Source: a virus | IMG/VR virus record: IMGVR_UViG_3300021963_000282 | Coordinates: 1-39,524 of that record | Length of the DNA: 39,524 nucleotides | Direction: 5' to 3' (one strand) | In this document: positions 1 to 39,524 of the stretch, piece by piece | Position numbering within the stretch: position 1 is the stretch's first letter | Layout: every line of letters starts with the position of its first letter | Position numbers and translations under genes: made by a program | Notes under the pieces: generated by a model | What the model was told of the DNA's origin: nothing | The model's input: only the letters and a program-made list of their open reading frames with translations | The model's database searches: none

Positions 1-56
1 ACGTTGGCAGCTTCGCTGGGTAGGTCAACTGATGGAAGGTCAAGGTCAAGGGCATT

Positions 57-172
57 CCGCCGTTGGCGGCTAACGCCTCTCCATCGCCACCTTGCAGGTG
101 TCGAAGTTCGTTGTTCTCATTCGTGATGGGTCACGTCTGTGGTTTGTGGTGTCTCTGACCTAAAGGTCTGAG
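57..172. repeat. Cluster of four inverted repeats
   Basis: Four small hairpins lie within 116 bases: CCGCC/GGCGG with a 3-nt loop (57-69), CACCT/AGGTG with a 3-nt loop (88-100), CGTGA/TCACG with a 4-nt loop (122-135), and a 20-nt imperfect palindrome (153-172: CTC, T·T mismatch, GACCT, AA, AGGTC, mismatch, GAG). None is followed by a T-run, so they are not terminators. Possible roles are protein-binding sites of an origin or packaging region. The pairing is seen directly; the role is inference. Confidence 0.5.
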
Positions 173-429
173 CCAATACCCTTCCGTTGGCGGCCCTACA
201 CCGTACCAACTCCCGAACCTTAACGATGTTCACTCGTTTTCATTATTTAACTACCTACCCACGGCTTACTGGCTGGCATCCAATTCGACTGTTGGCTTGA
301 CTCCACGCATGGGATCCGAACCCCCTTTCAGGTCACAATGTCCCTACGCTCCTGGTTAGACAGGCTTACTACGGGCGAGTTCCGCTTGGCGTGTCATCCC
401 GACAGGCTCAAGCTTCGTAAGTTCGGTGA

Positions 430-444
430 CATGACAATATCATG
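430..444. repeat. Small inverted repeat upstream of the first gene
   Basis: CATGA and TCATG flank a 5-nt loop about 60 bases before the first start codon. It lies where a promoter for the first operon would be expected, so it could be an operator. A nearby ATGACA could act as a -35 element, but no well-spaced -10 follows, so no promoter is called. Confidence 0.35.
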
Positions 445-503
445 GGGGTGTATGGTGATAGTGTCCGTTTTTGTAACAGGACAAAGTTTATTTGGGAGAA
501 GAT

Positions 504-788
504 ATGGCAACTGTTGATGATGTGATGCGGACTGTTACAAGATTAGGTAACGATGCGCTGGTCGCTCAAGCCCGTTTCGCGTTGGAGTCCGCCGGGATTT
601 TCCTGACACCTGATATGTGTAAGGCAGCTTTTTGTGCGGCAGCGCACATTGTTGAGCTTGCGGAGCGTTCTTATGACGTGAACTCGTTGACAGCAAGCGA
701 AATGGTCGCTACGCAGTCGGTTGGTTCGCTCGCAATGCAGATTTGGGCCACTCTTCACGACCTGACATCAGGCAAAGACCTCATATGA
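504..788 (+). CDS. Small hypothetical protein, first gene of packaging operon
   Basis: The product is a 94-residue soluble protein. The ATG at 504 is preferred over an in-frame TTG at 492 because GGGAGAAG sits just before it as a ribosome binding site. The sequence is mixed alpha-helical with two Cys in the middle (around CKAAFCAAAH) and has no motif I recognise. Its stop overlaps the next start (ATGA at 785-788), so it is translationally coupled to the candidate small terminase and belongs to the packaging operon. A role in packaging or DNA recognition is possible from position only. Confidence 0.7.
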   Translation: MATVDDVMRTVTRLGNDALVAQARFALESAGIFLTPDMCKAAFCAAAHIVELAERSYDVNSLTASEMVATQSVGSLAMQIWATLHDLTSGKDLI

Positions 789-1339
789 CGATGCGTAAAG
801 CGTTCGATGACGCAGATGACATCATTGAAGGTATCAAAGGTCGCCGTCCGACCCAGGCGAAGTCCACTCGTGTGGTCGAAAACATGGATGAGATCGTCGT
901 TATTTCTAAAGGCGAGGCTCAACAAGCCAAAAGAGCGTCCCGTGCAGCCGACATTGAAGAAGTTCGGGTCAAAAAGGTGCTGGAAAAGGAAGAACGACGC
1001 AAGTCAGCCGAACAATTGAAGGTTTTGGGGCAAGATCTGCTTGCTTCAGGGGTCGCATCACGAGAAATTCTCCCCAAATTGGCGCAATCCATCATTGTTG
1101 ACCTCGGTTTACGCCTAGTTAGCAACGAATGGGAGATCAAGTCCGCCGAAGAAGCCACTAAGGTGGCGAAGATTTGGTATGACATCCTCAGATTGGAGTC
1201 AGGTCAAGCAACAACGATCAACGAGAACCGCACCGGGAACCCCGAAGACCGATTGTCACGCTTAGAGGAGTTAAGATCAGAAGCGAAAGCTCGTGTCGAA
1301 GCAGGCTTGCGAGCAATAGGGGATGGAAATAGCGGATGA
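785..1339 (+). CDS. Putative small terminase subunit (by position)
   Basis: The product has 184 residues, starting at the ATG that overlaps the previous stop. The N-terminal half is highly charged and Lys/Arg/Glu-rich (roughly residues 50-90), consistent with a long helix or coiled coil. The C-terminal half is helical with a Trp-containing segment (SNEWEIKSAEEATKVAKIW). Size, helical charge pattern and position two genes before TerL fit a small terminase subunit, which binds the packaging site on phage DNA and hands it to TerL. No family-specific motif is visible, so the call rests mainly on context. A head-assembly or regulatory role is the alternative. Confidence 0.45.
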   Translation: MTMRKAFDDADDIIEGIKGRRPTQAKSTRVVENMDEIVVISKGEAQQAKRASRAADIEEVRVKKVLEKEERRKSAEQLKVLGQDLLASGVASREILPKLAQSIIVDLGLRLVSNEWEIKSAEEATKVAKIWYDILRLESGQATTINENRTGNPEDRLSRLEELRSEAKARVEAGLRAIGDGNSG

Positions 1340-2079
1340 CAACTAAACCTGACCGTTTATTGACACAGAACAGCGAGTTACGCAAAGTTGGTGTGTGGAA
1401 CTGGACACTCCCAGCGCACACTCTGAAACTTTCGGACGGCTCCTGGTTCAACACTTGCCCGAACGCTGGTGCTTGTGGCCGTGTTTGCTACGCCAAAATG
1501 GGAACATACCTGTTCTCTAACGTGCGCCGTCGCCACCTACAAAACCTTGAGTATGTACTAGGTAATGACAGTTGGTGGCAAGAAATGGCTATTGAACTAG
1601 ACCATAAACGGTTTCGACCCACAGGTAAGCCACACGACCTTCCGCATGACCAAAACGATCAATGGTTACACCAATGGGCCTTGAGTGGTGGACGAGCTGT
1701 CCGAATCCACGATGCAGGCGACTTCTTTAGCCCTAAGTATCTGAATGATTGGGTAGATGTTGCATACGAACACGACGACATTCTTTTCTACGCATACACC
1801 AAAGAAGTAGAGATGTTTAAGAAAGCTGACTACATACCAAAAAATTTTCGTATTGCGTTCTCCTACGGTGGCAAACAAGACCACATGATTGACCGGGAAC
1901 AAGATCGCCACGCCGATGTCTTCCCCACCAAAGAAGCACTAGAAGCAGCGGGATACTTTGACCAGTCAGACAATGACCTACTGGCAGTCGTCGCACCAAG
2001 CAACAAGATCGGAATCGTGGCAAACAACCTGCCAGTTGCTAACAAGCGGTTTGCGGGTCGCACCATGAGCGAACTATGA
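1336..2079 (+). CDS. GP88-like cysteine-motif protein (copy A)
   Basis: The product has 247 residues and resembles the phage GP88 family (mycobacteriophage gene product 88), whose biochemical function is unknown to me. Visible hallmarks are a Cys triad followed by Tyr-Ala (C41, C47, C51-Y-A), a central R-x-H-x-x-GDFFS segment (HDAGDFFS at 125-132) and a YTK segment at 154-156. The three Cys could hold a metal or Fe-S cluster in a radical-SAM-like barrel; that is inference. The second Cys cluster seen near the C-terminus of the other copy (37105-38100) is absent here. It overlaps its upstream neighbour by 4 nt and terL by 4 nt, an unusual place for this family in the middle of the packaging operon. 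Confidence 0.7.
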   Translation: MTTKPDRLLTQNSELRKVGVWNWTLPAHTLKLSDGSWFNTCPNAGACGRVCYAKMGTYLFSNVRRRHLQNLEYVLGNDSWWQEMAIELDHKRFRPTGKPHDLPHDQNDQWLHQWALSGGRAVRIHDAGDFFSPKYLNDWVDVAYEHDDILFYAYTKEVEMFKKADYIPKNFRIAFSYGGKQDHMIDREQDRHADVFPTKEALEAAGYFDQSDNDLLAVVAPSNKIGIVANNLPVANKRFAGRTMSEL

Positions 2080-3647
2080 ACTTCCTGTCAGACGACGAAT
2101 TTGGTCAACTAACAGCAGCAGAACAAGACGAATACCTTCGACTGCTAGAAATAGACCTACAAGCATGGAAACTGACAGGCAACAAACGCCAGGAGAAAGC
2201 CCACGCCCTCGTCAAGAAGGTTGACTGGTTGCTCTACGGTGGTGCAGCTGGTGGTGGCAAATCCGAACTGCTCGCCTACCACGCCCACGAACTATCAGCC
2301 AAATACCCCGGTCATCGCACACTCCTCGTGCGTACCGCACTCCCCGAGCTACGACGATCACTTATCATCCGATCCCAAGTCCGATACGCCCAACTGAACG
2401 TAGATGCAGCCCTACGATCCATCGACAACGTTAAAGCCTGGTGGTACGGCAACGGATCAGTCATCGAATACGGATTCTGCGCTCGCGACGAAGATGTCGG
2501 TCAATATATGTCCGCCGAGTACGACTTCATCGGTTTTGACGAAGCAACTCAGTTCACCCCCTATCAGATGCTTATGATGTCGGGCCGACTCCGAACCAGC
2601 CGAAAAATGACTGCGCTAGGCGTAAGAACCCACGTTATGTTCGCAACAAACCCTGGCGACCGTGGACATACATTCCTATACAAAATGCTGGTACAACCCA
2701 CCCAACACGGTAAATACGCTGTTGTTTACGATGTGCGCGACGGATTTGAAAACCCTGATGTAGTACGCCGAGTTGAACTCCCCGACGACCCAGCAGAGAT
2801 AGACAAACTAGAAATACCACACGACCCCACCGACCACCTCATCGTCGCGTTCGTACCGTCAACCGTGGACGACAACCCCCACATTGACCCCACATACCGC
2901 AAACATTTGTCCATGCTCCCCGAAACAGAACGCAAACAAAAACTGTTAGGCGACTGGGACACCTTCACCGGGCAATACTTTGCAGAATTCAACCGAGATA
3001 TACACGTCGTCACCCCATTTGAAATCCCAGCAGAATGGCCACGCTACCGAGGAATCGACTTCGGAACAGCAAACCCCTACTGCTGTCTATGGGGAGCCTG
3101 GGATCCAGCCGACGGAACCTGCTACGTCTACCGAGAGGCATACCAAAAAAACTTGACAGCAGCACAACAAGCCATGCAAATCAAAGAAATGTCCAAAACT
3201 AGCGACGGCAAAAACGAACGCATCACCGCCACCGTCATCGACCCATCCACCTACAGCAACGTCCAAGGCTTAGGACAAACCGTCGCAGGCGTATACAACT
3301 CACTAGGAATCTCCACCAGCCGAGCCAAAAACGCTCGTATCTCAGGATGGCAAAACGTCCACCGCTACCTACAACCAGGCGTTATCAACGACGAGCCAAA
3401 ATTAAAAATTTTCTCTACCTGCGAGCATCTACTCCGTACCCTGCCCGCAATGCGCCACGACAAAACCAAAATAGAAGACATTGACACCGACGACGAAGAC
3501 CATGCAGTAGACGCACTCCGCTATCTGCTAGCCTGCCGTCCGTACAACGAAATCACCCGCAAGCATAAACACGCCACATATGATGCAGAGGGTAGAGTAC
3601 AAAGGTTCATGGAGAAGTTGGACAAAACAAAAAAGCGGAGATGGTAA
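2076..3647 (+). CDS. terL: Terminase large subunit
   Basis: This is the 523-residue ATPase/nuclease motor that cuts concatemeric phage DNA and pumps it through the portal into the prohead. The ATPase domain has a classic Walker A (GGAAGGGKS, 55-63) and Walker B (FIGFDE, 151-156) followed by a coupling-type segment around FATNPG. The RNase H-like nuclease domain shows acidic residues in GIDFG (D328), VIDPS (D389) and DDEDHAVDAL (about 472-481). Length is normal for the family. The ATG overlaps the preceding gene by 4 nt and the stop overlaps the next start, so expression is coupled. The gene order small gene, TerL, portal, scaffold, capsid confirms the assignment. Confidence 0.96.
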   Translation: MNFLSDDEFGQLTAAEQDEYLRLLEIDLQAWKLTGNKRQEKAHALVKKVDWLLYGGAAGGGKSELLAYHAHELSAKYPGHRTLLVRTALPELRRSLIIRSQVRYAQLNVDAALRSIDNVKAWWYGNGSVIEYGFCARDEDVGQYMSAEYDFIGFDEATQFTPYQMLMMSGRLRTSRKMTALGVRTHVMFATNPGDRGHTFLYKMLVQPTQHGKYAVVYDVRDGFENPDVVRRVELPDDPAEIDKLEIPHDPTDHLIVAFVPSTVDDNPHIDPTYRKHLSMLPETERKQKLLGDWDTFTGQYFAEFNRDIHVVTPFEIPAEWPRYRGIDFGTANPYCCLWGAWDPADGTCYVYREAYQKNLTAAQQAMQIKEMSKTSDGKNERITATVIDPSTYSNVQGLGQTVAGVYNSLGISTSRAKNARISGWQNVHRYLQPGVINDEPKLKIFSTCEHLLRTLPAMRHDKTKIEDIDTDDEDHAVDALRYLLACRPYNEITRKHKHATYDAEGRVQRFMEKLDKTKKRRW

Positions 3648-4144
3648 TGAGAATCGTTGACAACTACAATTATTTGCCCGGTTGCTGTTGGATATGTCGA
3701 GGGGTCGCAAAACCCATCATTGACATGGAACTAGACCTAGACGGACACAACAGTCCCGAAGACGCAAACCCATCAGCAATCACCCGTCTCTACATATGTG
3801 CCGACTGTGCGCTAGAACTAGCTCGTATGGTTGCACCAGCCCGCGCCGTAGAAATGCGTCGCTTCGGAGAATTCGCAGCAATGGAACGAGTCGCCAAAGA
3901 AATGGGTGACCGAGCCGAAATAGCAGAAGAACGCCTTGCCTTGATCGCAGGAGCAATTGTGGGTGTAGACTCACAACCTGTAGAGCAGGCAGGCCCTACA
4001 AGTCAACTCGACGAGGATGATCCGCCGTTAGGCTCCGCACGGCCCGATGTAGCAGGTTCACCCCTTACCAGCAAGCGTGGTCGTCCTCGTCGGGAAGACA
4101 CCCCCAAACCCGAAATAGATACTGATTTTGTTGGTGATCTGTGA
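3647..4144 (+). CDS. Zinc-ribbon-like hypothetical protein
   Basis: The product has 165 residues starting at ATG 3647, which overlaps the terL stop (TAATG). GGAG at 3637-3640 is well spaced for this start; an in-frame ATG at 3641 is too close to it. The N-terminal region has two Cys pairs (C-x2-C near residues 12-15 and C-x2-C near 44-47), suggesting a small zinc-binding fold. A helical segment follows, then a charged, proline-containing tail with a basic patch (SKRGRPRRED). The tail could bind DNA. Function is unknown; the position between terminase and portal suggests a packaging accessory role. Confidence 0.75.
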   Translation: MRIVDNYNYLPGCCWICRGVAKPIIDMELDLDGHNSPEDANPSAITRLYICADCALELARMVAPARAVEMRRFGEFAAMERVAKEMGDRAEIAEERLALIAGAIVGVDSQPVEQAGPTSQLDEDDPPLGSARPDVAGSPLTSKRGRPRREDTPKPEIDTDFVGDL

Positions 4145-4350
4145 TTATCGCAGTCCTAAGCCTGGTCGCACTATCGGGCATAGTGGTCATCTTGTTACGC
4201 GAGAACCGTAGATTGACTAATCTATTGTTGGCAAAGAATCCTTCAGCTGTTATCGCAGCCGAAAAACATTCCAAACCAGTCAAGAAAGAACAAGTCAATC
4301 CCCGGTCACGCACAGCGTGGCAGTCACCAACTGAAGGCGTAGGGCCATGA
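4141..4350 (+). CDS. Small single-pass membrane protein
   Basis: The product has 69 residues and starts at a GTG overlapping the previous stop (GTGA). Residues 2-19 form one hydrophobic helix (IIAVLSLVALSGIVVILL), followed by a positively charged cytoplasmic-type segment and a polar tail. Nothing identifies a function. It is coupled at both ends (ATGA with the portal start), so it is probably genuine. A membrane protein embedded in a head operon is unusual; an early membrane-modifying or exclusion role is possible but speculative. Confidence 0.65.
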   Translation: MIIAVLSLVALSGIVVILLRENRRLTNLLLAKNPSAVIAAEKHSKPVKKEQVNPRSRTAWQSPTEGVGP

Positions 4351-6293
4351 AACCTTGGGAACCACCCAAACCAGCAGAAGTCATAGACCTATGGAATAAG
4401 GCTGACCGCTACCTGCTTAAAGAACGACGCGACTACTGGATGAACGCGTCCTACAACAGCGGTCAACAATGGATTTGGTGGGATCAAACCCGCAACATCG
4501 TTCAAGAACTGGACTACGCCAACGACAACGAACGGTACACGCGCATCACTGTAGATAAGTTTGGGCCTCGCACAACAAACCTTCTATCTCGCATGACACG
4601 CTCCCCACTCGTATGGGAAGTCGAGCCGTCAGGAACAGACGACGCATCAGCTCGCCGCCAACGTCTACAAGAACAACTGCTTCTATCGGAAGCCCACGAA
4701 CAAGACTGGGCAGAAATTCGTGAAGAACATCTGTTACAAACCCTTTATGGTGGATCAGCAGCTATTTCTGTTGAATGGGATCCGCAACTTGGCAAGATTG
4801 TTGCTACCGACCCTGTTACCGCAGTCCCGATTCCTGCCGGGGGAGTACGACTCACACCGCTAGGTATCAGCGAATTCTGTTTAGAACCAGGTTCCCCGTC
4901 CGTAGATGACGCTCGCTACTGGATTAAATGCGTCGCCCTACCACCTGAGCAGGTCAAAGAACGTTACAACCTTGACTGGGAACCGCAACCCGACGCTGAA
5001 GCATCGTTATCTTCACGCCATCGCACCCTGTTGTCACGTCGACCACAAGGTCAACCGCCCCAGTTGACACTCGTTTACTGCTACTACGAACGCCCAACGA
5101 ACCGAACCCCTGGTTGCGTCGTCCATGTTGTAAACCACAAGCAGGTCTACGCATACGGAGACGGTCAAGGCTGGCCGTTCCCATTCCCCCATTTGAACAT
5201 CGCTATCGGTGTACAGCGTAAAATCCCTCGTACATGGGTCGGGAACACACTTCTCACCCCGGCACGAGACATTCAATACGCCTACAACCGTGCGCGTTCA
5301 ACAATCCTTGAACATATGCGTAAAGCAGCAAACGCTCGACTCATGGTTCCCGCAGGATCAATTGAAGACTCTGACACCATTACAACCGATCCTGCCGACG
5401 TACTTGAGTACAACGCCGAGCTAGGCGAACCGCATTGGCAGTCAGCACCCGAAGTTCCCCGCTGGATCAGCAATGAGGCAGCACAACTAGAAGCCGAACT
5501 AGACGACATCTTCTTCACTCATGCTGTTTCCCGTGGTCAAGCCCCTGGTGACCGCAACTCAGGTCTTGCCCTATCGGTACTTGCTGAAAAAGACGACACA
5601 CCACTCGCACCGATGGCACGAAACCAATCAGCCTTGTGGGCGCGTATCGGACAGATGACCTTGCAGTTATACCGTGCCTACGCTCAACAATCAGGCATGG
5701 TTAAATCGCAAACGATCACAACCCAGCAAGGATCAACCGTCCAATTTGAATGGACAGCCGAAGATATTGACGAAACACCCCAAGTCAAAGTCCCGTTGGA
5801 TGCAACAGCACCACGATCTAAGATTGCTACACAATCGGTCATTACATCGCTAGCACAAACATTCCCCGCAGCATTTCAAAACATTGATGGTGCATCGCTT
5901 GCCAAACTGCTTGACCTGCCCGACCCCAAAGGTTTCCTCACAACATCCGACCCCGATGTTGCCAAAGCCGAATGGGAAAATGGTCTACTCATGCAAGCCA
6001 CGCCTGTCATGCCGTCAGACTTTGACGATCACGCCAAGCACATCGCCCAACACAACCGTGAACGCAAATCACCTGCATACGAACTTGCAACACCCGATGT
6101 TCGACAAGCAATTGATGTTCATGTTCAGGCGCACCAAAAACTTGCAGCCGACGAAGCAGCAGCACAACTCGCTACACAGCAACAGATGCCGGGGGCAGAA
6201 ATGCTCCCGCAAGCCAATGAAGCACCTGGCTCATTGGTTCCACAAGCACAAACAGGCCAGCCAGGACAACCACAGGAGATGCCACCACAATGA
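4347..6293 (+). CDS. Portal protein (P22-like)
   Basis: This 648-residue protein would form the dodecameric ring at the unique head vertex through which DNA enters and leaves. Position directly after terL and before the scaffold, the length, and the overall pattern fit the P22-type portals of podoviruses: an aromatic-rich N-terminus, a long central region around NTLLTPARDIQYAYNRARS, and a Gln/Pro/Ala-rich C-terminal tail that would project into the capsid as a barrel or core-binding segment. The tail (about 600-648) is almost all Gln, Ala and Pro. The start overlaps the preceding stop and the stop overlaps the scaffold start (ATGA). Confidence 0.9.
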   Translation: MKPWEPPKPAEVIDLWNKADRYLLKERRDYWMNASYNSGQQWIWWDQTRNIVQELDYANDNERYTRITVDKFGPRTTNLLSRMTRSPLVWEVEPSGTDDASARRQRLQEQLLLSEAHEQDWAEIREEHLLQTLYGGSAAISVEWDPQLGKIVATDPVTAVPIPAGGVRLTPLGISEFCLEPGSPSVDDARYWIKCVALPPEQVKERYNLDWEPQPDAEASLSSRHRTLLSRRPQGQPPQLTLVYCYYERPTNRTPGCVVHVVNHKQVYAYGDGQGWPFPFPHLNIAIGVQRKIPRTWVGNTLLTPARDIQYAYNRARSTILEHMRKAANARLMVPAGSIEDSDTITTDPADVLEYNAELGEPHWQSAPEVPRWISNEAAQLEAELDDIFFTHAVSRGQAPGDRNSGLALSVLAEKDDTPLAPMARNQSALWARIGQMTLQLYRAYAQQSGMVKSQTITTQQGSTVQFEWTAEDIDETPQVKVPLDATAPRSKIATQSVITSLAQTFPAAFQNIDGASLAKLLDLPDPKGFLTTSDPDVAKAEWENGLLMQATPVMPSDFDDHAKHIAQHNRERKSPAYELATPDVRQAIDVHVQAHQKLAADEAAAQLATQQQMPGAEMLPQANEAPGSLVPQAQTGQPGQPQEMPPQ

Positions 6294-7018
6294 CCGACTT
6301 TAACCCCGAAGGCGCAGTGGATTCTGCACCATTAGAAGGTTCAGAAGCCAGTTCCACCGATGTCAATTGGGAAGACAAATACCGTGCGGAAGTAGCCGAC
6401 CGTGTGAAAGAACGCGAACGCTACAAGCCGATTGCACAAACATTTGCCCAAATGCACCCCGACGACGCTCGTGCCGTGCAAGAATTCGCTAAAGCTTTCG
6501 CTTCAGGAGACACCGATACCGCCGTCCGTTGGATGGTTGACAACGCCCGAACCCTCGCAGGGGAACGTTTCGACACATACATCAGCCCCCAAGCGCAAGC
6601 AGCAATCGGTCAGCAAGCAGTTCAAGACGGTCAATCCGCAGGTCTAACGCCTGGTCAGGTTGAACAACTGGTCGAGCAAAGAATGCAAGCCTTTGCCCAA
6701 GCTCAGGTGCAGACACAGTACGAACGACAAATTGAGGAGACGCTCGCACAACATGGACTTCAACCCGATACGCCGTTGGCGACAGCAGCAATCGTCGCAG
6801 CATCCCGCCGATCCGACCTTGACCTTTCCGTGGCAATACGCGAAATGGAAGATCAAGTTCTCGCTCAGGCCCAGCAGATCGCAGCGAAGCGTTCAGAGGC
6901 AGGTAGCCAAATGGGGACACCCATCGTCAATGGGCAAGCCTCAACAAACCTCGCAGGACAAAACTTGAGTCCTCGTGACCGGGCTATGGCACGACTTCAA
7001 CAGAACGGTCTGAGCTAG
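6290..7018 (+). CDS. Head scaffolding protein candidate
   Basis: The product has 242 residues, is acidic at the N-terminus and very rich in Gln, Ala and charged residues. It is predicted almost entirely helical, with a basic C-terminus (PRDRAMARLQQNG). These are typical properties of scaffolding proteins, which template prohead assembly and bind capsid subunits through a helical C-terminal end. It lies between portal and major capsid protein, the canonical scaffold position. It overlaps the portal gene by 4 nt. No protease motif is visible, so self-cleavage is not predicted. Confidence 0.8.
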   Translation: MTDFNPEGAVDSAPLEGSEASSTDVNWEDKYRAEVADRVKERERYKPIAQTFAQMHPDDARAVQEFAKAFASGDTDTAVRWMVDNARTLAGERFDTYISPQAQAAIGQQAVQDGQSAGLTPGQVEQLVEQRMQAFAQAQVQTQYERQIEETLAQHGLQPDTPLATAAIVAASRRSDLDLSVAIREMEDQVLAQAQQIAAKRSEAGSQMGTPIVNGQASTNLAGQNLSPRDRAMARLQQNGLS

Positions 7019-7022
7019 CCAT

Positions 7023-7051
7023 TTGACAAACAGGTGTTGTAGTGGTGTAGC
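7023..7051 (+). promoter_or_regulatory. Candidate promoter before the capsid gene
   Basis: A perfect TTGACA (7023-7028) is followed after 17 bases by TGTAGC (7046-7051), a weak -10. It lies in the only sizeable gap of the head block and would give the capsid gene its own transcript. The -10 lies within the 5' arm of the hairpin described next, so transcript start and RNA folding would interact. Confidence 0.4.
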
Positions 7052-7090
7052 ATTTCGTCTGTACCTCGGATGAGGCGCACCACATACAAC
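7036..7090 (+). promoter_or_regulatory. Long bulged stem-loop in the scaffold-capsid gap
   Basis: Bases 7036-7047 pair with 7078-7090 over 12 base pairs with a single bulged A at 7084. The loop contains a second small hairpin (CCTC 7064-7067 with GAGG 7072-7075). No T-run follows, so it is not a normal terminator. In a read-through transcript it could act as an RNA-processing or stability element setting the capsid-to-scaffold ratio, or as a partial attenuator. Pairing is seen directly; function is inferred. Confidence 0.55.
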
Positions 7091-7189
7091 CACATAACAT
7101 CGGAAGATGCAAGGCAACGCTGGATGGCGTGAACCATTGACAAGGTTGTGAACTCCCACATTCACTCACTTTCTTAAAGGAAACCCATC

Positions 7190-8458
7190 ATGCCCGCAAC
7201 ACTCTCAACAGTCGATGCCATTCTCAAGGACGACTACAAGGAATATCTCGACAACCTTAACGAGGCGAACTTCATTCTCTCGCAGGTTGAAACTCGCAAA
7301 GACACCGTCCAGGGTCGTATTGCCCGTCACGCCGTCCACCTCGGACGCTCAAGTGGCGTAGGCGCACGAGCCGAAAACGGAACCTTGCCAACCGCAGCAA
7401 ACCAGTCGTACGCAACCGTCCCGGTTCCCGTCCGCTACGTCTACGGACGCATCCAACTTTCAGGCCCAACCATCAAGCAGGCTGTCACCGACCGTGGTGC
7501 TTTCATTGATGCTTTGGACGCTGAAATGGAAGGCATCAAGAAGGACGCAATGAAGGATGTCAACCGTCAGTTGTGGGGTACGTCAAACGGCGTTATCGCA
7601 CAATGCGGTACGACCACCACTTCGGCAACCGTCGTTCTTGCCTCAACCACAGGTTCAACCGCACTCCGCCAGTTGTTCTTTGACGGTGGCATGGTTGTTG
7701 ACATCGGAACCGTCGCATCCCCGACGACCATCGCATCAGCTCGTACCGTTACTGCTGTTGACGAAACCAACAAGACGATCACCATCTCAGGTGCAACGAT
7801 CTCTACCACTTCCAGCCACTATGTCTTCCGTAGCGGTGCAGGTGGAGCATCCAGCAACACAGGTCAGCCTGGCGACGGTCAGATCGAATTAACTGGTCTT
7901 CAGACCATCGTTGACGACACCGCAATCCTGCACACGATCAACCCTTCGTCACAGCCGAAGTGGAAGTCATACGTGAACAGCAACAGCGGAACCAACCGTT
8001 CAATCACCGAAACCCTCATCACTGGCTCCATTATGAAGACCTTGACCAACTCAGGCAAGAAGCCTTCGTTGTTGGTTTCGGCTGAAGGTGTCAACTTGGC
8101 AATCAGCAACTTGTTGCTTTCGTTGAAGCGCAACATGGAGCAGACCCAACTCAAGGGTGGCTACGCAGGTATCCAGTTCTACAGCCCGTCTGTCAGCGGT
8201 AAGGGTGACGAATCACCGACCGCCCTCTACGCAGACTTCGACTGCCCGAACAACCGCCTGTACGGCATCAACCCCGACGTGTTGGTCTACCACCAGGTTG
8301 GCGACGGATTCCAGTTCATGGATCTTGACGGTGCAGTAATGAACCGTAAGCCTGACGTGGATGCCTACGAAGCAACCTTGTACGCCTACGGCGAACTTGC
8401 TTGCAAGCAGCGCAACGCCCACTTCGTCATCAAGGACATCACTGAGGTGACTATCTGA
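7190..8458 (+). CDS. Major capsid protein
   Basis: This 422-residue protein would form the icosahedral shell. Assignment rests on position after scaffold, length, its own leader with a strong ribosome site (AAAGGAAA), and codon use visibly biased to a few preferred codons, as expected for the most abundant virion protein. The N-terminus resembles HK97-fold capsid N-arms (an NEANFILSQVETRKDTVQGR segment). The middle (about residues 130-230) is Thr/Ser/Ala-rich and beta-like and could be an insertion domain. The C-terminal third contains YHQVGDGFQFMD and a YGELAC segment typical of the closing strands of the fold. The stop overlaps the next start. Confidence 0.88.
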   Translation: MPATLSTVDAILKDDYKEYLDNLNEANFILSQVETRKDTVQGRIARHAVHLGRSSGVGARAENGTLPTAANQSYATVPVPVRYVYGRIQLSGPTIKQAVTDRGAFIDALDAEMEGIKKDAMKDVNRQLWGTSNGVIAQCGTTTTSATVVLASTTGSTALRQLFFDGGMVVDIGTVASPTTIASARTVTAVDETNKTITISGATISTTSSHYVFRSGAGGASSNTGQPGDGQIELTGLQTIVDDTAILHTINPSSQPKWKSYVNSNSGTNRSITETLITGSIMKTLTNSGKKPSLLVSAEGVNLAISNLLLSLKRNMEQTQLKGGYAGIQFYSPSVSGKGDESPTALYADFDCPNNRLYGINPDVLVYHQVGDGFQFMDLDGAVMNRKPDVDAYEATLYAYGELACKQRNAHFVIKDITEVTI

Positions 8459-8772
8459 TGGCAGCTTCAGTCAGTATCACGACTGGCCCTGAAGTACCTG
8501 GCTCGCGTAAAGAAGTCGTTGGTGTTATCACTTTTGACAGCTCGTACCCGACAGGTGGCGAAGCAGTCACTTTGGCGCAGTTAGGTCTTTCACGACTTGA
8601 TTACCTCATCGTGACCGCTGGAATCGGCTACTTGCCAACGTGGGATGGTTCATTGACAGCACCTAAAGTGTTGTTGTACCGTCAGACCGCAGCAACGAGC
8701 GCATTTATTGAAGTGCCAAACACAACCGATATGTCGGCAACGACAGTACGCTTCTTGGCAATCGGCGCATAA
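8458..8772 (+). CDS. Capsid-adjacent small protein
   Basis: The product has 104 residues and is coupled to the capsid gene (TGATG). It is beta-rich with many Thr, Val and Gly and no Cys. It may be a decoration or head-stabilising protein because it is cotranslated with the capsid gene and ends the transcription unit at the terminator. I do not recognise the family. Confidence 0.7.
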   Translation: MAASVSITTGPEVPGSRKEVVGVITFDSSYPTGGEAVTLAQLGLSRLDYLIVTAGIGYLPTWDGSLTAPKVLLYRQTAATSAFIEVPNTTDMSATTVRFLAIGA

Positions 8773-8795
8773 ACCAAACCCCCAACAAACGAACG

Positions 8796-8827
8796 AGCCA
8801 GCCACTTTCGACGGTGGCTGGCTTTTT
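8796..8827 (+). terminator. Rho-independent terminator closing the head operon
   Basis: A perfect 10-bp stem (AGCCAGCCAC at 8796-8805 with GTGGCTGGCT at 8814-8823) and an 8-nt loop are followed by a run of T. It is the strongest terminator in the window. It lies 23 bases after the last head gene, so it defines the end of the packaging/head transcript. Confidence 0.93.
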
Positions 8828-8837
8828 CGTATATAAT
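8807..8837 (+). promoter_or_regulatory. Candidate promoter overlapping the terminator
   Basis: A perfect TATAAT (8832-8837) lies 5 bases after the terminator T-run and 26 bases before the next start codon. The best -35 is TTCGAC (8807-8812) inside the terminator loop with a long 19-bp spacer. The -10 is convincing; the -35 is weak. It would restart transcription for the next gene. Confidence 0.5.
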
Positions 8838-8863
8838 TTCAAGATCACCACGAAAGGTTTACG

Positions 8864-9160
8864 ATGGCTACCTACTCAGCTTCTTCCGCTAAAACGATCA
8901 CACTTGTTGCCAACACGGTAGACACAATCACTTTGACTGGGACTGGCGACTATTTGCACGTTTGGCAAACATCAACCACACCTATCTATTTTACGACTGC
9001 TCAACCAGGTCAGACCCCGGCAACGCCGACAGTCGCAGGTGACAACACCATCGGCATTTTCAACAACAACAACTCAACCGATTTCCCGTGGAATGGTAAC
9101 GGCATTGTTATTAAAGTTATTTCCGCTGGTACGGGAACAATCAATTTCGCCTTGCACTAG
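8864..9160 (+). CDS. Small beta-rich virion protein candidate
   Basis: The product has 98 residues, with Thr, Asn and Gly rich beta-strand-like sequence and no Cys. AAAGG precedes the ATG at good spacing. The pattern (repeated T-x-T strands, DYLHVWQT, an NNNN loop, ending in a TINFAL strand) resembles small beta-sandwich head-decoration or fibre-base proteins, but no family is recognised. The gene stands alone between a terminator/promoter and a second candidate promoter, suggesting independent, perhaps high-level, expression. Confidence 0.72.
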   Translation: MATYSASSAKTITLVANTVDTITLTGTGDYLHVWQTSTTPIYFTTAQPGQTPATPTVAGDNTIGIFNNNNSTDFPWNGNGIVIKVISAGTGTINFALH

Positions 9161-9171
9161 CCGAACTTGTA

Positions 9172-9177
9172 TATAGT
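9172..9177 (+). promoter_or_regulatory. -10 element with leaderless start
   Basis: TATAGT ends six bases before the ATG at 9184, so transcription would begin at or next to the start codon. There is no Shine-Dalgarno before this gene. TTGCAC at 9152-9157 could serve as a -35 but the spacing is only 14. The arrangement matches leaderless promoters of actinobacteria. Confidence 0.5.
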
Positions 9178-9183
9178 GTTGCC

Positions 9184-9639
9184 ATGATTCGCGCAGCAAA
9201 CCTCATGGGAGAAGTCGAAGGTGGCAGCCAAATGGCTGAAGTCGCCTTTGATGTATATGACATTGCGACCCGCATCCAAAAAGGTGATGAGTCGGGCTGG
9301 CGTGGTGACCCAACCGCATCGCTCATGTTCAACCCCGTCATCGGTCGTTTTGAAGTGTGGATGATTGACGCTATGGGAACACCGTATGTCGCCTGCTCAC
9401 ACCACCGAGCTGACCATAGCCTGATCGTCAAGTTGATTGAGGGTGACTGGCAAAAAGGCAAAGCACTTCACGACGACCTAATGAAAAAGAATAAGGCCGT
9501 TCGGGATGCACATGAAACAGTCGAGAAAGAAAAGCGACTAGAATTGGCAGACAAGTTGCATTGGGCATTGGTTAAGGATGTCGGCCACTTGGGTGGGTCA
9601 ACTAAACGCAGTATTAGCATGAACGGGAAAGGCAAGTAA
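9184..9639 (+). CDS. Conserved-looking hypothetical, head-tail region
   Basis: The product has 151 residues. The N-terminal half is compact with a DESGWRGDP segment and Trp-rich strands (FEVWMIDAMG). The C-terminal half (from about 90) is a charged helix with many Lys and Glu, probably a coiled coil. No enzyme motif is visible. It lies just before the adaptor protein, which suggests a structural or assembly role. There is no ribosome site, and a -10 hexamer abuts the start. The family is not recognised with confidence. Confidence 0.72.
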   Translation: MIRAANLMGEVEGGSQMAEVAFDVYDIATRIQKGDESGWRGDPTASLMFNPVIGRFEVWMIDAMGTPYVACSHHRADHSLIVKLIEGDWQKGKALHDDLMKKNKAVRDAHETVEKEKRLELADKLHWALVKDVGHLGGSTKRSISMNGKGK

Positions 9640-9641
9640 AT

Positions 9642-10289
9642 ATGAACCTGCTTGAACTTCGTACTGCTGTCAAAGATCGACTGGCTATTCGTTCTGATGG
9701 CTCGGACAACAGCCTTGACGGGCTTATCACTAACGATTATGTCAACACTTCTATTGATGATGCGCTTAATCGTGTCAGCATGGAGCGTGACTGGTGGTGG
9801 CTAGCCACAACCGCTCCACTATCGTTTGATACGACCGACGGAGACGCGGCACTACCATCCGATTTTATGCGAGCCAACAAGCTCGTCATCAACGGTTCCC
9901 CGGTCGAACCACTTCCGCTAGACACATTCCTAGACCCCAATGCCGACATGAACGCGTACGGCTGGCTGGTTTACGGCAACGCTGTCAAGATCACGCCGAT
10001 CCCAACCACGACAACTACGGGAACGCTGTACTACTTCCGAAGCGAACCAGCCCTCTCGACACAAGCATCTCCCGATACCAAGTCACCATTAATGCCTGTC
10101 GTATACCAAAAGTGCATTGTCGCTTACGCCAGCCACTTATGTTCGGCGCGCCGACAGGACGAGCAACGTGCAGCGTTGTATCTCCAGGAGTACGGCAACT
10201 TCTTGAAGTCAATGAATGACGACAACCGTGCCACCATCCAGCGTCGTATCAAGTTTTCACGGGCGATGTCAGACGCAGCCTGGAGTTAA
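9642..10289 (+). CDS. Head-to-tail adaptor protein
   Basis: The 215-residue product resembles the adaptor/connector proteins that form a ring under the portal (P22 gp4, T7 gp11-like functional class). It has an N-terminal helical segment with LITNDYVNTSIDDALNRV and the aromatic pair RDWWW. A short strand region follows (ALPSDFMRANKLVINGSPVE is characteristic), then a TLYYFRSEPAL strand and a C-terminal helical bundle (YLQEYGNFLKSMNDDNRAT). Length and position between capsid and tail genes agree. It starts two bases after the previous stop. Confidence 0.75.
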   Translation: MNLLELRTAVKDRLAIRSDGSDNSLDGLITNDYVNTSIDDALNRVSMERDWWWLATTAPLSFDTTDGDAALPSDFMRANKLVINGSPVEPLPLDTFLDPNADMNAYGWLVYGNAVKITPIPTTTTTGTLYYFRSEPALSTQASPDTKSPLMPVVYQKCIVAYASHLCSARRQDEQRAALYLQEYGNFLKSMNDDNRATIQRRIKFSRAMSDAAWS

Positions 10290-10292
10290 GGC

Positions 10293-11861
10293 ATGGGATC
10301 ATTCCAAATCACCTATGACGACTTTTCGGGTGGTCAGTACATGGGTCGCAAAGCCAACAACTGGCCCAAAAACCAGTGGCAAGGTACGAACGTTATCCCT
10401 ACTCCCGATGGTAATTTGATTCCATCAGGATCACTTCAAGCTAGTTACTATGCACCAACCGCAAGTGTTGACATCAAAATCTTTGACCATTGGGTAATTG
10501 GCGTAGATTCATATGTTTTTGCTAACTGGCTACCAAGCACATCCCGAATGATTAAAACGCCCGATGTCAACAACGGGACTAAATTTCCAATTACAACCTC
10601 AACATCGCCAAACCCACTTGTTCCCACCACATTGACAGGCGTACTTGCAGGCAAAGTTGCATACGAACCGACAGCAACAAAGTTCTATTACGCAGCAACT
10701 ACAGGAAACATTTACTCGGTACTAGCTGGGGCGACACCGACAAATGCTCTCGTATCATCTGCTTTATCGGGCATTGCTATTACGGACATAGCTTTGTATG
10801 GATACCGCCTAGTCGCATGGGGATCAACCAGCAAACGGCTGTACTACTCAGATACCACTTTTGCGACCTGGTCAACAGCCAACTATTACGAGTTCAACGG
10901 CAACATTCTTAATGTTTTGCCTCGAACAAACGACTTGCTAGTTATTTGCGACACCGGGGTCTTTAGCCTTGTGGGCGTACTCGGATCATCAATTACTAGC
11001 CAACTGATCGTTCCGCAAACAAACATCGCTGAAGGTATGCGAAACGCTGTAGTAGTCGGTCGCAACGCCTATTTCCTAGACCAAGCATTATCAGGGTCAC
11101 CCGATGGTCGCATTTATCGCCTTACTGGTTCTAATGTGCAGGCCGTTGAAACTATGACAATGTACGACGTTATCCAGTCACAGCCAACAGGCGTTGAACA
11201 AGGCATCATAGGTGTCGTCAATGACGGTCGAGTTATTGTCCAATGGCGTAATGGATATTGCTATGCGGAAACGCTTCCCGGCACATGGGTCAGGCTGTAT
11301 AGCGCAGATGCAAATGAAACCAGCATTTACGCAAACCAACACCGTATAGGTCGGGCTGGCCCAAGTTCGTTAAATGAATATTACCTAGTTGCATCAGTAG
11401 AGGCATCAGTTGATCCAGTTGGAAAACCAGGCGTTGTTTTAACTCGTTATATTCATAATGTTGCAGACATTGTCAATAAAGACAATGATTTTCAATATGT
11501 AACAACAGCATCAACATCCTTGATTTCAGCTCAAGGAAGCGTAACGCTTTCCGAATATTGGCATTCAAAACCGTTTACCATTAAAGAAATCTTTGTGGAA
11601 TTTTATCCACGAGCTGGCTACACGCCCGCAATTTCTGCTGGCATCAACCCAACGGGCATTGTTGATCTTTATACAGCTGAAAATGGCAGTAGTTATGTTC
11701 AATCATCACAACCTCTTACCGTTGGTACATACAACAGTTTCAATGCTACGGTCACTCAGCGATTTCGTTCTAACGATGCTGTCAAAGGTTTTGGTGCTAA
11801 ACCATTTTTGAATTTTACCGATGCCACCATTAAGCGTGTGATCCTGAACTGTGAAGACTGA
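10293..11861 (+). CDS. Tail hub or nozzle protein candidate
   Basis: The 522-residue product is beta-rich throughout. The opening (DDFSGGQYMGRKANNWPKNQ) resembles the N-terminus of podovirus tail proteins that follow the adaptor. The middle has repeated strand motifs suggesting a beta-propeller-like fold (around IYSVLAG, RLYYSDTTFATW, GRIYRLTG). The C-terminal 130 residues look like a separate beta domain. In P22-like and T7-like phages this position encodes the tail nozzle or DNA-stabilising plug (gp10/gp12 functional class). That is a position-based inference. It shares a stop/start overlap (TGATG) with the fibre gene. Confidence 0.65.
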   Translation: MGSFQITYDDFSGGQYMGRKANNWPKNQWQGTNVIPTPDGNLIPSGSLQASYYAPTASVDIKIFDHWVIGVDSYVFANWLPSTSRMIKTPDVNNGTKFPITTSTSPNPLVPTTLTGVLAGKVAYEPTATKFYYAATTGNIYSVLAGATPTNALVSSALSGIAITDIALYGYRLVAWGSTSKRLYYSDTTFATWSTANYYEFNGNILNVLPRTNDLLVICDTGVFSLVGVLGSSITSQLIVPQTNIAEGMRNAVVVGRNAYFLDQALSGSPDGRIYRLTGSNVQAVETMTMYDVIQSQPTGVEQGIIGVVNDGRVIVQWRNGYCYAETLPGTWVRLYSADANETSIYANQHRIGRAGPSSLNEYYLVASVEASVDPVGKPGVVLTRYIHNVADIVNKDNDFQYVTTASTSLISAQGSVTLSEYWHSKPFTIKEIFVEFYPRAGYTPAISAGINPTGIVDLYTAENGSSYVQSSQPLTVGTYNSFNATVTQRFRSNDAVKGFGAKPFLNFTDATIKRVILNCED

Positions 11862-12694
11862 TGCCGTTCCAGTACACATTTCGTGCCGATGACATCACGA
11901 CCTGGGACACAACAACGCGTGACCTAGTCGAGAACCGTGACCGGGAACTTGAACTCAGTCTCGTTGACTTGAATGGCGTAAACCCCATTGGTGGAATCGT
12001 CATGTGGGGTGGTGAAGTTGCTTCAATACCTAGCAACTATGTGCTTTGTGACGGAGCATCAGTTTTAACTTCGCTTTATCCCTTATTGTTTGCAGCGTTG
12101 CAATACCGTTATGGCGGGTCGGGTTCAAACTTTAACTTGCCAAACTTCACAACAAGAATTCCAATAGGAACGGCTGGTACGCCGTCACCCCCATCTACTA
12201 TCGCTACCAATGCTGCAACGGTAGTTGATGTTCATACGCATACCGTCAACTCGTCTCTTGCTTTAGGAACACTCAATACTCACACCCATGCAGGTGGTGT
12301 TCTTACCGCAGGTTCTGTCAACAGCTCGTTTACTGCTGGAAACGCCCAAAACCACACTCACGGTGTGGCGGCCACTACTGGTAACGGTTCAGCAAACCAC
12401 ACTCATACTTATTTCAAGCCGAACACAGGTGCGAACAACACCACGGACGGCCAAGGCGCAGCACACACCCACTCATTCAACACAACTTCGGCGGGTTCTA
12501 ACACCACTATCGGTCTTAATAGCTCGTTTACCGCTGGCAATACCAACACATCAATAACCGCACCAGGTGCGCCAAACGCAACCATAAACACCGCCTTGAC
12601 AGCAGGCAACGCCTCGACAATCAACGCGTCAACACCAGCCCACTCTCACCTACTTAACACAATTGAAGTTGTCTTCATCATAAGGTTTCAATAA
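11861..12694 (+). CDS. Tail fibre with collar domain and HxH metal motifs
   Basis: This 277-residue protein would be the host-recognition fibre or spike tip. Residues 1-40 probably attach to the tail. Residues 42-104 are a Phage Tail Collar domain (IGGIVMWGG, NYVLCDGAS, LFNLP-type NFNLPNF, RIPIGT). The remainder is a low-complexity Asn/Thr/Ala/Gly repeat with six His-x-His motifs at about 125, 141, 165, 180, 202 and 261. In T4 gp37, HxH motifs in a trimer coordinate a line of iron ions and hold the needle-like tip; the same architecture is likely here. The six motifs over only 140 residues make it a compact version. Confidence 0.85.
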   Translation: MPFQYTFRADDITTWDTTTRDLVENRDRELELSLVDLNGVNPIGGIVMWGGEVASIPSNYVLCDGASVLTSLYPLLFAALQYRYGGSGSNFNLPNFTTRIPIGTAGTPSPPSTIATNAATVVDVHTHTVNSSLALGTLNTHTHAGGVLTAGSVNSSFTAGNAQNHTHGVAATTGNGSANHTHTYFKPNTGANNTTDGQGAAHTHSFNTTSAGSNTTIGLNSSFTAGNTNTSITAPGAPNATINTALTAGNASTINASTPAHSHLLNTIEVVFIIRFQ

Positions 12695-12696
12695 AC

Positions 12697-13365
12697 ATGG
12701 CTATCGGCAACGCATTCGGGAGCCATGAAGGCTACCTAAAAATCATCGGCAACACAGACAACAAAGGCTTGTTTGGTTTTGCCAAATTAGACCAGCCAAC
12801 AAATTTTATGAAACCCAGCGACGTGACAAAACGGTGCGACTACCAGGCATCATTGGCACTACGAGGATTCCACAAATTTGAAAACGGGGTTTGCAACTGT
12901 GGCCTGCAAGAAGAACCCAACAACCTTACGGGTGGACACTTCTCTTTAGAAGACTTGTCAGCACTATTCGTCGTAGTAGACGCACATCCTGCTGGCCTCA
13001 TTTGTTACTTTGAGTTTGCAGACAACGAAGATTTCTATCTAACCCAGCGTGGAAACACCCTGACACGCACACTTCAAGAACAATTTAGATTCCTGATCGA
13101 ATGGGAATACGCCCACAAACACCTAGACAACTCTGAAGAAATAGCAATCTGTGCCACAGAAATGTTGGAGATTATAGATATGCCCTCTGACATCAAAGAA
13201 TGGATTCTTAATTCAGTTCCGAATGAAAAAGTCAACAGGTTCTTAGAAGGCAAAACAAACGCCCTAGAACGAACCACAGATTTGATCCCCGACCTAACAG
13301 AAGAATTTTCTGAATGGTTACTGAGTAGATTTCAAGAAGCCAAGAATTTTGGAGAACACGGCTAA
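12697..13365 (+). CDS. Hypothetical protein downstream of the fibre
   Basis: The product has 222 residues and is acidic. A CNCG pair and a preceding Cys/His (near residues 47-70, around RGFHKFENGVCNCG) could bind one metal ion. The middle has a hydrophobic strand region (ALFVVVDAHPAGLICYFEF). The C-terminal half is helical and charged, with two Trp-containing repeats of similar shape (DIKEWIL and FSEWLLSRF). Function is unknown. Placement directly after the fibre suggests a chaperone, fibre accessory or receptor-related protein. Confidence 0.72.
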   Translation: MAIGNAFGSHEGYLKIIGNTDNKGLFGFAKLDQPTNFMKPSDVTKRCDYQASLALRGFHKFENGVCNCGLQEEPNNLTGGHFSLEDLSALFVVVDAHPAGLICYFEFADNEDFYLTQRGNTLTRTLQEQFRFLIEWEYAHKHLDNSEEIAICATEMLEIIDMPSDIKEWILNSVPNEKVNRFLEGKTNALERTTDLIPDLTEEFSEWLLSRFQEAKNFGEHG

Positions 13366-13378
13366 GAGAGACTCGCAA

Positions 13379-14074
13379 ATGATTGACATTAAATACCCCG
13401 GAGATAACGCAACCCAAATCCAAGTAGCTGATGGATTGCTCGACGAGTCAGTATGCAAAATGTTCATTGAAAGAATGAAAGACCATTGGCATCATTCATT
13501 CCAAGGAGAAACATTCGGTGGAGTTGACCCCAAAACAAAATTGACCGAAGACCTTCATTACAGCCAAGAACGAGACCTGAACTGGACAGAAAAGGATTCC
13601 TGGCTAGAAGAACAAGTCTGCTCGGCCCTCACAAGCGCAATCGCAATATACAAACAAAATTACCGCCACCTAGACGTATGGACAGACATTCGGGATTCGG
13701 GCTTCCAAGTCCAACGCTACTTACATAAATTTGGGTACTACCGACCCCACGTTGATTCGTTCCCAATGCCTTATTCGGCTATCTCAGAACGAGTGTTAGC
13801 AGCAGTCATATACCTCAACGATGTTGAATACGGTGGTCAAACAAACTTCCCGCTACACGGAGTATCCGTACAACCCAAAGCTGGGCGCATCTGCTTATTC
13901 CCCGCAACCTTCACCCACCCGCACGAATCATGCGTCCCGATCACGGGCGACAAATGGATAGTTTCGACGTTTATTACCAACGAACAAACACACCACCCGC
14001 ACCAGTTGCCCACGGAAGAACACCACCCCCACGGGGATCATCACACCCACGAAGACCACCATTCGGTAGAGTGA
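13379..14074 (+). CDS. 2OG-Fe(II) oxygenase (prolyl-4-hydroxylase type) with His-rich tail
   Basis: This 231-residue protein is a 2-oxoglutarate and Fe(II)-dependent dioxygenase of the P4H-like family found in many tailed phages. The iron facial triad is visible as H124-x-D126 (PHVDSF) and H182 (PHESC). K192 (GDKWIV) would bind 2-oxoglutarate. After the fold ends the protein carries a 27-residue tail with 11 His among Pro, Glu and Asp. I chose ATG 13379 over a TTG 30 bases upstream, since the latter lies inside the previous gene and has no ribosome site. Substrate is unknown: candidates are the fibre or another virion protein, or a nucleobase. The His tail may buffer or load metal. Confidence 0.85.
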   Translation: MIDIKYPGDNATQIQVADGLLDESVCKMFIERMKDHWHHSFQGETFGGVDPKTKLTEDLHYSQERDLNWTEKDSWLEEQVCSALTSAIAIYKQNYRHLDVWTDIRDSGFQVQRYLHKFGYYRPHVDSFPMPYSAISERVLAAVIYLNDVEYGGQTNFPLHGVSVQPKAGRICLFPATFTHPHESCVPITGDKWIVSTFITNEQTHHPHQLPTEEHHPHGDHHTHEDHHSVE

Positions 14075-14100
14075 CCGTACTAGCACACCAGGAGAACCCA

Positions 14101-14352
14101 ATGTCGAAACCGAGCCTGCTGAATGAGATAGCGGTCATCAACAACGCCAGGTACGTCCCGGTGTGCGGATACCAAACCCTTTTAGACACCCTAGACAAAC
14201 CCGACCAGGTTGACCTAGAAACCGCCATGAACGACCACGGCATCCAAGGCTCCGCCATTGAGCGAGCGTTGCGCCAACGGGGACACACAATTACAGCGAC
14301 GACACTACGCCGTCACCGACGAGGGGATTGTTGTTGTGGCAGGACTAGCTGA
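14101..14352 (+). CDS. Small helix-turn-helix-like protein with terminal Cys cluster
   Basis: The product has 83 residues, starting at an ATG preceded by GGAG. The C-terminal half reads as a compact HTH: IQGSAIERALRQRGHTI, then a second helix TATTLRRHRRG, ending in CCCG. Small actinophage proteins of this form (ALxxRGH...RHRRGxCxC) are familiar to me as DNA-binding proteins of unknown target; some have been suggested as small terminases. The gene overlaps the metallophosphoesterase start by 17 nt, implying coupled expression. Confidence 0.72.
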   Translation: MSKPSLLNEIAVINNARYVPVCGYQTLLDTLDKPDQVDLETAMNDHGIQGSAIERALRQRGHTITATTLRRHRRGDCCCGRTS

Positions 14353-15481
14353 AGACATCAACCGCCTGGGCGAAACCAAACGACTGTCGCTGGGTCGCAT
14401 CGCAGACCTACTCGACCGCAACGGCATTGACCTAGACGAAGTCGGCAAGATTCAGCGCGTCTCGCTGTACCAGTCGCTCACCAAGAACGACGAAGGCGAA
14501 GCCGAACTCCACGACCTGACAGCAATCCAGTTCTCACCCAAATGGGCAGAAGGCCCCGAATGGCCAGTCATCCAGCCAGGCCCACCAGTCAAACTCCCAA
14601 CCCGCAAACCCGCCAAAACCCTCTCAGGGTGGCGTAATTGTGCCATCCTTCCCGATATGCAGATCGGCTACTACAGAGGCGTAGACGGGCAACTACAACC
14701 CACACACGACGAACAAGCGATCAAGGTCGCATTAGACATCGTCAAAGATGCCAACCCAACACTCGTCGTCCTCGTCGGAGACAATTTAGACCTGCCCGAA
14801 ATGTCCAAATACCGTCTGACCGCCCCATACCAGCAGACCACCCAAGCCACCATCGACCGTGCCACCTTGCTCGGCTTTGAACTCCGTGAAGCAGCACCCG
14901 ACGCACGGATCGTATGGCTCGCAGGCAACCACGAAGAACGACTCCCCCGGTACTTGATTGACAACGCGAGCGCAGCGTTTGGTCTTCGACGAGGATCATC
15001 ACCCGAATCATGGCCAGTCATGTCAGTACCGTTCCTGTGCCGACTAGACGAATCCAACGTGGAATATCTACCTGGATACCCTGCCAGCCACATTTGGATC
15101 ACCGAGAACCTCAAAGTTATCCACGGCGACAAGGTAGCTAGCGGTGGATCAACCGCACACAAATACCTTGCTACCCAAAAAGTCAGCGTAATCTACGGGC
15201 ATATCCACCGTCGAGAATGGGCAGAGCGCACAAGAGACGACCACGACGGCCCATCCACAATCCTCGCAGCATCCCCAGGTTGCCTAGCTCGCATAGACGG
15301 CGCAGTCCCCAGCACCAAAGGTGGCGTAGACCTAGACGGCAGACCCCTCATCCAGCACGAAGACTGGCAACAAGGACTAGCCATCATCCCGTTTGACCCC
15401 GAAAGCAACAAGTTCTGTTACGAACAAATCGCTATCCACGACGGATGGGCGATGTGGCGTGGTAAGAATTACGGGCAATGA
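14336..15481 (+). CDS. Calcineurin-like metallophosphoesterase
   Basis: The product has 381 residues from the GTG at 14336, which follows GAGGGG at usable spacing; earlier starts lie in the upstream gene. The core motifs of the family appear in order: D-x-Q (PDMQIG, D107; usual form D-x-H), GDNLD (148-152), GNHEE (197-201), HGD (263-265) and GHIH (288-291). These bind two metal ions and hydrolyse phosphodiesters or phosphomonoesters. The N-terminal 90 residues are an extra helical domain that may bind a partner or nucleic acid. Related proteins are common in actinophages and substrates are not established. The D-x-Q variant is seen in some phage homologues. Confidence 0.88.
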   Translation: MAGLAEDINRLGETKRLSLGRIADLLDRNGIDLDEVGKIQRVSLYQSLTKNDEGEAELHDLTAIQFSPKWAEGPEWPVIQPGPPVKLPTRKPAKTLSGWRNCAILPDMQIGYYRGVDGQLQPTHDEQAIKVALDIVKDANPTLVVLVGDNLDLPEMSKYRLTAPYQQTTQATIDRATLLGFELREAAPDARIVWLAGNHEERLPRYLIDNASAAFGLRRGSSPESWPVMSVPFLCRLDESNVEYLPGYPASHIWITENLKVIHGDKVASGGSTAHKYLATQKVSVIYGHIHRREWAERTRDDHDGPSTILAASPGCLARIDGAVPSTKGGVDLDGRPLIQHEDWQQGLAIIPFDPESNKFCYEQIAIHDGWAMWRGKNYGQ

Positions 15482-15798
15482 AACCTGTACTTGTCATATG
15501 GAACGATGCCCATGCCGGGACATCCACATGGGAACGCATTGAAGACCTTGTGGACAACGAACCGTACGAAGTCAAGTCTGTCGGTTTCTTAATGACAACC
15601 AAGGCTGGTGGCAAGCGTAGTCACGTCTCAATCACCCAATCTTGGTCGGCAGATGGCTGTGTAGACTCAGTTCTCCATATCCCTGCCAAGATGGTTGTCA
15701 GGGTCATTAACTTGGCCGAGGAAACCGATGAATATCTCAATAAAACTGGTACAAACAGCCCTGCAATACCTGAAGCGCGCAACACCACGAGGTCGTGA
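15478..15798 (+). CDS. Small conserved phage protein
   Basis: The product has 106 residues and overlaps the metallophosphoesterase stop by 4 nt (ATGA). The sequence has the shape VLVIWNDAH..., then a Trp-containing helix, YEVKSVGFLM, and later DSVLHIPAKMVVRVINL. Small phage proteins with this W/N-DAH ... SVGFL pattern are widespread and of unknown function. The fold is probably a small beta-barrel. The last 25 residues overlap the next small gene. Confidence 0.75.
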   Translation: MKPVLVIWNDAHAGTSTWERIEDLVDNEPYEVKSVGFLMTTKAGGKRSHVSITQSWSADGCVDSVLHIPAKMVVRVINLAEETDEYLNKTGTNSPAIPEARNTTRS

Positions 15799-15862
15799 AG
15801 AAGAAGACGAATTGACTGCCCTTATCTATGCGTTAGAAAAGTTGCTCGACAAGAAAAAGTAG
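15728..15862 (+). CDS. 44-residue helical hypothetical protein
   Basis: The frame opens at ATG 15728 behind GAGG and ends at TAG 15860-15862. It overlaps the previous gene by 71 nt in another frame. The product reads MNISIKLVQTALQYLKR, then a Glu-rich turn and LTALIYALEKLLDKKK. It is an amphipathic two-helix miniprotein with a basic end. No function is recognised. Support comes from the ribosome site, the clean helical pattern and the way it fills the space up to the next promoter. Confidence 0.55.
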   Translation: MNISIKLVQTALQYLKRATPRGREEEDELTALIYALEKLLDKKK

Positions 15863-15873
15863 TGGTGTATTCT
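15846..15873 (+). promoter_or_regulatory. Promoter for the secreted Thr-rich gene, leaderless
   Basis: TCGACA (15846-15851), a 16-bp spacer and TATTCT (15868-15873) are followed after six bases by the GTG start at 15880. No Shine-Dalgarno exists, so the transcript is probably leaderless. The 11-mer GTAGTGGTGTA (15859-15869), overlapping the -10, is also present at 7039-7049 in the candidate capsid promoter. Confidence 0.55.
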
Positions 15874-15879
15874 GTATAG

Positions 15880-16962
15880 GTGAAACATCTGTCCCGCCTT
15901 GGAATCTTCGCTGTATGCCTCATGGCAATGGTTCCTCACGCGTCCGCAGACGGACTTATAACTGTCACTCGCCCCACCGATTTTTGGGTCGAATTTGAGA
16001 CAACCACACAATTCCTAGCGCAGACCTACCAGTCAGGCGACCTACCGTCCGACCCACAACTGTGGCTCTACAACGAGATAGGCGAACTGCTTATCACCAA
16101 CGATGATTACATCGGACTCCAATCCAAAATAGACCTAGAACTACAACCAGGTCGCTACCGCCTACGGGCATCCACCTGCTGCTACGAACCTGACGTGTGG
16201 CGCGACGGCATCCAATGGAACATCCAATACGAACTGTCTTACAATGGATCACAGCCAATCACAGTCCCGCCCGAAACGACCACAACCACTATTCAGGAGA
16301 CAACGACTACGACATGGGAGCCAACTACAACATCCACGGAACCGACGACGACCTCTACTACTACTGCCCCAACAACGACTGTCCTTGTCGAGGAACCACC
16401 AACCACCGTGGAAACGACAACTACCTCGTCTTCTACTACGACGACAACGACTATTGGAAGCACCACCGTTTTGGCTACAGTCCCCCCAACGACGACTCTG
16501 CCACCGACGACGACTACCAGCACTACGACCACATCTTTGGCTCCTACAACGACGGCGACGACTTCCACCCCGCCTACCGTGCCGCCTACAACGACTACCT
16601 CGCCACCAAACGACAGTCCACCACCGCCTGACGCAAACCCTGAAGAACTAGTCGCCTACCTAGACACAGTTACCCCCGAAGACCTGGCAACCCTAGACAC
16701 CGAAGAAATCAACCAGCTCGTAGACGACATTGCCAACGCCGAACTGACCGACGAACAAGCAGAACAGATCGCCCTAGCTTTAACCGATGCCCCGGCTGAA
16801 GTCAAAGAGGCGTTCCAAGAAGCAGTCAACGTCTTCGGCGGACAATTTGATTCCTATGTACCAACAGGCTCGACCGTACCTGTCGGAACTCGTAGAACCC
16901 TTATAGCGGTCACAACTGCCACCTTCGCAGCGTCCACCCCTATAAGCAGAAAGAAGCCGTAA
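15880..16962 (+). CDS. Secreted Thr-rich protein with PPC-like domain
   Basis: The product has 360 residues from a GTG start. Residues 1-23 are a signal peptide (RLGIFAVCLMAMVPHASA). Residues about 24-125 form a beta-sandwich resembling bacterial pre-peptidase C-terminal domains (DPQLWLYNEIGELLITNDD, later LELQPGRYRLRAST). Residues about 127-250 are an almost pure Thr/Pro/Ser linker with mixed Thr codons. The C-terminal 110 residues are a helical domain (LTDEQAEQIALALTDAPAEVKEAF split by turns), then FDSYVPTGSTVPVG and a TM-like end with a basic tail. This C-terminal domain resembles, from memory, exported proteins of freshwater Actinobacteria. It may sit on the cell surface during infection, act in lysis or adhesion, or be a host-derived gene. 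Confidence 0.85.
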   Translation: MKHLSRLGIFAVCLMAMVPHASADGLITVTRPTDFWVEFETTTQFLAQTYQSGDLPSDPQLWLYNEIGELLITNDDYIGLQSKIDLELQPGRYRLRASTCCYEPDVWRDGIQWNIQYELSYNGSQPITVPPETTTTTIQETTTTTWEPTTTSTEPTTTSTTTAPTTTVLVEEPPTTVETTTTSSSTTTTTTIGSTTVLATVPPTTTLPPTTTTSTTTTSLAPTTTATTSTPPTVPPTTTTSPPNDSPPPPDANPEELVAYLDTVTPEDLATLDTEEINQLVDDIANAELTDEQAEQIALALTDAPAEVKEAFQEAVNVFGGQFDSYVPTGSTVPVGTRRTLIAVTTATFAASTPISRKKP

Positions 16963-17123
16963 TGAAAAAGCCAGTCAAAACAGTCATTGAATCAGCGATC
17001 ATGTCAGGGTCACTTGGCCTGGTTCTGATTACCCTGTCAGGCACAACCCGAACCCAGGCATTAGTTATCTCCATCGTTTCCGTCGGGCTGTTCTTCGTGT
17101 CCTCAATGGCAGACCGTGATTAA
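16962..17123 (+). CDS. Two-helix small membrane protein, holin candidate
   Basis: The product is 53 residues and starts at an ATG overlapping the previous stop (TAATG). After MKKPVKTVIE come two hydrophobic segments (about 13-26 and 33-48) separated by a short polar turn with Thr and Arg, ending in DRD. This is the layout of class II-type small holins, which make the membrane permeable to endolysin. The endolysin is four genes downstream. The N-terminus resembles that of the next small gene (MTKPVKTALV), suggesting duplication or shared targeting. No experiment-like evidence distinguishes it from other small membrane proteins. Confidence 0.6.
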   Translation: MKKPVKTVIESAIMSGSLGLVLITLSGTTRTQALVISIVSVGLFFVSSMADRD

Positions 17124-17133
17124 ACTAGAACCC

Positions 17134-17289
17134 ATGACCAAGCCAGTAAAGACAGCATTAGTTACCACCGTGGTGCTAGTCTGCGCTTTGTTATCCCAAT
17201 GCTCAGATCGGTATAGGTATCCCTGTGACAACCCAGCCAACATCGGAAAACCCGAATGCCCGACCGCAACGGTCAATCCCGCCCCGTAA
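17134..17289 (+). CDS. Small lipoprotein with RYRYPC motif, lysis region
   Basis: The product is 51 residues. A basic N-terminus and hydrophobic stretch lead to a lipobox-like LSQC (C23), then SDRYRYPCDNPANIGKPEC and a short Pro-rich end. Short phage lipoproteins with RYPC-x-DP-N-x-x-KPEC are, as I recall, common near lysis genes of aquatic phages. The Cys spacing after the lipid anchor would allow a disulphide. No Shine-Dalgarno is present; TAAACT (17121-17126) ends seven bases before the ATG, so translation may be leaderless. The next gene overlaps its last 65 nt in another frame, reminiscent of nested Rz/Rz1 genes. Confidence 0.65.
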   Translation: MTKPVKTALVTTVVLVCALLSQCSDRYRYPCDNPANIGKPECPTATVNPAP

Positions 17290-17542
17290 AAAGCGCATGG
17301 ATCAAAACGAACTAGACGCTCGACTGCGTTTCTATGTCGGTATCGGACTCATCATCATTGTTGGACTTATTGTCTGCACAATGCTGTTTGGACTTTTATT
17401 CGTCGTACAGCCGCTTGACGCTCAATCGCCCAATGACAAAGCGATGCTTGAAATGCTCGGCCCGATCTGTTATACATTGGTAGGAGCTGCCGTCGGCATC
17501 GTAGCCACACGGAGCAACCGCCAAGAACCACCATCCGAATAA
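17225..17542 (+). CDS. Two-pass membrane protein, second holin/antiholin candidate
   Basis: The product has 105 residues from a GTG at 17225. An in-frame ATG at 17297 (81 residues) would remove the overlap with the lipoprotein gene and is a real alternative. A Pro/Arg-rich N-terminus is followed by a long hydrophobic helix (about 37-57), a polar loop with DAQSPNDK, and a second helix (about 79-96), ending with polar residues. Position just upstream of the endolysin fits a holin or antiholin. The dual-start possibility echoes holin/antiholin pairs from one gene. Confidence 0.62.
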   Translation: MTTQPTSENPNARPQRSIPPRKKRMDQNELDARLRFYVGIGLIIIVGLIVCTMLFGLLFVVQPLDAQSPNDKAMLEMLGPICYTLVGAAVGIVATRSNRQEPPSE

Positions 17543-17555
17543 CCAGGAGCCTGCC

Positions 17556-17765
17556 ATGCCCTTAGTACAAGCCAACATCATCTTCACCATTGACACAGAC
17601 TTCGTGCCACCCGAAATACCAGGAATGGACACCCACGATGGCGATGTCGTCCCACCCATCTCAGGTGCTGAACAAGTCGTGTACGAAGTATTCAAGAAGA
17701 TACAAGAAGTGCTACCCGAAAAGGTACACGCCTTCATACACACATCTACCCTGCTAGATCGATAG
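17556..17765 (+). CDS. Small hypothetical protein before endolysin
   Basis: The product has 69 residues, with AGGAG well placed before the ATG. The N-terminal strand (QANIIFTIDTDFVPPE) is followed by an acidic loop and a helix (EQVVYEVFKKIQEVLPE). No Cys, signal or membrane segment is present. The function is unknown; context suggests an endolysin accessory or a virion protein. Confidence 0.65.
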   Translation: MPLVQANIIFTIDTDFVPPEIPGMDTHDGDVVPPISGAEQVVYEVFKKIQEVLPEKVHAFIHTSTLLDR

Positions 17766-17787
17766 TTCTTCTGCTAGCGTGTCTGAA

Positions 17788-18531
17788 ATGGCACGCAAAT
17801 ACACAGGCTACGACGGCGACGCAACTGGCAAACAAGCTGGTTTAGAAGAACTTGTACGTCAACTATGTAGCAAATTCCCCTTGTTTAACAATGGTACTTG
17901 GGTCGTTCGCAACATGAACAACGCCAACCTGTCAAAGCCGAAGCCGTCAGTCCATTCGACTGGCCGTGCAGCCGACCTCTCATGGCGCAAGTCAGGCAAG
18001 AAAGGATCGGGCAACTACGCCGACGCTGTCGCCCTACTGGACTTCCTAGTGCTACACGCCGAAGCCCTACAGATTGAAGAACTACACGACTACTTCCCGC
18101 AACCACACGGTCGAGGCTGGAAATGTGACCGTGAATCGTGGACGGTATATGCCAAACCCACAATTGGGTCTGCCCCCGGTGGCGACTGGATCCACCTTGA
18201 GATTTCTCCCCTTCACGCGAAGAACGCCCTGTACTACAAGGAATTCTTTGCGAACCTCGCGACGGCAGCGGGAGAAAGTCCTTCTCCGCTAACTCCCGCT
18301 GCTGGCGCACCTGCCCCTGCCCCTTTAGCATTTGCGTACCCTGGGACACCATTAAAGATCGGTTCCAAAGGGGACGCTGTGAAACTCGTCCAGGCAGTCG
18401 TTGGCGGTGTGATTACCGATGGCGACTTTGGGAAGAAGACTGACCACCGTGTCAAAGAATGGCAGTTGGCTCACAACATTGCAGCGGACGGTATCGTCGG
18501 GCCTGTCTCGTGGAAGGCTATGTTCGGCTGA
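17788..18531 (+). CDS. Endolysin: M15-like peptidase plus peptidoglycan-binding domain
   Basis: This 247-residue protein would cut the peptide part of peptidoglycan to release virions. The N-terminal domain has the zinc pattern of M15/VanY-like D,D-peptidases: H56-x3-A-x2-D63 (SVHSTGRAADL) and H136-x-E138 (DWIHLEIS). A Pro/Ala-rich linker (about 161-184) leads to a PG_binding_1-type domain (about 185-247; IGSKGDAVKLVQ, DGDFGKKTDHRVKEWQ, DGIVGPVSWKAM). No ribosome site precedes either ATG 17788 or GTG 17779. TAGCGT ends seven bases before ATG 17788, consistent with leaderless initiation there. There is no signal peptide, so export relies on a holin. Confidence 0.87.
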   Translation: MARKYTGYDGDATGKQAGLEELVRQLCSKFPLFNNGTWVVRNMNNANLSKPKPSVHSTGRAADLSWRKSGKKGSGNYADAVALLDFLVLHAEALQIEELHDYFPQPHGRGWKCDRESWTVYAKPTIGSAPGGDWIHLEISPLHAKNALYYKEFFANLATAAGESPSPLTPAAGAPAPAPLAFAYPGTPLKIGSKGDAVKLVQAVVGGVITDGDFGKKTDHRVKEWQLAHNIAADGIVGPVSWKAMFG

Positions 18532-18785
18532 TGGAAGCGGTACTAGTCGCTGTCGTTACAGGTGTCTTCGCTGTACTAGCAATCCTCGTAGAGAAGGGTC
18601 GCAAAGAGAACAAGCGTGACCACGGGAACGTGATGGATCGACTAGACCTCGTCTCATCAGAGATACGCAAAGACATTCGCCAGGTGCGATACGAATTGTC
18701 AGATCATGTCAATGGGCCAGCCCACAACACTAAACCTGTTGTTCCTGCTAAAATCCCATTGAAGAAACGACCGAAGGCTGGATAG
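18531..18785 (+). CDS. Membrane-anchored coiled-coil protein, lysis cassette
   Basis: The product has 84 residues, with its start overlapping the endolysin stop (TGATG). Residues 2-20 form a hydrophobic helix (EAVLVAVVTGVFAVLAILV). The rest is a charged helix (MDRLDLVSSEIRKDIRQ) and a basic Pro/Lys tail. Proteins of this shape follow the endolysin gene in many actinophages and may be holin-like, spanin-like or pinholin regulators. Coupling to the endolysin supports a lysis role. Confidence 0.72.
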   Translation: MEAVLVAVVTGVFAVLAILVEKGRKENKRDHGNVMDRLDLVSSEIRKDIRQVRYELSDHVNGPAHNTKPVVPAKIPLKKRPKAG

Positions 18786-18810
18786 CCAGTAGGAACTCTG
18801 AGGAGCATCT

Positions 18811-19443
18811 ATGGCAAACGAAGCAACAGCTGAACTGTACAGACGGCAAAGCGGACTTAATAAAGCAAAATTTACTACTGACTACGAGCAGTATCTTGCC
18901 GACCTTGCCACTAAATACGGCATCTCAAATGACCAGTTGAACGCCAACCTTGAGTCTCGTGGCATCTTGCGTTCCGGGGAAGCAGGCACAGCGCGCACTC
19001 GACTTAGTGCAGCCGAAGAAGCAGCACGCACTAGCGCACGAACCAATTACGATTACAACGTCGCTAACGAAGACATCAACCTAGCGACAAGGCTTGCTGG
19101 CTTAATGGCAGGCGGTACTGGCGGTGGCTCAGGCGGTGGCGGTACTGGCAATACTGGCGGTACTGGTGATGGTGGTAGTAGCGATACCACAGACCCTGCT
19201 CCAATGTATCGCAGTCCAGCCGACCCAGCGTACGACGGTATGCGCGACCGTGGCCCACGAACACCTGATTTGTCAGGCGTGGACTTTGCAGGGCTTGGCA
19301 AAATGATGGAAGCCAACAAAAAGCCAAAGCCAGTTGATCTTTCGGGTGTTAACTGGAATGCGTTAGCAGGATTTGGCGGTGGTTCGTCAAATGCAAAACC
19401 AGGAACCACACGAATTACCCCACCTTCAGCGAGAAACCGCTAA
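18811..19443 (+). CDS. Internal virion protein candidate, Gly-rich linker
   Basis: The product has 210 residues, preceded by GAGGAG. The first 90 residues are helical and polar (ELYRRQSGLNKAKFTTDYEQ, then AAEEAARTSARTNYDYNV). Residues about 100-130 are a Gly/Thr/Asp linker. The remainder is Pro/Asn-rich with a twice-repeated short motif (PDLSGVDFAGL and VDLSGVNWNAL). N-terminal helical proteins with Tyr-rich repeats at this position are typical of podovirus internal or ejected proteins, but no direct homologue is recognised. Its stop overlaps the next start. Confidence 0.68.
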   Translation: MANEATAELYRRQSGLNKAKFTTDYEQYLADLATKYGISNDQLNANLESRGILRSGEAGTARTRLSAAEEAARTSARTNYDYNVANEDINLATRLAGLMAGGTGGGSGGGGTGNTGGTGDGGSSDTTDPAPMYRSPADPAYDGMRDRGPRTPDLSGVDFAGLGKMMEANKKPKPVDLSGVNWNALAGFGGGSSNAKPGTTRITPPSARNR

Positions 19444-19943
19444 TGGCATTTGATCTCTCAACACCGACCGCACAGCTCGCATTCGGTGTAGCACAACGCG
19501 CCCAAGAAGTACAAGACATGAAAGCCCGTCTTGAAGCCGAAGCGCGCGCTCGTGTTGAGGCTCGACTTGCACCATATGGTAATGACTTAAGTCAGTTTGA
19601 CTCAACCTTCAAAAGCGTTTACGACCCTGTCGCAGCAACCCAACAGTCCCGTGCCAAAGCCATGCAGGAATATGTAGTCGGTCTACCTGAACTGCTCGCT
19701 CGTTCTCAAGCCGAAAAGAGATCAGGTGGTGGTGGTGGCGGTGGCGGTAATAGCGCATATGAGCCATACCAACCTTTTGATCCTGATGCCATTCTTAAAT
19801 TATTAGTCGGTGGACAAACTAAACCTGCATACGCCGAACCGTATTCCGCAACTATGAACGCTATGCGTAGCCGTAGTCCTCGACCGGGAACAGCAGTTGC
19901 GCCGACATTCCAACGTACAACCAACGCAGACAGGTTTGGATGA
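19443..19943 (+). CDS. Internal virion protein candidate, helical with Gly8 run
   Basis: The product has 166 residues. An Ala/Arg/Glu-rich helix at residues 14-45 (AQEVQDMKARLEAEARARVE) is followed by mixed sequence, a run of eight Gly near residue 95, and a Pro/Ser/Arg-rich C-terminus. It overlaps both neighbours by a few bases. The design (helical head, flexible Gly hinge, disordered tail) repeats that of the previous gene, so both may be components of an internal core that passes through the portal. Function is inferred from context only. Confidence 0.65.
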   Translation: MAFDLSTPTAQLAFGVAQRAQEVQDMKARLEAEARARVEARLAPYGNDLSQFDSTFKSVYDPVAATQQSRAKAMQEYVVGLPELLARSQAEKRSGGGGGGGGNSAYEPYQPFDPDAILKLLVGGQTKPAYAEPYSATMNAMRSRSPRPGTAVAPTFQRTTNADRFG

Positions 19944-21313
19944 TGGCCCCCAAGATCGGCCCTCGTGGCATCACAATTGAAGACGTAGTAGATGTTGCCA
20001 ACAACGGTTTATCTAAAACTGGTGCAGCGACATACAAGTCCGTATCTCAACCAACGGCAACATCCCCGGTCGATTACGCAGCATTACTAGCAGGTGGCCC
20101 AGCTGCCACTTACGGTCAAAAATACGGTGGTCAGCCATCAGGTGAATACGCCAGGCAGATGATCCTCGGTGCTGCAATGCAAGCCAAAAGTATTGGTGAT
20201 CTTGCTGCTTTACAAGCCTCAACAAATCAACAGAATCTGACAAGCAAGTTTGCGTCCGACTTGTTGGCAGGAACGAACAAGTTGTACCCCACTTACCGAG
20301 CGCAATTTGACCAGCCAATGCTGGATTCAAATAACCGAAATGTCCAAATCCAAAATTTGACTCCTGCCATATCTGATCTTGAGGCTCGACTAGCTGAAAG
20401 AAAACGCTACGCAAGACGGATTGGTGCATACGAACAGCAACGCCAAGGAACTGGCAGAGAAATTGACATCCTGCAAGAAGACCTTCGCGATACTCGTCGA
20501 GCGTTAGGCCAAGTCAACCCAACAGGCAAAACACCCGAACAACTTGCAGCAGAAAACAAAGCCAATGCTTACGGTGCGTACATGACACGCATGAATATGT
20601 TGGATCCCTCAACAGGTGGGACAATCCCTGAAATGCTTCGTGCTGGCGCACAACGACAGACTGCCACCAATCTCACACCAGGTCTTCAGGCAGCACTCGC
20701 AGAGCAAGTAACACCGTACGAAACGGTCGCTCAAGGTTTTGCCAACACCCCATTGTCCCAGTTCGCCCAACAGATCGCAGTTAACCGTTATGGCTACGAT
20801 CCCGCTTTGGCAGCAGGCTTGTTTGACACCAGCGTTGATGTTCAGTCCCTTAAAGATGAAGCCGACCTATTCGCTGCACAGAACCCACAATTGAATATGT
20901 CCCCGGCTGAGATTGTTTACAACCAACTTGGTGAAGAAGGGCTGAACCAGTATCTGCAACAACAAGCCGAACAAGCCCTAATGGGTTCCCCGTCGCAACA
21001 ACGGACAGAAGCAGAATTAGCACAAGACGCAGCCAACGCACCAATTGACGCTGAACTGTATTCGGCATATGCGACAGCACCAGGCAACGTCAATTCTGCA
21101 CTCAATGCCGATGTTGCTCGACAATATATGTCAGACCCCAATTTCCTCGCACAGTTCCAAGCAGGAACAACGCAGGTCTATGACGACATGGGTAAAGGTA
21201 TTAGCGGTGCAGACGCAGTCAACGCTTATATGCAAAACTATTTGAACACTACAGGCGACCCAGTATCGGCTCGCATATTGGAAGAACTACTTAGCAACAT
21301 TGCATTCGGGTGA
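19940..21313 (+). CDS. Internal virion protein candidate, Ala/Gln-rich
   Basis: The product has 457 residues. Two in-frame ATGs (19940, 19943) overlap the previous stop. The sequence is rich in Ala, Gln, Thr and Asn with long predicted helices, including a coiled segment near residues 140-200 (DLEARLAERKRYARRIGAYE; ILQEDLRDTRRALGQ). No Cys and no enzyme motif are visible. The four-gene run ending with the 1935-residue protein parallels the core or ejection proteins of T7-like and P22-like phages (gp14-15-16; gp7-20-16 functional classes). The comparison is of layout, not sequence. Confidence 0.68.
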   Translation: MMAPKIGPRGITIEDVVDVANNGLSKTGAATYKSVSQPTATSPVDYAALLAGGPAATYGQKYGGQPSGEYARQMILGAAMQAKSIGDLAALQASTNQQNLTSKFASDLLAGTNKLYPTYRAQFDQPMLDSNNRNVQIQNLTPAISDLEARLAERKRYARRIGAYEQQRQGTGREIDILQEDLRDTRRALGQVNPTGKTPEQLAAENKANAYGAYMTRMNMLDPSTGGTIPEMLRAGAQRQTATNLTPGLQAALAEQVTPYETVAQGFANTPLSQFAQQIAVNRYGYDPALAAGLFDTSVDVQSLKDEADLFAAQNPQLNMSPAEIVYNQLGEEGLNQYLQQQAEQALMGSPSQQRTEAELAQDAANAPIDAELYSAYATAPGNVNSALNADVARQYMSDPNFLAQFQAGTTQVYDDMGKGISGADAVNAYMQNYLNTTGDPVSARILEELLSNIAFG

Positions 21314-21319
21314 TCTGAC

Positions 21320-24300
21320 ATGGCAAATGCACAAGACATTGTCAACTCAGTCATTGCTAAACAACAGTCAAGTCCAGTCGTACCAAAAGCAACGGCGACA
21401 GCACCAATCAAGTACAACCTGAAACCCATTCAAGCACCAGCACCAGTCAAAGCATCAGGTGAAGATAAAGGCGACAAAGGTTTGCTCGGTGGGCTGATCT
21501 CGTCTGTAGGAAATGTCATCAAGTTCCCTGCAACGGTCATTCAAAATGTCCCAACTATTATCGGCAAAGGCGTACAGACAGTCGGCGGTGTTGGCGAAGC
21601 ATTGTTTAGCATCGGAACCAACATATTCAACGAAGATCTGTATCACTCCCGAACAGAAGTTGATTACGAAAAAGGTAAAGCACTAGGTCTTAAAGGTACT
21701 GAACTGATTGCATATTCATTGCAACGAAGTATGCCTTTGATAGCACCAATGATTACTAGCATCCCAGCGACGGGTGCGCGACTAGCCGAAACAGCCACAC
21801 TTGGCGCATACGACACGGGCGCACCGGGATTCGATTACTACCAGGCTTTGCGAAAAGGCGAGCTAGGCAATATGTTGATCGAGGATGTTGGCAACGTAGT
21901 GCTGGCTGGCCGTCTAAGTGGTCTAGGAAACGTCGGTGTCAAAGCTGGTACAGCAATATCAAAGGCTGGCGCACCACGACTTGGTTCTGCTGTGTCAGGT
22001 GCAGGAATGTTTGCCGAACAGCCCATCGGAACTATCGCCCGTGGTGCAGGTCGTGGACTCAGTACAGCACCAATCGCTGCAAGGTTTCCGAAACTCGCTG
22101 AAGCAGGCGGTCGTGTCGCTGTATCCGAAACACCACTACGAGGTATCTACGGTGAAGCCGTTGACGCTCGACGGGCATTCGCTAACACTAAATGGATGGA
22201 GTTACAGCAGAAGATCGTTGATCTCCAAAAGGAATATCGCGCTACTGGCGTAGATAACAGCGAGCAAATCAAGTTACTTGAAGAACAACGAGATGCCGTC
22301 CTTAACAAGACTGGCTTGCCCAAGATGGCTCGTGGGAAGATCGACCAACTGTCACGCGCAGGTGAAGGTCTCCGTACACAAATTGTGGCTACATTCATTC
22401 GGTTCAAAGACAGGGGCGCAATCCCCGAAGCCGTAGACGATTTACTGGCCCAAGAATCTCGTGTCCGCAAAGCTGCCCAAACAGCAGAAAAAGCAGGCGA
22501 AACAGAACGGGCGCAAAACCTTTACGCTCAAGCTGACATCATTAAACAAAAAGCTGACATCAAAGCCTCTGACACCGAAGGCGTACTGTCACAACCTGCA
22601 CCTGACTGGGTCGCTCCCGCAACAACCCTGTACACCACAGGTCAGGTCAACGGGATTATTGCCGACCTTCGTGCTGGCAAATCAATGCAGGAGATCCTTA
22701 AAGCAATTACCCCCGAACAGGTCGGCCCTGAACTTGCCGATATGGGTTATGGCTATTCGGAACTCGCTGTTCTTAAAGCAATTGACTATGCAGAAGGACG
22801 TTTGACTCCAGTTGAGCGTATCCAAATGGACGTGTACCAGCAGATTCAACGCAACTGGAATCAATTTTGGTGGGATCAAAGCCAGGCACGCACGGGCTAC
22901 ACAACCGAAACCGTGCCGTACACCTACGCAGGGACAACACCCGACCCTCGCAATATATTGCTTGAACTTGCAAGTGGAAAATATACGGGTCGTTTTATAG
23001 CAAACCTAAATAACGCGTTAGACGAGATCGCAGTTCAATATCTTGAACAAGTCGCACCTGGTTTGGCTGCCGAATTAAAGATTGACCTTGCTGATCCGAA
23101 GCCTGGCATTTGGGTAACTCTCGCTAGAAACGATATTGGTTCACCCGCTTACGATGCCGCATACAAACTGGTTCAATTAGGTTTTGACGAGCTACGAGCC
23201 AACCCTGATCTCGCTCGATTCATGCAGAACGAAATGATCTACCCGGCAGCAATGCGCGTCTCAATGCTAAACGAGCAACGCCGACTCAAATTAGCGTTGA
23301 ACGACGACATAGGTTTTGTTGCCGAACGACTGCGATCATTGCTGTCAACCCATAGCGACATCATCCCCAAGAATTTTCTTGATGCGATCACTAAAGCCTT
23401 GGTAAAAGCCAGCGACCCTCAAGGGCAGTTTGACCTATCAACTTTTAAGCGTTTGGAACGCAACCTCGCAAGCCTTATCAAACTGACAACCGAACGCCTC
23501 ACCAAACTCCAAGAAGAACAAGGTGTTTTGGCAACACGTCAAGCAGGCGTAGACATGAAACTTATTGATGCCATAAACCAAATGGCTGAAATGCAACGCA
23601 TCGTTATAGCGATTACAGAAAATCCGCAGGCAATCCTTGGCGACACCCCCAAATTGGTAGCCGCAACAGAAGCAGAACAAGCGAACCTGTCTCGCATTGA
23701 AGCGATCCCCGACGAGATGGCCCAAGTTGACGCTGAGATCAAAGCCGAGGTTGACCGTCAAAGAGAAGCCAACGCCTACCTGCAACAGGAGTTGGACAAC
23801 ACACAAGTCAGCCTTGACGAGGCTCGTACTCGCGCTACTGAAACTGCTGATGCCGAAGCCACGGTGCGCCAACAGTTAGACCAGGAGCAGGCATATCTTG
23901 ATGCTCACGCCAAATTAACTGCCGAAGAAATCGCAGGGTTGCAAACAGACTTTGAGACAGCACTTCGCATCCACGACCAGTACGCAAGTGGCGACAAGTT
24001 TGTTAGCAAAGGCACAGCGCAAGCGGTCAAACGCCGCCTAGTCGAAGAAGCCACACAACGCCTTGCTGTCGCCCAAGGTCTTGTAGATAGTTTGATGCCG
24101 TCACGGTTGCGCCGTGCGCGCACAATGACTATTGGCTTGGCGACTGACCCAAACGCAATGTCGTTCATGCAGGAAGACTTTCGTGCGCCATTTGAAAGTG
24201 CCGTCTATCAGGCTATTGGTGATCCAAAACTAGCCAAGAAGGCGTACAACGACTTTGTTAATTCCCGTACTGTCATGGACGAAGGTGTCGCTGTTGACCA

Positions 24301-27127
24301 GCTCAATATGGAAACAGGTCGTGACTTTGCATCAGATAGCGACTTCATGGCAGAACTGGGTCGTGCTTGGGCTGAACAATGGCAAGCCGAAAAAGACTTA
24401 GGTCGTGCCAAGCAACGAAGCGTAGAAGCCATTCGTAAAGAACTAGCCGACAGCAACCAAGCCAACATTGACCAGGCTATTGAAGCATCTACCGTTACAC
24501 AGCAGAACTTGCCGTGGATTGAGCGCATGATCGAATTAGAAGATCGCGCGGTACTTGCAGAAGCCACCCGTACCGTTGAAGGGTTACGCCGTGATCTAAC
24601 CAAAGCCGAACAAGCTGCACAAAAAGCACAGGCTGATCTCAACCGTCTTAATGACAAAGCCAGCAAACTTGTTGAACAAGTACGACCTAAAGTACCAAAC
24701 GAATTGTTGAGCCGTCGTGCCAAATTAGAAAAAGAAAAAGTCACTACACAGAAAGCCGTACTTCGACTAGCCAAAGCAGTAGAGACAGCAACCCGCCAGC
24801 AAGAAAAACTGTTACAAAGCCGTGTCCGTGGTCGCCTTAAAGGTATCGGAAAACTTGAACCCGAAACAGTAGTTGTTAAAATGCGCGACGCACAAGGAAA
24901 TCTTGTTGATACAACCGTGCCTAATACGCGTCGTGGTCAACCCGTACTTAATAAATACGTTGTTGACAAACTGACAGACCAAGAACAGCAAGCACTCAAC
25001 GAGACAATCTTCATCAACAAAAAAGTTGCTCAGGTCAAAGAACAAGTCGCAGCAAACGAACCGTTACAAACCGAAGCAACAAATGTTCTCGCCCAAAGCG
25101 ACATCAACCAGCAGGCACAACTCAATCGACCAGTCGGCCCGCAACTATTAACCGAACCACCGATCTACTTCCCCGGCGGTACAACATCGGCAGCAGCAGA
25201 ACGAGTTGCTATCCCGATGACGATGCGCTCCGAAGGTCTTGCACCCCAGGTCAAAGCACAATACGAAAACACGAAACAGACAGGCTTGACAGCGACATCG
25301 GTCGGACAGCAGGCAGGCAAACTCAACGAAGTCATGGGTCAGTTCTCACGCAACGTCGTGGTCGAAGAATTCATTACCTCGCCCGAATTTGCGCTCCCAA
25401 CATCCAACGTTGTCGGTATCCAGCGCGTACTTGATCTACAACAAGCTGCAATAAACGAACTACAAAACCAAGGCATTCCCCGTAACACGCCACAGTTTGA
25501 AACAGCACTCAAAAGGCGCACAGGTGAACTCCTTATTCGTGAATTGCGTTTACGAGGGTACGAGCCTGTCAGCCCAGTCAAGTTTGATCCCGAAGTACCA
25601 TCGCACTCCCCGGTCGGTGGACTTCAAGAGATCGTTGGCGCAGAGACAGTAGATGCCAACACCATCGCTATGCGTATCGGCTTGCGTGACACCATCGCTT
25701 CTCGATTTGAACCAGTCCACGGCAACACAACACCGTCGGCAGTCACCCGCGTGTTTGACAAAGTCGGCAAATTGACACAAGGTTGGAAGTCGGTCGTTCT
25801 CCCGTTCTCGTTGCGCTGGCAAGTAGGCGACCTCGTCGGCAACATCATGAACGCCTGGATCCGTGGAGACATCCCGGCAAACGAAATGGTTCGGGCAATG
25901 CAAGATGTCAAGAATCGCATCACCGTAGACGGCGACGGCATTCTTCGCACACTTAAATCAGATGTGGCCGACCAAACAATGGCAGACCCTGTACTTGCTG
26001 CTCTCGTTGGTGCAGGCTTAGAAGCTCGTGGTCTTCGTGGCGCAGAACTCAAAGCAATCACCGAAGGAACACTTCGACCAGTAGGCGAACGCATATCGTC
26101 ACGAATGTTCCCCAAGTTCCGTCAAAAAGCATTCAACGTCAACGCCACACAAAACCTTATTGCTCGTGCTGCGGTAGCCATCACAAAACTGGAAGCCGAA
26201 CTAGCCAGCAAGGGACGCACCCTTGACGAAATTGATCCCATTACCCTGCTCAATGACAAAGTATTAAATGACGCTGTCGTCAAAGCAGTACAAGAAACCA
26301 ACAGCACACTCGGCGCATTCGCAGAGATGACACCGTGGGAACGCAACGTGCTACGCCAAGTGTTCCCATTTTGGTCGTGGATCAAATTCATTAACAAGGC
26401 CGCTGCGCAACTGGTACTAGACCAGCCCGACCGTGTTCTGTTCTACGGCCACATAGGTTCGATGTACACCAGCGGTGAAGGCAAAGACCTGATGGACTGG
26501 TTGAAAGACAAAACCCCAACGCCGTTCGGTTTCATGGACTTCCGATTCTTGAACCCGTACTCGGACGCGCTGATCTTCAGTCGCAACCCAATTGAAGCAG
26601 TCAGCCAAACCTTTACTCGCCCGTCGCCAGTCATCATGACCGGGATAGATGCAGCGAACGCTCTCGGTTTCTACGCCACAGGAAAGAACCTAATCCCTTA
26701 CGGTGGCATGAGTCGCCCTGGCTACCTTGAGGGTCGCCCAGGTGCTTCAGCTCGTGGCGTAGGTGACCTTGCAGGCGAACTTGGTTACATGGCATTAAAC
26801 CGTTTCGGTGGCCCATTCCGCAATGTGCTAACCGTACTGCCAAACGAGATACCCGTCATTGCTCCCGAAGGCAGGCTGATCGGCACAGATGTGGCTATCG
26901 GTACACGCAACCGTTACCCGCAAGGCTCCGCACGAACCCAAGGTATCTACGCCGAACCTCGACTGAACCCTACCCTTGCCCGTGTCGGTGCAATCCTCGC
27001 ATCGTTGGGTATTCCAGCACCAATGTTTGACACCGAAAAGGCTTACGCCCAAGGCGAAACACAAGCAGCAAAAGATGAGAAAGCCCGACTAAGAAGGGTT
27101 GTCGCCCGACTACAGTCGGTGCAATGA
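21320..27127 (+). CDS. Giant internal/ejected virion protein (1935 residues)
   Basis: This is the largest gene, 15% of the window. Residues 1-250 hold several Gly/Ala-rich hydrophobic stretches (SSVGNVIKFPATVIQNVPTI; RLSGLGNVGVKAGTAISKAG) that could insert in a membrane. Residues about 700-1170 are a long charged coiled coil. Residues about 1490-1700 are a distinctive domain with FSLRWQVGDLVGNIMNAW, NATQNLIARAAVA and ERNVLRQVFPFWSWIKF. The latter aromatic motif is familiar from very large phage and polyvalent proteins. A clear lysozyme, transglycosylase or polymerase motif was not found. Inferred role: core/ejection protein that leaves the head through the tail and helps DNA cross the envelope, as T7 gp16 does. 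Confidence 0.8.
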   Translation: MANAQDIVNSVIAKQQSSPVVPKATATAPIKYNLKPIQAPAPVKASGEDKGDKGLLGGLISSVGNVIKFPATVIQNVPTIIGKGVQTVGGVGEALFSIGTNIFNEDLYHSRTEVDYEKGKALGLKGTELIAYSLQRSMPLIAPMITSIPATGARLAETATLGAYDTGAPGFDYYQALRKGELGNMLIEDVGNVVLAGRLSGLGNVGVKAGTAISKAGAPRLGSAVSGAGMFAEQPIGTIARGAGRGLSTAPIAARFPKLAEAGGRVAVSETPLRGIYGEAVDARRAFANTKWMELQQKIVDLQKEYRATGVDNSEQIKLLEEQRDAVLNKTGLPKMARGKIDQLSRAGEGLRTQIVATFIRFKDRGAIPEAVDDLLAQESRVRKAAQTAEKAGETERAQNLYAQADIIKQKADIKASDTEGVLSQPAPDWVAPATTLYTTGQVNGIIADLRAGKSMQEILKAITPEQVGPELADMGYGYSELAVLKAIDYAEGRLTPVERIQMDVYQQIQRNWNQFWWDQSQARTGYTTETVPYTYAGTTPDPRNILLELASGKYTGRFIANLNNALDEIAVQYLEQVAPGLAAELKIDLADPKPGIWVTLARNDIGSPAYDAAYKLVQLGFDELRANPDLARFMQNEMIYPAAMRVSMLNEQRRLKLALNDDIGFVAERLRSLLSTHSDIIPKNFLDAITKALVKASDPQGQFDLSTFKRLERNLASLIKLTTERLTKLQEEQGVLATRQAGVDMKLIDAINQMAEMQRIVIAITENPQAILGDTPKLVAATEAEQANLSRIEAIPDEMAQVDAEIKAEVDRQREANAYLQQELDNTQVSLDEARTRATETADAEATVRQQLDQEQAYLDAHAKLTAEEIAGLQTDFETALRIHDQYASGDKFVSKGTAQAVKRRLVEEATQRLAVAQGLVDSLMPSRLRRARTMTIGLATDPNAMSFMQEDFRAPFESAVYQAIGDPKLAKKAYNDFVNSRTVMDEGVAVDQLNMETGRDFASDSDFMAELGRAWAEQWQAEKDLGRAKQRSVEAIRKELADSNQANIDQAIEASTVTQQNLPWIERMIELEDRAVLAEATRTVEGLRRDLTKAEQAAQKAQADLNRLNDKASKLVEQVRPKVPNELLSRRAKLEKEKVTTQKAVLRLAKAVETATRQQEKLLQSRVRGRLKGIGKLEPETVVVKMRDAQGNLVDTTVPNTRRGQPVLNKYVVDKLTDQEQQALNETIFINKKVAQVKEQVAANEPLQTEATNVLAQSDINQQAQLNRPVGPQLLTEPPIYFPGGTTSAAAERVAIPMTMRSEGLAPQVKAQYENTKQTGLTATSVGQQAGKLNEVMGQFSRNVVVEEFITSPEFALPTSNVVGIQRVLDLQQAAINELQNQGIPRNTPQFETALKRRTGELLIRELRLRGYEPVSPVKFDPEVPSHSPVGGLQEIVGAETVDANTIAMRIGLRDTIASRFEPVHGNTTPSAVTRVFDKVGKLTQGWKSVVLPFSLRWQVGDLVGNIMNAWIRGDIPANEMVRAMQDVKNRITVDGDGILRTLKSDVADQTMADPVLAALVGAGLEARGLRGAELKAITEGTLRPVGERISSRMFPKFRQKAFNVNATQNLIARAAVAITKLEAELASKGRTLDEIDPITLLNDKVLNDAVVKAVQETNSTLGAFAEMTPWERNVLRQVFPFWSWIKFINKAAAQLVLDQPDRVLFYGHIGSMYTSGEGKDLMDWLKDKTPTPFGFMDFRFLNPYSDALIFSRNPIEAVSQTFTRPSPVIMTGIDAANALGFYATGKNLIPYGGMSRPGYLEGRPGASARGVGDLAGELGYMALNRFGGPFRNVLTVLPNEIPVIAPEGRLIGTDVAIGTRNRYPQGSARTQGIYAEPRLNPTLARVGAILASLGIPAPMFDTEKAYAQGETQAAKDEKARLRRVVARLQSVQ

Positions 27128-27501
27128 TCTACAAACTGGAAGTCCACGGTCGACGACCCACCACCCTCAACCAGGAACGCAAGGTCAACAACTGGGGAGC
27201 CAGGGCTAGCGACACCAAATGGTGGCGAGCGCAATACGCCGAACTGGCAGCCGACATCCCCCCAATGAAGCGCATCCACATCTCGGTCACCCCCCTGCAC
27301 AAGAACGGCAGGTCACCCCAAGACGTTGGAGCCTGCTTCCCTGCAGCCAAAGCCGGGATAGACGGACTCGTAGACGCGGGGGTCATTCCCGACGACACAC
27401 CTGACATCGTTGTTAGGCTAGACTTTTACGCACCGCACGTCTGTGGAGAAGACGGACTCAGAATCGAAGTTAGGAACGCCGACGATGAACCCAATGTATA
27501 G
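27124..27501 (+). CDS. rusA: RusA-like Holliday junction resolvase
   Basis: The 125-residue product has the RusA family pattern. It has an N-terminal substrate-binding stretch (LEVHGRRPTTLNQERK), a basic/aromatic helix (KWWRAQYAEL) and the core DVGACFPAAKAGIDGLVDAG followed by VIPDDTPDIV. RusA dimers cut four-way DNA junctions with acidic residues; D in DVG, D in IDGL and the DD pair are candidate metal ligands. In E. coli RusA the first motif reads D-x-x-N; here it is DVGA, a variation. It overlaps the giant gene by 4 nt. It probably debranches recombination intermediates before packaging and works with the RecT-like protein. Confidence 0.8.
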   Translation: MIYKLEVHGRRPTTLNQERKVNNWGARASDTKWWRAQYAELAADIPPMKRIHISVTPLHKNGRSPQDVGACFPAAKAGIDGLVDAGVIPDDTPDIVVRLDFYAPHVCGEDGLRIEVRNADDEPNV

Positions 27502-27751
27502 CAACGCTCTTTCAGGTCTAGCCTCAGGTATGGCTGGTGGTGGCGGAATGCCTATGGGCGGTGGCATGGAAGGTGGCGAATCAGAAATGATGCCGTGTCC
27601 CATGTGCCAAGGTACTGGCATGATTAGCGAAGACATGATGGAAGGTGGCTCAATGCTCCCGCCTCGCCTCGCAGCCCGTGGTGGCGGTATGTCAATGGGC
27701 GGCGCACCAATGGGTGGCGGTATGCCAATGCCATCCTCACCGATGAGCTAG
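27485..27751 (+). CDS. Gly/Met-rich small protein with CxxCxGxG
   Basis: The product has 88 residues, starting at ATG 27485 within the end of the resolvase gene. It is dominated by Gly and Met (GGGMPMGGGMEGG and later GGGMSMGGAPMGGGMPMP). A single DnaJ-type zinc half-site, CPMCQGTG, lies at about residues 36-43. One half-site would need a partner or dimer to bind zinc. Such Met/Gly-rich proteins occur beside portal or virion genes in aquatic phages, with unknown roles. Confidence 0.65.
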   Translation: MNPMYSNALSGLASGMAGGGGMPMGGGMEGGESEMMPCPMCQGTGMISEDMMEGGSMLPPRLAARGGGMSMGGAPMGGGMPMPSSPMS

Positions 27752-27753
27752 TC

Positions 27754-28083
27754 ATGGCATCGCCAGCGTGGCAACGTAAAGAAGGTCAGAACCCTTCAGG
27801 TGGACTCAACGAAGCAGGTCGAGCGTCGTACAAAGCGCAGACTGGCGGAACACTCAAAGCCCCGGTTAAAGGTCGTCCGTCTTCCCCCGATCAGATGCGC
27901 CGTAAAGGATCGTTCCTGTCGCGTATGGGCGGATCGCCAGGCCCAATGAAAGACGACAAAGGTCGTCCGACACGCAAGGCGTTAGCACTCAAAGCCTGGG
28001 GTGCTAGCAACGAAGCCGAAGCCAAATCTATGGGTCGTCGTTTACTGGAGCAGTACGCCAAGCAGAAAGCAGACAAGAAGTGA
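27754..28083 (+). CDS. Small basic protein, DUF6321-like
   Basis: The product has 109 residues and is strongly basic. It opens with WQRKEGQNPSGGLNEAGRAS, then LKAPVKGRP, RRKGSFLSRMGG, and DDKGRPTRKALALKAWG. This pattern matches, as I remember it, the small domain called DUF6321 found in many marine and freshwater phages beside structural genes. A DNA- or RNA-binding role in the virion is plausible from charge. The stop overlaps the next GTG start (GTGA). Confidence 0.78.
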   Translation: MASPAWQRKEGQNPSGGLNEAGRASYKAQTGGTLKAPVKGRPSSPDQMRRKGSFLSRMGGSPGPMKDDKGRPTRKALALKAWGASNEAEAKSMGRRLLEQYAKQKADKK

Positions 28084-28241
28084 AGAAGCCTTTTTGGGAA
28101 TCAAAGAACCCGAATAAGAAGTCAAGCAAACTTGGTGCTGAGGGTATCGCCCTTGCTAAGAGCATGGCATCCAAAGCTGGTCGCCCGTATCCAAACCTCG
28201 TTGACAACGCCGCAGCGAGTCGAAAACTCAAAGGCAAATGA
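28080..28241 (+). CDS. 53-residue basic protein with GRPYPNLVDN motif
   Basis: The frame runs from GTG 28080 (overlapping the previous stop) to TGA 28239-28241. The product begins with KKPFWESKNPNKKSSK, continues as a helix (EGIALAKSMASKA), and ends in GRPYPNLVDNAAASRKLKGK. Aquatic phages commonly encode a small basic protein with the GR-YPN-VDN ending in this neighbourhood. It is coupled on both sides. Function is unknown; a virion nucleoid or packaging accessory is possible. Confidence 0.7.
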   Translation: MKKPFWESKNPNKKSSKLGAEGIALAKSMASKAGRPYPNLVDNAAASRKLKGK

Positions 28242-28390
28242 TGAAACCGAATCCTAAAAAAGTTGGCCTTGTAATGCGCGAATTCAAAAGCGGTGGTTTG
28301 CATTCAGGTAAAGGTGGCAAAGTCGTCACCAATCCAAAGCAAGCTTTAGCAATCGCATTGTCAGAAGCAAACATAAAACAGAAGAAGTAA
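28238..28390 (+). CDS. 50-residue basic protein, DUF6496-like
   Basis: The start is ATG 28238 or the adjacent ATG 28241, overlapping the previous stop. The product has the pattern VMREFKSGGLHSGKGG, KVVTNPKQALAIALSEA, which matches the very short domain I know as DUF6496 (EFKxGxLxSGSGGxVxxxxQAIAIALSEA) in phages and bacteria. Function is unknown; it is highly basic. It ends the small-protein cluster. Confidence 0.75.
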   Translation: MMKPNPKKVGLVMREFKSGGLHSGKGGKVVTNPKQALAIALSEANIKQKK

Positions 28391-28423
28391 GCCCTGCTCA
28401 CAATGTCATTTCGCCCCGGTGAC

Positions 28424-28451
28424 TTGACCGAAGGTGACCATTCAGTAAACT
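28424..28451 (+). promoter_or_regulatory. Promoter candidate before the transglycosylase gene
   Basis: TTGACC (28424-28429), a 16-bp spacer and TAAACT (28446-28451) lie in the 127-base gap after the small basic genes. Just after the -10 is a near-palindrome GTGTTG-C-CAACAC. The gap also repeats GGTGAC twice and has the inverse GTCACC near 28496, any of which could be an operator. The next gene has its own ribosome site (AAAGGAAA). Confidence 0.5.
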
Positions 28452-28517
28452 TGGTGTTGCCAACACAAACGTGATGTTGAAGGCTACGAGCCTCTGTCAC
28501 CCTTAACAAAGGAAATT

Positions 28518-29060
28518 ATGCGGCAAATCACCAAAGCAATAGCCATTATTTGCGTTATGTCTTCGTGCGGGACGACAGCAAAAGAAGCAACAGAAACGCT
28601 TCCCACGCTCCAGCTCGCACCAGTCACAACACAAGCAGTCATCCTGAATGCTCACGAAGCATTGCAAGAAGACCTAGCAACCACAACCACATCCACCACA
28701 ACAACCACAGAAGTACCGTTGGTATCAGATCCCCTTGATTTCATTGACGAATCGCGGGCAATGCATGGCAAGTGTGGTGAATGGTACGAGACACTCATCG
28801 CTGTCGGTGGCCGTGAAGAAGACTGGCCGACATGGTCACGAGTCCTGTGGACTGAGAGTCGTTGCCTTCCCGCACCAGGCCCTGCAACAGCCGACTGCAT
28901 CGGGCTAACCCAAATATTTTTTCGGGTGCATGAAGCCTGGTTATCGGAGTTCGGTTTCGGCAGAGAAGACCTGCTAGACCCCGTAAAAAACCTGACATTC
29001 GCTGTCGCATTACAGAAGTCTTCGGGCTGGTCACCGTGGGCTTACTTAAATATGCCTTGA
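28518..29060 (+). CDS. Lipoprotein lytic transglycosylase
   Basis: The product has 180 residues. Residues 1-17 are a lipoprotein signal ending at C17 (VMSSC). A flexible spacer with a Thr-rich run (TTTTSTTTTTE, about 55-65) follows. Residues about 84-178 are an SLT-type lysozyme fold: catalytic Glu in WTESRC (E113), GLTQI (129-133) and a C-terminal SSGWSPWAY. The enzyme would cleave glycan strands of peptidoglycan from the outer face of the membrane. It may act at DNA entry, lysis or wall remodelling. It has its own promoter and sits apart from the endolysin cassette. The Thr-rich linker links it stylistically to the secreted protein at 15880-16962. Confidence 0.85.
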   Translation: MRQITKAIAIICVMSSCGTTAKEATETLPTLQLAPVTTQAVILNAHEALQEDLATTTTSTTTTTEVPLVSDPLDFIDESRAMHGKCGEWYETLIAVGGREEDWPTWSRVLWTESRCLPAPGPATADCIGLTQIFFRVHEAWLSEFGFGREDLLDPVKNLTFAVALQKSSGWSPWAYLNMP

Positions 29061-29085
29061 CTTTCATACACCCATACTTCATAAT
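29057..29085 (+). promoter_or_regulatory. Strong promoter for the recombination/modification operon
   Basis: TTGACT (29057-29062), a 17-bp spacer and CATAAT (29080-29085) give five of six consensus bases in each box. It overlaps the last codons of the upstream gene and lies 57 bases before the next start. It is the best sigma-70-type promoter in the window and probably drives the run of genes to 35584. Confidence 0.72.
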
Positions 29086-29099
29086 CATTACTGTGCAAC

Positions 29100-29121
29100 A
29101 CCCCACCACTACGGTGAGGGT
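29100..29121 (+). promoter_or_regulatory. Leader hairpin with bulged A
   Basis: A100-CCC-CACC pairs with GGTG-GGG-T around a 5-nt loop, with A29117 bulged (8 bp). It lies in the 5' leader of the operon, ten bases before the ribosome site AAGGGG. It lacks a T-run. The 5' arm plus loop (CACCACTAC, 29104-29112) is the inverse of GTAGTGGTG at 7039 and 15859. It may control translation or be a protein target. Confidence 0.5.
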
Positions 29122-29141
29122 AACCAAACAAAGGGGAAACC

Positions 29142-29657
29142 ATGACAGAGATAGTTCCAGTTCCGTTAACCAACTCGCTTGAGCGACAAGGTGAAGACGG
29201 CCTACGCAACGCAATCATGCGCTCAGATAGCAGTCGAGCAGAACTTGCCAAAGCCGGGGAATACCCTCAGCTGCTCAAGGGTCTGTTGTATCTCAAAGAT
29301 ATTAAGGCTGACCTAGACACGCTGATCCGTGCCACCGAAGATGACATCACCCGTCTCATGCCTGAGAAGAAGATGTTCATTGACGAAGTCGGTACGGTCG
29401 AGCGTCGCACTAGTTCCACCCGCAAATGGGAATCGGAAGACTTGCTGAAGCACATCACACGATCAACGCTTGACCCCGAAGGTACAGGCGAAGTCAGCAT
29501 TAACAATGTTGTCATGTTGATTGACACACTCAAAGCCGTACTCCCATTCACAGCGTCGCTGGGCTGGCGAGTCACCGCATTAAAAGAACTGGGCATTGAT
29601 GTCTCAGAGTATTCAGAAGCAACCTATGGTCGTCAGACCGTACAGATCACAAAGTAG
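29142..29657 (+). CDS. Hypothetical protein upstream of RecT
   Basis: The product has 171 residues, with AAGGGG before the ATG. The N-terminal third is helical (NSLERQGEDGLRNAIMRSDS). A central helical region (LYLKDIKADLDTLIRATEDD) leads into FIDEVGTVERRTSSTRKWESEDLLKHI, a Lys/Arg-rich patch that could touch nucleic acid. It lies immediately before the RecT-like gene with a 5-nt gap. In actinophages, proteins with the VERR(T/S)-STRKxWxxxDL signature occupy this place; function is not known. It could be a recombination partner. Confidence 0.75.
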   Translation: MTEIVPVPLTNSLERQGEDGLRNAIMRSDSSRAELAKAGEYPQLLKGLLYLKDIKADLDTLIRATEDDITRLMPEKKMFIDEVGTVERRTSSTRKWESEDLLKHITRSTLDPEGTGEVSINNVVMLIDTLKAVLPFTASLGWRVTALKELGIDVSEYSEATYGRQTVQITK

Positions 29658-29662
29658 GAATC

Positions 29663-30583
29663 ATGTCCAATATTGAAGTAGCACGTCAACTCACCCCGGC
29701 TGAAGTCAACTGGAAGACCGCACAAAAGATTGCGAACACACCGTTCGTACCTAGTGCGTTCCGTGGCAAGCCCGAAGCAGTATTCGCTGCAATCCTTTAC
29801 GGCGACGAACTTGGTCTAGGGCCGATGCAGTCGCTTAACAGCGTTCATGTCATTGAAGGCAAGCCGAGCATGGCTCCCGAACTGATGCGTGCGCTCGTCG
29901 CCCGTGCAGGACACCGCCTAGATGTCAAGCTCGCGAGCAACGACAAGGTTGTCCTATGGGGCAAGCGAGCAGACAACGACTCTGAAGCCACAGTCGAATG
30001 GTCAATGAAAGATGCACAGCAGGCTGGCCTGGCTGGCCGTGGTGCATGGAAGACTTACCCCCGTGCGATGTTGTTGGCTCGTGCCACGTCAGAACTGTGC
30101 CGCATGATCTTTGCAGATGTTGTCGCAGGCTTGTCATACACGCCCGAAGAAGCATCGTCTATCGCTGGTGTTGAATGGAACGACACACCCGTTGATCCGT
30201 TACAGAACGCACCCGTGCTGACCGCAGCACCGCCGACGACAGCACCGAACGCCGAGCCACAGCAAGTGATTGTTGAGGCCGACTGGGTTGAAGACCCGCC
30301 GTACGAACCGACACTTGACTGGACAGAAGAATTCCCCGGCTCAGAAATCCAAGAAGCCGTCGTCGTACAGCCAGCATCAACCATGACCAATGTTGCGACA
30401 CCGAAGCAGATTGGAATGGTTCGTGCGCTCCTGCGTGAATGGGGAGTCAACGCCGAAGAATCATTGTCACTCGCCTCGATGCATCTCAACCGTGAGATCA
30501 CCACATTGGGAACATTGACCAAGAGCGATGCGTCATCGTTCATCACCTACCTCAAGGACAACCATCCAGGCGGTGTCGTGTGA
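29663..30583 (+). CDS. recT: RecT-like single-strand annealing protein
   Basis: The product has 306 residues and matches the RecT/Redβ-type phage annealing proteins. It has the opening TPAEVNWKTAQKIANTPFVP, the signature GDELGLGPMQSLNSVHVIEG, then KPSMAPELMRALV and a core ending RATSELCRMIFADV. These proteins coat single-stranded DNA and anneal it to complementary strands. Residues about 195-240 are a Pro/Ala/Glu linker. The C-terminal 60 residues form a separate helical module (TPKQIGMVRALLREWG; SASS-type end), perhaps for partner binding. No companion exonuclease of the lambda Exo or RecE type is evident nearby. Confidence 0.88.
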   Translation: MSNIEVARQLTPAEVNWKTAQKIANTPFVPSAFRGKPEAVFAAILYGDELGLGPMQSLNSVHVIEGKPSMAPELMRALVARAGHRLDVKLASNDKVVLWGKRADNDSEATVEWSMKDAQQAGLAGRGAWKTYPRAMLLARATSELCRMIFADVVAGLSYTPEEASSIAGVEWNDTPVDPLQNAPVLTAAPPTTAPNAEPQQVIVEADWVEDPPYEPTLDWTEEFPGSEIQEAVVVQPASTMTNVATPKQIGMVRALLREWGVNAEESLSLASMHLNREITTLGTLTKSDASSFITYLKDNHPGGVV

Positions 30584-30819
30584 ACCCGATCAAACTAATC
30601 ATCATGCGCCGTCACGCTCGGCAAGGCCACCTCAACCTGATGGCACGTCACCTGATCCAATGCGCCGATCAAATAGACGAACTGCGCCGAGAAAACCGTG
30701 CGCTGCGAATCCGTGGTGAACGTCTAGCGCAAGCCATCGAGAACAACGACTGGACAGTTGACTACGCAATCGTATTGAGCGACAGCGTCTCAGCATGGCG
30801 GGAGTTCGACGAATCATGA
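30580..30819 (+). CDS. Small coiled-coil hypothetical protein
   Basis: The product has 79 residues from a GTG overlapping the RecT stop (GTGA). The N-terminus is basic (IKLIIMRRHARQGHLNLM), followed by a coiled segment (DQIDELRRENRALRIRGERL) and an acidic, Trp-containing end. Its stop overlaps the WhiB start (ATGA). Function is unknown. Confidence 0.68.
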   Translation: MNPIKLIIMRRHARQGHLNLMARHLIQCADQIDELRRENRALRIRGERLAQAIENNDWTVDYAIVLSDSVSAWREFDES

Positions 30820-31496
30820 CAGGCGAGAGCGTTACCTTCAACTTCATTCCCGTTCAAGACTGGGTCAGCCAAGCTCGCTGCCGTGGTATGGATCCGAACA
30901 TCTTTATGCCCGAACCTGGCGAATCAACCGCTGAGATTAAAGAGATTTGCAACGGCAAGATGCACAAGCGTTTCAACCGTGACAAGCAACGGTACGAGCT
31001 GGTCGGTGAGCCACCGTGTCCAGTCCGTGGACAATGTTTGCAGTATGCGATGGAACTCCCCGGCAAAGTAGTCGGCATCTTCGGTGGCACATCAGAAAAG
31101 GAACGTCGTGCGCTACGTTCAGAGTTTCGTATGGACGGTGCAGTAAAACGCATTCAGCACGGAACTATCGGTGGATACAAAGCTGAATGGCGTTACGGAC
31201 TCAAGCATTGCGACAAATGTCTAGCAGCCAATGCCGAAGCAACTCGACGCAACAAAGCCCAAGCAAAGTCCAAAGTAAAACATGGAACATATGCTGGATA
31301 TCGTTCGGAGAAGCGACTAGGGTTACCGATATGCGAAGCCTGCCAGCAAGCGTACGAGGTAGAGAAAGCCGACTACCTGTCCAAGACGACAGCGTTAGAG
31401 ACGGATTCGCCGTTACGCCAGGTTCTCAACTTATTGCACTCAGTCACAACTGCCGACTGGCCGATAGCAAAGGATATTGCAAGTGAACAAGCCTGA
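30816..31496 (+). CDS. WhiB-family regulator with split cluster motif and Cys repeats
   Basis: The product has 226 residues. Residues 1-100 are WhiB-like, an actinobacterial [4Fe-4S] regulator family: C22 (ARCRGMDP), C45 (EIC), C68 and C74 (PPCPVRGQC), then a GIFGGTSEKERR turn (usual GVWGG). In most WhiB proteins the second and third Cys form CxxC; here 22 residues separate them. The C-terminal part has two tandem repeats of about 30 residues (115-143 and 156-183), each HGT-x-x-GY ... R-x-GL ... C-x2-C, probably zinc-binding and DNA-binding. ATG 30816 overlaps the upstream stop; an ATG 21 bases earlier is less likely. It probably modulates host or phage transcription through host sigma factor. 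Confidence 0.85.
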   Translation: MTGESVTFNFIPVQDWVSQARCRGMDPNIFMPEPGESTAEIKEICNGKMHKRFNRDKQRYELVGEPPCPVRGQCLQYAMELPGKVVGIFGGTSEKERRALRSEFRMDGAVKRIQHGTIGGYKAEWRYGLKHCDKCLAANAEATRRNKAQAKSKVKHGTYAGYRSEKRLGLPICEACQQAYEVEKADYLSKTTALETDSPLRQVLNLLHSVTTADWPIAKDIASEQA

Positions 31497-31644
31497 AGTG
31501 TGCGAAGACTGCGAACAACGCAAACTGTTGACCCATGTATACCTTAAGCTTTCAGGTGGCGGTAGCAAATGGTTATGCCGGGATTGCTGGCACAAGCGTG
31601 AAGCACCATTCATTAGTGGTAACTACAAGAGTCAATGGGATTGA
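31483..31644 (+). CDS. 53-residue zinc-ribbon protein
   Basis: The frame runs from GTG 31483, overlapping the end of the WhiB gene, to TGA 31642-31644. The product has two Cys pairs (CEDC and CRDC) about 25 residues apart, with basic and aromatic residues between and the ending APFISGNYKSQWD. This is the layout of a minimal zinc ribbon. It lies next to another zinc-ribbon miniprotein one base downstream. Function is unknown. Confidence 0.65.
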   Translation: MNKPEVCEDCEQRKLLTHVYLKLSGGGSKWLCRDCWHKREAPFISGNYKSQWD

Positions 31645-31645
31645 C

Positions 31646-31822
31646 ATGGGGTCTTCATACTTTGAACCACCCGTCGAAGGCGACTGCGACACCTGCGGAG
31701 AATTCATAGAAGCCTGGGCAATCCCGCACAGTTTTAACAAGCAGACGGGGTATCTACGGTGCGCCCGCTGCCAAGAGCTAGAAAACAAATACACACAAAA
31801 GGGGAAATACCAAAATGATTAG
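31646..31822 (+). CDS. 58-residue zinc-ribbon protein
   Basis: ATG 31646 begins one base after the previous stop. The frame is open further upstream, but that part overlaps the previous gene. The product has CDTCG near residues 14-18 and CARC near residues 39-42, with a polar, Lys-rich end. It is a second minimal zinc ribbon. Such pairs in phage operons often encode regulators or inhibitors of host enzymes, but no target can be read from sequence. Confidence 0.65.
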   Translation: MGSSYFEPPVEGDCDTCGEFIEAWAIPHSFNKQTGYLRCARCQELENKYTQKGKYQND

Positions 31823-32036
31823 AACATGGCAACCAGTAAACATTCCAACCAGGATCGTGTTGGAAATTGAACAGCCCGACGGCACATTTGATTACAGACG
31901 TCGTTCAGTTATTGCGTTCAGTATCAACGATGCAGGCGTACTGGCATACATGACGTGTGGCGGTATCAGCTATTTGTCAACGCCACGCCAGTTCGCATTC
32001 ACCGAGCAACTACAGAACGGTGAGTGGCAGTCATGA
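31815..32036 (+). CDS. Small beta-rich hypothetical protein
   Basis: The product has 73 residues and overlaps the preceding gene by 8 nt. Alternating hydrophobic strands (RIVLEIEQPDG, YRRRSVIAFSI, VLAYMTCGG) suggest a small beta barrel. No motif is recognised. The stop overlaps the next start (ATGA). Confidence 0.68.
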   Translation: MIRTWQPVNIPTRIVLEIEQPDGTFDYRRRSVIAFSINDAGVLAYMTCGGISYLSTPRQFAFTEQLQNGEWQS

Positions 32037-32365
32037 TTATCCCATTCACACCTGCTGTCCGTGCAGACGATCCCGTAACGTGCATTGAACCCAAGTCCCG
32101 TGCCAACGGTGCGGCCCGCCTACTAGACATCTACGCATTGCACGATGTCACCGACGAAGAAGCAGTACGCCTGCTCCTGGGCCGACCAGCAACATTGGCC
32201 GATGAAGGTATCCGCCGTCGAGCATCCGACCTACGAGCTTTGGGCTGGATCGCGCCGACCGGGGAGACTCGTGCCAATGACCGTGGTCGCCAGCGCATCA
32301 TCTGTGCAATCACCGACAAGGGACGAGATGCTTACATGAAGTTATTCGTAAACGACGAAGGCTGA
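32033..32365 (+). CDS. Winged-helix DNA-binding protein candidate
   Basis: The product has 110 residues from ATG 32033. The middle (residues about 25-95) fits a winged helix: a helix (GAARLLDIYAL), a second helix (DEEAVRLLLG), a recognition helix (DEGIRRRASDLRALGW), then a wing (IAPTGETRANDRGRQRIICAIT) and DKGRDAYMK. It could be a repressor or a regulator of the modification genes downstream. No target palindrome can be tied to it. Confidence 0.7.
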   Translation: MIIPFTPAVRADDPVTCIEPKSRANGAARLLDIYALHDVTDEEAVRLLLGRPATLADEGIRRRASDLRALGWIAPTGETRANDRGRQRIICAITDKGRDAYMKLFVNDEG

Positions 32366-32366
32366 C

Positions 32367-32921
32367 ATGAAGTTTGCATACGCCGACCCGCCGTATCATC
32401 AACTAGGCAAAAAACTTTATGGGGTACACCATCCCGAAGCAAACATTTGGGATGACAAACAAACCCACATTGACCTTATTAATCGCCTTACAAACGAATA
32501 TCCTGACGGTTGGGCATTATCTTGTAACCCACGAGACTTGGCTTGGATTCTTCCGCATTGCCCCGAAGACACTAGGGTCGGGAGTTGGTGCAAAACATGG
32601 CATCAGATTCGACCAACGTCAACGCAATTTTCTTGGGAAGCAGTTTTATGGCGCACTATTAAAAAAGATCCCAAGAGGCCGATGATAAGAGATTGGATCA
32701 TAGGTGCAGCGACAAAACAAAAAGGTTTGCCCGGCGCAAAACCTCATTACTTCAATCGCTGGATCCTGGATTTACTTGTCTACGATCACAACCAAGACAG
32801 CCTTGATGACATATTTCCAGGCACAAATGGCATGGCCGCAGCAACTAGCGAACCAAGATTAGATATACAAATTGACGAAAATCTACAACAAGAATTTCAA
32901 TTAATAGAAGGAGACAACTGA
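32367..32921 (+). CDS. Beta-class DNA methyltransferase-like protein
   Basis: The product has 184 residues. It begins with the catalytic motif DPPY (YADPPY, residues 5-10) and ends with KPHYFNRWILDLL (125-137) and the SAM-binding-type DDIFPGTNG (147-155). This order (DPPY first, SAM loop last) is that of beta-class N6-adenine or N4-cytosine DNA methyltransferases. It is short, and the loop has an extra residue compared with FxGSG. Similar compact proteins are common in actinophages. It may protect phage DNA from host restriction or act as a modification regulator. Reduced activity cannot be excluded. Confidence 0.75.
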   Translation: MKFAYADPPYHQLGKKLYGVHHPEANIWDDKQTHIDLINRLTNEYPDGWALSCNPRDLAWILPHCPEDTRVGSWCKTWHQIRPTSTQFSWEAVLWRTIKKDPKRPMIRDWIIGAATKQKGLPGAKPHYFNRWILDLLVYDHNQDSLDDIFPGTNGMAAATSEPRLDIQIDENLQQEFQLIEGDN

Positions 32922-33196
32922 TGGAAAATCCACACGCCGAACCAAACAAACAGCCACAACCACAAATCCATGATCGCCCCAAGATCAGACCACGCCGACC
33001 CGACTTCGGTATGGGCGACCCAGTAGTGCGCGAATCACAACACGACATGGTCGAGTACCTGACCGAGGTAACCCGTAACATGAAACGAATCATGGACGAA
33101 CATACGATACTCATGAAGCAGTTACTGTCTGTGATGACATCAATCCGTGACGCGCAACAGCAAGACCGCTGGAACCAGCAAAGGTACGGGCGATGA
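32921..33196 (+). CDS. Hypothetical protein between methyltransferase genes
   Basis: The product has 91 residues. The N-terminal third is Pro/Gln/Arg-rich and probably disordered (IHDRPKIRPRRPDFGMGD). The rest is one long helix (DMVEYLTEVTRNMKRIMDEH; LMKQLLSVMTSIRDAQQ). It overlaps both methyltransferase genes by 1-4 nt. A bridging or specificity role is possible but unsupported. Confidence 0.68.
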   Translation: MENPHAEPNKQPQPQIHDRPKIRPRRPDFGMGDPVVRESQHDMVEYLTEVTRNMKRIMDEHTILMKQLLSVMTSIRDAQQQDRWNQQRYGR

Positions 33197-34734
33197 AATT
33201 GCAATATGGCGAACTCTTTGCAGGTGTGGGGGGTTTCGGCACGGGCATGGAGCAAGCAGGCTACGAGCCTGTATTCCAGGTCGAATGGGATAAGAACTGC
33301 CAAAAGATCCTGCACCACCATTGGCCGACCGTTCCCAAATGGGGCGATGTATGCGATGTCAACGGTGCAGACCTACCACCATGCGACGTGCTGATCTTTG
33401 GATCGCCATGTCAAGACCTATCAGTAGCAGGCAAGCGAGCTGGACTCCAAGACGGAGACAGATCATCAATGTTCTTTGAAGCAGTACGAATCATCAAGGA
33501 GATGAGAGATGCAACTAACTCTATTTACCCAAGAGCCACCATATGGGAAAACGTCCCCGGAGCCTTGTCAAGCAACAAAGGAGCCGACTTCGGTGTCGTC
33601 CTCTCAAGTTTGGCTGACATCGGGGCGATTACACAAGAGTACGCCGTCTTGGACGCGCAATACTTCGGAGTGCCTCAGCGCAGACGTCGAATTTTTCTCG
33701 TATCTATCTTCTGTCCTGCAGCCAGCGAAAGATGTCCCGACCCGCTACTACCTCTCATCCAAGGCAGCCGAGGGGATTTTGCGAAGGGCAGAAAGGCGCG
33801 GAAAGACGCTACCCGATTTGCTTCGACAAGCATTGATCCAGGTGATGGAAAAGAAATAGTTTATACATCGTCATCATTTGGTGACTTCAGTGTCATTGGT
33901 TTCGGCACTCTCAGATCAACCGGTGGTGACTTAGGTGGTGGTTCAGAAACACTCGTTACTGCTCAACTTGACCAAGAAGAATCAGAAACTGGAGAAACTT
34001 TTCGTATGCTCGCCTTTGGTCATTATGTCCAGGACGACATCGCGTCAACAATAAAAATGTGCGACCACAAAGATGCAAGAGATCTTGTTGTTCCCGTCGC
34101 ATACTCAATCCGTGAAGATGCCAAAGCCAACACGTTCAGCGCAACCGAGACAGACACCGCCCTATGCCTCAACGGATTAGTGCCATCAACACAGTCACAC
34201 CACGCGCAAATCTTCATTGCCGAACCCATTGTCTACGATGGCTACAACCAAAAGCTTGACGACAGCGGAATTCACCGTTCGTTGCGTATCGGTCGAGATA
34301 GTAGCGACTTCGTGGCACAGCCAATCATCTTTGAGAATTCATACCGTGACGGGCCGCGAGTAGGCGACGATATTTGTCATACATTGCCCGCAAAAATGGG
34401 TTTGGGTGGTGGCAACACCCCGATGCTGGCAGAAGTTACCTACTCATTTGATACCCAGTTTGGTAGCAATGCGGCCGTCTTTGAAGACACATCGCCAACA
34501 CTTAAAAGCAGTCAACAAGCACCTTCGGTAGCACCGCCGGGATTAGCAGTACGTCGACTAACCCCGTTGGAATGCGAGCGTTTGATGGGATGGCCCGACG
34601 ACCACACCCGCTGGACGGCCGACGGCAAAGAGCAAGCCGATACCAACCGTTACAAGCAATGCGGTAATGGTGTAGCGTCGCCCGTAGCACGCTGGGTAGG
34701 CGAACAACTACGACCCGTACTGGAGACGGAATGA
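33193..34734 (+). CDS. dcm: C5-cytosine DNA methyltransferase
   Basis: The product has 513 residues. The family motifs are complete: SAM loop FAGVGGFGTG (9-18), catalytic PCQ (SPCQDLS, C73), ENV (WENVPG, 119-124), the QRRRR segment (162-166), and C-terminal RRLTPLECERLMGWPDDH plus the closing CGNGVASPVARWVGEQL. It transfers methyl groups to cytosine C5, probably protecting phage DNA. The central region between about residues 175 and 440 is the target-recognition part and is longer than usual. Bases 33509-33859 also encode a second protein in another frame (see next entry), so residues about 106-222 are under double constraint. Confidence 0.94.
   Translation: MKLQYGELFAGVGGFGTGMEQAGYEPVFQVEWDKNCQKILHHHWPTVPKWGDVCDVNGADLPPCDVLIFGSPCQDLSVAGKRAGLQDGDRSSMFFEAVRIIKEMRDATNSIYPRATIWENVPGALSSNKGADFGVVLSSLADIGAITQEYAVLDAQYFGVPQRRRRIFLVSIFCPAASERCPDPLLPLIQGSRGDFAKGRKARKDATRFASTSIDPGDGKEIVYTSSSFGDFSVIGFGTLRSTGGDLGGGSETLVTAQLDQEESETGETFRMLAFGHYVQDDIASTIKMCDHKDARDLVVPVAYSIREDAKANTFSATETDTALCLNGLVPSTQSHHAQIFIAEPIVYDGYNQKLDDSGIHRSLRIGRDSSDFVAQPIIFENSYRDGPRVGDDICHTLPAKMGLGGGNTPMLAEVTYSFDTQFGSNAAVFEDTSPTLKSSQQAPSVAPPGLAVRRLTPLECERLMGWPDDHTRWTADGKEQADTNRYKQCGNGVASPVARWVGEQLRPVLETE
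33509..33859 (+). CDS. Gene nested within the cytosine methyltransferase, alternate frame
   Basis: The product has 116 residues, read in a different frame from the methyltransferase. A near-perfect ribosome site (AAGGAG, 33496-33501) lies seven bases before its ATG. The protein reads like a known phage family: GKTSPEPC early on, a TRNTSECLSADVE segment, and a strongly patterned end, PTRYYLSSKAAEGILRRAER, RGKTLPDLLRQAL. I recall proteins with this YxLSxKAxxGILRRAxxRGK ending beside or overlapping C5-methyltransferase genes in other phages. Both frames here carry recognisable patterns, so this is likely real dual coding. The basic helix at the end could bind DNA. Function is unknown. Confidence 0.75.
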   Translation: MQLTLFTQEPPYGKTSPEPCQATKEPTSVSSSQVWLTSGRLHKSTPSWTRNTSECLSADVEFFSYLSSVLQPAKDVPTRYYLSSKAAEGILRRAERRGKTLPDLLRQALIQVMEKK

Positions 34735-34856
34735 ACCAACTATCACCTGAGGAGCAGCGTTTCGTGGATAAAACAGTTGAAGTCATTTACTTCGCAGGAT
34801 TGGCAGCCACTTGTGTCGCAATCCTGTGGTGGATCATCGGCAAGATTACGAGATGA
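34731..34856 (+). CDS. 41-residue single-pass membrane protein
   Basis: The frame starts at an ATG overlapping the methyltransferase stop and ends at TGA 34854-34856, overlapping the next start. The product has a polar helix (MNQLSPEEQRFVDKTVEVIY) followed by one hydrophobic helix (FAGLAATCVAILWWIIG) and KITR. Tight coupling on both sides supports it. Function is unknown; small membrane proteins of early operons often act in superinfection exclusion or host membrane control. Confidence 0.62.
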   Translation: MNQLSPEEQRFVDKTVEVIYFAGLAATCVAILWWIIGKITR

Positions 34857-35584
34857 GCAGAACCGTCGTATGGTTCTCGGCTGGTGCTGCATCCGCAATC
34901 GCCGCCAAACTAACCATTGCCCAAAATCCGTCTAACCTAGTCATCGCATACACCGACCCAGGATCAGAACACCCTGACAACAAACGATTCTTAGACGACT
35001 GCGAACAATGGTTCGGGCATCCAATAGTCCGCTTAAAATCCAAAAAATATGCTGACACCTGGGCAGTATTTGAACATGGATATCTAGTCTCCCCATATGG
35101 AGCAATGTGTACAGCAGAACTTAAAAAGAAAGTTCGTCGAGACTTCCAATTGCCCGACGACATCCATGTATTTGGCTACACCAGCGAAGAACAACACCGG
35201 GCAGACCGCTTCAGAGAACAAAACATAGAAGTAGATCTACGCACACCGCTTATTGAATACGGCCTTACCAAAGACGACTGCCTCGCAATGATAGAAAGAG
35301 CAGGCATTGAACTACCTGCCATGTACAAACTTGGCTACCGCAACAACAACTGCATTGGATGCGTTAAGGGCGGCATGGGTTACTGGAATAAAATTCGCAA
35401 AGATTTCCCCGACACTTTTGACCGCATGGCTCAAGTGGAACGCAAACTCAACATATCCATCCTTCGATCTGAATCAAAATCCGTATTTTTAGATGAACTT
35501 GACCCTGAACGAGGCAACCACTCCGACGAACCATCATTTGAATGTTCATTACTTTGCACAATCGCTGAAGAAGATATTAAATAA
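34853..35584 (+). CDS. PAPS-reductase-family (PP-loop) protein
   Basis: The product has 243 residues from ATG 34853, overlapping the previous stop. The nucleotide-binding PP-loop is at the N-terminus (VVWFSAGAASAIAAKL; SAGAAS instead of the usual SGGKDS). Later come FGYTSEEQHRADRFRE and the Cys pair in NNNCIGCVKGGMGYWNKI. Phage proteins of this family are widespread. They are thought to activate substrates by adenylation for sulphur or nucleotide chemistry, and their targets are mostly unknown. Next to two DNA methyltransferases, a base or backbone modification role is an attractive inference. It is the last rightward gene and its stop overlaps that of the convergent recombinase gene by 8 bp. 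Confidence 0.8.
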   Translation: MSRTVVWFSAGAASAIAAKLTIAQNPSNLVIAYTDPGSEHPDNKRFLDDCEQWFGHPIVRLKSKKYADTWAVFEHGYLVSPYGAMCTAELKKKVRRDFQLPDDIHVFGYTSEEQHRADRFREQNIEVDLRTPLIEYGLTKDDCLAMIERAGIELPAMYKLGYRNNNCIGCVKGGMGYWNKIRKDFPDTFDRMAQVERKLNISILRSESKSVFLDELDPERGNHSDEPSFECSLLCTIAEEDIK

Positions 35585-36473
35585 CCGAGTCAGGTGCTGA
35601 ACCCGACCCAAACCGATCCCCATCAGGTTCGACCACAATCTGAGCTATCACATCAGCCTGGCTAACCAGCGACACAGGATTGAGTAGGCGCAAAGTCTGC
35701 CGAACATACCGATCATTCGTATGTCCAAGCCACTTCGCAATGACCGGGACAGGAACACCACGCTGAAACTGACGCTGGACAGCCCACCGACGCATATCCT
35801 GCACCGTAAGCCGACGACCAACAGCACCCGAAGCGACATCATTGATCGTCTCAGTCGCGTGCTTAGAACCAAACGTCCCACCAAGTGTCGTAGTCGCAGC
35901 GAACACCGCAGTCAGACCTAAAGTCAACACCTCAAGACGACCGTCAACCGGGATCTCACGCCTGTTACCTCGACGAGAACGCACCGTGACTAGCGTCTTC
36001 CCTTCCCATGTCCGAACATCCGTCTTACGAATCCGGAGAGCTTCAGCGCAGTCACATCCACCCCAGGCGACCATCGCAGCAAGCCATTCCCACCGAGGCC
36101 CACGCTTAGAGAACGCTGACATGACCAGCACCATCTCATCATCAGACGGCACAGTTGAGCTATCAAGCACGATGACACGCTTAGGCATCTTCACCGAATG
36201 CAAACCGTGAACCTTCAAAACACCAGCTTCGACCAGCGCATCCATCCATTTAGCGACCCCACAAACACGCGAAGCAACCGACGTTGACGTGTACTGCGAA
36301 GCCATCCAATCCACAAACAGTTGAGCGTTCACCGCCGTGCAATCCAAAGGATGAATGTCCACCAAAGCACACCACCGCTGCCAGGTGACAATGTCCTTCT
36401 TGTACCGCTTACGAGTATGAATTGAGGCGTAACCCCCCAAGAAATGAGCCGTAACAGAGCGAACAGAAGCCAT
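35577..36473 (-). CDS. Tyrosine-recombinase-fold protein with degenerate active site
   Basis: The product has 298 residues from ATG 36473. It has a SAM-like N-terminal core-binding domain (YASIHTRKRYKKDIVTWQRW) and a C-terminal catalytic-type domain that aligns with phage integrases and XerC/D: WGGCDCAEALRIRKTD, DMRRWAVQRQFQRGVPVPVI, KWLGHTNDRYVRQTL. However, the first catalytic Arg position is Asp (D141), the His of the HxxR box is Gln (Q225, R228 kept), and no Tyr lies about nine residues after LGH; the nearest Tyr is at +5 (Y256). It may be an inactive, DNA-binding derivative or a divergent enzyme. Convergent overlap with the preceding gene is 8 bp. Confidence 0.8.
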   Translation of the reverse strand: MASVRSVTAHFLGGYASIHTRKRYKKDIVTWQRWCALVDIHPLDCTAVNAQLFVDWMASQYTSTSVASRVCGVAKWMDALVEAGVLKVHGLHSVKMPKRVIVLDSSTVPSDDEMVLVMSAFSKRGPRWEWLAAMVAWGGCDCAEALRIRKTDVRTWEGKTLVTVRSRRGNRREIPVDGRLEVLTLGLTAVFAATTTLGGTFGSKHATETINDVASGAVGRRLTVQDMRRWAVQRQFQRGVPVPVIAKWLGHTNDRYVRQTLRLLNPVSLVSQADVIAQIVVEPDGDRFGSGSAPDSVI

Positions 36474-36490
36474 AAACAATGTTTACCACA

Positions 36491-36697
36491 CTAATTCGGA
36501 ATTATTCGCCTCAAAAGCACGCTGACCATCCACAATTGCGAAAATATTTTGCGATCACGCACGCTGTCTACCCACACCCAGCGCAGTTTGGGTTCTGCCG
36601 TTCGACCGCCTGTGGCCAGCTCGCCATGCCGGGCGAGGTATTTGGCTGCAAAACCCATTAAACGCCCGCACCTATGACACCCCCCGCATATCGTCAT
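36491..36697 (-). CDS. Possible small Cys-rich protein upstream of the recombinase
   Basis: The 68-residue leftward frame ends 17 bases before the recombinase start, consistent with a two-gene operon. It opens with MTICGGCHRCGRLMGFAAKY, containing a C-x2-C-x2-C knot, followed by basic and Trp-rich sequence (KLRWVWVDSVRDRK). The C-rich opening and position favour it over the opposing plus-strand frame. No promoter or strong ribosome site is evident, so the call is tentative. Confidence 0.42.
   Translation of the reverse strand: MTICGGCHRCGRLMGFAAKYLARHGELATGGRTAEPKLRWVWVDSVRDRKIFSQLWMVSVLLRRIIPN
36534..36554. repeat. AT-rich palindrome flanked by TTGCGA
   Basis: AAAATATTTT (36541-36550) is a perfect palindrome overlapped by two direct copies of TTGCGA (36536-36541 and 36549-36554). 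It lies 60-80 bases upstream of the recombinase start. It could be an operator or part of an attachment site, but it also falls inside the possible small gene at 36491-36697. Confidence 0.35.
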
Positions 36698-36714
36698 GAC
36701 GAAATAGACCTAAC

Positions 36715-36741
36715 AAAAAACCCGCACCATATCGGCACGGG
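36715..36741 (-). terminator. Terminator of the leftward right-arm operon
   Basis: Read leftward, CCCGTGCC (36741-36734), a GATAT loop and GGTGCGGG (36728-36721) form an 8-bp RNA stem with two G·U pairs, followed by six T (36720-36715). It would end transcripts from the 37-39 kb cassette before the recombinase. Rightward it has mismatches where the G·U pairs were, though TTTT follows at 36743-36746, so some bidirectional effect is possible. Confidence 0.8.
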
Positions 36742-36768
36742 CTTTTCGTTCTCGGTATGTCCGCGTCC

Positions 36769-37053
36769 CTATTCGATGACACCCCGCGCACCTTGGGCGT
36801 ATGCATGGATTACCGCGACCAACTCGCGCGCCGACTCGGCAGCCGGGCGATCAAGAACAAACCAACGACCGCCCCCGCCCCCAATCTTCTCAAGCCACAA
36901 CGACCAACACCCGCGCGCCGTAGAGCCATATCGCCAACGGTAACCCGCAACCAACGGAAGCCCCCGCGCAACAATCGGCAAACAACCCGACCCGCACCGA
37001 TGCCCCAGCGGATCAAGCCCGACACATGGCAACCGATCAACCCGACTAGTCAC
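36769..37053 (-). CDS. Probable small protein at the end of the leftward operon
   Basis: The 94-residue leftward frame starts at a GTG preceded by a G-rich stretch, 51 bases after the GP88-like gene, and stops 28 bases before the terminator. It has three Cys, aromatic strands (LPLVAGYRWRYG), a Gly run (KIGGGGGRWFVL) and a helical end (AAESARELVAVIHAYAQ). The sequence is protein-like, but high CG content keeps several frames open, so confidence is moderate. The opposing plus-strand frames are Pro/Arg-rich and look like shadows. Confidence 0.48.
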   Translation of the reverse strand: MTSRVDRLPCVGLDPLGHRCGSGCLPIVARGLPLVAGYRWRYGSTARGCWSLWLEKIGGGGGRWFVLDRPAAESARELVAVIHAYAQGARGVIE

Positions 37054-37104
37054 GGCACACCACCACGAGCGCGCACATCCAACACACCCAACAAGTAAAC
37101 ACGA

Positions 37105-38100
37105 TCACAACGCCACCAACCCGCGACGAACCCGAACCGCAACCGCAGAACCCAACCGCCCCGCAGACTGTCCGCGATTCTTGCCACCATGAAGGAGAAA
37201 GGTAACCGAGCGATCAGGCGCACCAGGCAAACACAAACCGCAAGCAACACACGCCCCAACACCCGCCGAACCACGCCGAACTGCCGACCGACGCGCCCGA
37301 CCAGCCAAGTCTAACCCGACGACATGAGCCGACACGCCGAACGAATCGCGCGCCCACTTGCCCGACACCGGACAAACAACCCCAGGCAAAACGGGAGCAA
37401 CCGAAACCGCACGCGCCCACAACGCGACCGCGTGCCGTTCATCGTCCGCAAGCATGGCAAGCGGTAAACCCAACCGCGCACCCGCGCGAGCCATCTTCAC
37501 GACATTGTCAGAGTCTGCCGACAGCATCACCCGAAGATTCTCGGGAACAGGAAACAGGCTCTTAACCTTGACCGCGTCGCGCGTGTAGATCCAATGATCT
37601 ACCGACGAAGTAGCAACAACCGCCGAACGAATCGCGCGCCCGTACCAAGTCGCAAAAATATCCCCGCCCGAATGCCAACGAAAACACGGCGACGCAACAC
37701 CGCGCGCGCGCTGTGCCATCTCGGAATGACGAACGCAGGCAACCAACGCCAACACAACCGCCGACTGACCCCCGCAGGCTTTCAAGTGTTCAAGGTTCGC
37801 CAGGTTCACCGACGCACCCCGAGCAAAAGCACTGTAACGATTCTCCAACCCTGCAGCGTAGCAATCAATACACGCCGACGTAGTCGCGTCGCATGACCCG
37901 CCCGTATCCAATGGGCCAACGGGCAACGGGAACGCATTAGGGACTAACGCCTTAGCCGAACCCTTGTCGTTTATCTCCACCGCTGGCGATGTCTTCGCGT
38001 CGTTATGAAGCATGAACCGCAACACGTCGCCACACTTGCACGACACAAAAACACCCTGCCCACCTGGCGCACTATGAACGGGTAACCGATCGCGTCTCAT
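37105..38100 (-). CDS. GP88-like cysteine-motif protein (copy B)
   Basis: The product has 331 residues, starting at an ATG overlapping the upstream stop. It has a CKC pair near the N-terminus (21-23), then C70, C77, C80-Y-A (CDATTSACIDCYA), the central RWHSGGDIF (HSGGD at 143-147), a WIYTRDAV segment (YTR at 172-174), C243, and a C-terminal triad C284, C287, C290 (CVACGLCL) followed by a VTFLLHGG strand. This is the full GP88-type pattern, more complete than copy A (1336-2079). The Cys sets could bind Fe-S or zinc. Copies A and B are too diverged to be a recent duplication. The gene is CG-rich compared with most of the window. Confidence 0.75.
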   Translation of the reverse strand: MRRDRLPVHSAPGGQGVFVSCKCGDVLRFMLHNDAKTSPAVEINDKGSAKALVPNAFPLPVGPLDTGGSCDATTSACIDCYAAGLENRYSAFARGASVNLANLEHLKACGGQSAVVLALVACVRHSEMAQRARGVASPCFRWHSGGDIFATWYGRAIRSAVVATSSVDHWIYTRDAVKVKSLFPVPENLRVMLSADSDNVVKMARAGARLGLPLAMLADDERHAVALWARAVSVAPVLPGVVCPVSGKWARDSFGVSAHVVGLDLAGRARRSAVRRGSAGVGACVACGLCLPGAPDRSVTFLLHGGKNRGQSAGRLGSAVAVRVRRGLVAL

Positions 38101-38603
38101 GACTCACCCCCCGCAAAATGAACCCGCAACAGCTCAGCGAACTCTTCAACCGTACCCAACAACCAAGAGATCTCGGAACTAGCTTGCCACCCCTGACCCG
38201 CGACCAACTCGCGCGCAATCTTAACGCGTGAATCAATCCAAACAAGCCGATCGGAGTCACTCGCAGCAGGCGCACTATTTACCCTAAACGACGCGCCGAT
38301 ATTGGTCATGCCATGATCACCCCACTCCAAGAAGATATCGCGGTAACTAATCTCGGAATCTTCAAGATCCCATAGCGACCACTCACAGTCAAGATCTTCG
38401 TCGTCGTCCGGTACTAACTCAGCGTCAACCGAGCAGACATACAACCGCCCCCACTCTGCGCCCTGGTTATTCATGAGGTCAGTATCTAAACCGTCAATGA
38501 TCCACTTGGTGACTTCAGCGACGGCTTCATACATGAACTCAAAGCCGTAATAATCAGAGTCCTCTGATGAGTCATACACCGCGTAATAAATCTGAGGCTT
38601 CAT
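38097..38603 (-). CDS. Acidic hypothetical protein, leftward cassette
   Basis: The product has 168 residues from the ATG at 38603, which overlaps the upstream stop (TGATG) and follows a G-rich ribosome site. It is very acidic, with long Asp/Glu runs (VPDDDEDLDCEWSLWDLED). The N-terminus alternates aromatics and acids (PQIYYAVYDSSEDSDYYGFE). Charge mimicry of DNA is a known strategy of anti-restriction and anti-defence proteins, but this is only a composition argument. The last 40 residues are helical. I do not recognise the family. Confidence 0.72.
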   Translation of the reverse strand: MKPQIYYAVYDSSEDSDYYGFEFMYEAVAEVTKWIIDGLDTDLMNNQGAEWGRLYVCSVDAELVPDDDEDLDCEWSLWDLEDSEISYRDIFLEWGDHGMTNIGASFRVNSAPAASDSDRLVWIDSRVKIARELVAGQGWQASSEISWLLGTVEEFAELLRVHFAGGES

Positions 38604-39064
38604 CACTTCACCCCCCGACCAACACCCGAACACTCTGAAAGATCCATAGCCCAAGAACCTTGCTCTAACGCTTCACTATCGCTACCAATCATGAAGGCTT
38701 CACCAATAACGACAGCGTCACGCGATAACCGGACATCTTCTAGATAATCGCCAGCATTAACGATCTCGTCAACTTCGCCCCAAATAAAACCACCCGAGAC
38801 CCCGTAATTGCGACCCTTAACCCTAAACCATGCGAAGTCGCCAACGCTCACAACATCGCCAGGCGTAAACGCGTCACCAGCATTGTCTAAAACATCTACA
38901 CACACTTCGCGCCAGTCATTGACAGACCAGGAACAGATCAGGTTGTAAATAGCGGGAGCGACCGCCATACATTCAGACTCACTACCAACAAACAGCGGAG
39001 CGACTAACTCGAATGTGTCAGTCTCAGAGACATAACGCCTCTGCCAGATCACTTGACTATTCAT
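38603..39064 (-). CDS. Acidic hypothetical protein, first gene of leftward cassette
   Basis: The product has 153 residues, with AAGGGG well placed before the ATG. It is acidic and beta-rich (QRRYVSETDTFELVAPLFVG; VVSVGDFAWFRVKGRNYG), with helices near the middle (APAIYNLICSWSVNDW) and few basic residues. The gene lies behind the leftward promoter and its overlapping palindrome, so it is the first to be expressed from this cassette. Function is unknown. Being small, acidic and first in an accessory operon, it is a candidate inhibitor of a host system (inference). Confidence 0.72.
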   Translation of the reverse strand: MNSQVIWQRRYVSETDTFELVAPLFVGSESECMAVAPAIYNLICSWSVNDWREVCVDVLDNAGDAFTPGDVVSVGDFAWFRVKGRNYGVSGGFIWGEVDEIVNAGDYLEDVRLSRDAVVIGEAFMIGSDSEALEQGSWAMDLSECSGVGRGVK

Positions 39065-39094
39065 TTGAACCCCTTACAAGTTGACCGCCAAAGC

Positions 39095-39118
39095 GGGAGA
39101 GTCCGCACAGACTCACCC
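39095..39118. promoter_or_regulatory. Palindrome at the leftward start site
   Basis: GGG, A, GAGTC, 6-nt loop, GACTC, A, CCC form a 24-base palindrome with one mismatch per arm. Taking the -10 at 39123-39128, it covers about +1 to +22 of the leftward transcript. It could be a repressor operator or a 5' mRNA hairpin upstream of the ribosome site. Confidence 0.55.
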
Positions 39119-39122
39119 CAAC

Positions 39123-39151
39123 ATTGAACCACATCAGAACCGACGAGTCAA
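39123..39151 (-). promoter_or_regulatory. Leftward promoter of the right-arm cassette
   Basis: Read leftward, TTGACT (39151-39146), a 17-bp spacer and TTCAAT (39128-39123) precede the start codon at 39064 by about 58 bases. The boxes match five and four of six consensus bases. It is the only good promoter in the region and reads into the four leftward genes. Confidence 0.62.
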
Positions 39152-39524
39152 GTGTTAACCCCCCGAATATATGAAGTCACTTATCCGGGCTACCTGGACG
39201 GAAACTATACGAAGCAAGACACGCACCAACCACCGCCCATTGTCGGCAAGCACGCTGACCGCATCGCGACAGCCCGACACCAACGAGACGCAGTCTCGGC
39301 GGTAGCACCCCGTGAAGGATGGCAACCCGCTGACCGTCCGAGTACCCCACCCCATGCCCTGCCCTAGACCGTGCGCCTAGACGGCAGGACTAGACCGTTA
39401 GTATGTATGCCCCACCACCTACCTCGTTGCCGTGCCCTGGGTCGACCGCCCCCCACCCACGCCCATTGAGGGGTCCCCACCCCCCCCTATCAATACACTC
39501 TCCCGTATTTTTTGACCTTTTTCA
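39152..39524. other. Right-end noncoding region
   Basis: No convincing gene is present. Short open frames exist on both strands up to about 39367 but lack ribosome sites and recognisable sequence. The stretch holds the three iterons at 39364-39402, a C-rich tract (about 39446-39487) and ends with a T-rich segment containing TTGACCTT. If the genome circularises or is permuted, this joins the noncoding first 503 bases. Confidence 0.5.
39364..39402. repeat. Three 13-bp iterons
   Basis: CTAGAC begins at 39364, 39377 and 39390, giving three tandem units of exactly 13 bases: CTAGACCGTGCGC, CTAGACGGCAGGA, CTAGACCGTTAGT. Seven to nine positions are shared between units. Regular near-helical-turn spacing suggests a protein-binding array such as a replication-initiator or repressor site. 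Confidence 0.6.

Follow-up and report, generated by a model that had tools for sequence, protein, structure and literature searches.

The window, that is, the whole stretch of 39,524 nucleotides analyzed here, belongs to a podovirus-like freshwater actinobacterial phage, and such phages are, among those of fresh water, one of the commonest yet least cultured groups. It contains one leftward operon comprising a host-type promoter, a leader hairpin, the genes acid1, acid2, GP88L, and p94, and a terminator (Table 1). The acid1 and acid2 genes overlap by 1 nt (TGATG) and acid2 and GP88L by 4 nt (ATGA), in agreement with the three tightly overlapping genes described in an earlier note on this DNA, and the probable fourth small gene of that note is p94, which was kept in all relatives. 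The terminator that had been proposed was borne out by a strong hairpin and T-run in all close relatives and by a strong hairpin at the same position in distant relatives. With its own promoter, the leftward operon fits the suggested independently regulated module. Its placement on the strand opposite to nearly all other genes held for the operon itself, but the next leftward gene, INT, shares its strand.

Table 1. Features of the operon and of other genes of the same genome
Feature	Position	Strand	Description
Second GP88 gene	1336-2079		CX5CX3C spacing; present in only some relatives
C5 methyltransferase gene	33193-34734		
PAPS-reductase-family gene	34853-35584		
INT	35577..36479	(-)	Tyrosine-recombinase-like neighbor outside the operon; phrog_1 integrase, E=8.6e-13
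Intrinsic terminator	36712..36750	(-)	Operon end; strong hairpin + T-run
p94	36769..37053	(-)	94-aa basic protein; CLP..R.LP motif conserved; core gene
GP88L	37105..38100	(-)	331 aa; GP88 family PF17338, E=2.3e-17
acid2	38097..38603	(-)	ORF, 168 aa; pI about 4.05, net charge -26; variable slot
acid1	38603..39064	(-)	ORF, 153 aa; pI 4.07, net charge -15; variable slot
Leader RNA hairpin 2	39085..39096	(-)	CCGC-TTTG-GCGG, then Shine-Dalgarno-like AAGGGG
Leader RNA hairpin 1	39099..39114	(-)	GAGTCT-GTGC-GGACTC; at predicted transcript 5' end; covariation
Host-type promoter	39123..39151	(-)	Putative, read from the sequence

The boxes of the putative promoter are TTGACT (-35, 39151-39146) and TTCAAT (-10, 39128-39123), separated by a 17-nt spacer, and an invariant GGTTAAC block upstream of the -35 box extends to about position 39160. 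The promoter-containing block (GGTTAAYRCTTGA) was unchanged in 13 of 13 close relatives, with GGTTAA..CTTGA constant across all of them, and occurred as a single exact copy within the window. The palindrome noticed earlier at the start site proved to be a leader element. Three pairs of the hairpin 1 stem were altered on both sides among the 13 relatives, 98.7% of cells were paired, and RNAalifold recovered the same stem. These compensatory changes indicated that the stem is an RNA leader hairpin and not a chance palindrome. Hairpin 2 was paired in 11 of the 13 relatives (89% of cells) and was followed by an AGGGG-like stretch in all aligned relatives; the joint covariation score of the two hairpins was reached by 0 of 500 shuffles. 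An Rfam search for structured RNAs gave no match.

Across about 25 related phage contigs, the promoter-proximal half of the operon, hereafter the slot, proved hypervariable, with different small ORFs in each relative, so that its description as accessory content was accurate. Even relatives whose terminase is 97% identical to that of the window carry unrelated slot genes. The payload consists of one to five small acidic proteins encoded by overlap-coupled ORFs with ribosome-binding sites at their starts. The 20 slot regions held 53 ORFs in 21 families (some small and probably spurious), and 42 of the 53 had a pI below 4.7, against 7 of the 39 forward genes of the window. Relatives of acid1 were restricted to two contigs (59% and 44% identity); a scan of viral contigs with the single sequence returned nothing, the acid1 alignment as query returned only the same two contigs, and no relative was found among annotated phages. 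Relatives encode the N-terminal domain of acid2 and its C-terminal part (EFAELLRVHFAG) as two distinct small proteins. Its model, of low confidence (pLDDT 67), shows a beta-beta-alpha-beta-beta domain and a helical hairpin, the latter alone filling the list of structural matches, none of which was clear. Among annotated phages, acid2 had no match with E < 0.1, and a single match at E 0.2 was disregarded. No slot gene matched a known family in Pfam or PHROGs, acid1 and acid2 had no match in PADLOC, acid1 had none in NCBIfam, and the slot proteins matched no known anti-defense family. The number of families and the spurious look of some small ORFs would suit a permissive site at which short ORFs undergo drift and recombination with no function under selection; this is highly implausible, given that the promoter and leader hairpins remain strictly conserved whatever payload they precede, the ORFs are overlap-coupled and equipped with ribosome-binding sites, and acidity is consistent in families that recur among genomes.

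The promoter-distal half is old, fixed content of this phage group. The order and strand of GP88L-p94 followed by INT were kept in 22 of the 24 contigs that reach INT, and the arrangement extends down to 50% INT identity. The p94 gene was present in every relative covering the region (38-97% identity), whereas GP88L was absent from one lineage (contigs L137 and L138) and is therefore dispensable. The earlier note had suggested a recently gained or independently regulated module, with base use distinct from that of the structural half. An excess of CGCG/GCGC is real, amounting to 38 occurrences in GP88L against 14.9 +/- 4.3 expected from forward-gene codon use, but it is uneven by gene (observed vs expected: p94, 13 vs 3.9; acid2, 12 vs 3.5; acid1, 4 vs 2.5), and an elevated overall GC is confined to GP88L (0.60) and p94 (0.63), the acidic genes being at 0.50-0.51. 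Recent gain of the CG-rich part was contradicted by the fixed order and by a CGCG bias shared by all close relatives, and recent acquisition of the whole cassette was ruled out, since distant relatives carry GP88L-p94 in the same position. No family in Pfam, PHROGs, or PADLOC matched p94, and no relative was found among annotated phages; a PADLOC match at E 0.023, which covered no more than part of a SAVED-PDDEXK model, was judged to be chance. Of the two findings that the note had named as evidence against an accessory cassette, a fixed core gene order within the phage group was observed for GP88L-p94 (followed by INT). Homologues among known structural or replication genes, the other such finding, were not found, and a structural or replication role was rejected on the grounds that the genes had no such family match and are not conserved as such.

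The adjoining, same-strand INT gene and the direction of the operon, opposed to that of the lytic genes, raise the question of a lysogeny region from which the prophage would express a repressor or genes for lysogenic conversion. INT, however, appears to lack the catalytic residues of a tyrosine recombinase, including the catalytic His and the nucleophilic Tyr: Asp/Glu stands in place of the box I Arg, the HxxRH motif has become QxxRR, and the relatives carry some other residue at the Tyr position following LGH. Family searches found no repressor-like HTH protein in the operon, and a survey of 397 genomes from the order to which the one GP88L-carrying MAG belongs found GP88L in that genome only, on a 5.2-kb phage-like contig. 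We thus consider a lysogeny function quite unlikely. As regards a tRNA att site, the window is without any tRNA.

GP88L scored 64.1 bits against PF17338 (gathering cut-off, 24.4) and was re-found in the genome search. Relatives with 30-42% identity were found in 103 annotated phage records, most of them from Streptomyces phages, and none was found among known plasmids; the GP88 family as a whole occurs in many Streptomyces phages and in some mycobacterial and archaeal viruses. The dN/dS of 0.19 indicated purifying selection, and dS was higher in GP88L (0.93) than in TerL (0.24), which points to allele exchange at this locus. A three-cysteine motif ending in CYA (CX6CX2CYA), a GD motif, and a YT[RK] motif were invariant in the alignment of 17 homologues and align with the second GP88 of the genome; GP88L also has a C-terminal CX2CX2C. 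In the predicted structure (pLDDT 82.5; pTM 0.84), the invariant Cys70/77/80 follow strand 1 and S-x-GD follows strand 2, and the model is likely a radical-SAM-like partial TIM barrel. The 26 best-ranked PDB entries were all radical SAM enzymes, led by spore photoproduct lyase (SPL; Z 7.8, rmsd 4.0 over 191 residues) and including QueE (Z 6.7), viperin (6.6), lipoyl synthase (6.5), and PFL activase (6.3), although the best Z is too low to establish a fold by itself, rows within 1 Z are tied, Foldseek E-values in the PDB were weak (best, 0.03), and a sequence search of the PDB gave no match. The CX6CX2C spacing departs from the canonical CX3CX2C, which weakens the claim to membership, but the mechanism may still apply, as variant spacings of the cluster motif occur within the radical SAM superfamily. 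The DUF5131 model (PF07505) gave no match above its family cut-off within the window. Profile comparison of GP88L with DUF5131 yielded E=3e-4 with the three cysteines aligned, at an hhalign probability of only 38.6%, and the GP88 and DUF5131 models match the same bacterial proteins. No paper on GP88, Gp37/Gp68, or DUF5131 was found in the literature searched.

The rank of SPL and of QueE, a deazaguanine-pathway enzyme, together with the second GP88, C5 methyltransferase, and PAPS-reductase-family genes of the same genome, would suit a role of GP88L in repairing UV damage or modifying phage DNA or host RNA, with the acidic proteins as incidental passengers. We regard this as unlikely: a radical SAM fold can support many different reactions, the structural matches within 1 Z count as tied, the turnover of the slot is left unexplained, and no fixed pathway is apparent, the second GP88 being found in only some relatives and the PAPS-reductase-family gene, among related contigs, in L005 only. 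As this one related contig alone has both GP88L and the latter gene, an obligate partnership of the two was ruled out. The structural matches also include the antiviral radical SAM enzyme viperin, and hypervariable small genes under their own promoter would fit a phage-borne defense against competing phages (superinfection exclusion), but GP88L has no sequence similarity to viperin, whose match is tied with those of many radical SAM enzymes, nothing relevant was found in PADLOC, and no sign of stable host residence was seen, which makes this reading very unlikely. A known defense system was ruled out by the same PADLOC result.

The explanation we prefer, at about even probability, is an early, host-transcribed operon in which a fixed enzyme module is combined with a rotating acidic payload, probably serving counter-defense or takeover. 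Host RNA polymerase would read the promoter soon after DNA entry, early timing being suggested by the type of promoter, and the leader hairpins may stabilize or regulate the mRNA, while the overlapping stop and start codons may couple translation. The turnover, charge, and position of the acidic proteins suggest that they bind host factors or defense proteins, perhaps by mimicking DNA, and are exchanged when the targets in the host change, although phage early regions commonly encode small acidic proteins that have no anti-defense role. GP88L would contribute a constant S-adenosylmethionine-dependent chemistry on nucleic acid, protein, or nucleotide. If the preferred explanation is right, the promoter, leader, and GP88L-p94 block could serve as a marker for harvesting dozens of small acidic phage proteins, much as aca genes served to find anti-CRISPRs, and GP88, a viral family of unassigned role, would gain a testable (radical SAM) chemistry. 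A bolder extension, which we consider doubtful, is that GP88 and DUF5131 (Gp37/Gp68) form a widespread, virus-associated radical-SAM-like branch and that the operon is a new kind of counter-defense or takeover locus, joining radical chemistry to exchangeable acidic adaptors or inhibitors; GP88L would then be the fixed partner that modifies, e.g., nucleic acid or a host factor.

Among known families, GP88L resembles GP88 (PF17338, phrog_1392) in scoring above the Pfam cut-off and differs from it in an additional C-terminal part that contains four invariant cysteines; its CX6CX2C also contrasts with the CX5CX3C of the second GP88. With DUF5131 (phage Gp37/Gp68) it shares CX6CX2CYA and aligned downstream motifs, but its C-terminal half differs and the relationship is distant only. 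The likeness to radical SAM enzymes and SPL lies in the predicted partial (beta/alpha) barrel with a cysteine triad after strand 1, the alignment with SPL covering residues 20-313 of the model, and the difference lies in the spacing of that triad. T7 Ocr is a small, very acidic, early-type phage DNA-mimic protein that counters restriction. Like Ocr, acid1 and acid2 are small, very acidic, and promoter-proximal, and they have the strong net negative charge of DNA mimics such as Ocr and ArdA, but they have no Pfam or PADLOC match, and the low-confidence acid2 model has no clear fold match. The closest parallel in arrangement is with anti-CRISPR (acr-aca) and other anti-defense clusters, compact operons in which two to four small, homologue-less genes are shuffled beside one or more fixed genes and in which related phages bear completely different loci (PMC7648647). 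No aca-type HTH regulator was detected in acid1, acid2, GP88L, or p94, and the payload here is consistently acidic, whereas Acr proteins range from a pI of about 4 to 10 (PMC7648647). The fixed genes here are a predicted enzyme and p94, and the likeness to acr-aca loci is one of layout alone.

Our data indicated that the leftward operon is real and selected, with one half fixed and the other hypervariable, and they demonstrated its anatomy, its leader structure and its two-layer evolution. The layout proposed in the earlier note, namely a minus-strand promoter, a start-site palindrome, three overlapping genes, a fourth gene and a terminator, was borne out. The promoter combines TTGACT and TTCAAT on the minus strand, with 17 nt between them, and its block, GGTTAAYRCTTGA, occurs once within the window and is unchanged in 13 relatives. 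The palindrome, located at the expected transcription start, is an RNA hairpin, and a second, weaker hairpin lies downstream. Across 13 sequences, the six pairs of the palindrome were kept in 98.7% of cells, with changes on both sides in three pairs; the covariation score of both hairpins combined was reached by 0/500 shuffles, and covariation was lost when the partner was shifted by 1-3 columns. The genes overlap by one base and then by four bases, and p94, the fourth gene, follows a 51-nt gap and precedes the terminator.

The content of the slot, the stretch from the conserved promoter to the GP88-family gene (GP88L), changes completely between relatives. An automatic count of ORFs 3' of the promoter (ribosome-binding-site-like start, at least 60 aa), a few of which are likely to be spurious (most of the four basic ORFs among them), gave 53 ORFs across 20 regions in 21 families (phmmer), with a pI below 4.7 in 42 of the 53, compared with 7 of the 39 forward genes of the window. 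Relatives of acid1, the first acidic gene, were limited to two contigs, and no homologue of acid1 or acid2 was found in L001 and L002, contigs whose terminase is 97% identical to that of the window. The acid2 sequence resembles two small proteins joined together, which are encoded by separate genes in L003 and L025. From charge alone, acid2 is a possible DNA mimic; its model has low confidence and no clear structural match. A recurrent slot family ending in a zinc-ribbon-like CxxC...VPWDVMGD.R.F.FVC..C lies directly 5' of GP88L in most relatives (L003, L005, L011, L021, L025, L048, L049 and others) and is absent from the window. Another recurrent acidic family, marked by the motif W...TGG[GN]C (L002:8909-9262, L003:8160-8516, L020, L025, L048, L057), gave no match in a Pfam search.

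Among approximately 25 related contigs gathered by searches with GP88L, terminase and p94, both p94 and the integrase-like neighbor INT were found in every contig covering their place. The GP88L-p94-INT order and strand were the same in 22 of the 24 contigs reaching INT, at INT identities down to 50%; the two exceptions, L137 (contig of L057) and L138, form one lineage, in which other ORFs occupy the place of GP88L. Because of this conserved order and a CGCG bias of GP88L common to all close relatives, the GP88L-p94 half is old and fixed. The suggestion of a recently gained module thus fails for this half; the slot genes are accessory and are exchanged among close relatives. The distinct base use also noted earlier was partly upheld: GP88L, p94 and acid2 do carry more CGCG/GCGC than expected from their own amino acids and the usual codons of the phage, but GC is raised only in GP88L and p94. 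GP88L is under purifying selection, yet it is exchanged or diversified more than its neighbors (dS: GP88L, 0.93; terminase, 0.24; INT, 0.33; dN/dS: 0.19, 0.03 and 0.08, respectively), with the gradient climbing toward the slot.

GP88L, a member of Pfam GP88, is predicted to be a radical-SAM-like enzyme, which we consider likely from its modeled fold and sequence comparisons. Ten cysteines are invariant across seventeen relatives, including C70-X6-C77-X2-C80-Y-A and a C-terminal CX2CX2C. In the AlphaFold2 model, which is confident (pLDDT, 82.5; pTM, 0.84), strands and helices alternate; the Cys triad comes after strand 1, and strand 2 is followed by an S-x-GD motif. When the top-ranked PDB chains of Foldseek were realigned with VIA-align, the first 26 rows were all radical SAM enzymes, among them QueE, viperin, lipoyl synthase and pyruvate formate-lyase activase, and unrelated barrels started at Z 5.9. 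Spore photoproduct lyase ranked first, with a Z of 7.8 and an rmsd of 4.0 over 191 residues, although a Z below 8 is insufficient alone to settle the fold and plain Foldseek E-values were weak. Among viral predicted structures, the matches were GP88 and Gp37/Gp68 proteins. Two sequence results agree with the structural matches: GP88 and DUF5131 (Gp37/Gp68) models match the same bacterial proteins at identical coordinates, and when the GP88L and DUF5131 profiles are compared (E, 3e-4; probability, 39%), the three cysteines, the GD motif and the YT[RK] motif of GP88L fall into register with DUF5131. The cluster-motif spacing is non-canonical for radical SAM. A second GP88-family gene of the window is present in some close relatives and missing from others.

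INT scores as a phage integrase (phrog_1). A lysogeny reading was weakened, however, by its degenerate motifs: aligned to a solved XerC-like recombinase, HxxRH reads QxxRR, the tyrosine position after LGH holds another residue and, by our own reading, Asp or Glu replaces the arginine of box I. INT is strongly conserved despite these changes (dN/dS, 0.08; purifying selection in all relatives); judged by its residues, it appears to be a catalytically inactive tyrosine recombinase, perhaps serving as a DNA-binding regulator or replication factor. Upstream, an 11-base element, CTGGGTGTGGG, is identical in 15/15 aligned relatives, the most distant included, and occurs once per contig in nearly all relatives; no exact copy was found in the L057/L137 contig. 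It is a possible operator, origin or att-like site, and the INT region, with its altered INT and this element, is a lead in its own right. The adjoining PAPS-reductase-family gene is variable, as only L005 among the related contigs has it.

With IMG/VR relatives spanning the junction of its end with its start, the window (one virus record, 39,524 bases) behaves like an almost complete genome that is circularly permuted. Its WhiB-like regulator points to an actinobacterial host under a published rule (PMC6802176). An Acidimicrobiales genome bin contains one relative, which is weak host evidence because phage contigs can be misbinned. The stretch separating the leftward and rightward operons is a candidate origin or control region.

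Coordinates of the operon and of other features of the window
Feature	Position	Strand	Remark
Promoter	39151-39123	-	
acid1	38603-39064	-	acidic
acid2	38097-38603	-	acidic
GP88L	37105-38100	-	331 aa, PF17338
p94	36769-37053	-	94 aa
Terminator	36750-36712	-	
11-base element CTGGGTGTGGG	36571-36581	-	non-coding, upstream of INT
INT	35577-36479	-	beyond the terminator
PAPS-reductase-family gene	34853-35584	+	adjoins INT
Second GP88-family gene	1336-2079	+	directly ahead of terminase; CX5CX3C spacing
Inter-operon stretch	39160-39524 and 1-490		~0.85 kb, mostly non-coding
CTAGAC-like motifs	near 39365-39400		repeated, within inter-operon stretch
P22/SU10-type portal, SU10-type adaptor, terminase, major head protein			encoded in the window
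RecT-like protein, C5 methyltransferase, WhiB-like regulator			encoded in the window

In our proposed model, the sigma-70-type promoter would let the host polymerase transcribe the operon early, and coupled translation would hold its products together. The acidic slot proteins may target host factors or defense proteins that vary from host to host, and this would account for the turnover of the slot; GP88L would carry out a constant reaction. The operon belongs to an already known type, the variable accessory phage operon, and it brings a plausible new enzymatic assignment for GP88, a common virus family. In anti-CRISPR loci, a fixed gene adjoins clusters of 2-4 small genes that are shuffled, and the sets differ entirely among related phages (PMC7648647). 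No HTH regulator, a defining feature of such loci, was found in the operon, so that it can be said to work like an anti-CRISPR locus rather than to be one; the likeness lies in the layout, a fixed part combined with small genes that differ between relatives.
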